Below the pieces are notes generated by a model. The model had not been told where the DNA came from. It saw only the letters and a list, made by a program, of their open reading frames with translations, and made no database searches. 64,000 nucleotides of DNA from Pseudacidovorax intermedius (GTDB taxonomy: Bacteria > Pseudomonadota > Gammaproteobacteria > Burkholderiales > Burkholderiaceae_C), in NCBI RefSeq assembly GCF_003350475.1, contig NZ_QQAV01000014.1:1-64000 (forward strand), written 5' to 3'. Shown piece by piece: positions 1 through 64,000 of this stretch. Positions within the stretch are counted from its first letter, which is position 1. The number at the start of each line of letters is the position of its first letter. A program made the position numbers and the translations under genes.

Positions 1-87
1 TTTTTACTCAGAAGCCACCGTCACTACCTCAAACCCCTCACCAGCCAAACTCAGCTACAAAACTGCGTGTCAGTCAGCGAGCCAGCC

Positions 88-117
88 AGTATACGAGGGT
101 TTTCGATAGGGACGCAA
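88..117 (-). promoter_or_regulatory. Candidate sigma70 promoter reading out of the window
   Basis: On the minus strand TTGCGT (112-117) is followed after 18 bp by TATACT (88-93), a good match to -35/-10 boxes. Transcription would start near position 80 and run leftwards off the window. The target gene is not visible, so this rests on consensus match alone. Confidence 0.4.
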
Positions 118-131
118 GAGACGTCCTACAA

Positions 132-162
132 AAATTTTCAAACGGCGGGGAGCATGCCCGCC
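132..162 (-). terminator. Hairpin with T-rich tail, possible uvrA terminator
   Basis: On the minus strand GGCGGG and CCCGCC form a 6-bp stem around a 7-nt loop, followed by GTTTGAAAATTTTTG. It lies about 300 nt past the uvrA stop, far for a dedicated terminator. It may end uvrA transcription just before the leftward promoter at 88-117. Confidence 0.35.
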
Positions 163-458
163 TCGGGGGCGACCGGGCCCACCGGGGGCTGACAAACAAG
201 GGGCACGCAAACGGGACTGACGACCGACGAGGCAGGGAGTTTCTCTGGAATGTCATGTCCCACGGCTGTTCGACGGCCCAGGAGCACATCCGCCATCGGC
301 CAGTCGAGACACACCCCTTATAGAAGTAGATGCACAAAAGCAGCGGCCAGCACCAGACGTACCTTCTCACGCGTCTTCCGCGCGGCCCCGCAGCCGAGAT
401 GAAGCGACTGGCCAGTCACCCGCACAAGCCAGCCCTTGCTGCCGTACTTCCAGCCCCG

Positions 459-3400
459 TCACACCCGAACAGCCCCGCGCTCCAGAACTGAACGCAGCGC
501 GACGCCCGTGTGTGTGCCTTGCGCGACCACATCCTCGGGCGGCGCCGACGCCACCACCCGTCCGCCGCCGGATCCACCTTCCGGCCCCAGATCGACGATC
601 CAGTCGGCTTCGGCGATGAGGTCGAGGTCATGCTCGATGACGACGACGCTGTGATTGGCATTGACCAGCCGATGCAACACGTGGATCAGCTTCTCGACAT
701 CCGCCATGTGCAGGCCGACCGTGGGCTCGTCCAGCACATACAAGGTGTGGGGCGCCTTGTTGCCGCGGCGCGTGACGTCGTCGCGCACCTTGCTCAGCTC
801 GGTCACCAGCTTGATCCGCTGCGCCTCGCCGCCCGACAGCGTCGGTGAAGGCTGCCCCAGCGTGAGGTAACCCAGCCCCACATCCTTGAGCAACTGCAGC
901 GGATGGCTGATGTTCGGCATGCTGGCGAAGAACGCGACGGCCTCGTCCACCTCCATCTGCAGCACGTCGCCGATGCTCTTGCCGCGCCAGGTGACGGCCA
1001 GCGTCTCCGGGTTGAAACGCGCACCGTGGCAGACCTCACAAGGCACCTTCACGTCGGGCAGGAAGCTCATCTCGATGGTGCGCACGCCCGCGCCCTCGCA
1101 GCCGGGGCAGCGGCCTTCGCCAGTGTTGAAGCTGAAGCGGCCCGGGCCGTAGCCGCGGGCCTTGGCTTCCAGCGTGTCCGCGAAGAGCTTGCGGATGGTG
1201 TCCCAGAAACCGATGTAGGTGGCGGGGCAACTGCGCGGCGTCTTGCCGATGGGGGTTTGGTCGACCTCGAGCACGCGGTCGATCTCCTCGTAGCCGGCCA
1301 CGCCAGTACAGCCGACCCACCGGGGGCGCTTGCCCGCCGCGTCGGCATCACGACCGGCCTTGGTCATGCGCTGCTGCACGATGGCCTGCACGTTGGCCAG
1401 CAGCACGTCGCGCGCCAGCGTGGACTTGCCCGAACCGCTGACGCCGGTGACCACCACCAGGCGGTTGAGCGGAATGCTCACGTCGACCGACTGCAGGTTG
1501 TGCAGGTTCGCGCCCGCCACGGCGAGCCAGGACACGGCGCCCTCGCCTTCCTCGGCCGTCTCTGAGACCAGGCGACGCGCATGCAGCGGATGGCGGATCG
1601 CGTCGCGCAGATACCGGCCGGTCAGCGATTCCTCGGACTGCTGGACTTCGTCCACGGTGCCCTGCGCGACCAGACGGCCGCCGCGCTTGCCCGCGCTGGG
1701 GCCGATATCGATCACATGGTCGGCGCGGCGGATGGTGTCCTCGTCATGCTCGACCACCACCAGCGTGTTGCCCTTGTCGCCCAGCTTGTGCAGCGCATCC
1801 AGCAGGATCTGGTTGTCGCGCGCATGCAGGCCGATGGTCGGCTCGTCCAGCACGTAGCACACGCCCTGCAGGTTGCTGCCCAGTTGCGCCGCCAGGCGGA
1901 TGCGCTGCGCCTCGCCCCCGCTGAGCGTGGGCGCGCCGCGGTCCAGCGTCAGGTAGCCCAGGCCGACTTCCTCCAGGAATTCGAGCCGGCTGCCGATCTC
2001 GGGAATCAGATCCCGTGCGATATCGGCCTGCCGGCCTTCCAGCGCCAGGGACTCGACCCAGCGCCGCACGTCCGTCACCGACAGCCGCGCGATTTCGGCG
2101 ATGCCGACGCCCGCGAACTTGACCGCCCGCGCCGTGGCATTGAGCCGCGTGCCTTCACAGGTGGGGCAGACGGTGTCGCCCACATCCTCCGCCTCGGGCT
2201 CGGCGAAGGTCTGCTCGCGGCCGCGCTGGTCGTCGGCCAACACCGAGTCGTCGAAGACCTTGCGTTGCTCGCGCGTGAGCTTGACGCCGGTGCCCACGCA
2301 GTCGGGGCACCAACCGTGCTTGCTGTTGTAGCTGAACAGGCGCGGGTCGAGTTCCGCATACGAGGTGGCGCACACCGGGCAGGCGCGCAGCGTGGAGAAC
2401 ACATGCGCATGGCCGATGCCGGCCGTCGACTGCCCCCCCTCCATCGCGGCCCGCAACGCGTCGATGTTGGACAGCACTTGCACCACGCCCTTGCCATGCT
2501 CCAGTGCCGAGGTCACGGCCTGACGCAGCAGCGACTCTCCCGCCGGCAGCACGTCCACGCTGGCCACGGGCAGTTCGATGCTGTGTTCCTTGAAGCGGTC
2601 CAGCCGCGGAAAGCCGGCGGTCGGCAGGAACTGGCCATCCACCCGCAAATGCGTGTAGCCGCGCGGACGCGCCCAGTCCGCCAGCTCGGTGTAGACGCCC
2701 TTGCGGTTCGTCACCAGCGGCGCCAGCAGGCCGACGTGCTGGCCGCGGAACTGCCGCATGACCTGGGCGACGATGCTGTCGGGCGTCTGCGGCTGCACGG
2801 CGGCGCCGTCGAACACGCAGTGCTGGATGCCCAGCTTGACGTACAGCAGCCGCAGGAAGTGCCAGACCTCGGTCGTGGTGCCCACCGTGCTCTTGCGGCC
2901 GCCGCGCGACAGCCGCTGCTCGATGGCCACCGTGGGCGGAATGCCGTAGACCGCGTCCACTTCCGGCCGGCCCGCGGGCTGCACGATGCTGCGGGCATAG
3001 GCATTGAGCGACTCAAGGTAGCGCCGCTGCCCTTCGTTGAACAGGATGTCGAAGGCCAGCGTCGACTTGCCCGAACCGCTCACGCCCGTCACCACGCTGA
3101 ACTTGCCGCGCGGGATGTCCACGCTCAGGTTCTTGAGGTTGTGCTCGCGCGCGTTGACGATCTCGATGGCGTCGCGGCCCGGCGCAGGCACCGGGCGGTA
3201 CCGCGCGGCCGATTCCCGCACGACGCGCGCCGCGGGCCCGAGCGCCGTCTCGTAGGCGGCGAGGGCCATCCCGGTGTGCGTGCCCGGCATCTCGCGCACC
3301 TGCTCGGGCGTGCCCTGGGCCACGATGCGTCCGCCGCCGTCGCCGCCCTCCGGGCCCAGGTCGATGACCCAGTCGCTGGCGCGGATCACGTCCAGGTTGT

Positions 3401-6374
3401 GCTCGATCACCACCAGCGAATGGCCGGCGTCGAGCAGCTTGCGCAGGGCTCGCATCAGGCGGGCGATGTCGTCGAAATGCAGGCCCGTGGTCGGCTCGTC
3501 GAAGAGGAAGAGCGTGCCCTTCTTCGCCAGCGGCTGGCGCGACTTGCTGCCGCCGCCGGCCGCCTCGGCCAGGAAGCCGGCGAGCTTGAGGCGCTGCGCC
3601 TCGCCGCCCGACAGCGTGGGCACGGGCTGGCCCAGCTTCACATAGTCCAGGCCCACATCGACGATGGGCTGCAGCACGCGCTGCACTTCCCTGTCGTTGG
3701 CGAACACGGCCAGGGCCTCGGCCACGGTGAGGTCTAGGACGTCGGCGACGTTGTAGACGCCCATGCCCATGCGGCCGGCGCTTGGTGCGTCCGGGGTTGG
3801 CTGCGAGGTCGAGCGGGTTGAGCCGGCTTCGACAGGCTCAGCCCGAACGGTGGGGGCGTGCTGAGCCCGCGCGGAGGGGGCGTGCTCAGCCTGATCGGTG
3901 CGGGCGGGCGCAGCCCGGTGGGCGGGAGCTTGCTCGGCCCGAACGGTCCTCGGGCGTTCGATGGTGACTTCCAGGATCTCCGGCCGGTAGCGCTTGCCAT
4001 CGCAGTCGGGGCAGCGCAGGTACACGTCCGACAGGAACTGCATCTCCACATGCTCGAAGCCCGAGCCACCGCAAGTCGGGCAGCGGCCGTCCCCGGAGTT
4101 GAAGCTGAACTTGGCCGCCGTATAGCCGCGCTGCTTCGCCAGCGGCGCGGTGGCGAAGATCTCGCGCACCGCGTCCCATGCGCCAACATAGCTGGCCGGG
4201 TTGGAGCGCGCCGTCTTGCCGATGGGCGACTGGTCGACGAAGACGACGTCCGACAGGTGATCGGCACCCAGCAGTCGGTCATGTGCGCCCGCCGTCTCGG
4301 TGGGCTTGCCGAAGTGGCGCATCAGCGCCGGCGCCAGCACGTCCTGGATCAGCGTGGACTTGCCGGAGCCGCTGACGCCGGTGATGGCCACCAGGCGCTG
4401 CAGCGGGATGTCCACCGTCACGTCCTGCAGGTTGTGCTCGCGCGCGCCTTCCAGGATGAGCCGCGGCGTGTTCTCGGAGACGAGCCGCTTGAAGCCCATG
4501 CCGATGTGCTTGCGCCCGCCCATGTATTCGCCCGTGAGCGTGTCGGCGCCACGCAGCTCGTCGACGGTGCCGTCGAACACGATCTGCCCGCCGCGCGCGC
4601 CGGGGCCCGGGCCCATGTCGATCACGCGGTCGGCCGCGATCATCACGGCCGGGTCATGCTCCACCACCACCAGCGTGTTGCCCGCATCGCGCAGGCGCTG
4701 CATGGCCTGGGTGATGCGGTCCATGTCGCGCGGGTGCAGGCCGATGCTGGGCTCGTCCAGCACGAACAGCGTGTTGACCAGCGAGGTGCCCAGCGCGGTC
4801 GTCAGGTTGATGCGCTGCACCTCGCCGCCGGAGAGCGTGCGGCTCTGCCGGTCGAGCGTGAGGTAGCCGATGCCCACGTCGTGCAGGTAGCGCAGGCGGG
4901 TGGTGATTTCTTCGTGCAGCAGCTTGAGGGCCTGGGCTTCGCCCTCGACCACGCCGCCGGTGGGCAGCGCCAGCCGGTCGAAAAATTGCCGCAGCCGCTC
5001 GATGGGCATCAGCATCAGGTCGTGCAGGCACAGGCCGGGCAGCGCCTCCAGCTGCTCGCGCGACCACTTCACGCCGACCGGCATGAAGCGCTTGGCGGGG
5101 GCGAGCGCGGCGTCCGCATCGTCCTTGCCGCCGACGCGCCACAGCAGGCTTTCGAGCTTGAGCCGCGCGCCGCCGCAGGCCGGGCAGGGCGTGTAGCTGC
5201 GGTACTTGGACAGCAGCACCCGGATGTGCATCTTGTACGCCTTGCTCTCCAGGTAGCCGAAGAAGCGCCGGATGCCGTACCACTGCTTGTTCCAGTTGCC
5301 TTCCTTGAAGTTGGGCGTGCCCTCGATCACCCAGTGCTTCTGCTCGGGCGTGAGCTTGTTCCAGGGCGTGTCGCGCGGAATGCCGGCCGATTCGGCATGA
5401 CGCATCAGGTCGTCCTGCGCTTCCTGCCAGGCGGGTGTCTGGATCGGCTTGATCGCGCCCGCGCGCAGCGTGAGCTTGTCGTTGGGAATGACCAGGTTGA
5501 AGTCCACCCCGATCACCCGGCCGAAGCCGCGGCAGGTGTCGCAGGCGCCCACCGCCGAGTTGAAGCTGAACATCGACGGGATCGGGTCCGCATAGCGGAT
5601 GTCGCTCTCGGGGCAGTGCAGGCCGGTGGAGAACTTCCAGGTCTCGGCCTCGCCGCCCTCTTCCGCCGGCAGCGCATGCACCGTCACCCGGCCGGTGCCG
5701 CGCTTGAGCGCCACCTCCAGCGCCTCGATCACCCGCGCGCGCTCGGTGTTCGCGATGCGGAAGCGGTCGGCCACCACGTCCAGCACCTTGCGCGGGCCGG
5801 TGGGCGTGCCCACCTCGCGCTGCGCATGCACGCGGGTGAAGCCGCTGGCCGACAGCCACTGCTCCACCTCCGCCTCGCTGGTGCCGCCCGGCAGTTCGAC
5901 CGGGAAGGTGACCACCACGCGCGGATCGCCAGCCGCCGCGGCACGCGCCTGCAGCTCGGCATAGATGGAATCGGGCGTGTCGTGGCGTACCGGCAGCGCG
6001 GTCTCGCGGTCGAACAGCCGGCTCGCCCGCGCGAACAGCATCTTCAGATGGTCGTTCAGCTCCGTCATCGTGCCGACCGTGGAGCGCGAGCTGCGCACCG
6101 GGTTGGTCTGGTCGATGGCGATGGCGGGCGGCACACCCTCCACCTTGTCGACGGCCGGCTTGTCCATGCGGTCCAGGAACTGGCGCGCATAGGCCGAGAA
6201 GGTCTCCACATAGCGGCGCTGGCCCTCGGCATACAGGGTGTCGAACACCAGGCTGGACTTGCCCGAGCCGCTGGGCCCGGTGACCACCGTCATCTCGCCC
6301 GTGCGGATGTCCAGATCGATGTTGCGGAGGTTGTGCTGGCGAGCGCCGCGGATGCGGATGGAACCCTGTGTCAT
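459..6374 (-). CDS. uvrA: Double-length (tandem) UvrA-like excinuclease ATPase
   Basis: Encodes about 1971 aa, roughly twice a normal UvrA (~940 aa). Four ABC nucleotide-binding units are visible. Walker A motifs of the form G(P/V)SGSGKS lie near residues 33, 666, 1096 and 1645, and four TLSGGE signatures are each followed by a DEP Walker B. CxxC zinc-finger pairs occur in both halves. UvrA is the damage-recognition ATPase of UvrABC nucleotide excision repair and normally acts as a dimer, so this looks like a covalent dimer. Such long paralogues occur in Burkholderiales, and a standard uvrA may exist elsewhere in the genome. The ATG at 6374 is chosen because MTQGSIRIRG leads directly into the family start. 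Odd feature: a roughly 70-residue Ala/Arg/Pro-rich insertion at about residues 806-878, encoded by a minisatellite. Whether it performs repair itself cannot be read from sequence. Confidence 0.9.
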   Translation of the reverse strand: MTQGSIRIRGARQHNLRNIDLDIRTGEMTVVTGPSGSGKSSLVFDTLYAEGQRRYVETFSAYARQFLDRMDKPAVDKVEGVPPAIAIDQTNPVRSSRSTVGTMTELNDHLKMLFARASRLFDRETALPVRHDTPDSIYAELQARAAAAGDPRVVVTFPVELPGGTSEAEVEQWLSASGFTRVHAQREVGTPTGPRKVLDVVADRFRIANTERARVIEALEVALKRGTGRVTVHALPAEEGGEAETWKFSTGLHCPESDIRYADPIPSMFSFNSAVGACDTCRGFGRVIGVDFNLVIPNDKLTLRAGAIKPIQTPAWQEAQDDLMRHAESAGIPRDTPWNKLTPEQKHWVIEGTPNFKEGNWNKQWYGIRRFFGYLESKAYKMHIRVLLSKYRSYTPCPACGGARLKLESLLWRVGGKDDADAALAPAKRFMPVGVKWSREQLEALPGLCLHDLMLMPIERLRQFFDRLALPTGGVVEGEAQALKLLHEEITTRLRYLHDVGIGYLTLDRQSRTLSGGEVQRINLTTALGTSLVNTLFVLDEPSIGLHPRDMDRITQAMQRLRDAGNTLVVVEHDPAVMIAADRVIDMGPGPGARGGQIVFDGTVDELRGADTLTGEYMGGRKHIGMGFKRLVSENTPRLILEGAREHNLQDVTVDIPLQRLVAITGVSGSGKSTLIQDVLAPALMRHFGKPTETAGAHDRLLGADHLSDVVFVDQSPIGKTARSNPASYVGAWDAVREIFATAPLAKQRGYTAAKFSFNSGDGRCPTCGGSGFEHVEMQFLSDVYLRCPDCDGKRYRPEILEVTIERPRTVRAEQAPAHRAAPARTDQAEHAPSARAQHAPTVRAEPVEAGSTRSTSQPTPDAPSAGRMGMGVYNVADVLDLTVAEALAVFANDREVQRVLQPIVDVGLDYVKLGQPVPTLSGGEAQRLKLAGFLAEAAGGGSKSRQPLAKKGTLFLFDEPTTGLHFDDIARLMRALRKLLDAGHSLVVIEHNLDVIRASDWVIDLGPEGGDGGGRIVAQGTPEQVREMPGTHTGMALAAYETALGPAARVVRESAARYRPVPAPGRDAIEIVNAREHNLKNLSVDIPRGKFSVVTGVSGSGKSTLAFDILFNEGQRRYLESLNAYARSIVQPAGRPEVDAVYGIPPTVAIEQRLSRGGRKSTVGTTTEVWHFLRLLYVKLGIQHCVFDGAAVQPQTPDSIVAQVMRQFRGQHVGLLAPLVTNRKGVYTELADWARPRGYTHLRVDGQFLPTAGFPRLDRFKEHSIELPVASVDVLPAGESLLRQAVTSALEHGKGVVQVLSNIDALRAAMEGGQSTAGIGHAHVFSTLRACPVCATSYAELDPRLFSYNSKHGWCPDCVGTGVKLTREQRKVFDDSVLADDQRGREQTFAEPEAEDVGDTVCPTCEGTRLNATARAVKFAGVGIAEIARLSVTDVRRWVESLALEGRQADIARDLIPEIGSRLEFLEEVGLGYLTLDRGAPTLSGGEAQRIRLAAQLGSNLQGVCYVLDEPTIGLHARDNQILLDALHKLGDKGNTLVVVEHDEDTIRRADHVIDIGPSAGKRGGRLVAQGTVDEVQQSEESLTGRYLRDAIRHPLHARRLVSETAEEGEGAVSWLAVAGANLHNLQSVDVSIPLNRLVVVTGVSGSGKSTLARDVLLANVQAIVQQRMTKAGRDADAAGKRPRWVGCTGVAGYEEIDRVLEVDQTPIGKTPRSCPATYIGFWDTIRKLFADTLEAKARGYGPGRFSFNTGEGRCPGCEGAGVRTIEMSFLPDVKVPCEVCHGARFNPETLAVTWRGKSIGDVLQMEVDEAVAFFASMPNISHPLQLLKDVGLGYLTLGQPSPTLSGGEAQRIKLVTELSKVRDDVTRRGNKAPHTLYVLDEPTVGLHMADVEKLIHVLHRLVNANHSVVVIEHDLDLIAEADWIVDLGPEGGSGGGRVVASAPPEDVVAQGTHTGVALRSVLERGAVRV
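3828..3850 (+). repeat. REP-type repeat arm within uvrA
   Basis: The 23-nt arm starts TTCGACAGGCTCAG and ends CCCGAACGG. It matches arms found at 32260-32319 and 58700-58760. Only one clear arm is present; the second appears decayed or replaced by the 24-bp array. Confidence 0.75.
3836..3955. repeat. In-frame 24-bp x5 degenerate minisatellite inside uvrA
   Basis: Five consecutive 24-bp units begin at 3836, 3860, 3884, 3908 and 3932. Each starts GCTCAGCC or a close variant and has a G-rich second half. Because 24 is a multiple of three the array encodes an 8-residue repeat (TVRAEQAP, AHRAAPAR, TDQAEHAP, SARAQHAP, TVRAEPVE) without breaking the frame. It continues directly from a REP-type arm (3828-3850), from which it probably expanded. 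Confidence 0.8.
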
Positions 6375-6603
6375 GCGTGCCTTGGGGGTGGGGGCAGAGA
6401 TTCTAGGAACGCGAACCCACCCGCACCGGCGCAAGGCTTTGGCCGGAATCCAGCCCCACGACCATCGCCGGAGTCAGGTCCGCACCGTGCGGAGCGGGGT
6501 CGGCGCAGGCGTGCTGCACCGGTCGCGGCTCGTACCTTGCCCCGGACGCGGGCACCGCCGCGCGGGATAACGCCGATGACAAACGTCAGCATGGCGACTA
6601 AGA

Positions 6604-6613
6604 TTTGATCAAA
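6604..6613. promoter_or_regulatory. Candidate GntR operator palindrome
   Basis: TTTGATCAAA is a perfect 10-bp palindrome 19 nt before the GntR start, followed by CATCAAA, in the 258-nt divergent region between uvrA and gntR. Its position suits autoregulation by the FadR-type regulator. This is inference from symmetry and position only. Confidence 0.4.
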
Positions 6614-6632
6614 CATCAAAACTCCGACCCGC

Positions 6633-7379
6633 ATGGCTCTCGCCTCCCCGTCCGACGCGTCGGCCACCGACACCCTGGGCCTGCTCAAGCCGATCACGCG
6701 CTCGTCCGTGAACGAGTCGGTGTACCAGGCACTGCGCAACAAGCTCATGAACGGCGAATTCCGCGCCGGCCAGCCGCTGGGTATCCAGTACCTGGCCGAT
6801 GCGCTGGGCACCAGCACCATGCCCGTGCGGGAGGCGCTGCGGCGGCTGGTGGCCCAGCAGGGGCTGGAGCCATTGCCCAACGGCACCACGCGCGTGCCCC
6901 TGATCACCCGCGACAAGCTGGCCGACATCCGCCGCGTGCGGATGCTGGTGGAAGGCCAGGCCACCGAATGGGCCACGCCGCGGCTCCTGCCCGCCCAGCT
7001 GGACGAACTGGACGACATGGCCCGGCGCATCACGCGGGCGCGGCACGCCCCCGAGAGCCTGCCCGCCAGCCTGGAGATGAACCTGGTCTTCCACTTCACC
7101 ATCTACCAGGCCGCGCAGTCGCCGGTGCTCATTGCCATGATCGAAAGTCTGTGGCTGCAATCGGGCGCCTACCTGCGCGCCACGCGCGCGTACCTGCACA
7201 CCGACGAGCAGCCCTCCGACCATCTGCACGAACAGACCGTGGCCGCCCTGCGCGCGGGCGACGCCGCCGGGGCGCGCCGCTGCATGGAGCAGGACATCGC
7301 CTGGGTCTTCGACCGCCTCGACCCCGAACTGCCCGATCACCCCCCTTCCACGCCCTTGAAGATCCGCCCCACACCATGA
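6633..7379 (+). CDS. GntR-family (FadR subfamily) transcriptional regulator
   Basis: The 248-aa protein has an N-terminal winged helix-turn-helix (about residues 20-90, with [10 protein letters not shown] typical of GntR recognition helices) and a helical FCD-type ligand domain after residue 100. FadR-type GntR proteins usually sense a small acid and repress the adjoining catabolic operon. Its stop overlaps the start of the downstream dehydratase (ATGA), so it is co-transcribed with, and probably regulates, the sugar-acid operon to 13386. The effector is unknown. Confidence 0.88.
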
Positions 7380-9148
7380 CCGACCAACCCCGCTCCCTGC
7401 ACAAGCACCGTTCCCGCGCCGTCACCGAAGGCCCGGGCCGCGCCGCCCACCGCGGCTTCCTGCGCGCCACCGGCATGGACGACGAAACGCTCGCCAAGTC
7501 GATGGTCGGCATCGTCAGCACCGCCGGCGACAACACGCCCTGCTCCAAGTCGCTCGGGCCGCAGGCCGACTACGCCCGCCTGGGCGTGGCCGAGGGCGGC
7601 GGCCATCCTGTGAGCTTCACCACCATCTCGGTCTCCGACGGCACCTCCATGGGCCACGACGGCATGCGCATGAGCCTGCTGTCGCGCGAGCTGATCGCCG
7701 ACAGCGTGGAGCTGGCCGTGCGTGGCCATGCCTACGACGGCTTGGTCACCTTCGGCGGTTGCGACAAGACGCTGCCCGGGATGATGATGGCCATGGTGCG
7801 GCTGAACGTGCCTTCGGTCTTCGTCTATGGCGGCTCGATGCTGCCGGGCTATTCGCCCGAGGGCGAGGAGCGCACGGTGCTCACCGCCATCGAAGGCACC
7901 GGCCGCCACCAGACCGGCGCCATCACGCTCAAGCAGTTGGACCAGATCGAGCGCACCTGCGCCATGACCGTGGGCGCCTGCCCCGGCCAGTTCACGGCCA
8001 ACACCATGGCCATGGTGGGCGAGGCGCTGGGCCTGTCGCTGCTGGGCACGGCCACCATCCCGGCCGTATACAGCGAACGTCTGGCGCTGGCGCGCCGCGC
8101 CGGGCTGCGCGTGATGCAGATCATCGAGAACGGCGGCCCGCTGCCACGCGAGCTGATCACCCGCGAGAGCCTGGAGAACGCCTGCGCCGCCGTGGCCGCC
8201 ACCGGCGGCAGCACCAATGCCGCGCTTCACATCCCGGCCATCGCGCACGAGGCCGGCATCGCCTTCACCTTCGACGACGTGGCGCGCGTGTTCCAGCGCA
8301 CGCCGCTGGTGGCCGACCTGTCGCCCGGCGGCCGCTACCTGGCCAAGGACTTGAACGTCATCGGCGGCGTGCCGGTGGTGCTCAATGCGCTGCTGCAGAG
8401 CGGCCATCTGCATGGCCACACGATGACCGTCACCGGCCGCACGCTGGCCGAGGAGCTGGCCGCCTTCCCCGGACCGGACGGGCGCATCGTGCGCGAATCG
8501 GCCAAGCCCATCCATGCCTCGGGCGGGCTGGTCGTGCTCAAGGGCAACCTGTGCCCCGACGGCGCCCTCATCAAGATCGCCGGCCTCAAGTCGCTGCAGT
8601 TCGACGGCCGCGCCCGCGTCTTCGAGACCGAGGAGGACTGCATGAAGACCGTCGCCGCCCAGGCCTACGAGCCGGGCGACGTGCTGGTGATCCGCAACGA
8701 AGGCCCGCGCGGCGGCCCCGGCATGCGCGAGATGCTGGCCGTCACGGCCGCCATCTACGGCCAGGGTCGCGGCGAGCAGGTCGCGCTGCTGACCGACGGC
8801 CGCTTCTCCGGCGCCACGCGCGGCATGTGCATCGGCTACGCGAGCCCCGAGTCGGCGGCCGGTGGGCCCATCGCCCTGGTGCAGGACGGCGACCGCATCC
8901 GCATCGACGCGGCAGCCGGCAGCATCGTGCTGGACGTGGACGAGACCGAACTCGAACGCCGTCGCGCCGCGGCCAAGCCCTTCCAGCGCGAACGCCTGGC
9001 CGGCGCGCTGGAGAAATACGCCAAGCTGGTCGGTCCCACCCACCTGGGCGCCGTCACGCATTCGGGCTGCGTCGATTGGCCCTATCCGGAAGAGGACCAG
9101 GTGCCGTCGCTCGGCGAAGGCCTGGGCGACAAGGACGCACAGCGATGA
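7376..9148 (+). CDS. IlvD/Edd-family dehydratase (sugar-acid dehydratase)
   Basis: A 590-aa protein of the IlvD/Edd family, Fe-S enzymes that dehydrate dihydroxy acids or sugar acids to 2-keto acids. Visible marks are the Cys near DNTPCSKSL, the GGCDKTLPG cysteine, [14 protein letters not shown] and the C-terminal [11 protein letters not shown]. The three conserved cysteines are those expected of the cluster ligands. It starts inside the gntR stop (ATGA) and leads an operon of oxidoreductases and an isomerase rather than branched-chain biosynthesis genes. A sugar-acid dehydratase such as a xylonate or gluconate type is therefore likelier than housekeeping IlvD. The substrate is not determinable. 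Confidence 0.85.
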
Positions 9149-9194
9149 GCACCGGCCACCTGACGATGAACCGCGCGCCCCGAAAGGCTGAGCG

Positions 9195-10121
9195 ATGAGC
9201 GCCCCCGCAACACCCCGCCCGCTGACCCTGGCCTTCTGCGGCCTCGGCCTGATGGGCGCGCCCATGGTCCGCCGCCTGCTGGCCGCCGGCCACACCGTGC
9301 GCGTGTGGAACCGCTCGCCCGCCAAGGCTGCGCCGCTGGCCGCCCTGGGTGCACAGGTGGCCGCCACACCCGCCGAATCCGCTGAAGGTGCCCACGGCGC
9401 GCTGATGTGCCTGTTCGACGCCGACGCGGTCGAGTCCGTGGTCTTCGGCACCGACGGCCTGGCGCAGGTGCGCGGGTTGCGCTGGCTGGCCGACCATTCC
9501 AGCATCCATCCGCAGCGCACCCGCGACTTCGCCGCCCGGCTGCAGGCCGCCAGCGGCGCGCACTGGCTGGACGCGCCGGTCTCCGGCGGCATCGGCGGCG
9601 TGGAGGCGGGCACGCTGGCCATCATGGTCGGCGGCGAGGCCACCCATCTCGACGAAGCCTTCGGTGTCCTGCGCGCCTATGCCGGCAACATCACCCACAT
9701 GGGGTCCAGCGGCGCAGGCCAGGCCACCAAGCTGTGCAACCAGACGCTGGTGGCCACCGCCGTCGTCGCCCTGGCCGAGGCCATCGGCTTCGCCGAGCGC
9801 AACGGCATCGCCATCGAGCGGCTGGCACCGGCACTGGCGGGTGGCTGGGCAGACTCCAAGCCGCTGCAGGTCTTCGCGCCCCGCATGGCGCAAGCCCAGC
9901 CGCAGATCATCGGCGCGCTCGCCACCATGCTGAAGGACATCGACACCGTGGCGGCCGTCGCCCGCGACAGCGGCGCGCCGATGCCGGTGACCGGTGCCGT
10001 GCAGCAGGTGCTGCGCATGGCCGATGCCATGGGGCTGGGCGAGGCCGAGCTATCGGCGGTGGTCGCGCTGATGACGCCGCAGCGCCTCGACGCTTTCCTC
10101 GCGCAGGCCGGGAAGCAATGA
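9195..10121 (+). CDS. NAD(P)-dependent 3-hydroxyisobutyrate dehydrogenase-family protein
   Basis: A 308-aa beta-hydroxyacid dehydrogenase. The N-terminal Rossmann motif is GLGLMGAPM (residues ~16-24), the substrate-binding DAPVSGGIGG segment lies near residue 125, and the catalytic-lysine region GQATKLCNQ near residue 178. Family members include 3-hydroxyisobutyrate dehydrogenase, tartronate semialdehyde reductase (GlxR/GarR) and L-threonate dehydrogenase (LtnD). Next to a DenD-like epimerase and a hydroxypyruvate-isomerase-like protein, a role in C4 sugar-acid oxidation is plausible but inferred. Confidence 0.85.
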   Translation: MSAPATPRPLTLAFCGLGLMGAPMVRRLLAAGHTVRVWNRSPAKAAPLAALGAQVAATPAESAEGAHGALMCLFDADAVESVVFGTDGLAQVRGLRWLADHSSIHPQRTRDFAARLQAASGAHWLDAPVSGGIGGVEAGTLAIMVGGEATHLDEAFGVLRAYAGNITHMGSSGAGQATKLCNQTLVATAVVALAEAIGFAERNGIAIERLAPALAGGWADSKPLQVFAPRMAQAQPQIIGALATMLKDIDTVAAVARDSGAPMPVTGAVQQVLRMADAMGLGEAELSAVVALMTPQRLDAFLAQAGKQ

Positions 10122-10140
10122 AGCATCTCCGACAAAGATG

Positions 10141-10180
10141 GTTCCGCGGGTGCACGGGCGTGGCCTGCTCCGCGGCCATC
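10141..10180 (+). repeat. Partial copy of GC-rich dispersed repeat
   Basis: About 40 nt (GTTCCGCGGGTG ... GGCCTGCTCCGCGGCCATC) match one end of the longer repeats at 17249-17375 and 36726-36842. It fills the gap between the HIBADH-family gene and the isomerase-like gene. Confidence 0.75.
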
Positions 10181-10214
10181 CGACCCCTCACGCCTCCTGC
10201 CTGACCCACGCCTC

Positions 10215-11003
10215 ATGCAACTGAACGCCAACCTGGAGTGGCTCTACGGCCACCTTCCGCTCGACCAGCGCTTCGCCGCCGCCGCAGCCGATGGCTTTGC
10301 CGGCGCGGAGATGCTGCAGCCCTACGAGCAGCCGCCGGCCTGGTATGCCGACGCGCTGAAGGCCCATGGCCTCACCGCCGTGCTGCACAACACGCCGATC
10401 CGGCCGGACAGCCCGGGCCGGCTGGGCTGGGCCGCCATCCCGGGCGGCCAGGCCGAGTTCCGCGAATGCTTCGACCGCGCCCGCGCCGTGGCCGAGGCCA
10501 CCGGCTCGCGCCGCATCCATGTGATGGCCGGCGACTGCCGCGGACACGATGAACGCGCCTGCCGCCAAGCCCTGGACCAGAACCTGGCCTGGGCCCTGCG
10601 GCATGCGGAGTCGGACGACCTGGTGCTGATGCTGGAGCCGCTCAACCGCGCCGACATGCCCGGCTACTTCTACTGGCTGCCCGAGCAGGCCCTGGACGTC
10701 ATCCGGGCCTTCGACTCGCCGCGCCTGCGGCTGCAGTTCGACCTCTACCACTGCGTGAAGGAAGGGCTGGACCTGGCGCAGGAGCTGGAGCGCTGCCGCG
10801 GCTTCATCGGCCACGTGCAACTGGCCGGCGCGCCCGACCGCCACGAGCCCGACCTGTCGCGCGATGGCCTGTTCGCCACCGTCGCCGCCCTGCCCGCCGC
10901 AGGCTACGACAGCTGGCTGGGCTGCGAATACAAACCCCGCAGCACCGCCGCTGAAGGCCTCATATGGGCAGACCCGCTGCGCCAACAGGGAATGATCCGA
11001 TGA
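10215..11003 (+). CDS. Hydroxypyruvate isomerase-like TIM-barrel protein
   Basis: A 262-aa member of the xylose-isomerase-like TIM barrel superfamily, resembling hydroxypyruvate isomerase (Hyi) and the 2-oxo-tetronate isomerase OtnI. It opens NANLEWLY and has metal-site signatures MLEPLNRADMPGYF, LQFDLYHC and a C-terminal GCEYKPR. Hyi interconverts hydroxypyruvate and tartronate semialdehyde; OtnI acts on 2-oxo-tetronates after DenD or LtnD oxidation. With a DenD-like gene immediately downstream, the OtnI-like role is attractive. The family cannot be split reliably by eye. Confidence 0.82.
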   Translation: MQLNANLEWLYGHLPLDQRFAAAAADGFAGAEMLQPYEQPPAWYADALKAHGLTAVLHNTPIRPDSPGRLGWAAIPGGQAEFRECFDRARAVAEATGSRRIHVMAGDCRGHDERACRQALDQNLAWALRHAESDDLVLMLEPLNRADMPGYFYWLPEQALDVIRAFDSPRLRLQFDLYHCVKEGLDLAQELERCRGFIGHVQLAGAPDRHEPDLSRDGLFATVAALPAAGYDSWLGCEYKPRSTAAEGLIWADPLRQQGMIR

Positions 11004-11058
11004 ACCCTGCCCCGCCTTTCAGCCGCGCCATCGGAGCGCCCAGGACAAGGACCACCCC

Positions 11059-12015
11059 ATGACCCGTATCCTCATCACCGGCGCCGGCGGCTTCGTCGGC
11101 CAGGCCCTCGTGCGACGGCTGCTGGCCGGCGTCGATGCGCTGCCGCTCACGCAGCTCGTCGCCGTCGACCTCGCTCTCGACCTGCCCGCGCATCCCAAGC
11201 TCACGCAACTGCGCGGCTCCGTCGCCGATGCGGCCGTGCGCGCCCAGGCCCTGGCCGAGCCGCCCGACGTGGTCTTCCACCTCGCCGCCATCACCAGCGG
11301 CCAGGCCGAGCGCGAATTCGAGCTGGGCCTCACCGTCAACCTGCGCGGCACGCTGGAACTCTTCGAAGACCTGCGCCGCCAGCACGACGCCACCGGCAAG
11401 GCCGCGCGCCTGGTGCAGACCAGCTCGATCGGCGTCTTCGGTCTGCCGCTGCCGCCGCACATCGACGACGCCACCCCCATCGTGCCCACGATGTCCTATG
11501 GCGCCCACAAGCGCATGCTGGAGATCCTGCTGGCCGACTACAGCCGCCGCGGGTGGATCGACGGCCGCTCGCCGCGCCTGCCCAGCGTGGTGGCCCGGCC
11601 CGGCCTGCCCAACGGCGCGCTGTCGGCATTCGCCAGCGACCTCATCCGCGAGCTTGCCGCCGGCCGCAGCTACGAGTCGCCGGTGGATGCGGAAGGCACG
11701 CTGTGGCTGCTGTCGCTGCCCGCCTGCGTGGACGCGCTGATCCACGCCGCCACCCTCGATTCCGAGCGCCTGCCGGCCACCCGTGCCTGGACGCTGCCTT
11801 CGCTGCATGTGTCGGTGGCCGAGGTGGTGGCCGCGCTGATGCGGCGCTTTGGCGTGGAGGTGTCGCAGCGCCTGAGCTACGCGCCCGACCCGGCCATCAT
11901 TCCGCAGTTCGCCCGCTGGCCGACCGTGGACACCGCCCTCGCCCGCTCGCTCGGCTTCCGCGCCGATGCCTCGCTGGACGAGCTGATCGAACGCTGCCTG
12001 CCCGGCGCGGCCTGA
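11059..12015 (+). CDS. denD: NAD-dependent epimerase/dehydratase, DenD-like (D-erythronate dehydrogenase)
   Basis: A 318-aa extended SDR. The nucleotide-binding motif is GAGGFVGQAL near the N-terminus, and the catalytic region holds SSIGVFG and YGAHKRMLE (YxxxK present). The layout, including the VARPGLPNG segment, resembles D-erythronate dehydrogenase DenD, which oxidises D-erythronate at C2 in the tetronate pathway described with OtnI and OtnK. No OtnK-type (DUF1537) kinase is present here; a dehydratase occupies the operon instead. Symbol assigned by resemblance and context. Confidence 0.75.
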   Translation: MTRILITGAGGFVGQALVRRLLAGVDALPLTQLVAVDLALDLPAHPKLTQLRGSVADAAVRAQALAEPPDVVFHLAAITSGQAEREFELGLTVNLRGTLELFEDLRRQHDATGKAARLVQTSSIGVFGLPLPPHIDDATPIVPTMSYGAHKRMLEILLADYSRRGWIDGRSPRLPSVVARPGLPNGALSAFASDLIRELAAGRSYESPVDAEGTLWLLSLPACVDALIHAATLDSERLPATRAWTLPSLHVSVAEVVAALMRRFGVEVSQRLSYAPDPAIIPQFARWPTVDTALARSLGFRADASLDELIERCLPGAA

Positions 12016-12037
12016 CCCGCTTTTTCTTCTTCGCCCC

Positions 12038-12379
12038 ATGATCATCGAACTGCGTACCTATACCCTGCGCATCGCCACCACGCGGGACTTCGTCGCGCGC
12101 TATGCCGCCGAAGGCCGCGATGTCCAGGTCGAGCACCTGGGCGAGCCCGCGCTCTATGCCGTCAGCGACATCGGCGACCAGAACCAGGTGATCCACGCCT
12201 GGCGCTACCGCGACTTTGCCGACCGCGATGCGCGCCGCGCCGCGCTGGAGGCCGATCCGCGCTGGCTGGCCTACAAGCGCCGCAGCCTGGCCGACGACCA
12301 TGTGCAGCAGCAGAGCACGGCCATCCTGCGCGAAGTGGACTTCGCCGCACTGACCGCGACGACCGGAGCCAAGGCATGA
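12038..12379 (+). CDS. NIPSNAP-family protein
   Basis: A 113-aa single-domain protein opening MIIELRTYTL, the hallmark of NIPSNAP/dimeric alpha-beta barrel proteins. The conserved tryptophan region HAWRYRDFADRD follows. Bacterial NIPSNAP proteins are often encoded in catabolic operons, but their function is poorly defined. It overlaps the following dehydrogenase by ATGA, so the two are translationally linked. Confidence 0.85.
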   Translation: MIIELRTYTLRIATTRDFVARYAAEGRDVQVEHLGEPALYAVSDIGDQNQVIHAWRYRDFADRDARRAALEADPRWLAYKRRSLADDHVQQQSTAILREVDFAALTATTGAKA

Positions 12380-13386
12380 GCGGCGGCCCCTCCACGGCGG
12401 ACGTCGCTCGCACCGAAGCACAACGCAGCGGCGCCCCATCGCCGGACGCGCCCCTGCTGTTGCTGTCGGCACAGTTGCCCCCACCGCTCAAGGCCGTGCT
12501 TCAGGACCGCCATGCCTGCGTGGCGGCACCGACGCGCGACCAGATGCTGGCCACCGCCCGCGCGCATGCCGACCGCATCGAAATGGTCGTCACCACCGCC
12601 ACCGACGGCGCCGATGCCGCGCTGATCGAGGCCCTGCCCAAGCTGCGCGCCATCTGCAGCCTGGGCGTGGGCTTGGACGCGCTCGACCTGCAGGCCGCCA
12701 AGGCTCGCGCCGTGGCCGTGAGCTACACGCCCGACGTGCTGAACGACTGCGTGGCCGACCTGGCCGTGGGCCTGCTGATCGACGCCGCCCGCGGCATGGG
12801 CCGCGCCGAACGCCTGGTGCGCCGCGGCGACTGGCCGCGCATCGGGCCCGGCGCCCTGGGCACGCGCGTGAGCGGCCGGAAGCTGGGCATCCTGGGCCTG
12901 GGCCGCATCGGCCAGACCATCGCCCGCCGCTTCGCCGGCTTCGACATGGACATCCGCTACCACACGCGCACGCCGCGCGAGGGCGTGGCATGGACTCACG
13001 AGCCTTCGCTGGTGGAACTGGCCCGCTGGGCCGACTTCCTGATCGTCGCCTGCGCCGGCGGCGAGGCCACGCGCCATCTCGTCGATGCGCGGGTGCTCGA
13101 TGCGCTGGGCCCGCAGGGCATCGTGGTCAATATCGCGCGCGGCTCGGTCATCGACGAAGCCGCGCTGGTCCTGGCCCTGCAGCAAGGGCGCCTTGGCGGG
13201 GCCGCCCTTGATGTGTTCGACCAGGAACCGCAAGTCCCGGCCGCGCTGATGGAGATGGACAACGTCGTGCTGCTGCCGCACATCGGTAGCGCCACGGCGC
13301 AGACCCGGCGCGCGATGGGCGATCTGGTGCTGGCGAACGTTGAAGAGTTTCTGGGCGCTGGGCGGCTGCGCACCCCCGCGTATTGA
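12376..13386 (+). CDS. D-2-hydroxyacid dehydrogenase (NAD(P)-binding)
   Basis: A 336-aa D-isomer-specific 2-hydroxyacid dehydrogenase. The cofactor motif is GLGRIGQTIARRF, the catalytic-Arg region NIARGSVIDE, the Glu region DVFDQEP and the catalytic His LLPHIGSAT. Such enzymes reduce glyoxylate or hydroxypyruvate or oxidise D-2-hydroxyacids. As the last gene of the GntR-led operon it may process the final 2-keto or hydroxy acid. Its stop lies 51 nt from the outermost attC of the integron relic, so the element inserted or grew immediately after this gene. Confidence 0.88.
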   Translation: MSGGPSTADVARTEAQRSGAPSPDAPLLLLSAQLPPPLKAVLQDRHACVAAPTRDQMLATARAHADRIEMVVTTATDGADAALIEALPKLRAICSLGVGLDALDLQAAKARAVAVSYTPDVLNDCVADLAVGLLIDAARGMGRAERLVRRGDWPRIGPGALGTRVSGRKLGILGLGRIGQTIARRFAGFDMDIRYHTRTPREGVAWTHEPSLVELARWADFLIVACAGGEATRHLVDARVLDALGPQGIVVNIARGSVIDEAALVLALQQGRLGGAALDVFDQEPQVPAALMEMDNVVLLPHIGSATAQTRRAMGDLVLANVEEFLGAGRLRTPAY

Positions 13387-13436
13387 GCGGCCGGCGCGCG
13401 GGCGGTACGTCAGCGTGGCCTCATTACCCTGTTGCG

Positions 13437-13560
13437 GGGCAACGGTCGAGGTGAGGTGGGACCGGCAGCAAAGCGCTAAGCCCGGCGGAAGGTTGATTAC
13501 CGCCCCTGGAGCCGGGCTCGGCGGTTTGCCGTTGCGCCTCGGCTCGACCGAGGGGTTAGG
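13437..13560 (-). repeat. attC recombination site (outermost cassette)
   Basis: On the minus strand R'' is GCCTAAC (13560-13554), followed by L'' GGTCGAGCCGAGGCG. At the far end L' appears as the complement of GGTCGAGGTGAGG, and R' is GTTGCCC (degenerate against GTTRRRY). L'' and L' are nearly complementary, giving the folded attC stem. The TAA stop of the cassette gene at 13556 is part of R''. Confidence 0.8.
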
Positions 13561-14494
13561 CCGCGCCCTCGGCTCTCGCAGTCCGAAACTGCTCATCAAC
13601 GAAGTCTCGAAACGCAATTGCGTCTTCTCTATCCCGGATAGCGAAGGTCGGACGATCCCTCAAAGTACTTTGGTCGACTCCGATTTCCAGCCGCTCCAAG
13701 TTCCGCTTAGCAACGGCTTTCGAATGGTTTGCCATGTCATCAATAGCTACAAGGCCCCTGAGCGCTGCTGCTGCAAGAAGTGCGTTGTCATTTGACGCTC
13801 TTCCGAACGCGAGCAGCATGTCTGCGAATTGCATATATGACAAACTCTCGCCAGCAGCGGCGATAGCAGCCGCAAGCCTGTCGTCGCGCGTGGCCAGAGC
13901 GATATACGCAATGGCGGAGCGCCTCTCGGCGCCGAAAACATTGGGCAAACGCCTGAGAGCGATGAGTGCCATTGCTAGAACTGACGCCCCAGCCGCAAGC
14001 GCGGAAAAGATCGAATCGCGCAATGGAAGCACACTTGCAGTTGCCTTCGCAGTCACTCCAAGGGTTTCGTCACTTCTGGTGAAGAACTTCGGAGTGCCCA
14101 ATGGTTCAGTGCCCTTAACCAAAGCAGACACTGAGAAGGACTCTGTCGGCAATGCTCTACTCAACCTAAGCGAAACCGCGTTGTCCGTTCTGTGAGAGTC
14201 AATTTGAAGGCCACTCTTGTTGTCAATGGAATGGGCCAGCAAGGTGGCTCCAGGAACGGAGAGTTCAGCAGTAACCGAATTCAACGCCTTTTTTCCCGAA
14301 TTGACTACTCGAACTGAGATGACTTGTTGCACGGCCCCATCCGCAGATATCTGAGGTCCTGTTGTTAAATAGTACTCTAGACTCGACTGCGTCTCGAAAA
14401 AAATCTCATATGCCTTCGGTGCCACGGTAAAGATGCCGGCTATCAAGGCAGGCAGAATGGCATAGAGGAAGACTTGGCGGATGTCGAGCTTCAT
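13556..14494 (-). CDS. Integron cassette protein, two predicted membrane segments, unknown function
   Basis: Encodes 312 aa. A hydrophobic helix spans about residues 9-27 and a second about 162-182, with an extracytoplasmic beta-rich segment likely between them and a soluble Arg/Ala-rich C-terminal half of about 130 residues. I recognise no family. The start at 14494 lies 46 nt after the cassette boundary (GTTGGGC at 14546-14540), and the stop TAA sits inside the attC R'' box, so the gene fills the cassette. GC is clearly lower than in chromosomal neighbours. The topology (sensor or anchor plus cytosolic domain) would be compatible with a stress or defence role, but nothing demonstrates it. 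Confidence 0.75.
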   Translation of the reverse strand: MKLDIRQVFLYAILPALIAGIFTVAPKAYEIFFETQSSLEYYLTTGPQISADGAVQQVISVRVVNSGKKALNSVTAELSVPGATLLAHSIDNKSGLQIDSHRTDNAVSLRLSRALPTESFSVSALVKGTEPLGTPKFFTRSDETLGVTAKATASVLPLRDSIFSALAAGASVLAMALIALRRLPNVFGAERRSAIAYIALATRDDRLAAAIAAAGESLSYMQFADMLLAFGRASNDNALLAAAALRGLVAIDDMANHSKAVAKRNLERLEIGVDQSTLRDRPTFAIRDREDAIAFRDFVDEQFRTARAEGAA

Positions 14495-14539
14495 TTGCGG
14501 CTATTGTGCCGTGTCCGCGAAGCCGAAGGTACGTGCGCG

Positions 14540-14660
14540 GCCCAACGTTCGAGGTATGGCGGGACCGACGGCGAGGCAGCCGTGCCCGCCGCCCGGATGA
14601 TAAGGACAAACGGGGCAGACTGGCTTGCCGTTGGGCTTCGCCTCGACCGCGGGGTTGGGC
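14540..14660 (-). repeat. attC recombination site, well preserved
   Basis: On the minus strand R'' GCCCAAC (14660-14654) and R' GTTGGGC (14546-14540) are perfect complements and fit RYYYAAC/GTTRRRY. Inside them L'' (GGTCGAGGCGAAGC) pairs with L' (complement of TTCGAGGTATGGC), leaving a long GC-rich apical part. The total of 121 nt is within the range of chromosomal attC sites. Confidence 0.88.
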
Positions 14661-14702
14661 GTCAGTGCGGCGTGGTTCGCAGTTGACTCAAGAACTTGAT
14701 TG

Positions 14703-15290
14703 CTACTGCTTGCCCGAACTCCGGCATCGACTCTGGCCAGTTGTAGTACATCCCTTCCAGTGGATGCTGCTGAGGTAGTCATGTAGGGCGACGGCACACT
14801 CATGGACGATCTTGAGTTCAGGCCCCGCCTCATGTTCGTAGTAAGGGCCGAAGTGCACAACCCACTTGTTCCGGAAGTCCAGGACCTCCTGCTGGTACCG
14901 GAGGAAACCGTCTCGATTGACCGAGAGACGATTGAACAGGAATGACCTAAAGCCTTGGTGATCCTTGACGACTCGCCTCCAGTGGCAGTCCTCGTTGTCA
15001 ACCCAAAGATCTTGTACCAGTTGATGATGGTGTCGTAGAGGAGCACGTTGTTGAGATGTCGAAACGGTAGGAGCGCTTCCTCGCGAGTGCCCCGAGCATG
15101 TCTTTTGAGGAAAGCTAGCGTGGTTGACAAGGATGAACGGTGTTGTGTCCTTTGTGGAGTCCAAACCGGCAAGTTTGCCAATGCAGACATTTAAGAACGT
15201 TCCGAGCGACGCCCATAGCGCAGTGACGCGGCCAAGTTCAACCAAATAAGCATCCGGTAGCGGCCAGTCGGTTTTGTAGGAAGAAATCAT
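14703..15290 (-). pseudogene. Frameshifted integron cassette gene
   Basis: Coding-like sequence is spread over three minus-strand frames. From ATG 15290 one frame reads MISSYKTDWPLPDAYLVELG to about 15105. A second frame then gives a KDMLGAL-like continuation, and a third EEALLPFRHLNNVLLYDTI around 15080-15010. The first frame resumes near 15010 through LDFRNKWVVHFGPYYEHE to a stop at 14703. That stop lies 43 nt before attC R'' (14660), as expected for a cassette gene. Two or more indels therefore seem to have broken one gene of about 195 codons. An alternative is one intact but peculiar 203-aa product in the first frame (start 15314 or 15290). The family is not recognised. Confidence 0.55.
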
Positions 15291-15314
15291 CGGCGTATGT
15301 TTACTTGGCCTCAC

Positions 15315-15765
15315 GGCCAGGTGAACCGGCGCCGAACCCGAAGCCGAAGCCTAAGGAGGAGGGCACCAATACTGTCCATAAATAGTGAAGCCATATGGCC
15401 AATATGGGCCTCCGCGCTGAACCGGCAGCTAGCCCTCATTTAACATTAAAATTCCGCCAATCGCCGTTGTATTCCACTGTAGTTAGTGTCGGCAAATCAT
15501 TCGTTCTATTTTTCACGCAGATGCTGAGAAGTTTTATCTAGTAAACTCAATTTCAGTACTAGCGAAGTTTTGATAGAGCCAAAGGAAGAAATTTCGCTAC
15601 CGCCGCTTTCCAGCCTCAAACGAGCCCGGAAGCACTAGTGTCAATTTTGAGTTGACCGGCTTCTTGATTTTCTTAGGGCCTGTTTGCGAGGCCCTTTTTT
15701 TCCATGAGCTCATTAGCTAGAGCGCCCAGCCGGTGCCTCACGTTGCGGGTCCGATTGACCAAGGG
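15315..15765. other. Gene-free spacer between cassettes
   Basis: This 450-nt stretch has no coding signal and is AT-richer than the rest of the window. It holds the degenerate attC of the first cassette at its right end (15635-15772), a strong hairpin plus T-run (15675-15701), and an unassigned remainder that includes the interrupted palindrome CCATATGGCCAATATGG near 15392. It may be the remains of one or more decayed cassettes. Confidence 0.55.
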
Positions 15766-15772
15766 GTTATGC
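15635..15772 (-). repeat. Degenerate attC-like site of the first cassette
   Basis: R'' is GCATAAC (15772-15766), followed by CCCTTGGTCAATCGG, the same layout as the two other sites. The distal half (GCCGGTCAACTCAAAATTG near 15635) recalls an L' box but lacks a proper GTTRRRY. R'' is the exact complement of the cassette's leading GTTATGC, which supports the assignment. The distal end is uncertain. Confidence 0.55.
15675..15701 (+). terminator. Perfect 7-bp hairpin with T7 run
   Basis: AGGGCCT and AGGCCCT flank a 7-nt loop and are followed by seven T on the plus strand, an ideal intrinsic terminator rightwards. No plus-strand gene precedes it. It lies inside the attC-like spacer and could instead form the apical part of a long attC. 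Confidence 0.5.
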
Positions 15773-16513
15773 GTCAACGGAATCAAAGAGCACTGACCGA
15801 TTCTTCTCAATCGCCTTTGAGAGCTTCTCCTTCAATTCCTCATGGTTGGAGAAAAAGTTCATATTCATGTGAATGTCAAAGTGAATCTTTGTTGGGGTTC
15901 CTGGCTTTGCGACGCTTTGCTTGCTTGCCACGTAGATGACCTTCTTTCCAAGCGCCTCAGCGAATCCAGCTTCGAAGTAGCAGGACGGCCGCTCATCCGT
16001 CAGATCAGCGACGACGAACTGCGCCCCGCGAATTTCCTTCTTAATTCGGCCGACCAAGTCCTCAAGTGCGTGCTCCTTGTCAATGCGAATTGCAACCGCA
16101 CCAGCCTCCGAGATCACGCCTTCGATCGCCTCAAAACGCAGGTCGTACTCTTTGAAGACTCGCTGTTGCTCTTGGTCTCCGTGCTTCTCGCCTTGGATCG
16201 GCGTGATGATGAACACTTTGGGCTTGTTGGAAGACAGTAGTGCAGCCGCTTTGTCGCCAAACCGCTTGTAGACGTTCTTCTTGCCTTTGATGACATCCGA
16301 GATTGGACCTCTGACCTTGTTCCAAGGCTCCTTGGTCTCATAGATTCGAAGTTCGAGTACTTGGTACGACTGAACCTTTGCACCCCACTTGGCGGTGATG
16401 ACACCACTTGCGATGAAAGGCAGCACTATCTCCGACAAGACCTCGGCCTCTGATCGGTTGGGAATCGTCTTTTGACGATCACCTGAAAGGATTGCGATGG
16501 TTTGAAACGTCAT
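15767..16513 (-). CDS. Cassette-encoded nucleoside-deoxyribosyltransferase/TIR-like domain protein
   Basis: A 248-aa protein. The C-terminal ~150 residues begin KVFIITPIQGEKHGDQEQ and carry FVVADLTDERPSCYFEAGFA followed by EALGKKVIYV. This matches the Rossmann-like fold shared by nucleoside 2-deoxyribosyltransferases and TIR-related proteins (VxDLT...N/S-x-YFExG pattern). Members of this superfamily cleave N-glycosidic bonds of nucleosides or NAD and recur as effectors in bacterial immune systems. The N-terminal ~95 residues match nothing I know and may sense a trigger. The ATG at 16513 is chosen because it lies 42-48 nt past the cassette boundary; an upstream ATG at 16591 would cross it. The TAA stop is part of attC R''. 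Enzyme activity and a defence role are inferred. Confidence 0.72.
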   Translation of the reverse strand: MTFQTIAILSGDRQKTIPNRSEAEVLSEIVLPFIASGVITAKWGAKVQSYQVLELRIYETKEPWNKVRGPISDVIKGKKNVYKRFGDKAAALLSSNKPKVFIITPIQGEKHGDQEQQRVFKEYDLRFEAIEGVISEAGAVAIRIDKEHALEDLVGRIKKEIRGAQFVVADLTDERPSCYFEAGFAEALGKKVIYVASKQSVAKPGTPTKIHFDIHMNMNFFSNHEELKEKLSKAIEKNRSVLFDSVDA

Positions 16514-16554
16514 GCTTCGATTTCCCGGAGATGTTGGTGGTGGACGCCTTTGAC

Positions 16555-16744
16555 GCATAACGTGTTCCCGGAAGACAGCTAACGCTGCCAATGCAGACGT
16601 ACTGCGCCTTAAATCGGCACGCTTGCCTCACTGTAAGCCGTCGAGGCGCCACGAGATTCTCCCATCTGAATATGCGTTTACAGTACTCAACTGCCTATCT
16701 AAAGGCAGCCTTAAGACAACACCTCGCTGAGGCCGGCAGGCCGC
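16555..16744 (-). promoter_or_regulatory. Probable attI side of the integron / cassette promoter region
   Basis: GTTATGC on the minus strand (16561-16555) is the junction of the first cassette. The 180 nt between it and the intI remnant is where attI and the cassette promoter Pc normally lie. I find no second recognisable integrase-binding box and no strong -35/-10 pair. The region is assigned by position. Confidence 0.45.
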
Positions 16745-16822
16745 ATGGGGAGCACCCACGATGCCAGTTGTGCTAGCCGCTGCGGCCTCTCGGAAGTGCC
16801 TGCCCGCGGGCCCAATCTGGAT

Positions 16823-16969
16823 CTGCCGCCACTGCGCGCCACGCGGGTGCTAGACCAGTTGCGAGAACGCCTGCGGTTGATGCAACACAGCCTGCGTACC
16901 GAGGAAACCTACGTCTATTGGGTGAAGGCATTCATCCGCTTCCATCGGTTGCGACACCCTGCCGAGATG
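16823..16969 (+). pseudogene. intI: Truncated integron integrase (intI) N-terminal fragment
   Basis: Forty-nine codons read [20 protein letters not shown] and continue through [20 protein letters not shown] to RHPAEM. This is the N-terminal SAM-like DNA-binding domain of IntI tyrosine recombinases, very close to IntI1. Resemblance stops abruptly at 16969, and the catalytic domain with its Arg, His and Tyr residues and the IntI-specific insert is absent. An in-frame ATG lies at 16745, but codons before 16823 do not look like IntI. It points away from the cassettes, as intI should. The remnant cannot be catalytic. Confidence 0.88.
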
Positions 16970-17017
16970 AGTCGGGCCGGAGGTCATCCTGCACAGCGTG
17001 CAGCGCGCACCCCGCCC

Positions 17018-17046
17018 ATAAGAAAGGCCCGGCAATGCCGGGCCTT
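17018..17046 (-). terminator. Intrinsic terminator of the 43-aa membrane protein gene
   Basis: AAGGCCCGGC and GCCGGGCCTT form a perfect 10-bp stem around AAT. On the minus strand the stem runs into TTTCTTATG. It lies 45 nt after the stop of the small gene at 17091-17222. Confidence 0.75.
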
Positions 17047-17090
17047 GTTGTTGGTGCCTGCCAAAGGGTCAGGCTGCGTCTCTTCTGCGC

Positions 17091-17222
17091 TTACTTTGCA
17101 GGCTCGTGCTGCACATCCCCGCCGTGCTTCTCGCCACTCATGTCGACCTTGTCGCCGGCCTGCAAGATGACGAACAGCGAGAGGGCGGAAAACACGACGA
17201 AGCCGATGGCGATCTTCCACAT
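17091..17222 (-). CDS. Small single-span membrane protein (43 aa)
   Basis: The product begins [20 protein letters not shown], a membrane helix or uncleaved signal anchor, followed by a charged, glycine- and histidine-containing tail ([20 protein letters not shown]). A good ribosome-binding site (TAGGAGA) lies 10 nt upstream and a hairpin terminator 45 nt downstream, so it is an expressed unit despite its size. Similar tiny proteins with KVDMSGEKH tails occur in Burkholderiales beside transporters; I recall no function for them. It follows the MHS transporter gene on the same strand across a dispersed repeat. Confidence 0.75.
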
Positions 17223-17248
17223 GAAAAGGGTCTCCTAAAGGATGAATC

Positions 17249-17375
17249 AGATGGCCGCGGAGCAGGCCAAGCCGGGGCACCCGAGGAACTGGCTCTGCCA
17301 GGCCTCTGGGTGCGCCCCCCTCCAAGCCTAAGGCGCCAGGGAGGGGGGAGCCGCGAAGCGGCATGGGGGGTGTAG
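17249..17375 (-). repeat. GC-rich dispersed palindromic repeat
   Basis: On the minus strand this runs from CACCCCCCATGCCGCTTCGC through GGGGGGCGCACCC, GGCCTGGCAGAGCCAGTTCC and CGGGTGCC to GGCCTGCTCCGCGGCCATC. It aligns along its length with 36726-36842 and its last 40 nt with 10141-10180. Internal pairs (GCACCC/GGGTGC, CTGGC/GCCAG) suggest a foldable transcript. It separates the MHS transporter stop from the 43-aa gene. Confidence 0.8.
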
Positions 17376-17379
17376 CTTT

Positions 17380-19071
<1,692 letters not shown>

Positions 19072-19362
19072 GTGTCTGTCTCCTGAATCGTTGAATCGGC
19101 CGCCGGATCGGGACCGTGGGCGGATTCTTTGGGGGGCGACTGACCGGTTCCTTTCGCGAAACTGAACCGTTTCTGACAACTTCAGGGCAAACCCGGTTCA
19201 GCCATTTCGGATGAAGAAAAAAAGTCGGTGGCACGTGAAGACAAGGGAAAACACTGAGCCTTTTGGGCGAGCCGGCGACACCAAAACCCGCCCTTACCAT
19301 ATGTTTCGCTGGCACGGTTCAAGAGGAGGCCAGCGTTTAACAAATTCCTACATTTAAAGATC

Positions 19363-19821
19363 ATGAAAAAAATTTCCTTTCTCGTTCTGGCCTCATTGCT
19401 TTTCACAGGCTGCGCATCCGTCAAGATGGAAAGCCAGGAATCCGCCGACCGCGCAAAGCAGTTCGTCGCTCCCTCACAGGGGCAGGCCGGCCTGTACATC
19501 TACCGGGACAGCGGGATAGGCCGGGCGCTCAAGAAAGAGGTGCGCGTCGACGGCAATTGCGTGGGGACGACGGCACCCGACGTCTTCTTTTTCACCGAGG
19601 TCCAGGGCAACAAGGAACACGTCATTTCCACCGAGTCCGAGTTTTCGCCCAATACGCTGAAACTCTATTCGGAAGCGGGAAAGAACTATTTCGTCCGCCA
19701 GTACATCAAGATGGGCGTCTTCGCCGGCGGCGCCGATCTCGAACTGATTCCGGAAGCCAAGGGCAAGGAAGCCGTCGCAAAACTAGGAATGGCGACACCC
19801 GGCACCTGCAGTGGCAAGTAG
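19363..19821 (+). CDS. DUF2846 family lipoprotein
   Basis: A 152-aa protein with a lipoprotein signal (MKKISFLVLASLLFTGC, lipobox LFTGC), so membrane-anchored after processing. The mature part fits DUF2846, with GLYIYRDSGIG near residue 47 and the YFVRQYIKMG segment typical of these small beta-rich proteins. Function is not established. It stands alone, divergent from the MHS transporter with 291 nt between them, and is followed at once by a clear terminator. Confidence 0.82.
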   Translation: MKKISFLVLASLLFTGCASVKMESQESADRAKQFVAPSQGQAGLYIYRDSGIGRALKKEVRVDGNCVGTTAPDVFFFTEVQGNKEHVISTESEFSPNTLKLYSEAGKNYFVRQYIKMGVFAGGADLELIPEAKGKEAVAKLGMATPGTCSGK

Positions 19822-19828
19822 CTCAATG

Positions 19829-19857
19829 GCCCCTGGCTTTCCGCCGGGGGCTTTTTT
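19829..19857 (+). terminator. Intrinsic terminator of the DUF2846 gene
   Basis: GCCCCTGGC and GCCGGGGGC form a 9-bp stem (one G-U pair) with a 5-nt loop, followed by six T. It starts 8 nt after the stop codon. Confidence 0.9.
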
Positions 19858-19893
19858 GAGGTTCCGAGCGGGCGGCTACACCGGAAACGCCAC

Positions 19894-20532
19894 TCAGCCG
19901 CCCGCCAGCGCGGAGGGCCGCTGGTCCGCACCCGCCCACTGCGCACCGGCGAACCACGCGTCGCCCTCCAGATAGGCACGCAGCATGGGCAGGCTGTCGA
20001 AGCCCCAGAACAGCCGGCCGTCCACCACGAAGGCCGGCACGCCGAAGGCGCCCTGCGCGATGGCGGCGTCGGTGTTGCCCTTGAGCTCGGCCTTCACCGC
20101 GGCATCGGCCACGTCGCGCGCAGGTTGCAGGCGGGCCTTGAGCGCATCGAATCGCGCCGGATCGCTGGCGTCTTGGCCGCCGCGCCACACCTCGCGGAAC
20201 AGTTGCTCGGCCTGATACCGGTTGATCTCGCCGCCCTGCGAGGCCGCCACCGCCAGGCGCAGGTGCGGCAGCGGGTTGTAGGGATGGGTGGCCGGCATGT
20301 CGATGGGCACGCCCAGCGAATGGCCCAGCCACAGGATGTGCCGGTAGGTCCACTGCCGCTTGCTCGGCACCTCGGCCGGCGCCTTGTGCCCGTGGTGGCG
20401 CACGATGGCGCCCAGCAGCACCGGTTTGTAGGCCACGCTGTAGCTCAGGCCGGCCAGCGCCTCGGGCAGGTGCTCGAAGGCCAGGTAGGCATAGGGCGAG
20501 ATGAAGTCCAGGTAGAAGTCGATGTGCTTCAT
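19894..20532 (-). CDS. 2-hydroxychromene-2-carboxylate isomerase family (DsbA-fold) protein
   Basis: A 212-aa DsbA/GST-kappa-fold protein opening IDFYLDFISPYAYLAFEHLP, where the conserved Ser-Pro (ISPYAY) marks glutathione-dependent HCCA isomerases. The C-terminal GVPAFVVDGRLFWGFDSL is the cis-Pro region. HCCA isomerase acts in naphthalene degradation, but many homologues, as here outside any aromatic operon, have unknown substrates. RBS GGAGACATCGCC precedes the ATG. It follows the DUF1289 gene by 40 nt on the same strand. Confidence 0.85.
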   Translation of the reverse strand: MKHIDFYLDFISPYAYLAFEHLPEALAGLSYSVAYKPVLLGAIVRHHGHKAPAEVPSKRQWTYRHILWLGHSLGVPIDMPATHPYNPLPHLRLAVAASQGGEINRYQAEQLFREVWRGGQDASDPARFDALKARLQPARDVADAAVKAELKGNTDAAIAQGAFGVPAFVVDGRLFWGFDSLPMLRAYLEGDAWFAGAQWAGADQRPSALAGG

Positions 20533-20572
20533 GGCGATGTCTCCTTATGGTTCGTCCTGGTGCCCAGCGTGC

Positions 20573-20842
20573 TCAGCCGGGCTGTGGTGCGGGTGCCATG
20601 GCGCTGCGGGCCAGCACTTGGTCCCAAACGGCCAGGCGACCGGCATCGGGCGTGCGGCTCCAGTGCCGGATCTCCTCGATGGTGCGGAAGCACCCTTCAC
20701 ACAGACCGGTGGCCGCCGACATGCGGCAGACATTGACGCAGGGCGAGGGCACCGGCTCCAGGCCCTGGCGCACAGCCTCGCGCATCAGCGCGGCGCGGGC
20801 GGCCAGCGGGCTGCGTGCCGTGTCGACGTCGGGCGCACTCAC
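20573..20842 (-). CDS. DUF1289 domain protein (cysteine-rich, likely Fe-S or Zn)
   Basis: An 89-aa protein with the DUF1289 signature SPCVNVCRMSAATGLCEGCF followed by RTIEEI. The spaced cysteines suggest an iron-sulfur or zinc site. The GTG at 20842 is preferred because GGAGGG sits 7 nt upstream; the first ATG (MREAV) would remove residues without gaining a better site. It follows the YbaK-like deacylase gene and was probably transcribed with it. Biochemical function is unknown. Confidence 0.8.
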   Translation of the reverse strand: MSAPDVDTARSPLAARAALMREAVRQGLEPVPSPCVNVCRMSAATGLCEGCFRTIEEIRHWSRTPDAGRLAVWDQVLARSAMAPAPQPG

Positions 20843-20900
20843 TGGACGACCCTCCGCGCAAAGCGCTCCGGGACTCGCGCTTGGGAGCGGCCCGGCGCGC

Positions 20901-21407
20901 TCATGCCGCCACCGCCTGCACCACGTCCGCCACCGGCGCGCCGCCGGTGAGCGCGGGCAGGTCCTGGGGCCGCAGCGGAAACACCGCATGCGGATGGCCG
21001 GCCGCCGCCCACACGGTCTCGAAGCGGAACAGCTCCGCATCGATCAGCACCACCGGCTTGGTCACATGGCCGACCGGCGACACGCCACCGATGGAAAAGC
21101 CCGTGCGCGACTTGACGAAGTCGGCGTCGGCTCGGCCGGTCTTGCCCACCAGGGCGTCGACCTTCTTCTCGTCCACGCGTCGGTCGCCCGAGGTGACGAC
21201 CAGCACCGCCACGTCGTCGGCCTTGCGGCGGAAGATGATGCTCTTGGCGATCTGGCCCACGGCCACGCCGAGCACGTCGGCCGCTTCCTGGGCCGTGCGG
21301 CAGGCGTCATCGAGCATACGCGGGCCATGCGGGTGGCCCGCGTCGAGAAGGTGGCGTGCCACACGCTGCACGCCGTCGGGGAGGGAATGGAGTTCGGAAC
21401 CGCACAT
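20901..21407 (-). CDS. YbaK/EbsC-family aminoacyl-tRNA deacylase
   Basis: A 168-aa YbaK/ProX-type protein. The lysine-centred segment VGQIAKSIIFRR near residue 50 and GFSIGGVSPVGHVTKPVVLI near residue 105 are family hallmarks (the GxxxPxG loop and conserved lysine). These trans-editing enzymes hydrolyse mischarged tRNAs such as Cys-tRNA(Pro) or Ala-tRNA(Pro). The ATG at 21407 gives the expected length. The specific editing substrate cannot be assigned. Confidence 0.85.
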   Translation of the reverse strand: MCGSELHSLPDGVQRVARHLLDAGHPHGPRMLDDACRTAQEAADVLGVAVGQIAKSIIFRRKADDVAVLVVTSGDRRVDEKKVDALVGKTGRADADFVKSRTGFSIGGVSPVGHVTKPVVLIDAELFRFETVWAAAGHPHAVFPLRPQDLPALTGGAPVADVVQAVAA

Positions 21408-21441
21408 AGATGGACGCGATTGTCGGCGCGGGCGCAAGGCC

Positions 21442-21681
21442 TCAGCCGATGAAGGCGAAGCGCGGCTGCGCGTGCCCCTCATGCACGATGCTTTCCTCGA
21501 ACATGCCGAAGGGCCGCACCCAGAGCCCGCGGTCGTCGTAGAGCGGCTTGTAGAGCACCATCGGCGCCAGCGTCTCGCTGTGGCGCACCACGCCAAGCAC
21601 CTCGTACTCCAGCCCCTTGTAGTGCCGGTAACGCCCGAGGCGGATGGCCGGCAGCGCAGGCAGGTCGTCGCCGAGCGCCAT
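21442..21681 (-). CDS. DUF1653 protein
   Basis: A 79-aa protein with the DUF1653 core GRYRHYKGLEYEVLGVVRHS and a C-terminal GLWVRPFGMFEE. It shares its start with the stop of the HMG-CoA lyase gene (TGATG), so the two are translationally coupled. DUF1653 proteins are small, SH3-like and functionally undescribed. Confidence 0.85.
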   Translation of the reverse strand: MALGDDLPALPAIRLGRYRHYKGLEYEVLGVVRHSETLAPMVLYKPLYDDRGLWVRPFGMFEESIVHEGHAQPRFAFIG

Positions 21682-22601
21682 CAGCCGGCCCGCTTGGTGC
21701 GCACAGCCTTGGAGACGCGCGAGTTCGGCTCGCGGCCCAGGGCCTGGCTGATGAACACGCCGGCGTCGATCAGCGCATCGAGGTCGATGCCGGTGTCGAT
21801 GCCCATGCCGTGGAGCATGTAAACGACGTCCTCCGTCGCCACATTGCCCGTCGCGCCCTTGGCATAGGGGCAGCCGCCCAGGCCGGCGATGGAGGACTGG
21901 TGGTTCCACACGCCCAGCTGCAGCGCCGCCAGCGTGTTGGACAGGGCCTGGCCGTAGGTGTCGTGGAAGTGGCCCGACACGGCATCGACGGCAAAGTGCG
22001 CCAGCGTCGCCTCCAGCGCCGCCTGCACCTTGCGCGGCGTGCCGACGCCGATGGTGTCGGCCACGTCCACGCGCGCCACGCCGATGCCCTTCATCAGCCC
22101 GGCCAGGTAGCCCACCTTCTCGGGGGCGATCTCGCCTTCGTAGGGGCAGCCCACGGTGCAGCTCATGGCACCGCGCACCGCGATGCCCTGGGCCTTCGCG
22201 GCCGCCACCACCGGCGCGAAGCGCTCGATGCTCTCGGCGATGGAGCAGTTGATGTTCTTCTGGCTGAAGGCCTCGCTGGCGGCGCCGAAGACGACGATCT
22301 CGTCGGGCCATTCCTCGCGCGGCGCGGCCAGGGCGGCTTCCAGTCCCTTCATGTTGGGCGTGAGCACCGAGTAGCGCACGCCCGGCTGGCGGTGGATGCC
22401 ATGCATCACCTGCGCGTTGTCGGCCATCTGCGGCACCCACTTGGGACTGACGAAGCTGGTGACCTCGATCTCTGTCAGGCCGGCGGCCTGCAGGCGGTGC
22501 ACCAGCTCGACCTTGACCTCGGCAGGCACGGGCTGCTTTTCGTTCTGAAGCCCGTCGCGCGGGCCGACGTCGACGATGCGGACGCGGGAAGGAAGGTTCA
22601 T
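21681..22601 (-). CDS. mvaB: Hydroxymethylglutaryl-CoA lyase
   Basis: A 306-aa TIM-barrel lyase that cleaves HMG-CoA to acetoacetate and acetyl-CoA, the last step of leucine/isovalerate degradation. Visible are the N-terminal VDVGPRDGLQNEK (catalytic Arg-Asp), the metal-binding HFHDTYG and the signature GLGGCPYAKGATGN with the catalytic Cys. The ATG at 22601 has GGAGACCCC as RBS. It completes the liu pathway of 25-38 kb but is separated from it by the opposing GDPD gene. Confidence 0.92.
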   Translation of the reverse strand: MNLPSRVRIVDVGPRDGLQNEKQPVPAEVKVELVHRLQAAGLTEIEVTSFVSPKWVPQMADNAQVMHGIHRQPGVRYSVLTPNMKGLEAALAAPREEWPDEIVVFGAASEAFSQKNINCSIAESIERFAPVVAAAKAQGIAVRGAMSCTVGCPYEGEIAPEKVGYLAGLMKGIGVARVDVADTIGVGTPRKVQAALEATLAHFAVDAVSGHFHDTYGQALSNTLAALQLGVWNHQSSIAGLGGCPYAKGATGNVATEDVVYMLHGMGIDTGIDLDALIDAGVFISQALGREPNSRVSKAVRTKRAG

Positions 22602-22759
22602 GGGGTCTCCGAAAAAGGGAAATCGAAAGGCAGAGGGAACGCGTGCAAGTGCACGCATCCAGGTCTCGCGCGCGACCCGCGGATCGCGCACGACATACCG
22701 ACGTCACGGGGGCTGCCTAGATTGCGGCCTCCATTAAAAAACAGAGTCGGAGTTTCTTC

Positions 22760-25240
22760 ATGCAACAGACACGCATCGCAGCCGCGATCGCCATGAGCCT
22801 GGCCTTGGCCGCCTGTGGCGGGGGTGGAGGTGGCGGCGCCACCTTCGTGCCCGGAACGGGCCTCGGCACGGGCACCGCCCCCGCCCCGTCGCCCGCTCCT
22901 GCGCCGAGCCCGGCACCGGGCACATCCCCAGCCCCGGCCCCTGCGCCCGGCACGGCGCCGGCCCCCAGCCCCGCCCCGGAACCCGAACCCACCGCCAAGG
23001 TGCTGCTGGAGGAAAGCTTCACCGGCCTGAGCGACCTGCCCGCCAACTGGGCTCGCCCCGCGGCCAACAAGGGCACGGTGAGCGTGCGCGACGGCAGCCT
23101 CTACATCGACGGCCGGGCCGACAGCTTCGCGATGACGGGCGTGGCCCTGCCCGCGGCGCTGGCCGAGATGTCCGACTACCGCATCGACGTGGTCTTCACC
23201 TTCGAGGCCGCCAACAACAATGCGCGCTGGGGCAGCGTGATGTACCGAAGCTCTGCCGCCACGGCCACGCCGGCGTACGAGCCCTACCACCAGTTCGCCA
23301 TCCGCCAGAACGCCACCGCCAGCAACGGCACCGAGTTCGCGCTGCGCAAGGCGGGCGCGTGGACGGTGCAGTCCACCAAGGCCTTCGGCTCGGCCATCGA
23401 CAGCGCAAAGACCTACACCGCCACGGTGATCGTGCACGGCAACCGCGCCCGCCAGTACCTGGACAACGTGCTGATGCACGACGTCACGCTGGACGCCGCC
23501 GCGCCCGCCAAGGGCGGCATCGGCCTGCAGACGGCCGGCCTGCTGATGCGGGTGGACAGCATCAAGGTGAGCGAGCAGCTCAAGCCCCTGCCCGAGATCG
23601 CCACGCCTGCCGCGCTGCAGGACACGGGCACGGCGGCCGCCATGGCGCCGACCCTGGTACAGCCCATGGCCGCCAGCACCAACCTGGCGGCCACCGGTGC
23701 CAGCCATGCGCTGTTCCGCATCGACAGCACGCTGAGCCTGCGCAGCGCCAACGGCGAAAGCCTGGGCAGCCTGGCCCAGTACCTGGCCGACCGCAACCGC
23801 GCCACGGCCCCCGTGCTGCGCGTGGCCGACGACGCCGCGGTGGACGCACTGGCCCGCTACGCGCAGGAGAACGACCTGAGCGACGTGACCCTGCTGTCCG
23901 ACCAGGTGAGCCTGCTCGCCCGCGCACGCACGCTGATGCCGATGGTGCGCGCGGCGGTGGACTTCTCGGGTTCCGGCCTGCTCGACGCCAGCACGCAGAG
24001 CGTGATGCAGGTGGTGAGTGCCACCAACAAGGCCCGCGCCAAGATCGCCGTGCTGCCGCCAGCGATGACCCAGCGCGCCACCGTGGCCCAGCTGCAGCGC
24101 CTGCTGATCACGGCCTGGGCCGCCAGCAGCGCCACCACACCCACCGAGGCCGCCCAGGTGCTGACCACCGGCGTGAACGGCGTGCTCGCCAGCGACGGCG
24201 CCGTCTTCGCTCGCGTGATGCGCAAGCTGCCCGCCAACACGCTGCTGCGCAAGCCGCTGGTGATCGGCCACCGCGGCATGCCCCAGGGCACCGGCGACGA
24301 GAACACGCTGGCCAGCGCACAGGCCGCCGTGGCTGCGGGCGCCGACGTGGTGGAGAACGACATCTACCTCACCAGCGACAAGCACCTGGTCATCATGCAT
24401 GACGACACGGTGGACCGGACCACCAACGGCACCGGCCGCATCGAGTCGATGACGCTGGCACAGGTCAAGCAGCTGCGCACAAAGGTGGGCAACCGCGAGG
24501 TGCCGACGCTGCAGGAATACTTCAGCGCCTTCAAGGGCCGGCCGATCACGCATTTCATCGAGCTCAAGAGCAGCAACACCGGCCTGGTGGCGCAACTCAA
24601 GAACGAGCTCGACGCGGCCGGCACGCGCGATCAGGCGGTGGCCATCTCCTTCCTGGGCGACCAGCTCAACCGTGCGGGCCAGACGCTGCCCGAACTCTCG
24701 ACGGGCTTCCTGAACAGCAATGCCGACGCCAGCGATCCGCAGCTGGCGGTGCGCAACATCCTGGCGGCCGTGCAGCCCTACTCGTCCACCTACAACCCGG
24801 CCTACGGCGGGCTGAGCCAGGCGACGATGGAAGCCGGCAAGCACCGCGGCATCACCTTCTGGCCCTGGACCATCAACGACCAGGCGGCGTTCCATCGCTT
24901 CTACAGCTACGGCACGCACGGCATCACCACCGACTACGCCTTCTGGGCCAAGGACTTCCCGGTGGAGATCAGCACGGCCGCCACGGCCACCGTGGGGCTG
25001 AACACCCCCGTGGCCCTGCCCGTGACGCTGACCACGCAGGTGGGCGGCAGCATCGCCGCGCAGAGCAACGTGATGGCCGTGATCGACGGCACCGCTCCCT
25101 TCGTGCAAAGCGCGGAAGGCGACCTGCGCTTCACCGGCGCCGGCACTGCCGTCGTGCTGCCCGGCTACCGCTACAAGATGGGCGATGGCACCTACAGCTA
25201 CGTGATCGTCGCCAAGCCGGTGAGTCTGACCGTGCGCTGA
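22760..25240 (+). CDS. Multidomain lipoprotein with C-terminal glycerophosphodiester phosphodiesterase domain
   Basis: 826 aa. A lipoprotein signal (ALAAC followed by seven glycines) is followed by a Pro/Ala-rich linker to about residue 73. A LamG/DUF1080-like beta domain (about 75-275) comes next. Residues ~300-500 resemble a GDPD barrel half but have no His-Arg-Gly or metal ligands. The catalytic GDPD domain (about 500-750) shows VIGHRGMP, VENDIYLTSDKHLVIMHDD and TTNGTGRI. GDPDs hydrolyse glycerophosphodiesters to glycerol-3-phosphate. Being surface-anchored or periplasmic, it probably scavenges phospholipid headgroups. A short beta-rich tail ends the protein. It lies opposite to, and between, liu genes. 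Confidence 0.85.
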   Translation: MQQTRIAAAIAMSLALAACGGGGGGGATFVPGTGLGTGTAPAPSPAPAPSPAPGTSPAPAPAPGTAPAPSPAPEPEPTAKVLLEESFTGLSDLPANWARPAANKGTVSVRDGSLYIDGRADSFAMTGVALPAALAEMSDYRIDVVFTFEAANNNARWGSVMYRSSAATATPAYEPYHQFAIRQNATASNGTEFALRKAGAWTVQSTKAFGSAIDSAKTYTATVIVHGNRARQYLDNVLMHDVTLDAAAPAKGGIGLQTAGLLMRVDSIKVSEQLKPLPEIATPAALQDTGTAAAMAPTLVQPMAASTNLAATGASHALFRIDSTLSLRSANGESLGSLAQYLADRNRATAPVLRVADDAAVDALARYAQENDLSDVTLLSDQVSLLARARTLMPMVRAAVDFSGSGLLDASTQSVMQVVSATNKARAKIAVLPPAMTQRATVAQLQRLLITAWAASSATTPTEAAQVLTTGVNGVLASDGAVFARVMRKLPANTLLRKPLVIGHRGMPQGTGDENTLASAQAAVAAGADVVENDIYLTSDKHLVIMHDDTVDRTTNGTGRIESMTLAQVKQLRTKVGNREVPTLQEYFSAFKGRPITHFIELKSSNTGLVAQLKNELDAAGTRDQAVAISFLGDQLNRAGQTLPELSTGFLNSNADASDPQLAVRNILAAVQPYSSTYNPAYGGLSQATMEAGKHRGITFWPWTINDQAAFHRFYSYGTHGITTDYAFWAKDFPVEISTAATATVGLNTPVALPVTLTTQVGGSIAAQSNVMAVIDGTAPFVQSAEGDLRFTGAGTAVVLPGYRYKMGDGTYSYVIVAKPVSLTVR

Positions 25241-25284
25241 AAGAGCGCTGCCGCGGGCCGGTTGCGGCCCGCGCGCGCCGATGC

Positions 25285-26205
25285 TCAGTAGCCGCGCTGC
25301 GGATCGACCACGCCCGCAATGGGCTGGCCGGCCTGCAGCGCGCGGATCTTGCCGGCGATCTGCGCGATGGATTCGCTGCGCAGCGTGCGGGCCGAGCCGT
25401 GCGGCGTGACGGTGATCTTCGGATGCCGCCAGAAGGCATGGTCGGCGGGCAGCGGCTCCTGGTGGAACACGTCCAGCGTGGCGCCGGCCAGCTTGCCGCT
25501 GTCGAGCAGCGGGATCAGGTCTTCTTCCACCAGATGGCCACCGCGCGCGATGTGGATCAGGTAGCCGCCGGGCTTGAGCGCCGACAGCGTGGTGCGGTTG
25601 AGGATGCCGCGGGTGGCATCGGTCAGCGGCAGCAGGTTGACCAGCACCCGCGTGTTGACCAGAAAGTCGCCCAGCCGCGCCTCGCCCGCGAAGGTGCGCA
25701 CGCCCTCGATGGACTTGGGCGTGCGGCTCCAGCCCAGCACCGGAAACTCGAACTGCTGCACCGCGCGCGCCACGCGCTCGCCCAGCACACCCAGGCCCAT
25801 GATGCCGACCGGGAAGTCCGCACGCGACAGCGGCTTGCGGTAGACCCAGCGGCCCTGCCGCGCCTCGGCCTCGTAGACGTCGAATTCGCGGAAGTGCCGG
25901 ATCAGCGCATGGCACACGTACTCGGCCATCTGCACCGACATGCCGGCATCGTCCAGCCGCACGATCTTCAGGGTGGGCGGCAGGTCGAGCTTCGTGATCG
26001 CGTCCACACCCGCGCCGATGTTGAACATGGCCTTCAGGCCCGGCTGCTCGTCCACCATCTGCTGCGGCGGCGCCCATACCACGGCGTAGTCGGCCTGCGG
26101 GCTGCCGGGCGTCCAGTCGACGATCTCGGCGTCCGGCAGGGCGGCGTGCAGGCCCTCGATCCATGGGGCGGATTTGGTGTCGGTCAGGCAGAGGGCGATG
26201 CGCAT
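25285..26205 (-). CDS. ghrA: Glyoxylate/hydroxypyruvate reductase A-type dehydrogenase
   Basis: A 306-aa D-2-hydroxyacid dehydrogenase of the GhrA branch. The cofactor motif is GIMGLGVLGERVARA, the Arg region HIARGGHLVEEDL, the Glu region DVFHQEPLP and the His region VTPHGSART. GhrA reduces glyoxylate and hydroxypyruvate with NADPH. It is last in the leftward liu transcription unit, 39 nt after mccA, though its reaction is not part of leucine breakdown. Confidence 0.82.
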   Translation of the reverse strand: MRIALCLTDTKSAPWIEGLHAALPDAEIVDWTPGSPQADYAVVWAPPQQMVDEQPGLKAMFNIGAGVDAITKLDLPPTLKIVRLDDAGMSVQMAEYVCHALIRHFREFDVYEAEARQGRWVYRKPLSRADFPVGIMGLGVLGERVARAVQQFEFPVLGWSRTPKSIEGVRTFAGEARLGDFLVNTRVLVNLLPLTDATRGILNRTTLSALKPGGYLIHIARGGHLVEEDLIPLLDSGKLAGATLDVFHQEPLPADHAFWRHPKITVTPHGSARTLRSESIAQIAGKIRALQAGQPIAGVVDPQRGY

Positions 26206-26244
26206 GAGGGCGTGCAGGAAGGCTGTGGAAGACAGCCTGCGATG

Positions 26245-28237
<1,993 letters not shown>

Positions 28238-28263
<26 letters not shown>

Positions 28264-28936
28264 GAGGCAGGTCTCCGGACGATGTTGTGCCGCGGCGACC
28301 GCGGGCGAAGGCCGGCGCGACACCCGGGTCGGGCCGGCCGCTGAAGATGCGCGTGAGTCGGCCGACGAGCGCGCGCAGGAAGCGCCAGCTCTTGCGGATC
28401 AGCCACACGCTGAGGACGAGCACGAGCACCAGCGCCACCAGGAACACCAGCGGATGCGCCAGCGCCAGCCACAGGCCGGCCGGCACCAGCGAGTCCTCGG
28501 CCAACGAGGCGCCCACGTTGGTGAAGGGCTCGGGCGAAGTGTTGATGGCCGCGCGCGTGGTGGCCTTGGCCGCATGGGCCGTCGCCGCGAAGCCGCCACC
28601 CACCAGCGCGGCCACCACCGCCATGGCCGCATGGTCGGCACCGAACACCGAAGCCGCGAGCGCCGCGCCGGCCGGGATTCGGATCACGGTATGGACCATG
28701 TCCCAGAGCGAATCCAGGCCCGGGATCTTGTCGGCAAAGAATTCGACGAAGACCAGAAAGCCGCTCACGATCAGCACCACCGGGTGCGATAGCGCCTGCA
28801 GCCCCGCCGGCAACGGCACCCAGCCCAGCCAGCCAGCCAGGCCGACCAGCAGCACCGCCAGGTACAGCCGCACGCCGCTGGCCCAGCCGAGGGCGGCGGC
28901 CAGGGCGAGCAGTTGGGGAAAGTCCAGACCGTCCAT
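28238..28936 (-). CDS. DUF4126 membrane protein
   Basis: A 232-aa protein with about five hydrophobic segments. ALGWASGVRLYLAVLLVGLA opens the family domain and FFADKIPGLDSLWD is its conserved loop. DUF4126 proteins are found in actinobacteria and proteobacteria with no known role. It sits between the hydratase and mccA and overlaps the latter by 26 nt, implying co-expression with leucine catabolism without an obvious functional link. Confidence 0.82.
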
Positions 28937-28946
28937 CGGGGACCGA

Positions 28947-29741
28947 TCAGCGCGCCTGCGTCCAGGCCGGCTTGCGCTTTTCCAGGAAGGCGCGCAGGCC
29001 TTCCTGGCCTTCTTCGCTGGCGCGCAGGGCGGCGATGCGGCGCACCGTCTCGGCGGCAAGCTCGTCATCGATGGGCCGGCCGGTCACGTCGCGCAGCAGG
29101 CGCTTGGACTCGGCCACCGCGCCGGGTGCGGCGGCCAGGATGTTCTTGAGCACCTCGTCCACCTTGGCGTCCAGCGCGTCGGCCGGCACCACCTCGTGCA
29201 CGAGGCCGACACGATGGGCCTCGGCTGCGGTGAAGCGCTCGGCCGTGAGGAAGTAGCGCTGCGCGGCGCGTGCGCCCATCGCGCGGATCACATAGGGGCT
29301 GATGGTGGCCGGGATGAGGCCGATCTTGACCTCGCTGAGGCAGTAGTGCGCGCTGTCGGCGCTGATGGCCACGTCGCACACCGACACCAGGCCCATCCCG
29401 CCCGCGTACACGTCGCCCTGGATGCGCGCGATCACCGGCAGGCGGCTGTCGGCCAGCGTGCGCAGCATGCGCGGCAGGCCGGCGGCGTCCTGCAGGTTCT
29501 GCTCGGGCGTGAAGCTGGCGGCCCGCTTCATCCAGTTGAGGTTGGCGCCGGCGCAGAAGGCCGGGCCGCGCCCGCCCAGCACCACGGCGCGCACGCCATC
29601 GGCGGCCTGGGCCTGCGCGAAGGCCTCGCCCAGCTCACGGATGAAGACGTCGTCGATGGCGTTGCGCATCTCGGGCCGGCTGAGCCAGATGCGGGCCACC
29701 GGGCCGTCGAGGTGCAGTTCGAGCGTGGTGAAGTCGGTCAT
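28947..29741 (-). CDS. liuC: Enoyl-CoA hydratase/isomerase family, probable methylglutaconyl-CoA hydratase
   Basis: A 264-aa crotonase-fold protein. The oxyanion-hole regions are FCAGANLNWMKR and DVYAGGMGLVSVCD, and the segment LSEVKIGLIPATISPYVIRA is characteristic of the methylglutaconyl-CoA hydratase (AUH/LiuC) group. It would hydrate 3-methylglutaconyl-CoA to HMG-CoA, linking MCC with HMG-CoA lyase. Specificity rests on context and the ATISPY segment. Confidence 0.88.
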   Translation of the reverse strand: MTDFTTLELHLDGPVARIWLSRPEMRNAIDDVFIRELGEAFAQAQAADGVRAVVLGGRGPAFCAGANLNWMKRAASFTPEQNLQDAAGLPRMLRTLADSRLPVIARIQGDVYAGGMGLVSVCDVAISADSAHYCLSEVKIGLIPATISPYVIRAMGARAAQRYFLTAERFTAAEAHRVGLVHEVVPADALDAKVDEVLKNILAAAPGAVAESKRLLRDVTGRPIDDELAAETVRRIAALRASEEGQEGLRAFLEKRKPAWTQAR

Positions 29742-29766
29742 GGCGTGTCTCGGTTGTTCGAAGGGT

Positions 29767-30630
29767 TCAGTCGCGCAGCGCCGGAAAGCCCAGCCGCTGC
29801 AGAAAGCCGGACACCACCGGCTGCCAGGCCTGCGGTGCGCGGGTGAAGGTGCTGTGGCCGTCCTCGCCCTGCGGCGGGAACTGCACGAACTCGCCGTTGC
29901 CGCCCGCGGCGCGGAAGGCCGAGAACCACTGGCGGGGCCAGTCGGCGCCGAAGTACTGGTCGTTCTCGGCATAGAGCCACAGCGTGGGCATGTGCACGCT
30001 GCGGCCGTAGCTGGCGAAGAGCTCGCCCATCTGCTGCGGCGAGCAAGGCTGGCCGGCATGGGTGCGCGGGTTGCCACCGCCGCCGCCGGCGAAGTTGATC
30101 GCGCCCACCACGCCCGGCGTGGCGCGGGCGGCGGCGGCAATGGCGGTCGCGCCGCCGTAGGACTGGCCGACGATGACGGCGCGCGCCGGGTCGGCGCCGG
30201 GCATCGCGCGCACGGCGGCCAAGGCCGCGAGCGCCTGGTCGGCCGCGGCGCCGTAGCCGGCGGGATAGTCGCGCCGCTGGCAGGCGCCGCTGTCCTCCAC
30301 GTCCGGCCCGCCGCTCACGCCATAGCCCACGCGCGTGGGTACGGCCACGATGAAACCATGGCGCACGAAGAAGCGTGAGGCCTCGTGGTAGCGCGCGCGG
30401 CCCAGCGCGGCGCGGCCGGCCGCATCGACGGCGCGGCCATGGTTGAGCACCAGCACCGGCGCCGGGTGCGGGTTGGCGTCATCGTCGAACACGGTGACGC
30501 GGATGGTCTGATTGACGCGCTGCCCGCGCATGTCCTGCACGCTGACGGGCAGGTCGAGCTGGGTTTCGCGCAGCGTGGCGTGGGCGTGTGGCGCCACCAG
30601 CGCCAGGGCGAGCCAGCCGAGGCCCAACAT
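29767..30630 (-). CDS. Secreted alpha/beta hydrolase (dienelactone hydrolase-like)
   Basis: A 287-aa protein with a signal peptide (MLGLGWLALALVAPHAHA) and an alpha/beta-hydrolase fold. The strand-loop VLVLNHGRA, the nucleophile elbow VIVGQSYGGAT, an acid region LYAENDQYFGADW and a terminal His region GEDGHSTF complete a Ser-Asp-His set. It is probably a periplasmic esterase or peptidase-like hydrolase of unknown substrate. The ATG at 30630 places the signal peptide at the N-terminus; a longer reading without signal is possible. It lies between vapBC and the hydratase. Confidence 0.78.
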   Translation of the reverse strand: MLGLGWLALALVAPHAHATLRETQLDLPVSVQDMRGQRVNQTIRVTVFDDDANPHPAPVLVLNHGRAVDAAGRAALGRARYHEASRFFVRHGFIVAVPTRVGYGVSGGPDVEDSGACQRRDYPAGYGAAADQALAALAAVRAMPGADPARAVIVGQSYGGATAIAAAARATPGVVGAINFAGGGGGNPRTHAGQPCSPQQMGELFASYGRSVHMPTLWLYAENDQYFGADWPRQWFSAFRAAGGNGEFVQFPPQGEDGHSTFTRAPQAWQPVVSGFLQRLGFPALRD

Positions 30631-30748
30631 CCGACGCCCAATGGCAGAGGCAAGGCATCGAAGGGCTGGAGGGGCGCAAACGAAGCCGCGCCCCGTAGTC
30701 ACGCGCGAGCCATCGAAACGGGCTTGCTGCCGCCGGGCGCGCTTCAGC

Positions 30749-31141
30749 TCAGTGCGGCCAGGCATGAAGCCCCTCGATGCCGTCGAAATCGCGATCGCCA
30801 TGCAGAAGCGCGCAGCCATGCTCGACGCACCAGGCGGCGACCATCAGGTCGATGGGGCTGCGGACGGTGACGCCGCGCCGGCGCTGCTCGCGATAGATGT
30901 CGGCGGCGCGCAGGGCCACGGCCTCACCGCCCGCCGTGGCAATGGGCAGCGCACGCAAGCGCTGACGGGCGAGGCGCTGTTCCCGGTCATGCACGAAGCC
31001 GCGCAGCACTTCCATCAACACCAGGTCGAGAAGCACCAGTTCATTGGCGCTGTCGTCCAACAATGCATCCAGGGTCTGCGTATGGGGCGTGGCACGACCG
31101 CGGAAGTAGTCGATCCAGACGCTGGAGTCGACGGCGATCAT
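30749..31141 (-). CDS. vapC: VapC-type PIN-domain ribonuclease toxin
   Basis: A 130-aa PIN domain. Acidic metal-binding residues are visible in MIAVDSSVWIDYF (Asp5), LVLMEVLRGF (Glu), the SPIDLMVAAW segment and LLHGDRDFD. VapC toxins cleave tRNA or rRNA and are held inactive by VapB. It overlaps the antitoxin gene by ATGA, the usual arrangement. Confidence 0.9.
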   Translation of the reverse strand: MIAVDSSVWIDYFRGRATPHTQTLDALLDDSANELVLLDLVLMEVLRGFVHDREQRLARQRLRALPIATAGGEAVALRAADIYREQRRRGVTVRSPIDLMVAAWCVEHGCALLHGDRDFDGIEGLHAWPH

Positions 31142-31422
31142 GGCTTTGTGCGCTTCCTGGCGGCGGTCGGTTTGGGCGCGGCGGCAGCGTAGCGGGCCGG
31201 CTGCTCCTGCACAGCCATCGGTTCGGCTTCGAGCGTGGTCCAGTCCACGCTGTCGTCGCCCGCCCAGGTGAGCTTGCCGCGCAGGGCGCGCAGATCCTGG
31301 TAGGCCTTGCGGCGCGCAAGAAGGCGCAGGCCCTCTTCCACCGCTTCCTTCTTGGTGCTGAAGCCGCCCGCCCGCATGGCGGCCTCCATGAGCGCGTCGT
31401 CGATCACGATGTTGGTCCGCAT
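31138..31422 (-). CDS. vapB: VapB-type antitoxin (ribbon-helix-helix)
   Basis: A 94-aa protein. MRTNIVIDDALMEAAMRAGG and STKKEAVEEGLRLLARRKAY form the ribbon-helix-helix DNA-binding domain of the VapB (DUF2191) type, and the C-terminal tail would wrap the toxin. The ATG at 31422 is chosen over an upstream in-frame ATG (31449) because the latter lies within the operator palindrome. It should autorepress through that palindrome. Confidence 0.88.
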   Translation of the reverse strand: MRTNIVIDDALMEAAMRAGGFSTKKEAVEEGLRLLARRKAYQDLRALRGKLTWAGDDSVDWTTLEAEPMAVQEQPARYAAAAPKPTAARKRTKP

Positions 31423-31434
31423 GGCACTCCCCGT

Positions 31435-31460
31435 GTGTATGAAAATCAAAAATCATACAC
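31435..31460. promoter_or_regulatory. vapBC operator palindrome
   Basis: GTGTATGA (31435-31442) and TCATACAC (31453-31460) are perfect inverted repeats separated by 10 AT-rich bp, immediately upstream of vapB. This is the typical position and form of a VapBC autoregulatory operator. It is squeezed against the stop of mccB (31469). Confidence 0.75.
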
Positions 31461-31468
31461 ATCGCCGA

Positions 31469-33130
31469 TCACATGCGGAACACACCGAACTTGGGCTCCG
31501 GAATGGGCGCATGCCGCGCCGCCGCCAAGCCGAGCGCCAGCACGCGGCGGGTGTCGGCGGGGTCGATGATCCCGTCGTCCCACAGGCGCGCCGTGGCGTA
31601 GTAGGGATGGCCCTGGTCCTCGTACTGCTGGCGGATGGGGGCCTTGAAGGCCTCTTCCTCGTCCTTGGTCCACTGGCCGCCGCGGGCCTCGATGCCGTCG
31701 CGCTTGACGGTGGCCAGCACGCTGGCGGCCTGCTCGCCGCCCATCACGCTGATGCGGGCGTTGGGCCACATCCAGAGGAAGCGCGGCGAGTAGGCCCGGC
31801 CGCACATGCCGTAATTGCCGGCCCCGAAGCTGCCGCCGATGATGATGGTGAACTTGGGCACGTTGACCGTGGCCACCGCGGTCACCATCTTGGCGCCGTG
31901 GCGGGCGATGCCCTCGTTCTCGTACTTGCGGCCCACCATGAAGCCGGTGATGTTCTGCAGGAAGACGAGCGGAATCTTGCGCTGGCCGCACAGCTCGATG
32001 AAGTGCGCGCCCTTCTGCGCCGACTCCGAGAACAGGATGCCGTTGTTGGCCACGATGCCCACCGGCATGCCCTCGATGGCCGCGAAGCCGCAGACCAGGG
32101 TGGTGCCGAAACGGGCCTTGAACTCGTGGAACTCGCTGCCGTCGACGATGCGGGCAATGATCTCGCGCACGTCGAAGGGCTTGCGGGTGTCGGTGGGGAT
32201 GACGCCGTAGAGGTCTTCGGGGGGGTAGGCGGGTTCTTCAAAGCTGGGCGAGCCTCCACCCGTTCGGGCTGAGCCTGTCGAAGCCGGGGCCGGCACTTCG
32301 ACAGGCTCAGTGCGAACGGACTGGGGAACATTCAGGTTCCTCACCGCCTCCCGCGCCAGCGCCAGCGCATGCAGGTCGTTCTGCGCCAGATGGTCCGCCA
32401 CGCCCGACAGCCGGGTGTGCACGTCGCCACCGCCCAGGTCCTCGGCCGACACCACCTCGCCGGTGGCCGCCTTCACCAACGGCGGACCGCCCAGGAAGAT
32501 GGTGCCCTGCTCCTTGACGATGATCGACTCGTCGCTCATGGCCGGCACATAGGCGCCGCCCGCGGTGCACGAGCCCATCACCACCGCGATCTGCGCGATG
32601 CCGTCGGCGCTCATGTTGGCCTGGTTGAAGAAGATGCGGCCGAAGTGGTCGCGGTCGGGGAAGACTTCGTCCTGGTTCGGCAGGTTGGCGCCGCCCGAGT
32701 CGACCAGGTAGATGCAGGGCAGCCGGTTCTGCGCCGCGATCTCCTGCGCGCGCAGGTGCTTCTTCACCGTCATCGGGTAGTAGGTGCCGCCCTTCACCGT
32801 GGCGTCGTTGCACACCACCATGCAGTCCACGCCGCTGACGCGGCCGATGCCGGCGATCAGGCCCGCTCCCGGCGCATCGCCGTTGTACATGGCGTGCGCT
32901 GCCAGCGGTGCGATCTCCAGAAAGGGCGAGCCCGGGTCCAGCAATTGCTGCACCCGGTCGCGCGGCAGCAGCTTGCCGCGGGCCGTGTGCTTGGCGCGTG
33001 CGGCCTCGCCGCCGCCCTGCTCCACCCGCGCGAACTGGGCACGCAGGTCGTCCACCAGCGCGCGCATGGCCGCGGCGTTGGCCTGGAAGGCCTCGGATCT
33101 GGGATTGAGTTGGGAGACCAGTTTGCTCAT
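31469..33130 (-). CDS. mccB: 3-methylcrotonyl-CoA carboxylase, carboxyltransferase beta subunit
   Basis: A 553-aa carboxyltransferase that moves CO2 from biotin to 3-methylcrotonyl-CoA. The crotonase-like halves show [36 protein letters not shown] and [20 protein letters not shown], all typical of MCC beta. It is about 20 residues longer than usual. Between RNLNVPQ and [15 protein letters not shown] lies a low-complexity segment ([15 protein letters not shown]...) encoded by an inverted repeat that kept the frame (32260-32319). The ATG at 33130 gives the family N-terminus. Confidence 0.92.
32260..32319. repeat. REP-type inverted repeat inside mccB
   Basis: Arms CCGTTCGGGCTGAGCCTGTC (from 32260, 23 nt in all) and its near-perfect complement (32297-32319) surround a 14-nt loop. 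The 60-nt element lies in the linker between the two carboxyltransferase subdomains and is translated in frame. Confidence 0.88.
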
Positions 33131-33252
33131 GAATGTCCTTGGAGCCTGACGCGCAGCCGCGTGCCGCGCGAAGATGATGCGAACCCTCGGCGGCACCGGG
33201 CACTCCAAGCCCGTCCTGCCCGCCCCTTCACGAAATCCAACAAGAAGAACCC

Positions 33253-34983
33253 GTGCACACCGTCGAAACCGTCCTGCTGGTGCTGATGCTCGGCGCCCTC
33301 ACCGGCATTGCCGCCCGCTACCTGCGTGCCATCCCGCTTCCCTTGATCCAGATCGCCCTCGGTGCGGCCCTGTCCTGGCCCCAGCAGGGCCTGCACATCG
33401 CCTTCGATCCGGAGCTGTTCCTGCTGCTGTTCATTCCGCCGCTGCTGTTCGCGGACGGCTGGCGCATTCCGAAGCGGGAGTTCTTCGCGCTGCATCGGCC
33501 GATCCTCAAGCTGGCCTTCGGCCTGGTGGCCTTCACCGTGTTCGGCCTGGGCTGGCTGGTGCACTGGATGATTCCGGAGATGCCGCTGCCGGTCGCCTTC
33601 GCGCTGGCCGCGGTGGTCTCGCCCACCGACGCGGTGGCCGTCTCGGCCATCACACGGCGCCTGGGCATGCCGGCCAAGACAATGCATGTGCTGGAGGGCG
33701 AATCGCTGCTGAATGACGCCTCGGGCCTGGTGGCGCTCAAATTCGCCGTCGCGGCCACGCTCACCGGCCTGTTCTCGTGGGCGCAGGTGACGCGCGAGTT
33801 CCTGTGGATCGCCCTGGGCGGCGTGGGCGCCGGCACGCTGATGGGCTGGGGCTTCGCCCATGCCCGCGCCGCCGTCACCCGCCGGCTGGGCGACGTGGCG
33901 GCCACGCAGATGGTGCTGCTGCTCGTGCTGCTGCCCTTTGCCGCCTACATCGTGGGCGAACGCATCGGCGTCTCGGGCATCCTGGCCGCGGTGGCGGCCG
34001 GCATCGCCACCAACTTCGCCGACCTGGAGCGCAGCGAGTTCATCGCCGAGCGCATGCAGGCCGAAGGCACCTGGACCATGATCGAGTCGGCCTTCAACGG
34101 CGCCATCTTCCTGCTGCTGGGGCTGCAGCTGCCCTCCATCCTGCGCACCGTGGACGAAAGCAAGCACCACGGCGCCTGGACGCTGGTGGGCTATGTGCTG
34201 GTCATTTCGGCTGCGCTGCTGCTGCTGCGCTGGGTGTGGCTGCAGCTGGCCGTGCGCGGCAGCCTGCGGCGGGCGCACCGGGACGGGCGCATGGCCGAGC
34301 AGCCGTCCTGGCGCCTGACGCTCGCCACCACGCTGGCGGGCATCCGCGGCGCGGTGACGCTGGCCGGCGCCCTGTCGATTCCGCTGATGGTCGATGCCGA
34401 CACGCCCTTTCCCTCGCGCGACCTGCTGGTCTTTTTGGCCACCGGCACCATCCTCATCACGCTGCTGGTCGGCAGCATCGGCCTGCCACTGGTGCTGCGC
34501 CGCCTTCCCCAACCGGCCGAAGCGGCCGAGGTGCGCGAGGAGCGCGAGGCCCGCATCGCCGCCTGCCATGCGGCCATTTCCAGCCTGGTGCGCAGCCAGA
34601 AGGAGGTGAACGACGTCGATGCCGACACCGCCGCCCAGCGGCAGGAGATGGTCGGCCGCATCACCCAGCAGTACCGGGTGCGCCTGGAACTGCTGGACGA
34701 CGACAGCGCCGCCGCCTCCACGCCCGAGACGCGGGCCGAGGAAGCCGAAGCCGTGCGCGCCCGCAAGCAGGGCTTCGTGCACGAGCTGGAGCTGCGCCTG
34801 GCCTGCCTGCAGGCCGAGCGGCATGCGCTGTATGGCGAGCGCCAGTCGCATCGCATCAACGACGCCTCGCTGCGCGAACTGGTGGGCGAGCTGGACATGG
34901 CCGAGGTGGCGCTGCGCAAGCGCCTGCGCGCCGCACGCCAGGCCGCGGGGCTGGCGCCGCACGGCCCGGCCTCGCGCGACTGA
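33253..34983 (+). CDS. Na+/H+ antiporter, CPA1 family
   Basis: A 576-aa protein with about 12 membrane spans in the first 420 residues and a ~150-residue charged cytosolic tail. CPA1 marks are [20 protein letters not shown] and [20 protein letters not shown], the latter carrying the ion-binding Asp, plus [13 protein letters not shown]. It exchanges Na+ (or K+) for H+ across the inner membrane. A GTG at 33253 is the apparent start. It lies opposite to the surrounding liu genes, dividing mccB from the acyl-CoA synthetase. Confidence 0.88.
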
Positions 34984-35033
34984 CGCACGGGGCGCGGTCG
35001 ACGCACCGGCCATGCCTGCGGCCACCGGCATGC

Positions 35034-36704
<1,671 letters not shown>

Positions 36705-36725
36705 GTGCGTCTCCTTATGGATCGA

Positions 36726-36842
36726 TCCGGTGGCCGCGGAGCAGGCCATGCCAGTGGCACCCGCGGAACTGGCTTTGCCAGGCCGCCGGGTGCGCCCCCT
36801 TCAGGGGGTTGGCGTAGCGCGCAGCGCGAAGCCTGGGGGTGT
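36726..36842 (-). repeat. GC-rich dispersed palindromic repeat
   Basis: On the minus strand this runs from CACACCCCCAGGCTTCGCGC through GAAGGGGGCGCACCC and GGCCTGGCAAAGCCAGTTCC to GGCCTGCTCCGCGGCCACC. It is the same element as 17249-17375. It occupies the whole gap between the isovaleryl-CoA dehydrogenase stop and the synthetase leader. Confidence 0.82.
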
Positions 36843-36844
36843 GG

Positions 36845-38026
36845 TCATGCCGTCTCCGCGAACAGCTCGCGGCCGATCAGCATGCGGCGGACCTCGCTGG
36901 TGCCGGCGCCGATCTCGTAGAGCTTGGCGTCGCGCCACAGGCGCTCGACCGGGAAGTCCTTGGTGTAGCCCACGCCGCCCAGGGCCTGGATCGCCTCGCC
37001 GGCCATCCAGGTGGCCTTTTCGGCCGCGTACAGGATGGCGCCGGCCGCGTCCTTGCGGAAGGTGCGCGCGTGGTCGGCCGTGTCGCAGGCGCGGCCCACG
37101 GCATACACGTAGGCGCGGCAGGCCTGCCAGGTGCTGTACATGTCGGCGACCTTGCCCTGCATCAGCTGGAACTCGCCGATGGCCTGGCCGAACTGCTGGC
37201 GCTCGTGCACATACGGAATCACCGCGTCCATGCAGGCGGCCATGATGCCCAGCGGCCCGCCGGAGAGCACGGCGCGCTCGTAGTCCAGCCCGCTCATCAA
37301 CACCTTGGCGCCGTTGCCCTCGCCGCCCAGGATGTTCTCCTCGGGCACCTCGCAGTTGTCGAAGAAGAGCGGATAGGTGTTGCTGCCGCGCATGCCCAGC
37401 TTGTCGAGCTTGGTGCCGGCGCTGAAGCCCTTGAAGCCCTTCTCCACCAGGAAGGCCGTCATGCCGCGCGCCCCCATCTCGGGCTCGGTCTTGGCGTAGA
37501 TGACCAGCGTGTCGGCATCGCCGCCGTTGGTGATCCACATCTTGCTGCCGTTGAGGACGTAGTAGCCGTCCTTCTTGTCGGCGCGCAGCTTCATGCTCAC
37601 CACGTCGGAGCCAGCATTGGGCTCGCTCATGGCCAGCGCGCCCACGTGCTCGCCACTGACGAGCTTGGGCAGGTACTTCTTCTTCTGCGCCTCGCTGCCG
37701 TTGCGGTGGATCTGGTTGACGCACAGGTTGGAATGCGCGCCGTACGACAGGCCCACCGAGGCCGAGGCCCGCGACACCTCTTCCATGGCGACGATGTGGG
37801 CCAGGTAGCCCAGTTCGGTGCCGCCGAATTCCTCCTTCACCGTCATGCCGTGCAGGCCCAGGCTGCCGAGCTTGGCCCACAGGTCGCGGGGGAAGAGGTT
37901 CTCGCGGTCGATGTCCGCGGCACGCGGCGTGATCTCGTGGGCGCAGAAATCGGCGATGGCCTCGCGCAGGGCGTCGATGGTGTCGCCCAGGCCGAAGTCC
38001 AGGCCGGGCAGGCGTTGTGCGGACAT
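36845..38026 (-). CDS. liuA: Isovaleryl-CoA dehydrogenase
   Basis: A 393-aa FAD-dependent acyl-CoA dehydrogenase converting isovaleryl-CoA to 3-methylcrotonyl-CoA. Visible are [20 protein letters not shown], the substrate segment [35 protein letters not shown] and [19 protein letters not shown], the last holding the internal Glu position typical of IVD. The C-terminal [18 protein letters not shown] is the family signature. It heads the liu locus, divergent from an AraC regulator. Confidence 0.93.
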
Positions 38027-38143
38027 GCGTCGTCTCCGTGGAAGTGTGCGAAAGCCGGTTCAGCTTACGCCGGAGGGATTCCCATTTGGCGACACAATGG
38101 TTGCAAATTCCGCCATCGCCCGGCGCCTCGGGTTATCCACTAG

Positions 38144-39187
38144 ATGCCCTCTCCCCGCTTCCTCAAACCCCAGCGTGCGGCCACGCCCATGGCCTTCGTG
38201 CGAGCCATCGTGCAGGGCTATGCCCGCTACGGCGTGGACCCCGGCGCGGCCCTGCGCGCGGCACAGATCACGCCGCGCGAACTGTGGCGGCCCGAGGCCC
38301 GCGTCACCGCGGCGCAGTTCGAGGCGCTCAACGAGCACGCCATGCAGGAGCTGGACGACGAGGCCCTGGGCTGGTTCAGCCGTCGCCTGCCCTGGGGCAG
38401 CCACGGCATGCTGTGCCGCGCCTCGATCACGGCGCCGGACCTGGGCGTGGCCATCAAGCGCTGGTGCCGCCACCACCGGCTGCTGGTGGACGACATCGCG
38501 CTGGGGCTGGAGGTGGAAGGCGACGTCGCCTCGGTATGGATCGAGGAGCGGCGCCCGCTCGGCAGCTTCCGCGAGTTCTGCCTGGTCTCCAGCCTGCGCT
38601 TTCTGCATGGCTTTGCCAGCTGGGCCATCGACTCGCGGCTGTGGCTGCAGGAGGCGCACTTTCCCTTCGACGCCCCGCCGCATGCCGACGCCTACGGGCT
38701 GATGTTCAGCGGTCGGATCCACTTCGGCGCGACGCAGGCGGGCTTTCGCTTCGACGCGCGCTACCTGGCGCTGCCGCTGCTGCGCGACGAGGCCGCCCTG
38801 CGCACCATGCTGCGCCGCGCCCTGCCGCTGACGGTGCTGCAGTACCGGCGCGACCGGCTGCTGGGCCAGCGCGTGCGTGAGGCGCTGCGCACCCATGGCG
38901 CCCAGGCCTCGACCGCGGAGGGGCTGGCGGCGCTGCTGCACATCTCCAGCCGCACGCTGCACCGGCAGCTGCTGGCCGAAGGGCTGAGCCTGCAGGGCCT
39001 GAAGGACGAGGTGCGCCAGCAGCAGGCCATCGAGCTGCTGCAGCGCACCGCGCGGCCGGTCAAGCAGGTGGCGCTGGCGGTGGGCTTTCGCAACGAGAAG
39101 AGCTTTTCGCGCGCCTTCCGCGAATGGACGGGGCAGAGCCCCGGCGCCTTTCGGGCCGCGGCGGCGCAGCAGAACCCGCAGGGCTGA
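38144..39187 (+). CDS. AraC-family transcriptional regulator
   Basis: A 347-aa protein with an N-terminal AraC-type arabinose-binding-like ligand domain (DUF4123/OruR-like, about residues 20-210) and two C-terminal helix-turn-helices. The signature is FSRAFREWTGQSPGAFR. Being divergent from isovaleryl-CoA dehydrogenase with a 117-nt shared region, it is the best candidate regulator of the leucine/isovalerate genes. LiuR of the MerR type does this in other bacteria. Confidence 0.87.
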   Translation: MPSPRFLKPQRAATPMAFVRAIVQGYARYGVDPGAALRAAQITPRELWRPEARVTAAQFEALNEHAMQELDDEALGWFSRRLPWGSHGMLCRASITAPDLGVAIKRWCRHHRLLVDDIALGLEVEGDVASVWIEERRPLGSFREFCLVSSLRFLHGFASWAIDSRLWLQEAHFPFDAPPHADAYGLMFSGRIHFGATQAGFRFDARYLALPLLRDEAALRTMLRRALPLTVLQYRRDRLLGQRVREALRTHGAQASTAEGLAALLHISSRTLHRQLLAEGLSLQGLKDEVRQQQAIELLQRTARPVKQVALAVGFRNEKSFSRAFREWTGQSPGAFRAAAAQQNPQG

Positions 39188-39273
39188 TGGGCAGCCCCTT
39201 CTCTGTCATCACTGCCCTGGCCTGACCGCCCCGCGCATGACCGGGCCACCCATTGCTGAATGACGCCCGCGCC

Positions 39274-40200
39274 CTATTCGCCGGCTGGCGCCGCGTACAC
39301 CAGCACCTTCAGCGCCCGGTCGGCCGACACATCCGCGAAGGCCGCCGGGTTGGCCACCCGCTCGACGAAGCGCAGCGAAGGCGCCAGTTCGCGCATCTGG
39401 TCCTGCAGGAAGGCCACGCCCAGCTCCGGCGCGTTGAGGCACAGCAGCGCATGACCGCCGGGTGCCAGCAGCTCGGGCAGGCGGCGCATCAGCCGCGCAT
39501 AGTCCTTGGTCGCCACGAAGCTGCCCTTCTGGTAGCTGGGCGGATCGACCACCACCAGGTCGTAGGGCCCGCCGCGCGTGACCTTGCCCCAGGTCTTGAA
39601 CAGGTCGTGCGGCAGAAAGCTGGCGCCGCCTTCGACGCCGTTGAGCCGGTGGTTCTGCTGGCCGATGGCGATGGCGCCGGCGCTCATGTCCACATTGACC
39701 ACGCGGCCCGCGCCGGCCTGCAGCGCCGCCACCGAAAAGGCGCAGGTGTAGGCGAAAAGGTTGAGCATCGCGGCGCCAGGCCGGGCCCCAACATGCGCCC
39801 GCACCCAACGCCGGCCCTCGGCCATGTCGAGGAAGAGGCCGTGGTTCTGGCCACGCAGCACATGCACGCGGTAGCGGGCGCCCTCTTCGCTCACGACGTG
39901 CGGCTCGGGCACGGCGCCGGCCATGAGGCGCGTATCGCTGCGGCCTTCATGCCGGCACTGGAAGACCCAGTTCAGAGGCTCGCCGGGCGCGACCTGCGAC
40001 CAGCGGGCTTGCAGCGCATCGCCCACCTGAACGAGTTGGTCGTCGGCCAGAGGCCTGAAGCTGGTGAGCACGAAGACCGGCGGGTAGGCGTCCAGCGTCA
40101 GGTGCTCGCAGCCGGCGTACAGGCCGCCGCGGCCGTGGAAGACACGGTGCGCGTCGGCGCCCGGCTGCAGATGATGGATGGCATCGAGAAGCGCTTGCAT
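39274..40200 (-). CDS. Class I SAM-dependent methyltransferase, RlmI/RlmK-like
   Basis: A 308-aa Rossmann methyltransferase. The SAM-binding stretch is MLNLFAYTCAFSVAALQAGA, followed by NVDMSAGAIAIGQQN. The catalytic VVVDPPSYQKGSF is the (D/N)PPY motif of RNA/N6 or C5 methyltransferases. The layout resembles the catalytic half of RlmI/RlmK 23S rRNA methyltransferases, without an N-terminal PUA domain. The target RNA is unknown. Confidence 0.82.
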   Translation of the reverse strand: MQALLDAIHHLQPGADAHRVFHGRGGLYAGCEHLTLDAYPPVFVLTSFRPLADDQLVQVGDALQARWSQVAPGEPLNWVFQCRHEGRSDTRLMAGAVPEPHVVSEEGARYRVHVLRGQNHGLFLDMAEGRRWVRAHVGARPGAAMLNLFAYTCAFSVAALQAGAGRVVNVDMSAGAIAIGQQNHRLNGVEGGASFLPHDLFKTWGKVTRGGPYDLVVVDPPSYQKGSFVATKDYARLMRRLPELLAPGGHALLCLNAPELGVAFLQDQMRELAPSLRFVERVANPAAFADVSADRALKVLVYAAPAGE

Positions 40201-40309
40201 GGGGCGAGGGTGCCACGAAAACGCTTCGCTTCCGGCGCGGCCCCGCGGCGCATCCGAGGCCGGCGCCGTGCGCCGTCCGTGCTGTACGGCGGGTCGCGAC
40301 CCCGCCCGT

Positions 40310-41302
40310 TCAGGCCGCGCCGCTCGCGCCCAGCGACGCGGGGACGACCGGCGTGGGCACCTCGACCACCTCCACCCGACCGGCCAGGTCGGAGGCCGTC
40401 CAGGCCGACAGGCCGCCTTCCAGCACGCGCACCCGCGGCAGCCCGGCCGCCATCAGCACGCGTGCCGCCGCGACGGCCGAGGCATCGTCCGGACAGTCGC
40501 AGAACACCACCAGCTCGCGGCCATCGGCCAGGGGGCCGAGCGCATGCGGAAGCTCTCGCAGCGCGAAGCCGACCGCACCCGGAATGGCCCGCGGGTCGAT
40601 CGCCCGCACCGGTTCGCCGCGCATGTCGAGCACCGTCGGCGCATTCCCCTGTGCCAGTGCGGCGCGCAGCGCATCGACGCTGATGGTCACGATGTCGTCG
40701 GCACGGCGCGCCACCCGGCGCTGCTGGTAGCGCCAGAGCAGAAAGGCCACCAGCAGCACCCCGCCGAGCACGGTGGCGGCCAGCCCCACGTTGGCGAGCA
40801 CCGCCAGCACGTCGCGGATGGCGGCGTGGAAGACCGCGCCCAGCAGCAGGTAGCCCAGCGTCCAGACCAGGGCGCCGACCGTCTCGAAGGCCAGGAAGCG
40901 GGCGTTCGACATGCCCAGCGCGCCCGCCATGGGCGGTGCCACCACCGACACGCCGGGCACGTACTTGGCCGCGATCAGCGACAGGCCGCCCCAGCGGCCG
41001 AGGATCGCTTCGCTGCGCGAGACGCAGGTGTCGGCCGAGAGCGAAACGCGGCACAGCAGCCGCATCACGGCATAGCCCCAGCGCCGCCCGGCCAAAAACC
41101 AGGCGCCGTCGCCCAGGATGTTGCCCAGCAGCGAGGCGATGACGATGGCCACGGCATTCAGCACCGTGCCGCCCATCGCCAGGCCACCCGCCACCACCAG
41201 AAACGGAACGGCCGGGACCGGCGCGCCGAGCCGCGCGGCCAGCGTCACCACCAGGACCACGGCGGGGCCCTGGGTGGCGAGCAGCGAGATGAGGTCGTTC
41301 AT
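40310..41302 (-). CDS. DedA-family membrane protein fused to a rhodanese domain
   Basis: 330 aa: an N-terminal DedA/SNARE-associated membrane domain (about residues 1-195, with GNILGDGAWFLAGRRWGY and AAKYVPGVSVVAPPMAGALG) and a C-terminal rhodanese-like domain (about 205-315). The active-site loop is VVFCDCPDDAS, with a cysteine in the expected place. DedA proteins act in lipid carrier flipping and membrane homeostasis; rhodaneses transfer sulfane sulfur or sense oxidants. The fusion occurs in other betaproteobacteria, and its joint function is unclear. Confidence 0.85.
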   Translation of the reverse strand: MNDLISLLATQGPAVVLVVTLAARLGAPVPAVPFLVVAGGLAMGGTVLNAVAIVIASLLGNILGDGAWFLAGRRWGYAVMRLLCRVSLSADTCVSRSEAILGRWGGLSLIAAKYVPGVSVVAPPMAGALGMSNARFLAFETVGALVWTLGYLLLGAVFHAAIRDVLAVLANVGLAATVLGGVLLVAFLLWRYQQRRVARRADDIVTISVDALRAALAQGNAPTVLDMRGEPVRAIDPRAIPGAVGFALRELPHALGPLADGRELVVFCDCPDDASAVAAARVLMAAGLPRVRVLEGGLSAWTASDLAGRVEVVEVPTPVVPASLGASGAA

Positions 41303-41312
41303 GGCTTCCCCG

Positions 41313-42134
41313 CTATTCGGCTGTGCGGCTGGCCGTGGGCCGCGACTCGGCGCGCACCGTCGTCGATCCGACGAGGCTCAGGTCGGAGAAGTACGCCAGG
41401 CCGTGGCCGTGCGTGTTGTCGGCGTCGGCCGAGACCACCACCGCCGCCACACCGGGCGTCGCGCCCTGTGCCTCGCTGCCGAAGGCGCGGCGGTAGTCGG
41501 CCAGCAGGTTGCGGCGTTCGCTCACCCAGGTGCCGGGCTGCGCGGCGGGGCCGGATTCGAGCACCACCATGTGCATGCGGTTGGTGAAGGCGTTGACCAG
41601 CATCTGACCCTTGGCCTCCTTGCCGTCCCAGACGTAGCACAGCGCCTCGCTGGGCACGTCCTCGCCCGAGACGCTGCGCGCCACGCCCAGGCGCGTGCGC
41701 TCCAGCAGCGGCAGCCGGTCGGTCGGGAAGTCGAAGAACACGCACAGCTTGGCCGCGCCGTCGTCACCCGTGCGGGTGCGCAGATCGGCGCCATCGACGA
41801 ACTGGTCGACGCGCCAGCGCCAGCTGAGCACCGTCGACTCGTTCAACGGCAACTGCACGCGGTGCGACAGCAGGCCATAGGAATCGTTGGCCTCGACCTT
41901 GAGGACGCGGCGCCCGTCTTCCGAGACGACGTCGAAGTGGGTGGGCGTCTTGTTGGGCAGCGTGCTGAAGTGCCAGGGTGCGGGCGGGACCGTACCGGCG
42001 GCGGTCGAGAAGGGCGTCAGCGCATTGGGCTCCTGCGCCTGCACCAGCGGCGCAGCAAGCGCCAGGGCCAGCCCGGCACCGACCAGCAGGCCGGCGCCAC
42101 GGCAGGCGGAGACGAAAACGGAAGCGATGTGCAT
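41313..42134 (-). CDS. DUF3047 family periplasmic protein
   Basis: A 273-aa protein with a signal peptide (cleavage after ...AAPLVQAQ) and a DUF3047 domain: VLSWRWRVDQFVDGADLRTR, GDDGAAKLCVFFDF, and a late NTHGHGLAYFSDLSL. DUF3047 proteins are beta-sandwich-like exported proteins without assigned role. The ATG at 42134 is picked for the signal peptide. It is 10 nt upstream of the DedA-rhodanese gene on the same strand, so probably one transcript. Confidence 0.8.
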   Translation of the reverse strand: MHIASVFVSACRGAGLLVGAGLALALAAPLVQAQEPNALTPFSTAAGTVPPAPWHFSTLPNKTPTHFDVVSEDGRRVLKVEANDSYGLLSHRVQLPLNESTVLSWRWRVDQFVDGADLRTRTGDDGAAKLCVFFDFPTDRLPLLERTRLGVARSVSGEDVPSEALCYVWDGKEAKGQMLVNAFTNRMHMVVLESGPAAQPGTWVSERRNLLADYRRAFGSEAQGATPGVAAVVVSADADNTHGHGLAYFSDLSLVGSTTVRAESRPTASRTAE

Positions 42135-42383
42135 GGACGGGCCCCGGGGTGACGCCTCGCGCTCGGGTGGCAACGAGACGGCATGGAACCGGTCGCGCGC
42201 GGGCAGCCGAAAGTGTGCCGCAGGGCCACCCACAGATAAATCCCGCAAAAGGAATTACTTTGTCTCCCGCATGGGGACAATCCGCCGCCCCTCGCGCCCT
42301 TTCTTGGGGTGCGGTAGGCATCAATCCGTCAGCGCGCGCCGGCTCTGGTCAAAGAGGTGCGGGAACCGGGCACCGCGCCGGCA

Positions 42384-42590
42384 TCAAGCGGGGGAGGTCT
42401 CGCCTTCGCGCAAGGCCGCCTGCAGCGCGCGCGTGCCGCTGGCGAGTGCGACCTCGTAGCTGTCCGCCGGCGATTCGCCCTCGCGTACGGTGCGCATCGG
42501 CTGGCCGTTGGCGTCGGTCTGCTGGAGCTTCCAGACGAAGGCGCCGGGTTGCGGCTCCTCCACGATGAGTTTGAGAGGTTGGTGTGTCAT
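42384..42590 (-). CDS. Small conserved-looking hypothetical protein (68 aa)
   Basis: Encodes MTHQPLKLIVEEPQPGAFVW, a QQTDANGQPMRTVREGESPA middle, and a terminal helix (YEVALASGTRALQAALREGE). The composition is that of a real soluble protein. An RBS-like purine stretch is weak; an in-frame ATG two codons upstream is an alternative start. The family is not recognised. It follows thiC by about 110 nt, past its terminator. Confidence 0.55.
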   Translation of the reverse strand: MTHQPLKLIVEEPQPGAFVWKLQQTDANGQPMRTVREGESPADSYEVALASGTRALQAALREGETSPA

Positions 42591-42668
42591 GCACAAACCG
42601 TGATCCTCGCGGCGGGGCGCGTTTTGTCAGCCACTTCCCACACGCCTGTCGGCCAACACAGCAAATCC

Positions 42669-42694
42669 GGCGGCGGGCGGCTGGGCCCGCCGCC
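42669..42694 (-). terminator. Strong GC hairpin after thiC
   Basis: GGCGGCGGGC and its perfect complement form a 10-bp stem with a 6-nt loop starting 9 nt after the thiC stop. The following sequence (GGATTTGCTG) has only a short T-run, so it may stabilise the 3' end as much as terminate. Confidence 0.6.
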
Positions 42695-42702
42695 GCCCTG
42701 TA

Positions 42703-44788
<2,086 letters not shown>

Positions 44789-45068
44789 GGGGGGATTCTA
44801 GGCGGGGAGGGCGCGCGTGGGCCAACGGTGTGCGCAGACACGCATCGGGTCACTACATTGAAGGCGAAGTCTTTTTCAGGCTGACTCCGGACTTTGACCG
44901 ATGTGTCCACCGTCAAGTCCTGTTTCTAGGAAGTACTTGAGATGAAAATTTGTATGCCTACCGGCCGGATTTGGCTAACCAACTCCAATGCAAATCGCTG
45001 GAGGTGGTATTAAAATCTCGGAGGCTTCTATTTACGGCGCGTAATATAGATCGGAATTCGATGCGCAA
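44789..45068. other. AT-richer spacer between thiC leader and the Septu-like genes
   Basis: About 280 nt with no convincing gene. GC content falls from about 70% to below 50% around 44950, marking the border of the inserted defence-like island. I see no terminal repeat or tRNA that would explain the insertion. Confidence 0.5.
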
Positions 45069-45920
45069 CTATGGAGCCGTCAATGGCCAATCAAGCGCAA
45101 CTGGAGCTCGCTCGAATAGTGCACGAATTTCCGGCAAGTATTCTTGCTGCCTTCTCATTTCATGAAATACCGTCAAGTGCGGAGTGCTCAACAGATCAGA
45201 TTTCAAAGCATCCAATTGAGCTTCCGTTGCTCCACTCTCAAACGCGACGGCGTACTCCGTCAGCCGCGCACGAAATCCACCGAAGGCATTCTCCCTTGAT
45301 GCTCGAATTACCTCCCGATTCAAGCCGAGAACATCAATAGTGAACACGGCTTTTAGCCGCTTGTCTTCAGGTATCGATTCCCTTGGCAGGAATTCAAACG
45401 TACCATCAAGCAACTCGCCATTTGGCAACTGACCGCCCAAGTCCAATTCCAAAAATTCCGTCGGGTCTTCCGTTCTTGGGTCAATAAGTGCCGACACCCC
45501 TGCTGGCGGCGGCAAGACGGCGGCATTCCTCTTGCGGAAAAATTCAATCAGTCGCCCAGCATGAATCGTTCCGTACCGATTTCGCTTTGGACCGTTGCAA
45601 GGCCCGCACGCAAAGCAGTGATTGGTCCAAACAAACGTCAAGGAGGGGAACAGTGATTTTGGACGAATGTGCTCTACTTCGTCTGCGAGCGAATCTTCGC
45701 AGTATGCGCAGCGGACGGGACCAATGCACATTTCTGCAAGCGTTTCACGAACCACCTTGAACGCCGCTCGGCTCTGTTTCGTTGAATTTCGTGCCCTCCA
45801 AAGAACATCTGCCTTAGTGACTTGCGCCTCATAGTTCGCCTCGCCATCGATCTCCTGTTGTAGATGACGAAGCACTTCTAGCGTTTCGTCAGCCAGATCC
45901 TTGTGACGAATACTCAGCAT
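45069..45920 (-). CDS. ptuB: HNH endonuclease, PtuB-like (Septu system)
   Basis: A 283-aa protein with an HNH core. C71-x2-C74 (RCAYCEDSLAD) is followed by VEHIRPKSLFP (His84), Asn100 and C105-x2-C108-N (CFACGPCNGPK), i.e. a metal-finger HNH nuclease. It starts 2 nt after the stop of the upstream ATPase. An AAA/SMC-like ATPase followed by an HNH nuclease is the two-gene layout of Septu anti-phage systems (PtuA-PtuB), also reused beside retrons; no reverse transcriptase is present here. GC is far below the neighbours, as expected for transferred defence genes. The nuclease fold is sure; the Septu label is inferred from layout. Confidence 0.75.
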   Translation of the reverse strand: MLSIRHKDLADETLEVLRHLQQEIDGEANYEAQVTKADVLWRARNSTKQSRAAFKVVRETLAEMCIGPVRCAYCEDSLADEVEHIRPKSLFPSLTFVWTNHCFACGPCNGPKRNRYGTIHAGRLIEFFRKRNAAVLPPPAGVSALIDPRTEDPTEFLELDLGGQLPNGELLDGTFEFLPRESIPEDKRLKAVFTIDVLGLNREVIRASRENAFGGFRARLTEYAVAFESGATEAQLDALKSDLLSTPHLTVFHEMRRQQEYLPEIRALFERAPVALDWPLTAP

Positions 45921-45922
45921 GT

Positions 45923-47206
45923 TTACAGCTCAACGTCTGAGGCGCGCGTTGGAAGCATTGACCTCAGTTCACTTAACCTCAGTTGCTGAGCAGAGTCTAG
46001 GTTGCCACGCAGTGCCCTTCTGTTCAGCTGCGCGAGCTCAGAAAGTAACTCTTTGGATTCATCGGACCGGGCAACGTCTCTGCCGAAAAACTCCGTTCCA
46101 TAAGCATCCAGTATTGAGCCATGAATTAATCTGTTCAAGTCAACACCTTCCACTCGCTTCGCCACTTCGTCCGTGCCTGGCTCTGGCAAACGCCACACAC
46201 TGTTCGCGTTCCTGCAAATGATCGGACTATGTGTAGTAACAAGGAACTGAACCATAGGAAAGCAGCGCGTAAACCATGGGCCAATTTCCTTCTGCCAAGA
46301 TGGGTGCAGATGTGCATCTACCTCGTCAATTACAACAATCCCTGGCAACCTAACTACGCCGCCACCAGTGTTGAGTGCAGTAAGCATTTCAGCCACCCCA
46401 TAGGCCTTCGTCATCTGGCGCAAGATCTCAAAGATCATCGACAATAATGATCTGTAGCCATCGCTCATTTGCTCCACTACCACTCGCATGCCCGCCGCAT
46501 CAGTAATGACGACTTCCTCGCTTCTGACTTCTGAAACCTGTGCGCCATGAGGCAACAGATCAGAACTGTTCAAAAACTGGACTAGTCCGTCCAACAGTCG
46601 GCCGTCGTCCACGTACTCCTCGAGCTGTTTAACACGCAATTCCCTAAGCCATCTTAGGCCTTCCGTCAAAGCGACGTCTTCACCAAAGGCCGACAAATGG
46701 GACGCAAGCCTAGGATTTGAGAAGAATAGTCGGTCAAAAGCTTGATCACCACCAGTGAATCTGCGAAATGGTCCAAACGAAGCAGAGAACCATCCAGCAT
46801 TTGTTCCCCAGATCGATCTAGCGGCCGTTTGCTGCCCTGTCGTTGCCTTTAACTCAAGGCGCGGCCCTCCAATTGATGTTTCAATCGGATTAAATTCAAG
46901 CGTTGCGTCAATGAGCGATGCTCGCCGACCGGTTCCGGTGAAGACATCTTTTGTGCCAGCTTCAATTTGTATTGTTATTTTACCGGGGGATGCGCCATGG
47001 CGTTGCCAAGTTGTCCAGTTCTGTCTAAGAGCCACTGCCTCCTTCGGCCCAGCCAGAGCCAAAGCGAGCGCGCGGACAACGCTTGATTTGCCAGCGCCAT
47101 TCGCCCCGAGAATTACGTGCCATCCACAAGCCTCGGAAGGGGTAAATCGGAGGGTGAACTCAGATATTGCGCGAACGTTCTCGATACTTAGACGGCGTAT
47201 GTACAT
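45923..47206 (-). CDS. ptuA: AAA/SMC-like ATPase, PtuA-like (Septu system)
   Basis: A 427-aa ABC/AAA_15-type ATPase. The N-terminal strand MYIRRLSIENVRAISEFTLR is followed by Walker A GANGAGKSS (residues 34-42), a short middle domain, an ABC signature-like MSDGYRSLLSM (247-257), Walker B VVIDEVDAHLHPSW (291-304) and the H-loop FLVTTHSPII (321-330). This is the OLD/RecF-like architecture of PtuA, which assembles with the HNH partner and restrains it until phage infection. An OLD-type TOPRIM domain is absent, consistent with the nuclease being supplied in trans by the next gene. Confidence 0.78.
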   Translation of the reverse strand: MYIRRLSIENVRAISEFTLRFTPSEACGWHVILGANGAGKSSVVRALALALAGPKEAVALRQNWTTWQRHGASPGKITIQIEAGTKDVFTGTGRRASLIDATLEFNPIETSIGGPRLELKATTGQQTAARSIWGTNAGWFSASFGPFRRFTGGDQAFDRLFFSNPRLASHLSAFGEDVALTEGLRWLRELRVKQLEEYVDDGRLLDGLVQFLNSSDLLPHGAQVSEVRSEEVVITDAAGMRVVVEQMSDGYRSLLSMIFEILRQMTKAYGVAEMLTALNTGGGVVRLPGIVVIDEVDAHLHPSWQKEIGPWFTRCFPMVQFLVTTHSPIICRNANSVWRLPEPGTDEVAKRVEGVDLNRLIHGSILDAYGTEFFGRDVARSDESKELLSELAQLNRRALRGNLDSAQQLRLSELRSMLPTRASDVEL

Positions 47207-47930
47207 GCTCCAATTCCTTTTCGGGCGCTCGCATTAGATTGTTTATCTTACCTCTAGCGCACCCCAACTATGGCATGGCACGAAATTTTTGGCGGGCTAC
47301 GCAAGCCAGCGCAGCGCGTTGAAGCTCGCCTTAGGGCTGGGTCGGGAAACTCACCGATGGTTGACTTCAGGCGCCACTCTTCCTGACCAGCTGTAGCAAA
47401 GCAACGTGCGGAACCCTATGTGGGCAGGCTTCAGGAACTGGGCGCTGATCATTTATGTTGGCCTATTTGGCCGACCGCTAGCCCAAGCGGACGTCTCCCA
47501 ACAACGGCGCCTCCCTTGCGTCTCCTTTAAAGTGACCCGCACCTCGCTCCGCAGCCTATTGGTGCTCGTTCCCGATCGCGATGAATGCCAGCGGCCGACT
47601 CAGTTCCCGGCACGCTGCAGTGATACCCCGGCCCCCGGCAGATCCAGCCGGTGCCACCCACCTACAACTCGCCCTGCGCGGCGCGGCGACGCAGGCGGTG
47701 AGGGCGTCTGCCTGATGAGCCGAGGCGGGCGGCGCCGAACTGAGCCGCCACGGTGTATCACCGCCAAGTGCCGCACAGGGACCACCGCGCGGCTAGCCGC
47801 CACAGAGGGCCCTCCGGGTAACTGCTGACCCCCCACCCCGCCCTCCCCCCTAGCATCCCCAAATCGCTCACATATTAGTGATCTGCCCCCCCGAGCGAGG
47901 CCCCAGGCAGTCACGACTCAGGAGACAGAC
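47207..47930. other. Gene-free stretch right of the Septu-like island
   Basis: About 720 nt. The first 250 nt are AT-richer and include the likely promoter side of the ATPase gene; the rest grades into host-like GC. Open frames exist on both strands (for example 47406-47828 plus) but their translations are low-complexity Arg/Pro/Gly-rich and match no family. I see no tRNA, integrase or direct repeat. Confidence 0.5.
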
Positions 47931-48908
47931 ATGGTGAAGCTATTTCGTTGCGTCCTCGCGGTCGCGCTGTCCGTGGTCGCGGGGGCCAGCCTGGCCCAGG
48001 AGGCCTATCCGTCCAAGCCGGTGCGCATCCTCATTCCCTACGCGCCCGGCGGCGGCGTGGATGCCGCGGCCCGCCTCGTGGCCCAGTCCCTGGGGACGGT
48101 GATGGGCCAGAACTTCGTCGTCGAGTCCAAGCCCGGCGGCAACACCGTGATCGCGGCCGAGGCCGTGGCGCGCGCGGCACCGGACGGCTACACGCTGCTG
48201 CTGACGGGCGGCTCCACCATGACGCTGCTGCCGCTCACGCAGGCCAAGCTGCCCTTCGTGCCGCTGAACGATTTCGCGCCGGTGGGCCAGGTGTCGCGCC
48301 TGCCCTACTTCCTGGCGGTCTCGGCCACGCAGCCCTACAAGAACGCGAAGGAACTGCTCGCCGACCCGAAGGCGCGCGACGGCGCGCTGGCCTATGCGAG
48401 CAACGGCATCGGCTCGATGGCGCACATCGGCACCGAGATGCTGATCCAGCGCGCCGGCGCCAAGATGATCCACGTGCCCTACAACGGCTTCACGCCCGCC
48501 ATCGCCGATCTGGTGACGGGGCGGACCGTGATGGTGATGGCCGACCTGGCCCCGCTCAACGCGCAGATCCAGGACGGCAAGCTGCGCCCGCTGGCCGTCG
48601 CGTCCGAGAAGCGCTCGCCCTTCCTGCCGGACGTGCCGACCCTGGCCGAGGCCGGCTACCCCGGCACCGAGTTCGAGGTGTGGCTCGCGCTCTACGCGCC
48701 CGCCAAGACGCCGCGCGCCGTGGTCGACAAGCTGTCCGCCGAGTTGAACAAGGTGCTCGCCAACCCCGCCACGCGCGAGGCCTTCGTGCGCCTGGGCCAC
48801 GAGGCCGACTACGCCGCGCCCGATGCCGTGCGCAAGCGCATCCAGGCCGAGCAGAGCGCCTTCGCGCCGGCGGTGCGGGCCGCCGGACTGGCCGCGCAGA
48901 CCAACTGA
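47931..48908 (+). CDS. Bug-family (TctC-like) periplasmic solute receptor
   Basis: A 325-aa protein with a signal peptide ending ASLAQ, then the Bug fold: YPSKPVRILIPYAPGGGVDA, the ligand loops GGSTMTLLP and ASNGIGSMAHIGTEM, and HVPYNGFTPAIADLVTG. Bug proteins bind carboxylates in the periplasm, sometimes for TctAB transporters. No membrane components are encoded nearby, so it is an orphan receptor. The next gene, a ThDP enzyme, starts 10 nt later. Confidence 0.9.
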   Translation: MVKLFRCVLAVALSVVAGASLAQEAYPSKPVRILIPYAPGGGVDAAARLVAQSLGTVMGQNFVVESKPGGNTVIAAEAVARAAPDGYTLLLTGGSTMTLLPLTQAKLPFVPLNDFAPVGQVSRLPYFLAVSATQPYKNAKELLADPKARDGALAYASNGIGSMAHIGTEMLIQRAGAKMIHVPYNGFTPAIADLVTGRTVMVMADLAPLNAQIQDGKLRPLAVASEKRSPFLPDVPTLAEAGYPGTEFEVWLALYAPAKTPRAVVDKLSAELNKVLANPATREAFVRLGHEADYAAPDAVRKRIQAEQSAFAPAVRAAGLAAQTN

Positions 48909-48918
48909 CCCCGCCCCC

Positions 48919-50667
48919 ATGGAATTCCAACGCTCCCCCGACGACGACACCACCCCCCACACGGCCTCGCACCATCTGTTGCAGGCGCTGCTGGACCACG
49001 GCGTCGAGTACCTGTTCTGCAACCTCGGGACGGACCACGCGCCGCTCATCGAAGAGATGGCGCGGTGGCGCGAGCAAGGGCGGGCGTTGCCCCAGGTGGT
49101 GCTCTGCCCGCACGAGAACACGGCCCTGCACATGGCCGGCGGCTACGCCATCGCCACCGGTCGCGGCCAGGCGGTGCTGGTGCATGTGGATGCCGGCACG
49201 GCCAACTCGGCCATGGCCATGCACAACCTGTTCCGCGCCCGCGTGCCGGTGCTGCTGATGGCCGGCCGTGCGCCCGCCACCACCTTCAACCAGGTGGAGG
49301 GCGGGCGCGACACCTACGTGCACTTCGTGCAGGAGCCCTTCGACCAGGGCAGCGTGGTGCGTCCCTACGTCAAGTGGGAATACACGCTGCCCTGGCCGTC
49401 GATGGCGGCCGAAGTCATCGCCCGCGCGCACTCGGTGATGCAGAGCGATCCACCGGGCCCCGTGTACCTGATGCTGCCGCGCGAGATGCTGGCCGCGCCC
49501 TGCCCGCCGCAGGAGCTGCATCCCTTTCCGGCGGCCAGCCACCGGCCCGTGAAGGCCGGTGGCGCGCATCCGGCGCCGATCCAGCAGATCGCGGAAAAGC
49601 TCGTCGCCAGCGAAGACCCGCTGCTGGTCACCGCCTACGCCGGCCGCCATCCGCGCACGCCCAGCCTGGTGGAGGCGCTGGCGCGGCTCGTCGGCATGCG
49701 CGTGTGCGAGTTCAACAGCGTGCACCTGAACATCCGCCGCGACAGCCCCTGCTTTGCCGGCTACCTGCCCGGCACCTTCGCCGAGAAGGCCGACGTCGGC
49801 CTGATGCTGGACGTCGACGTGCCCTGGGTGCCGAAGACCACGCGCGTCAACCCGAACGCCTGGTGGGCGCAGATGGACCTCGACGCCATCAAGCGCGACA
49901 TGCCGATGTGGGGCTTTGCGACCCACGCGCGCATCGAGGGCGACAGCGAACTGCTGCTGGCCCAGCTGATCGACGCGGTGAAGGCGCTCGCCACACCGGC
50001 CTTCGAGGCGCGGGTGGCCGAGCGGATGAGGAAGCTCGAACGCGAGCATGCCGAGCGCCAGCGCAGGATCGACGCCGCGGCGCAGGCGCCCGGCGAGCGC
50101 GGTGCCATCAACCCGGCCCACCTGTGCGCCGCCATCCATCGGGCGCTGGACAGCCGCGACACGGTGCTCAACGAAGGCATCCGCAACACGCTCACGGTGT
50201 TCGACCAGGTGCCCCGCAACGAGCCGGGCACGCTGCTGGGGCTGCCGGGCGGGGGACTGGGCTTTTCGGCCGGCACCGCGCTGGGCGTGAAGCTGGCACG
50301 GCCCGACGCCCGCGTGGTGCATTTCGTGGGCGACGGCACCTTCTACTTCAGCAATGCCACCTCCACCCTGGCCGTGGCACGGGAGTACGGCCTGCCGATC
50401 TTCACCGTCGTGCTCGACAACGGCGGCTGGTCCGCGGTGAAGGAAGCCACGCTGCGCATGTACCCCAAGGGCCGGGCCTTCGCGACGGATGAGTACGCGT
50501 CGGTGCTGCCCACCGGCATGGACTTCGCCGGCGTGGCCGAGGCGGCGGGTGCCCACGGCGAGCGGCTGGTCGATCCGGCCGATGTCGAGGCGGCCGTCGC
50601 CCGCTGCATCCGCGCGCTGGACGAAGGGCGCAGCGCCTTGCTGCACGCGCGCATCGCGCCGCTCTGA
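48919..50667 (+). CDS. Thiamine-diphosphate-dependent enzyme, acetolactate-synthase-like
   Basis: A 582-aa ThDP enzyme. The N-terminal PYR domain has VVLCPHENTALHMAGGYAIA with the activating Glu, and the C-terminal PP domain has the Mg/ThDP motif HFVGDGTFYFSNATST ... TVVLDNGGW. The central domain is less conserved. Related proteins include acetolactate synthase, benzoylformate decarboxylase and sulfoacetaldehyde acetyltransferase. Pairing with a Bug receptor and a MarR-type regulator suggests catabolism of an imported 2-keto acid, but the substrate is unknown. Confidence 0.85.
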   Translation: MEFQRSPDDDTTPHTASHHLLQALLDHGVEYLFCNLGTDHAPLIEEMARWREQGRALPQVVLCPHENTALHMAGGYAIATGRGQAVLVHVDAGTANSAMAMHNLFRARVPVLLMAGRAPATTFNQVEGGRDTYVHFVQEPFDQGSVVRPYVKWEYTLPWPSMAAEVIARAHSVMQSDPPGPVYLMLPREMLAAPCPPQELHPFPAASHRPVKAGGAHPAPIQQIAEKLVASEDPLLVTAYAGRHPRTPSLVEALARLVGMRVCEFNSVHLNIRRDSPCFAGYLPGTFAEKADVGLMLDVDVPWVPKTTRVNPNAWWAQMDLDAIKRDMPMWGFATHARIEGDSELLLAQLIDAVKALATPAFEARVAERMRKLEREHAERQRRIDAAAQAPGERGAINPAHLCAAIHRALDSRDTVLNEGIRNTLTVFDQVPRNEPGTLLGLPGGGLGFSAGTALGVKLARPDARVVHFVGDGTFYFSNATSTLAVAREYGLPIFTVVLDNGGWSAVKEATLRMYPKGRAFATDEYASVLPTGMDFAGVAEAAGAHGERLVDPADVEAAVARCIRALDEGRSALLHARIAPL

Positions 50668-50751
50668 GGGGCGCTGAGCAAGGGGGCTCCAGTACCATCC
50701 GGGCGACCCGCAGGCCGCCCCATCGGGAGGCCGCCCGACCGAAGCCGCATC

Positions 50752-51270
50752 TTGACGAACAAGCCCGCCGCCCGCAGCAGCCAGCGTCGACCCTCCCCCG
50801 CCCCTTCAGCCCGTGCGCAGCCGCGGCGCAACCTTCCCTTGCTGCTGCTGCAGGTGCGCGCTGCCATCGTGGGCCGCTTCCGCCATGTGCTCAAGAAGAC
50901 GGGCCTGACGGAGCAGCAGTTCCGCATCCTTCGCGCGCTCCATGTGCGCGGCACGCTGGAGCCCCGGGAGCTTTGCGCCATCTGCCATATCTCCAGCCCC
51001 AGCCTGAGCGGCGTGCTCGCGCGCATGGAAGGCGTGGGACTGGTGCAGCGCGAGCGACACCCGGACGACCAGCGCCGGCAGCATGTGTCGCTCTCGCGCC
51101 GGGCGCAGCAGATGTTCGCGGACGTGAGCGAGGACATGGAGGCCGTCTACCAGGAACTCGAAGCGGCCCTGGGCCCGGCCTTCGTGGACCAGATGTACGC
51201 CATGTGCGACACGGTGCTGGAGGTGCTCAAGGGTCCGGAGGGCGAGGCGCCGGCCGAGGACGACGCCTGA
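50752..51270 (+). CDS. MarR-family regulator, HpaR-like
   Basis: A 172-aa winged-helix protein. LLLLQVRAAIVGRFRHVLKK and GLTEQQFRILRALHVRGTLE resemble HpaR (homoprotocatechuate operon regulator), with HISSPSLSGVLARMEGVGLV as recognition helix and RHPDDQRRQHVSLS as wing. The apparent start is TTG at 50752, since no suitable ATG lies upstream of the domain. It follows the ThDP enzyme and probably responds to that pathway's substrate. Confidence 0.83.
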   Translation: MTNKPAARSSQRRPSPAPSARAQPRRNLPLLLLQVRAAIVGRFRHVLKKTGLTEQQFRILRALHVRGTLEPRELCAICHISSPSLSGVLARMEGVGLVQRERHPDDQRRQHVSLSRRAQQMFADVSEDMEAVYQELEAALGPAFVDQMYAMCDTVLEVLKGPEGEAPAEDDA

Positions 51271-51357
51271 AGACGGCACCGGCCTGATCTGCCCGCCTCG
51301 ATAAGGACAAGCCGCAACGTACCGCCGCCGGCGGCCGCTCGGCCAGTGCCCGGCACC

Positions 51358-52218
51358 TCAGCCCTGCAGCCCCGCCACGTGCTCATTCACGATCGCAATG
51401 AACGCCCGCAACCGGTTCAGCCGCCGCAGGTCGCGGTGGTAGCCCATCCAGATCTCCCGGGCGGGCGGCTCTTCCGGTAGTTGCAGCCGGCGCAGGCCGC
51501 CCACCTGGTTGCCCACCACCTGCGGCAGCACGGCGATGCCGATGCCGTGGCTGCTCATGCGGGCCTGCACGTTGCGGTTGTTCGATGCCAGAAGCGGCCG
51601 GGCGTTGGGAAAGCGGGTCTTCAGCCACGCGATGTCCGGGAACTGGCCGGTCGAGGTGTCGTGCGTGATGAGCCGAAAGCCGGTGCCGTCGCCGAACACC
51701 GGGTCGGCTGAGGCCGTCGCGACGTAGACGCCGTAGGGCAGGCGCACCAGCTTGCGCTGCACCACGTCGGGCGCGTTGAAGGGGACGATCCGGAACGCGA
51801 TGTCGGCCTCCCGCTGCGCCAGGTTGAACAGGCGCGTGCCGGTCAGCACTTCAAGATCGACGCGCGGGTACGACCGGGCGTAGTCCGCAATGATCGGCGG
51901 CAGGACGAAGGCGCCGAACCAGTCGGCCGACGAGATCCGCAGGCTGCCCTGCAGCTTTTCTTCCCCGCCCGCCAGGCGCCGCTGCATGGCGAGCGCACCC
52001 TCCTCCATCTGCTCGGCCAGCGCCACGATGCCGGCGCCCTCGTCGGTGGGCACGAAGCCGTCCGCGGTGCGCTGGAACAGCGTATGGCCCACGGCCTGCT
52101 CCAGCGCCCGTAGCCGGCGCCCGATGGTCGGATGGCTCAGCTGCAATGCGCGTGCGGCACCGCCCAGGGTGCCCGCGCGCACCACGGCCAGGAAGATGCG
52201 CACATCGCTCCACTCCAC
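51358..52218 (-). CDS. LysR-family transcriptional regulator
   Basis: A 286-aa protein with the N-terminal LysR helix-turn-helix (FLAVVRAGTLGGAARALQLS and PTIGRRLRALEQAVGHTLFQ) and a C-terminal periplasmic-binding-like effector domain. Divergent from the SDR gene with a 122-nt intergenic region, it is the likely activator or repressor of the SDR-MFS pair. Confidence 0.9.
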   Translation of the reverse strand: MEWSDVRIFLAVVRAGTLGGAARALQLSHPTIGRRLRALEQAVGHTLFQRTADGFVPTDEGAGIVALAEQMEEGALAMQRRLAGGEEKLQGSLRISSADWFGAFVLPPIIADYARSYPRVDLEVLTGTRLFNLAQREADIAFRIVPFNAPDVVQRKLVRLPYGVYVATASADPVFGDGTGFRLITHDTSTGQFPDIAWLKTRFPNARPLLASNNRNVQARMSSHGIGIAVLPQVVGNQVGGLRRLQLPEEPPAREIWMGYHRDLRRLNRLRAFIAIVNEHVAGLQG

Positions 52219-52340
52219 GGCACGACCCTTTCAGAAATGAACGGGCAGCGTACAGCAATGTCAGTTGTCGAACAGATTCAGATCGCTAGATTCCTTCCAT
52301 GCCGGCGCCTCGGCTGGCTCACCGCATCGAAAGGAAAAGC

Positions 52341-53183
52341 ATGCAGAAGAAGACCTGGTTGATCACCGGCTGCTCGGCGGGCCTGGGCCGCGCCCTGGCC
52401 GAGGCGGTGGCCGCACGCGGCGACCGGCTGGTGGCCACCGCACGGTCCGTCGCCGCGCTGGACGACCTGCGCCAGCGCTACCCGGAGACCGTGCAGGTGG
52501 TCGCGCTCGACGTCACCCGCCCCGGTGACGCCGCGCAGGCTGTCGCGCTGGCCGAGCGCACCTTCGGCGGCCTGGACGTTCTGGTCAACAACGCGGGCGT
52601 CGGCTTCATCGGCGCCATCGAGGAAGGCGAGCCGCACGAGTACCGGCCGGTCTTCGAGATCAATGTGTTCGGCCTGATCGAGACCACCCGCGCCGCGCTG
52701 CCGGCGCTGCGCCAGCGCCCAGGGGCGCGCATCGTCAACCTGTCGTCCGGCGCCGGCATCGCGGGCTCGGCCGGCTCGGGCTTCTACAACGCGACCAATT
52801 TCGCGGTGGAAGGGCTCTCCGAAGCGCTGGCCGAAGAGCTCGCGCCCCTGGGCGTGAAGGTGCTCATCGTGGAGCCCGGGCCCTTCCGCACCGAGTTCCT
52901 GGGACGTTCGATGGCCACGGCGGCCCGCCGGATCGACGCCTATGCGCAGACGGCCCATGCCCGGCGCGACTACCGCGAACGCAACGACGGCAGGCAGGCC
53001 GGCGATCCGGCCAAGGCCGTCGCCGTCATGCTGCAGGCCGTCGACGCCGACAACCCGCCGCTGCACCTGCCGCTGGGGCCGGCGGCGCACCGGACGGCTG
53101 CCCGCAAGCTGAAGGCCTTCCGTGCGGACATCGCCGCATGGCGCGACCTGTCCATCGCGACCGACTTCACGCAGCAAGACTGA
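52341..53183 (+). CDS. Short-chain dehydrogenase/reductase with altered active site
   Basis: A 280-aa classical-type SDR. The cofactor motif is TGCSAGLGRALAEA, NNAG appears as VLVNNAGVGF, and the catalytic Ser region as IVNLSSGAG. The active-site tyrosine is present in GFYNATNFAVEG, but the catalytic lysine of YxxxK is replaced by Asn (codon AAT near 52796). Otherwise it resembles SDR5C-type oxidoreductases. The substitution suggests reduced or altered chemistry, or a sequencing difference. The ATG at 52341 follows AAGGAAAAGC. Confidence 0.85.
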   Translation: MQKKTWLITGCSAGLGRALAEAVAARGDRLVATARSVAALDDLRQRYPETVQVVALDVTRPGDAAQAVALAERTFGGLDVLVNNAGVGFIGAIEEGEPHEYRPVFEINVFGLIETTRAALPALRQRPGARIVNLSSGAGIAGSAGSGFYNATNFAVEGLSEALAEELAPLGVKVLIVEPGPFRTEFLGRSMATAARRIDAYAQTAHARRDYRERNDGRQAGDPAKAVAVMLQAVDADNPPLHLPLGPAAHRTAARKLKAFRADIAAWRDLSIATDFTQQD

Positions 53184-53219
53184 GGGCCGGGTCATGACAG
53201 TCACAAAGGCTCGGTCCAC

Positions 53220-54641
53220 ATGAAGGTGGCCATGAACCTTTCGACATCCGGGCAAGGCGACGGCGCCGATGCCCGCCGATGGCTGGCCCTGTGCGTGCTG
53301 CTGGCCGGCACGCTGCTGCCGCCGCTGGACTTCTTCATCGTCAACGTGGCGCTGCCCGCCATCCAGTCCGACCTGCAGGCGACGCCTTCGCTGGCCCAGC
53401 TGGTCGTGTCGGTGTACGCGGCGGCCTATGCCGTGACGCTGATCCTCGGCGGGCGGCTGGGCGACCTGTATGGGCGCAAGCGCATGTTCATCGCTGGGAT
53501 GCTGGGCTTCGGCGTGGCGTCGGCGCTGTGCGGGTTCGCGCCCTCGCCGGGCGTGCTGGTCGCGGGCCGGCTGCTGCAGGGCATCAGCGCGGCGGTGATG
53601 GCGCCGCAGTCGCTGGCGTCCATCCATGCCATCTTCCCGGCCGGGGAGAAGTCGCGTGCGCTCGGCATGTACGGCGCCACCTTCGGCGCGGCCTCGGTGG
53701 CCGGCCAGCTGCTGGGCGGCCTGCTGGTGGCGGCCGACCTCTTCGGGCTGGGGTGGCGCACGGTCTTCCTGATCAACCTGCCGGTCATCGCGCTGGCGAT
53801 TCCAGCGGCTATCGCCTGGGTGCGCGACAGCCGCTCCGAACAGGCAGCGCGCCTGGACATCGTGGGCGCACTGCTGCTGGCCGCCGGCCTGCTCGCGCTG
53901 GTGGCGCCCCTCATCGAGGGGCGCGAGCGAGGCTGGCCCGCATGGTGCATCGGCGTGCTGGCGCTCGCGCTGCCGCTGCTGCTCGCCTTCTGGCGTTGGG
54001 AGCAGCGCAAGGAGCGGGACGGCGGCACGCCGCTGGTGCCGCCCGCCGCGCTGGCCTCGCCGGGCCTGCGGCGCAGCTTGGCGGCTGCGTTCTTCTTCTA
54101 CACCCTCGCGCCCTTCTTTCTGGTGTTCGCCGTCTATGAACAGAGGGGGCTGGGCCACGACCCGCTGACCGCGGGGCTGGCGGTGCTGCCGCTGGGCATC
54201 GGCTTCCTGCTCGGCCCGCTCAGCAGTGCGGCCGTGGCACGACGGCTGGGCGCCGGCACGGCGGCATTCGCCATGGGCCTGGAGGTGGTGGGCGTGCTGG
54301 CCGCCGCGGGTCTGGCCTGGGTCGATGCGCCGGCGTGGCTGCCGGCGCCGCTGTTCCTCATCGGGCTCGGCCAGGGCATGGCGCTGCCCGCGCTGGTGCG
54401 GCTGAACGTGGACCACGTGGATGCACGCTGGGCCGGCCTGGCGGCCGGCATGGTCAATGCCACGCTGCAGATCAGCGCGGCGGTGTCGACCGCCATCATC
54501 GGCGGCCTGTTCTTTGCGCTGTCTTCGCACGGCGCCGGCCCCACGGCGGTGAAGGCGGCCTTTCCGATGGCGCTGCTGGTGATCGCTGCGGGACTGGCGC
54601 TGGGGGCGGTCCTGAGCCGGGAGGCGCGGGCGGCGCCTTGA
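53220..54641 (+). CDS. MFS drug-efflux transporter (DHA2/EmrB-QacA type)
   Basis: A 473-aa membrane protein with about 14 spans. FFIVNVALPAIQSDLQATPS and LGGRLGDLYGRKRMFIAGML (motif A) are typical of the 14-span drug:H+ antiporters, and GRLLQGISAAVMAPQSLASI is motif C-like. It follows the SDR by 36 nt. Export of a toxic compound or intermediate is likely; the substrate is unknown. A second ATG four codons downstream is an alternative start. Confidence 0.88.
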   Translation: MKVAMNLSTSGQGDGADARRWLALCVLLAGTLLPPLDFFIVNVALPAIQSDLQATPSLAQLVVSVYAAAYAVTLILGGRLGDLYGRKRMFIAGMLGFGVASALCGFAPSPGVLVAGRLLQGISAAVMAPQSLASIHAIFPAGEKSRALGMYGATFGAASVAGQLLGGLLVAADLFGLGWRTVFLINLPVIALAIPAAIAWVRDSRSEQAARLDIVGALLLAAGLLALVAPLIEGRERGWPAWCIGVLALALPLLLAFWRWEQRKERDGGTPLVPPAALASPGLRRSLAAAFFFYTLAPFFLVFAVYEQRGLGHDPLTAGLAVLPLGIGFLLGPLSSAAVARRLGAGTAAFAMGLEVVGVLAAAGLAWVDAPAWLPAPLFLIGLGQGMALPALVRLNVDHVDARWAGLAAGMVNATLQISAAVSTAIIGGLFFALSSHGAGPTAVKAAFPMALLVIAAGLALGAVLSREARAAP

Positions 54642-54692
54642 GGTCGCGGCGTGCGCCCGCTCAACAACAGCGCACGGCCGGGCGTGGCTGCG

Positions 54693-55931
54693 TCACGGCA
54701 AGCGCCCCACCCGGGGTTCCATCAGCACGCCGAGCGTCTCCCGCAGGCGCCGGATTCGCCGCTCGTTCTTCAGCGTCCTGCGGCCCCGCCCATAGATGGA
54801 CGCCTTGAGCACCAGCCGCAGCTGCTCGCGCTGCAGCCGGCGCTTCAGCCGCCGCGCGCGGCGGCCGTATTCGCGGCCGATGGCACGCCGGGCGCGCAGG
54901 CGCTCCAGCGGGTTGCCCAGGCGCTCGCGCTCGTCGTCGGCCAGCAGGTCGCGCTCGGGCACCAGCGCCTCGGCCTGGGCATGCAGGTAGGCGCCGGTCT
55001 CGCGCGTGGCGGCGCGCCAGATCAGGACCGCGGCCAGCAGCAGGGGCAGGCCCTTGGTCACCATCAGCAGGCTCACGCCCAGATTGCTGTTGGGGAACCA
55101 GCTTTCCAGCCAGGGCGAGTTCCAGACGAAGTGCATGGCCCAGGCCAGCCCGAAGCAGGCCACGGCCACACCCACGCGCACCGGCCGGCTGCGCTCGGTG
55201 TGCCGCAGGTACCAGGCCACGCCATAGGCGGCCACCGCGCTGAAGGCGGCGTGGGTCCACGGGCCCGACAGCACCCCGCGGCTGAGCAGGTTCCACAGCA
55301 CCGGGTAGACCTGGTTCTCCAGCGGGAAGTTGATGGCCGCGCGCACGGTGTACGCCAGGTTCTCGACCACCTGGAAACCCAGCCCGGCCATGGCGCCGAC
55401 GATGAGCACCGACAGCTCGGTGCGGAACTGCCGGCGCGCCATCTGCACCAGCAGCAGCACGCCCGCGAGCTTGAGGAATTCCTCGGTGATGGGGCCGGCC
55501 AGGGCCGGTCCCCAGGTGGCGGCGAATTCGGGCGAGACCTGCTTGGCCGCCAGGCTCTGGATGGCACGGTTGGCCGGCGCCGCCAGCGTGGGCGCGGCCA
55601 GGCCGCCCCAGGCGAAGGCCAGGCCGTACGCCGCGGGCCGGTGCTGCGCCAGCAGGTCCATGGCGCCGAAGGCGGCCATGAAGAGCCGGGCATACAGCGC
55701 CCACGCCAGCGTGGCCAGCAGCGCCGCCACCGGCACCACGCGCAGGCCCGACAGGTAGAGCTGGCCCATGGACCACAGCCCGAGCAGCAGTAGCGCCACC
55801 ATCAGCCAGAAGGCGGCGCGCCGCGGCTGGAAGAAGGGCTCCTCGGCCTCGAAGGCCTGCAGGCGCGCCAGGGCCTTCGGCTCATGGGCGGATGGGGGTG
55901 AAGGCGCGGCCGGCACGACAAGCGGTCTCAT
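54693..55931 (-). CDS. PrsW-family intramembrane metalloprotease-like protein
   Basis: A 412-aa protein with about eight membrane spans and a basic C-terminal cytosolic tail (residues 330-412, many Arg). PrsW/CAAX-protease-like motifs are visible: AGPITEEFLKLAGVLLLVQM (paired Glu), GFQVVENLAYT, GPWTHAAFSAVAAYG and AMHFVWNSPWL (His). PrsW cleaves anti-sigma factors in Bacillus; here the substrate is unknown. Its start overlaps the stop of the upstream membrane-anchored protein (ATGA), which could be a partner. Confidence 0.8.
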   Translation of the reverse strand: MRPLVVPAAPSPPSAHEPKALARLQAFEAEEPFFQPRRAAFWLMVALLLLGLWSMGQLYLSGLRVVPVAALLATLAWALYARLFMAAFGAMDLLAQHRPAAYGLAFAWGGLAAPTLAAPANRAIQSLAAKQVSPEFAATWGPALAGPITEEFLKLAGVLLLVQMARRQFRTELSVLIVGAMAGLGFQVVENLAYTVRAAINFPLENQVYPVLWNLLSRGVLSGPWTHAAFSAVAAYGVAWYLRHTERSRPVRVGVAVACFGLAWAMHFVWNSPWLESWFPNSNLGVSLLMVTKGLPLLLAAVLIWRAATRETGAYLHAQAEALVPERDLLADDERERLGNPLERLRARRAIGREYGRRARRLKRRLQREQLRLVLKASIYGRGRRTLKNERRIRRLRETLGVLMEPRVGRLP

Positions 55932-56548
55932 GCGGCGCCCAGGTCCATCGAGGCCAGCATGTCCTGCGCCTCGGTCAGCGCCTGCGCGCCGGCGTCGGTG
56001 TCCTGGTTGGGTCCGTAGAAGTCGACGGTGACGACGGTGGCACGCGCCTCGTCCATCACCAGCCACAGCCGGCCGCTCATGCGCGCGCCGTAGTAGGCAA
56101 AGGTGGTGCCCTGCAGGCCCCAGTCGGTGAAGAAGCCCGACGGCTCGCCTTCCACGCGCAGGCGGTAGCCGCGCTCCAGCAGCCGCTGCTCGCGCCGCAG
56201 CAGGCCGTCGGCGTCGCCATGCCAGGCGGCGGTCTGCACCGAAAAGCTGTGGCCGCTCTTGACCAGCACCAGCGACTGGCCGGGCCGCGAGCGGGCCACG
56301 TCCATCTGCCAGCCTGGCGCCGGCACGAAGCGGGCCGGGCCGATGGTGAGCGGCTGTCCCTGGGCCACGGCCCGCGCGCTCGGCGTGAGCTGGTCCCACA
56401 GCTGCAGGCCGCCCACGTACAGCACCATGGCCGCGGCCAGGGCGAGCGTGGCGGGCCAGGTGGACTGGCCAGGGCGAGGAGCGGCAGGCATGCCGGCGAT
56501 GCTGCCATGGCCGGACTGCACGGTGCTGACGCGGGGTGGCGAGGTCAT
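55928..56548 (-). CDS. Membrane-anchored hypothetical protein, partner of PrsW-like protease
   Basis: 206 aa: a cytosolic N-terminus, one membrane span (ATLALAAAMVLYVGGLQLW, about 33-51) and an extracytoplasmic domain of about 150 residues with regular beta-strand-like pattern (SLVLVKSGHSFSVQTAAW). I do not recognise a family. Translational overlap with the PrsW-like gene suggests a shared complex or that it is a substrate. Confidence 0.7.
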   Translation of the reverse strand: MTSPPRVSTVQSGHGSIAGMPAAPRPGQSTWPATLALAAAMVLYVGGLQLWDQLTPSARAVAQGQPLTIGPARFVPAPGWQMDVARSRPGQSLVLVKSGHSFSVQTAAWHGDADGLLRREQRLLERGYRLRVEGEPSGFFTDWGLQGTTFAYYGARMSGRLWLVMDEARATVVTVDFYGPNQDTDAGAQALTEAQDMLASMDLGAA

Positions 56549-56591
56549 GGGAGCAGGCGTGCAACGCGCATGCCAGCGGCCGTAAGAACGC

Positions 56592-56924
56592 TCATGCCCT
56601 CTCGGTCTCCAGGTGCGCGTCGCAGCCCTTGCCGGCGGCGATGTAGCGCCGGGCCAGGCGCGCCAGCAGCGGGGCGGCGCGCCGCAGTGGGCGCGGCAAC
56701 CAGCGCTCGGGCTCCACGATCAGGCCGCAGCGGTAGACCTGCGCCCCGCCCTGCCAGACCAGCGCGGCGCAGGCCCCCTGCGTGCGACGGCTGGCCACGA
56801 TGCCCAGCGGACAGGGCGCATGCGCACAGCACACGCCGCAGCCGTTGCACGGGGCGCCGTAGGGCGGCTTCTCCGGCGCTTCGGGCTGCAGGTGGATGAC
56901 GCGGTGGGGTCGGGGGTCGCCCAT
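56592..56924 (-). CDS. Small cysteine-rich protein (YkgJ-like metal cluster)
   Basis: A 110-aa protein with an N-terminal cluster PCNGCGVCCAHAPCPLG and two further cysteines (GACAALV, YRCGLIV). This resembles YkgJ-type or ferredoxin-like Zn/Fe-S binding proteins. The C-terminal half is helical and ends in CDAHLETERA. It could bind a Fe-S cluster; function unknown. It lies 43 nt before the membrane-anchored protein gene on the same strand. Confidence 0.72.
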   Translation of the reverse strand: MGDPRPHRVIHLQPEAPEKPPYGAPCNGCGVCCAHAPCPLGIVASRRTQGACAALVWQGGAQVYRCGLIVEPERWLPRPLRRAAPLLARLARRYIAAGKGCDAHLETERA

Positions 56925-56983
56925 GGTGGCTGGGGCAAGGCGGCGAGGGCGGCGGCGCGACGGACGCGGGGCAGAGGCCGGGC

Positions 56984-57682
56984 TCAGCGGCCGGTCCAGG
57001 CGGCCAGCAGAGCGGGCAGCCGAGCCATGTCCTCGAACGTGGTCGCCGCGCCCACCGACAGCAAGGCCTGGCTGCCGCTGTGGCCCGGCCCGCCCGGGCT
57101 ATAGCCGAAGACCGTGGCGCCCGCGGCCACGCCGGCGGTGGCGCCGGTGACGGTGTCTTCCACCACGGCGCAGCGCGCGGCCGGCACGCCCAGAGCGGCG
57201 GCGGCGGCCAAGTACACGTCGGGATGCGGCTTGCTGCGCGGCGTCTCGTGGCCACTGAAGATGCGGCCTTCGAACAGGTCCAGCAGGCCGACCTTGGCCA
57301 GTTGCAGCTCGACCTTGCGCCGGTCGGCGCCCGAGGCGCAGGCGATGCGCCCGTCCAGTTGGCGGTGCAGCTCGCGCACCGCCGCAACCGCGCCGGGAAT
57401 GGCGACCAGCTCGCGTTCCAGCGCCTCGTTGCGTCGGGCCCAGAAGCGGTCGAGCCAGGCGCGGTCGATGCGCACACCAGTGCGCTGGTAGATCAGCTCG
57501 GCCTCGTCCTTGACCGCCTTGCCGATAAAGACCTGCATCGCCTCTTCCTCGGTGATGGGCCAGCCCAGTTCGTGGAGCATGGCCACCAGCACGCGGTGGG
57601 TGATCGGCTCGGAATCGACCAGAACGCCGTCGCAGTCGAAAAGCACGGCGTCGAAGGGAAAGGAGGGGAGAGTGGCGGACAT
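56984..57682 (-). CDS. HAD-superfamily hydrolase (phosphoglycolate phosphatase/beta-PGM-like)
   Basis: A 232-aa HAD subfamily IA protein. Motif I is VLFDCDGVLVDSEP (nucleophile Asp), motif II region IACASGADRRKVELQL, motif III lysine GHETPRSKPHPDVYLAAAAA and motif IV CAVVEDTVTGATAG. It dephosphorylates a small phosphorylated metabolite such as phosphoglycolate or a sugar phosphate; the substrate cannot be told. The start at 57682 gives MSATLPSFPFDAVLFD; an ATG ten codons upstream is possible. Confidence 0.87.
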   Translation of the reverse strand: MSATLPSFPFDAVLFDCDGVLVDSEPITHRVLVAMLHELGWPITEEEAMQVFIGKAVKDEAELIYQRTGVRIDRAWLDRFWARRNEALERELVAIPGAVAAVRELHRQLDGRIACASGADRRKVELQLAKVGLLDLFEGRIFSGHETPRSKPHPDVYLAAAAALGVPAARCAVVEDTVTGATAGVAAGATVFGYSPGGPGHSGSQALLSVGAATTFEDMARLPALLAAWTGR

Positions 57683-57750
57683 CGGGAGACGGCATGCACG
57701 AACGGGATGCATGGTGGCTGAAACAGAGCCGCCAGCTTAGCCGGCTGCCG

Positions 57751-58374
57751 TTACCTCAAGCACGGATTTTGCGCCATCGCACACCAAAGAAGCACCGGAA
57801 ACAACACGACGGTTCCGAGGATCAACGCCCCGTCCGCCAACACAGTCACTGGCGTTGCTGCTACCTTTAGAGCGGTCCCAGCAGCTGAGGACCTCTCAGT
57901 CACGCTCACGATGTACTCCCGCCTGAATTTCTGGCTGGCCGGACCCTTAAATTGATCAGTTGAATAGCGGGTGCCCTTCATTGCCACAGTTGCCTTCCAG
58001 CCGCCGCCAGTCAGCACGAAGCCTGAGCTCTCCACCAGTCGCTGCTGTGCAGGATCAAGGTCTGGCTTTAGCTCGAGATTGATCTTGCCTGTCACCGTGC
58101 TGCCGCCCTCCACTTCGAATTCCTCGAACTCGGCGTCGCGCGCAGCGCCGTGCAAGGCGGGAGCCAACATTGCCCTCAGTGCGGGAGGAGCCGCGAACAC
58201 GTAGTGATAGCTCTGGCCAAGGATGACCAAGCTGCTGCCATCCTGGTTAGCAAAGAAACCGTTTATCTGTTCCCAGTAAGTGTTTTGCTTGTACATGTGC
58301 TCAGTGATGCAGCCGGACAGCCCGACCATGGCAATGCCCGCGGCAGCAAGCACGTGGCGTCGATTCAAGTTCAT
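57751..58374 (-). CDS. Lipoprotein of unknown function
   Basis: A 207-aa protein with a lipoprotein signal. RRHVLAAAGIAMVGLSGC resembles a short twin-Arg leader with lipobox LSGC. The mature domain contains GSSLVILGQSYHYVFAAPPA and repeated beta-strand-like segments, ending in a hydrophobic helix (GALILGTVVLFPVLLWCAMA). No family recognised. GC is lower than in neighbours (about 57%). It stands alone between the HAD gene and the repeat-bearing spacer. Confidence 0.72.
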   Translation of the reverse strand: MNLNRRHVLAAAGIAMVGLSGCITEHMYKQNTYWEQINGFFANQDGSSLVILGQSYHYVFAAPPALRAMLAPALHGAARDAEFEEFEVEGGSTVTGKINLELKPDLDPAQQRLVESSGFVLTGGGWKATVAMKGTRYSTDQFKGPASQKFRREYIVSVTERSSAAGTALKVAATPVTVLADGALILGTVVLFPVLLWCAMAQNPCLR

Positions 58375-58829
58375 TGGTGTGGATCCTCCATATCGCGTCG
58401 CGATGCGTTGCATCGCGGCGGCCCTGCGGAATTCCTCGGCTCCGCCGTTAAGCGCTGCCAGCCTGGGCGGGTGCCGGACCCTGGCGCGTCGCGTCCACAC
58501 GGCTGCGCAACGGTACTTCCGTTGCCTCGATGTGGAATGGCAGGGGCGGACTATCCGGGCTGGCCAAAGCAGGCGCAAGGAACTACGCCGCAGCCGGCCG
58601 CAGATGATCTTGCTTCCAGAAACGGGGCAGATGCACGCGCTGCAGCGCCCCTGGCGCTCGATTCCCGTCAGTCGACATGTTGGCTGTGAGTCACTCAACC
58701 CGTTCGCCCTGAGCTTGTCGAAGGGCTTTTGTCAGGTTTCGACAAGCTCAGCCCGAACGGACTTCGGTGAACTGCCTGGCAGTGCGCCTGGGCCTCGGGG
58801 TCAGGGGCCTCGGTCTGCGGTTCAGGCCC
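58375..58829. other. Intergenic spacer carrying a REP-type element
   Basis: The 455 nt hold no credible gene. The left part is upstream of the lipoprotein gene. The right part contains the inverted repeat at 58700-58760 and then host-like GC-rich sequence leading to the stop of the citryl-CoA lyase-like gene. Confidence 0.6.
58700..58760. repeat. Complete REP-type inverted repeat
   Basis: Arms CCGTTCGCCCTGAGCTTGTC (23 nt in all, 58700-58722) and its complement with one difference (58738-58760) flank a 15-nt loop. It is the same family as 32260-32319 and 3828-3850. Between two convergent 3'/5' gene ends it could act as a hairpin in RNA or simply as a mobile repeat. Confidence 0.92.
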
Positions 58830-59711
58830 TCAGCGCTGCGCCGGCACCTCGCGCTGCGGCGGCCCGTCGTAAGTGGGCTGGTACTGCCGCGGAATCGGGC
58901 CCTTGATGCGCACATCCTGTGCGGTCTGCTCCCACGCATGCGCCAGCACGCCCACCGAGCGGGACAGGCAGAACAGCCCGCGCGCCAGCGGCGCTGGAAA
59001 GCCCAGCTCGGCATAGATGACGGCGGTGGCGCCGTCGATGTTCATGGGAATGGGCTTGCCCTTGGCGGCCGACAGGCGCGCCTCGACCGCGCGACCGATG
59101 CGGGCGAAGCGCCCGTCGACCTCGCCGGCCGCCGCGGCCTCGTCCACCAGCGCCAGCAGCGGCGCCGAGCGCGGGTCCACCGGATGGAAGCGGTGGCCGA
59201 AGCCCGCCACCACCTTGCCGCGCGCGGCGATGAAGGCGTCCAGGCCCTCCTGCACGGCGCGGTCCTCATCGGTGCCGGCGTCCATTCGGGCGGCGATGTC
59301 CTCGTACAGCTCCACCGCCTGCTCGCCCGCGCCGCCGTGCACGTCGCCCAGCACGTTGACGGCCGAGGCCATGGCGCTGTTCAGGCCCACGCCGCAGGTG
59401 GCGGCCATGCGCGCGATGGCAATGCTGGGCGCCTGCGGGCCGTGGTCCACGGCGGCCATCAGCGCGGCCTCCAGCAGCGCGGCCTGGCCGGGCGTGGGCA
59501 GGTCGCCGCGGGTCATCAGCCAGATCATCTGGGCCAGGCTCACGCGCTCGCGGATCAGGTCCTGGATCGGGTAGCCGCGGTAGCGGATCACGCCGGGCGA
59601 CATGTCGATGATGGAGGTGCGCCACCAGTCCTCGGTGGTGCGGCGGGCGTCGGGGGCGGGCTTGGCGCCGGGGGCAGAAGCGCCAGCCGGCAGAGATGCG
59701 GGATCGGTCAT
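58830..59711 (-). CDS. Citrate-synthase-family protein, probable citryl-CoA lyase
   Basis: A 293-aa protein, shorter than citrate synthase (~430). Family features are SIIDMSPGVIRYRGYPIQDL at the start, NVLGDVHGGAGEQAVELYED (first catalytic His) and GFGHRFHPVDPRSAPLLAL (second His region with Asp). Short forms annotated as citryl-CoA lyase occur beside CaiB-type CoA-transferases in Burkholderiales and would cleave a citryl-CoA-like thioester. The start overlaps the stop of the CoA-transferase gene (ATGA), supporting a coupled activation-cleavage pathway. Confidence 0.8.
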   Translation of the reverse strand: MTDPASLPAGASAPGAKPAPDARRTTEDWWRTSIIDMSPGVIRYRGYPIQDLIRERVSLAQMIWLMTRGDLPTPGQAALLEAALMAAVDHGPQAPSIAIARMAATCGVGLNSAMASAVNVLGDVHGGAGEQAVELYEDIAARMDAGTDEDRAVQEGLDAFIAARGKVVAGFGHRFHPVDPRSAPLLALVDEAAAAGEVDGRFARIGRAVEARLSAAKGKPIPMNIDGATAVIYAELGFPAPLARGLFCLSRSVGVLAHAWEQTAQDVRIKGPIPRQYQPTYDGPPQREVPAQR

Positions 59712-60907
59712 ATGGCTTGTTCGTCTTGCAGTTGCGCGATCTCCCCGGCCGAGTAGCCGAGGCTGGCCAGGATCTCCGTGGAATGCTGGCCCAGCGTGGG
59801 CGGCGGCGTGTCCACACGCGGCGCCTGGCCGTCGATCTTGAAGCCGGTGCGCACCACGCGGATGTCGCGGCCCACGCCCGGCACGTCGTCGAAGCGGCCG
59901 ATCATGCCGCGGCCGGCCACCTGCGGATGCGCCAGCGCCTCGCCCACGGTGTAGACCGGCCCCGCCGGCACGCCGGCCTGGTTGAGCAGCGGCCACCAGG
60001 CCTCGGTGGTGCGCGCGGCCAGGGCCGCTTCAAGCTGGGTCTTGAGTTCGGCGCGGTGCTGCAGACGGCCCTGGCGTTCGCAAAAGCGCGGGTCCTGCGG
60101 CAGGTCGGGCCGCTCCACCACGCGGCACAGGGCCTCGAACTGCTCCTGCTTGTTGGCGGCGATGTTGAGCAGCCCGTCGGCCGTGCGGAAGGTGCCGGAG
60201 GGGCTGGCGGTGAAGTTGTCGTTGCCCATGGGCTGCGGCGCGCGGCCGGCGATCAGATGGTTGGAGACCACCCAGCCCATGGTCGCCATCACCGCCTCGA
60301 GCATGGAGACGTCGATGAAGGTGCCGCCGGTGCGCTGCCGGTCGGCCAGGGCCGCAGCGATGGCGAAGGCCGCCGTCATGCCGCCGATGGTGTCGGCCAT
60401 CGGATAGCCCACACGGTAGGGCGCGTTGTCGGGCGCGCCGGTGATGCTCATGGTGCCCGACATGCCCTGGATGATCTGGTCATAGGCCGGCAGGTCGCGC
60501 AGCGGGCCGTCCTGGCCGAAGCCGGAGATGGCGCAGTAGACGAGGCGCGGGTTCTCGGCCAGCAGCGACTCGTAGCCCAGGCCCAGGCGCTGCATCACGC
60601 CGGGGCGGAAGTTCTCCACCAGCACGTCGGCGCTGCGCACCAGGCGGCGCAGCACCTCCTTTCCGGCGGGCTTCTTGAAGTCGACGGTGATGGAGCGCTT
60701 GCCCGGGTTCTGCGCCAGGAAGGAGACGCCCATGTGGCGGCGATTGAGTTCCGGGTCGGCGCCGAGCTGCCGGGCCAGGTCGCCGCCCTGGCGGCTTTCC
60801 ACCTTGATGACGTCGGCGCCCATGTGGGCCAGCTGGTGGCAGGCGAAGGGCCCGGCCAGCACATTGGTGAGATCGAGGACGCGGATGCCCTGCAACGAAG
60901 CACCCAT
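59708..60907 (-). CDS. CaiB/BaiF-family (class III) CoA-transferase
   Basis: A 399-aa class III CoA-transferase. IRVLDLTNVLAGPFACHQLA opens the family fold, followed by GADVIKVESRQGGDLARQLG, ADVLVENFRPGVMQRLGLGY and the catalytic-Asp region YDQIIQGMSGTMSITG. These enzymes move CoA between carboxylic acids. With the downstream lyase it would activate and then split a di- or tricarboxylate imported with help of the Bug receptor. Donor and acceptor are unknown. Confidence 0.88.
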   Translation of the reverse strand: MGASLQGIRVLDLTNVLAGPFACHQLAHMGADVIKVESRQGGDLARQLGADPELNRRHMGVSFLAQNPGKRSITVDFKKPAGKEVLRRLVRSADVLVENFRPGVMQRLGLGYESLLAENPRLVYCAISGFGQDGPLRDLPAYDQIIQGMSGTMSITGAPDNAPYRVGYPMADTIGGMTAAFAIAAALADRQRTGGTFIDVSMLEAVMATMGWVVSNHLIAGRAPQPMGNDNFTASPSGTFRTADGLLNIAANKQEQFEALCRVVERPDLPQDPRFCERQGRLQHRAELKTQLEAALAARTTEAWWPLLNQAGVPAGPVYTVGEALAHPQVAGRGMIGRFDDVPGVGRDIRVVRTGFKIDGQAPRVDTPPPTLGQHSTEILASLGYSAGEIAQLQDEQAI

Positions 60908-60910
60908 CCT

Positions 60911-61879
60911 TCAATCCACCCGCGCGCCAGACTCGCGCACGGCTGTGCCCCAGCGCGCCTGCTCGCTCTTCATGAAGGCGCCCAGCTCGGCCGGCGTGCC
61001 GCCGCGGGCCGCGCTGCCTTCGTCGCGCAGGCGGGCGATCACGTCGGGGCGCTTGAGCGCGGCATTGGCCACGGCGTTGAGCGCCTCCACCGCCTCGGCC
61101 GGCGTGCCGGCGGGCGCCACCAGGGCCTTCCAGTCCTCGGCGACGAAGCCGGGGTAGCCCGACTCGGCCACCGTCGGCACGTCGGGCAGCACCTCGATGC
61201 GCTGGCCCGAGGTCACGGCCACGGCGCGCAGCTTGCCGGCCTTGACCATCGAGATGACGCTGGGCGGCGTGGCGAAGTAGATGTCGGTCTGGCCGCCCAG
61301 CATGTCGGTGATCGCCGGACCGGCGCCCTTGTACGGCACATGCATCACCTGGATGCCGGCGCGGCGCGCGAACATCTCGCCGGCCACATGACCCACCGTA
61401 CCGGTGCCGGCCGAGGCCATGGTCAGCTGGCGGCTCTTGGATTGGGTCTTGAGGTCGGCCAGGGTGTGGATGGCCGAGTCGGCGCGCACCACCAGCACCA
61501 CCGGCTGCGAGGCCAGCAGCACCACGGGCGCGAAGTCCTTGGCCGCATCGAAGGGCATGCGGCTGTAGAGCGCGGGGTTGATCGCCAGGTTGGCCGTCTG
61601 GCCGGCGCCGAAGGTGTAGCCGTCCTTGCGGGCCTTGGCCACGGCGTCCAGGCCGATGTTGCCGCCCGCGCCCGGCTTGTTGTCGATGACGAAGTTCCAG
61701 CGCGTGTCCTTGGCCGTGATCTCGTTGACCACGAGCCGCGTGAGCACGTCCGTTCCGCCGGCCGGCGGAAAGGGCACCACGATCTTGACGGGCTGGGTGG
61801 GAAAGCCGGCCTGCGCGGCGGCCAGGGCGCCGTGCAGCGCCAGCGTGGCGCAGAGCGCCAGACGATGGAAAGTCTTCAA
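60911..61879 (-). CDS. Bug-family (TctC-like) periplasmic solute receptor
   Basis: A 322-aa protein with a signal peptide (CATLALHGALAAAQA) and the Bug fold: FPTQPVKIVVPFPPAGGTDV, TMASAGTGTVGHVAGEMFA and MHVPYKGAGPAITDMLGGQT. It is first in the IclR-controlled unit and 3 nt from the CoA-transferase start. Ligand probably a carboxylate processed by the two downstream enzymes. No TctAB genes adjoin. Confidence 0.92.
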   Translation of the reverse strand: MKTFHRLALCATLALHGALAAAQAGFPTQPVKIVVPFPPAGGTDVLTRLVVNEITAKDTRWNFVIDNKPGAGGNIGLDAVAKARKDGYTFGAGQTANLAINPALYSRMPFDAAKDFAPVVLLASQPVVLVVRADSAIHTLADLKTQSKSRQLTMASAGTGTVGHVAGEMFARRAGIQVMHVPYKGAGPAITDMLGGQTDIYFATPPSVISMVKAGKLRAVAVTSGQRIEVLPDVPTVAESGYPGFVAEDWKALVAPAGTPAEAVEALNAVANAALKRPDVIARLRDEGSAARGGTPAELGAFMKSEQARWGTAVRESGARVD

Positions 61880-61903
61880 GGGGAGTCTCCTGGGTCGATG
61901 GTT

Positions 61904-61938
61904 GTTCTGTTAGACAGAACTCAAATCTGTCAGACAGA
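61904..61938. promoter_or_regulatory. Twin palindromic operator between Bug receptor and IclR genes
   Basis: GTTCTGT-TAG-ACAGAAC (61904-61920) and TCTGTC-A-GACAGA (61926-61938) are two adjacent inverted repeats sharing the half-site TCTGT/ACAGA with centres about 20 bp apart. The spacing fits two dimers on one DNA face, as seen for IclR-type regulators. It lies 24 nt before the receptor start. Confidence 0.7.
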
Positions 61939-62069
61939 ACTCTAGGTCGTCTCATCTGCTTGGGCTATCGGGTTAACCCTTGGCACATCCCGCGCAAAAG
62001 AGCCGGAGCGCTGGCATGTCACACTTCGCGCCGCTCCCGCGAACCGACCTCTTCTGCCCCGCTGCCGCC

Positions 62070-62957
62070 ATGACCGACGACGCTGCCTCCTCTTCCGCCG
62101 ACGCCCCCGAGTCCAGCGGCGTGGCCGTTCTCGACCGGGCCTTTGCGCTACTGGCCGCCTTCGACGCAGACAGCCCGCGGCTGACCCTGTCGGAGCTGTC
62201 GCGCCGCACGGGCCTGTACAAGAGCACGGTGCTGCGCCTGCTCGGGGCGCTGGAGCACGGCGGCTTCGTGCGCCGCCTGCCCGATGGGCAGTACGCCATT
62301 GGGCCGCAGCCGCTGCGGCTGGCAGCGGTGTACCAGCGCTCCTTCCAGGTGGGGCATGTGATCGAGCCGCTGCTGGAGCAGCTGAGTGCCGCCAGCGGCG
62401 AGACGGCCTCCTTCTACGTGCGACACGGTCTGCAGCGGGTGGCGCTGTTCCGCGTGGAGCCCGCGCGTTCGGTGCGTGCCTCGGTGCAGGTCGGCCAGGG
62501 CTACGCCATCGGCCAGGGCGCCTCGGGCAAGGTGCTGATGGCCTTCGGCCTGCAGGACGAGCCCGATCTGCCCGAACTGCCGGAAGGCGACGCGATCCGC
62601 GAACGGCTGTGGGCCACCTCCTGGGGCGAGCGCGACCCCGAGACGGCCTCCGCAGCCGCCCCGGTGTTCGGCGTGGGCGGCGCGCTGCAGGGCGTGCTGG
62701 CCATCTCGGGCCCGCGCCAGCGGCTCGAACAGGGCGACACCATGCGCAGCGCCTGTCGTCAGGTGCTGGAGGCCGCGCGCAACGCCACCGCGGCGCTGGG
62801 CGGCAACGTGAGCGGCTTTACCACCAGCCTGGCTGCGCTGGCCGTGACTGGAGACACCGCCCACCTTTTGCGCAACCCAACCAATGCACAACACCTTCTC
62901 CGCGCTATCGAACAACTCGACGGCGGACGTGCCAAGCGTCTCTCACCGAAGGAGTGA
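62070..62957 (+). CDS. IclR-family transcriptional regulator
   Basis: A 295-aa protein with an N-terminal winged helix (VAVLDRAFALLAAFDADSPR and LTLSELSRRTGLYKSTVLRL) and a C-terminal GAF-like effector domain ending SGPRQRLEQGDTM. The ATG at 62070 is preferred; upstream in-frame ATG (62016) and TTG (61980) codons would add a low-conservation leader. It is divergent from the Bug/CoA-transferase/lyase operon and likely controls it via the palindromes at 61904-61938. Confidence 0.9.
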   Translation: MTDDAASSSADAPESSGVAVLDRAFALLAAFDADSPRLTLSELSRRTGLYKSTVLRLLGALEHGGFVRRLPDGQYAIGPQPLRLAAVYQRSFQVGHVIEPLLEQLSAASGETASFYVRHGLQRVALFRVEPARSVRASVQVGQGYAIGQGASGKVLMAFGLQDEPDLPELPEGDAIRERLWATSWGERDPETASAAAPVFGVGGALQGVLAISGPRQRLEQGDTMRSACRQVLEAARNATAALGGNVSGFTTSLAALAVTGDTAHLLRNPTNAQHLLRAIEQLDGGRAKRLSPKE

Positions 62958-63017
62958 GGCGGGTCCGGACCCATACGGCCGTCCGGCACTGAACGGAACG
63001 CCGCGCGGGCGCCTGCC

Positions 63018-63794
63018 TCAGGGCGGACTGACCGGCGCGCGCGAGGCCGCCATGTCCGGCGCCACGTGCAGCCCCCGCATCATCTCGGTCATCCACGTCA
63101 CCAACAGCGCGCCGTAGGCCTTGCGCCAAGCTTCCTTGGACAGCGCATGGTCCGCGCCCGAGATCACCCGGTAGGTGACCGAGCGCACGGCGCGAAAGGA
63201 ACCCAGGTAGTTGGCAATGACCGGATGTGGCACGGTGCTGTCGTGCTCGGACTCGACCACCAGCACGTCGCCGCGGAAGGCCTCGCAGGCCCCCAGCGCG
63301 CGGTTGGCCTCGGGCGCGATGGCGGTCAGGCGATAGGCCGCCAGGTCGCTGCGGCTGAGCTGGCCCTTGGGCACTTCCCAGTCCTCGTCGCGGTAGAGCG
63401 CGGGCGCGCGCATGGCCAGCCAGCGCACCGGCCGCAGGGCCGTGACCAGCGCCGCCAGGTAGCCGCCGTAGCTGCTGCCGACGATGGCGATGGCGGTGGG
63501 ATCGACGGCGGGATGGCCGGCCAGCGTGTCGTAGGCCGCCAGCACGTCGCGCAGGTTGTCCTCGCGCGTCACGTCCAGCCGCTGCGCGGCGTGGCGGGCG
63601 TGGCCGCGCAGGTCGAAGGTGAGGCACACGCAGCCGAGTGCGGCGATCTCGCGGGCCCGGGCCAGGTACTGCTCCTGACTGCCGTCCCAGCCGTGCACCA
63701 GGAGCACGCCGGGCACCTTGGCCGCGGCCACCAGGGTGCCGTCGATCTTCTGATCGTCGACGGCGATCTGCAGGGTCTCAAGCTGGGTCTGCAT
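63018..63794 (-). CDS. Alpha/beta hydrolase (dienelactone hydrolase/S9-like)
   Basis: A 258-aa cytosolic alpha/beta hydrolase. The oxyanion strand is GVLLVHGWDGSQEQ, followed by LTFDLRGHARH, the nucleophile elbow IAIVGSSYGGYLAAL, the acid strand VLVVESEHDSTVPH and the His region VISGADHALS. A complete Ser-Asp-His triad is visible. It is probably an esterase or acyl-peptidase-like hydrolase. Its ATG lies inside the 3' end of the upstream gene (17-nt overlap). Confidence 0.88.
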   Translation of the reverse strand: MQTQLETLQIAVDDQKIDGTLVAAAKVPGVLLVHGWDGSQEQYLARAREIAALGCVCLTFDLRGHARHAAQRLDVTREDNLRDVLAAYDTLAGHPAVDPTAIAIVGSSYGGYLAALVTALRPVRWLAMRAPALYRDEDWEVPKGQLSRSDLAAYRLTAIAPEANRALGACEAFRGDVLVVESEHDSTVPHPVIANYLGSFRAVRSVTYRVISGADHALSKEAWRKAYGALLVTWMTEMMRGLHVAPDMAASRAPVSPP

Positions 63795-64000
63795 CGGGAA
63801 GGATCAGCGCATAGCGGGTGATGAGGCCCACGCTCGGGTCCACATCCCGGTAGTAGATCTGCGCGCCCGCGGGCGGCTCTTCTGCGCCATAGCACTCGCC
63901 ACTGGCGGCGCGCAGGCGCTGCAGGGTGGGGTCGGCATGGAAGCGCTCCAGTGCGGCGATCTCTGCGCTGGTGGCGCCGCCCAGGCGCCAGGACTGCTCC
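63778..64000 (-). CDS. 3' end of an unrecognised gene (partial at window edge)
   Basis: The last 73 codons of a minus-strand gene that continues past 64000. The readable C-terminus includes SAEIAALERFHADPTLQRLR and, near the end, IYYRDVDPSVGLITRYALIL before the TGA at 63778-63780. It overlaps the hydrolase start, implying an operon. I do not recognise the family. Confidence 0.7.
   Translation of the reverse strand, partial: EQSWRLGGATSAEIAALERFHADPTLQRLRAASGECYGAEEPPAGAQIYYRDVDPSVGLITRYALILPDADPA

Follow-up and report, generated by a model that had tools for sequence, protein, structure and literature searches.

Septu is a known and widespread defence system of which two types are distinguished, type I consisting of ptuA and ptuB and type II adding a reverse transcriptase, as outlined in PMC8565338. 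In the two-gene PtuAB system Septu EcB88, the variable loop of tRNA-Tyr is reported to be cut on infection, and substitutions at K43 or D316 of PtuA, or at H75 or N91 of PtuB, are reported to abolish immunity (PMC13096335). The same report links PtuAB of retron-Eco7 (Ec78) to a loss of tRNA-Tyr and describes PtuAB of retron-Eco4 (Ec83) as likely not tRNA-targeting. A review (PMC12948488) presents Septu as a 6:2 PtuA-PtuB complex that degrades the phage genome, and ascribes degradation of ssDNA to the Ec83 retron-Septu.

We analysed a 64,000-nt stretch of Pseudacidovorax intermedius DNA (the window), in which one gene pair adds another member to Septu and no new kind of system. Both open reading frames are intact and lie on the minus strand in the order ptuA, then ptuB, with a gap of 2 nt between them: ptuA (45923..47206) encodes an SMC/ABC-type ATPase of 427 AA and ptuB (45069..45920) an HNH endonuclease of 283 AA. 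The ATPase carries a Walker A motif GANGAGKSS (K40), the signature SDGYR at residues 248-252, a Walker B IDE (D294/E295), the DAHLHPSW stretch and an H-loop histidine, H326, within THSP. The residues C71-x2-C74, E83-H84, N100 and C105-x2-C108-N109 of the nuclease include its conserved Cys2-His-Asn-Cys2 core. Coordinates, strand, motifs and the 2-nt gap agree with a preliminary description of this DNA.

Comparison with PADLOC profiles identified the ATPase as PtuA (PDLC00269, E 9.3e-156, residues 1-422 of a 426-AA query starting at the second codon) and its HNH partner as PtuB (PDLC00340, E 1.9e-96, residues 1-278 of 283), in both cases over nearly the whole length. Given these E-values and the adjacent pairs present in other genera, the match is not a chance one. 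Pfam assigned AAA_21 and AAA_15 to the ATPase, and the Pfam HNH family scored under its cut-off on the nuclease (18.1 vs. 21.4 bits). Scores against the NCBIfam equivalogs of PtuA and PtuB from retron Ec78 also stayed far under the cut-offs (108.1 of 500 and 50.7 of 150 bits, respectively), which would be expected for a non-retron relative. Among solved chains, the PtuA profile matched Ec83 (E 1.3e-31), 8ee4 (1.4e-27) and Ec78 (2.8e-27), while the PtuB profile was nearest to retron Ec78 (1.9e-15) and also matched 8ee7 (6.4e-10); the similarity of the pair to the solved PtuA/PtuB of 8ee4/8ee7 is thus distant. AlphaFold models built from three-sequence alignments were poor (mean pLDDT 49.4 for PtuA and 48.5 for PtuB), and for this reason no fold search was made. 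The pair shares with Septu type I both proteins, their order and close spacing, the active-site residues and the absence of a reverse transcriptase. Judged by its sequence, it is an ordinary, complete Septu type I, rightly recognised as Septu in the preliminary description.

An alignment of ten pairs, made up of the window pair and nine others including retron Ec78, revealed that the active sites are conserved. K40, S248-D249-G250, D294, E295 and H326 of PtuA were identical in all ten, as were C71, C74, H84, N100 and C105 of PtuB. C108 of PtuB was identical in nine, the exception being retron Ec78, which is without this fourth cysteine and also without both arginines of the FGPFRR block. Septu EcB88 can be likened to the window pair by description, not by sequence: it is likewise a two-gene PtuAB, its Walker and H-N-H motifs are intact in the window pair too, and the distance of 16 residues from H75 to N91 recurs from H84 to N100 in the PtuB described here.

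The same two protein classes occur in other kinds of system. In a type IV (modification-dependent) restriction pair, an ATPase and an HNH protein would cut modified phage DNA, and hits to the PADLOC mREase_IV models are indeed obtained with both (E 4.2e-49 and 2.5e-19). The Septu models are, however, far stronger on both (E 9.3e-156 and 1.9e-96), there is evidently overlap between the two model sets, and we consider a type IV identity very unlikely. The OLD and Gabija nuclease systems share with the pair an ATPase of the same broad ABC-ATPase class, to which AAA_21 and AAA_15 belong. The partner in Gabija is a UvrD-like helicase. Here the partner is of the HNH type, the 20 Pfam families listed for the ATPase include no TOPRIM, and the Septu profiles cover almost the entire length, which makes an OLD/Gabija-like system barely conceivable.

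It could also be asked whether a retron (Septu type II / retron I-A) has lost its reverse transcriptase and left the pair behind as its effector half, as the Ec78 and Ec83 effectors consist of an ATPase and an HNH protein homologous to the window PtuAB. Retron PtuA and PtuB families match weakly, and the chain nearest to the PtuB profile is that of a retron. Nevertheless, RVT_1 had no match anywhere in the genome, in a search that was positive in three of 14 named control genomes. A search of 44600-48000 with Rfam under permissive settings gave the TPP riboswitch only and no retron RNA family, although some retron RNAs may be missing from Rfam. In Ec78, PtuA (550 AA) and PtuB (216 AA) are encoded after the reverse transcriptase gene; no reverse transcriptase is listed beside the pair in four plasmid homologues (L051-L054), as judged from incomplete gene tables over 3 kb on each side or to the end of the record, the homologues L002 and L003 being outside this check. 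Moreover, the branch leading to Ec78 PtuA measures 2.1 substitutions per site. A retron remnant is therefore exceedingly unlikely. The genome-wide RVT_1 search and the Pfam families of the ATPase bear out the absence of reverse transcriptase and TOPRIM on which the preliminary description had relied. The island is very probably a complete Septu type I that arrived by horizontal transfer, a confidence that covers its identity and class of mechanism and not its substrate.

By analogy, the window pair should act like the published PtuAB, with an ATPase oligomer controlling the HNH nuclease on infection. PtuA would form an ATP-dependent oligomer that restrains PtuB; phage infection would then release or activate PtuB, and the resulting cutting of nucleic acid would stop phage production, often at the cost of the infected cell. 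As for the substrate, we give tRNA-Tyr on the one side and phage or nicked DNA on the other about an even chance. The sequence does not settle this, with the PtuB profile nearest to Ec78 and the PtuA profile nearest to Ec83. In the one host tRNA-Tyr gene looked at, the variable arm is long but differs there in sequence from E. coli tyrT, so this comparison likewise leaves the substrate undecided. The pair is well supported as a Septu and belongs to a lineage far from those with solved structures, which makes it a useful test case for whether Septu in general targets tRNA or DNA.

Relatives of the pair are sparsely distributed. A scan of genome contigs for PtuA reduced 27 pattern matches to three loci: Brevundimonas bullata (71% identical over residues 1-420), Methylobacterium terricola (69% over residues 1-424) and a partial match of 34%. 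In the first two, ptuB follows directly after ptuA, and the order ptuA, then ptuB holds for the homologue loci L002, L003, L051-L054 and L006. Brevundimonas belongs to Alphaproteobacteria. PtuA matched 94 of 72,556 plasmid records, 15 of them with coverage of at least 80%; the first-ranked match among the best 40 of the 94 has 48.9% identity over 99%, and the only record with 60-80% identity lies outside these 40. In each of the four plasmid records L051-L054, the gene behind ptuA aligns as PtuB. None of the eight matching phage records covered 80% of PtuA, and five pattern matches in viral contigs yielded no relative. At E of 0.001 or lower, PtuA was found in eight of 60 genomes, its own included, the best other being 37% identical and also accompanied by PtuB. 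Within the genus, matches were confined to two of 15 genomes, namely its own and one weak (E 5.8e-5). PtuB matched seven of 369 genomes of the class, again with its own included (best other 41%). The PtuB profile matched 17 of 60 genomes, its own among them, mostly weakly and in the HNH core only; a second, marginal match to it occurs elsewhere in the own genome (E 9.8e-4).

The composition of the pair is foreign. GC content over ptuAB is 0.50-0.53 (about 52%) vs. approximately 0.70 in the flanks, which upholds the low-GC island of the preliminary description, and GC at third codon positions is 0.51 in ptuA and ptuB vs. 0.93 in thiC and 0.96 in the tctC-like gene. The lowest GC of the 64 kb (0.508, in 2,138-bp segments moved by 100-bp steps) falls on the Septu island, in the segment starting at 44901. 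This composition, the patchy spread and the finding of the nearest kin in Alphaproteobacteria together point to horizontal acquisition of the ptuAB island.

The Septu island (44807..47690, no strand; limits set by homology) has no counterpart at this site in four relatives compared. On its left lies the TPP riboswitch aptamer (44685..44793, minus strand; Rfam RF00059, 60.5 bits), which forms the edge of the variable interval, followed by a minus-strand gene (42703..44679) that we take to be thiC, a name that fits the TPP leader. The right flank is a plus-strand gene (47931..48908), presumably encoding a tctC/Bug-type solute-binding protein, with segments 91-97% identical in relatives. The preliminary description placed the pair downstream of the thiC leader; in fact ptuAB is transcribed toward thiC and therefore lies 5′ of thiC and its TPP-riboswitch leader, not downstream in the transcriptional sense. 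A pattern scan of 44680-47950 gave no sigma-70-like promoter (shuffled sequences average 1.4) and, on the plus strand only, two terminator-like sites (3.6 in shuffles). By eye, a candidate thiC -10 element, TAGAAT, could be read on the minus strand at 44796-44823, just inside the conserved left edge; the candidate -35 region would be at or across the left junction, where the scan gave no promoter.

To place this interval among relatives, we compared the 6.2-kb thiC-to-tctC stretch with 40 genomes, its own included. The thiC side had a match in each of the other 14 genomes of the genus, and five of these (G001, G006, G007, G009, G011) also matched the tctC-like side. Both flanks lie on one contig in four of the five, 4.8 to 10.4 kb apart vs. 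2.9-3.0 kb in the window; in G006 they are on different contigs and the interval is open at the contig break. In the five close relatives, homology on the left ends at 44806, 44807, 44806, 44814 and 44810, and in four it begins again on the right at 47801, 47772, 47691 and 47785, the tctC-like gene likewise closing the interval. As far as can be said from the part of the cargo ORFs on which the calls rest, G007 carries a 1,294-AA protein with an Avs2 match at residues 3-870 (E 1e-162) and no Pfam match; in G001, DarG (5.7e-124) and DarT (5.5e-73) accompany type I restriction genes; in the unclosed interval of G006, such genes are accompanied by PrrC (1.5e-103); and G011 and G009 carry a VgrG with a Tle1-like lipase. 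Hence a known anti-phage or T6SS module stands next to the thiC leader in all five close relatives, with four kinds of cargo. In G007 and G009 (L037, L038), a stretch lying between the cargo and the tctC flank is 89% and 85% similar, respectively, to 51362-51849 of the window, which we take to be part of a LysR-type gene region, as if it were a displaced remnant.

Such an arrangement resembles the Listeria immigration control region, described as housing diverse restriction systems at one chromosomal place (PMC10059834). The thiC site differs in being bordered by a TPP riboswitch leader and in the range of its cargo, which extends to other defence systems and to VgrG/lipase modules. Among the titles and abstract starts listed in literature searches on Septu, defence hotspots and riboswitch insertion, none described a thiC-tctC site, which does not prove that it is unpublished. 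Searches for mobility genes in six genomes gave 56 Phage_integrase matches (tyrosine integrases) and 19 Resolvase matches (serine resolvases), none of them on the contigs holding the site (C14 of G000, C3 of G001, C201 and C105 of G006, C75 of G007, C15 of G009 and C3 of G011). No direct repeat pairing both borders of the interval was detected in a repeat search, and the 64-kb window contains no tRNA genes.

As a control, chained alignments of the 64 kb to the four close relatives were inspected, G007 being covered only from 36849 on. Two-sided replacement was seen at 44807-47800 in all four and at 13445-16933 in all three relatives covering it; other gaps of at least 600 bp occur in one or two genomes each. 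The thiC interval is thus unusual yet not the sole variable place, being one of two that are replaced in every covering relative. Homology also stops at 44790-44816 in the nine remaining, more distant members of the genus (G002-G005, G008, G010, G012-G014), and the left border may therefore partly mark the end of conserved sequence and not a crossover. One ORF beyond the leader in each of these nine gave no PADLOC match at 1e-5; Pfam assigned them to acyl-CoA dehydrogenase (three), amidase (three), a TrbI conjugation protein (G005), EutB (G003) and TctC (G004). The varied cargo is accordingly seen in the close sub-clade only.

From these comparisons, the stretch separating the thiC leader from the tctC-like gene probably serves for the exchange of defence systems, and ptuAB probably entered it as one cassette swapped in between its two flanks. 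A bolder reading is possible, and we hold it tentatively, as somewhat short of probable: the sub-clade would have an integrase-free exchange site where complete anti-phage or T6SS modules swap by recombination in the shared flanks, the left crossover would always fall within the same few bases at the thiC promoter and thereby spare the riboswitch, and the PtuA here would represent a lineage that may act on something other than tRNA-Tyr or nicked DNA. We know of no experimentally tested member of this PtuA lineage. As a probable exchange site, the thiC leader is a place to look for further defence systems in relatives.

The other interval replaced in every covering relative, 13445-16933, is also low in GC and might be a second defence site. 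Its minus-strand ORF at 15767-16591 has a weak nucleoside deoxyribosyltransferase match (E 1e-4, under cut-off) and matches a PADLOC TIR effector model with E 1e-6. At the edge of this interval, a short ORF (16745-17170) contains a partial N-terminal phage-integrase SAM-like domain (PF13495, E 1.8e-9, residues 36-77) and is apparently a truncated integrase, which we guess to be of the integron type. Finally, approximately 1.1 kb at 57662-58829 of the window is nearly absent from all four close relatives.
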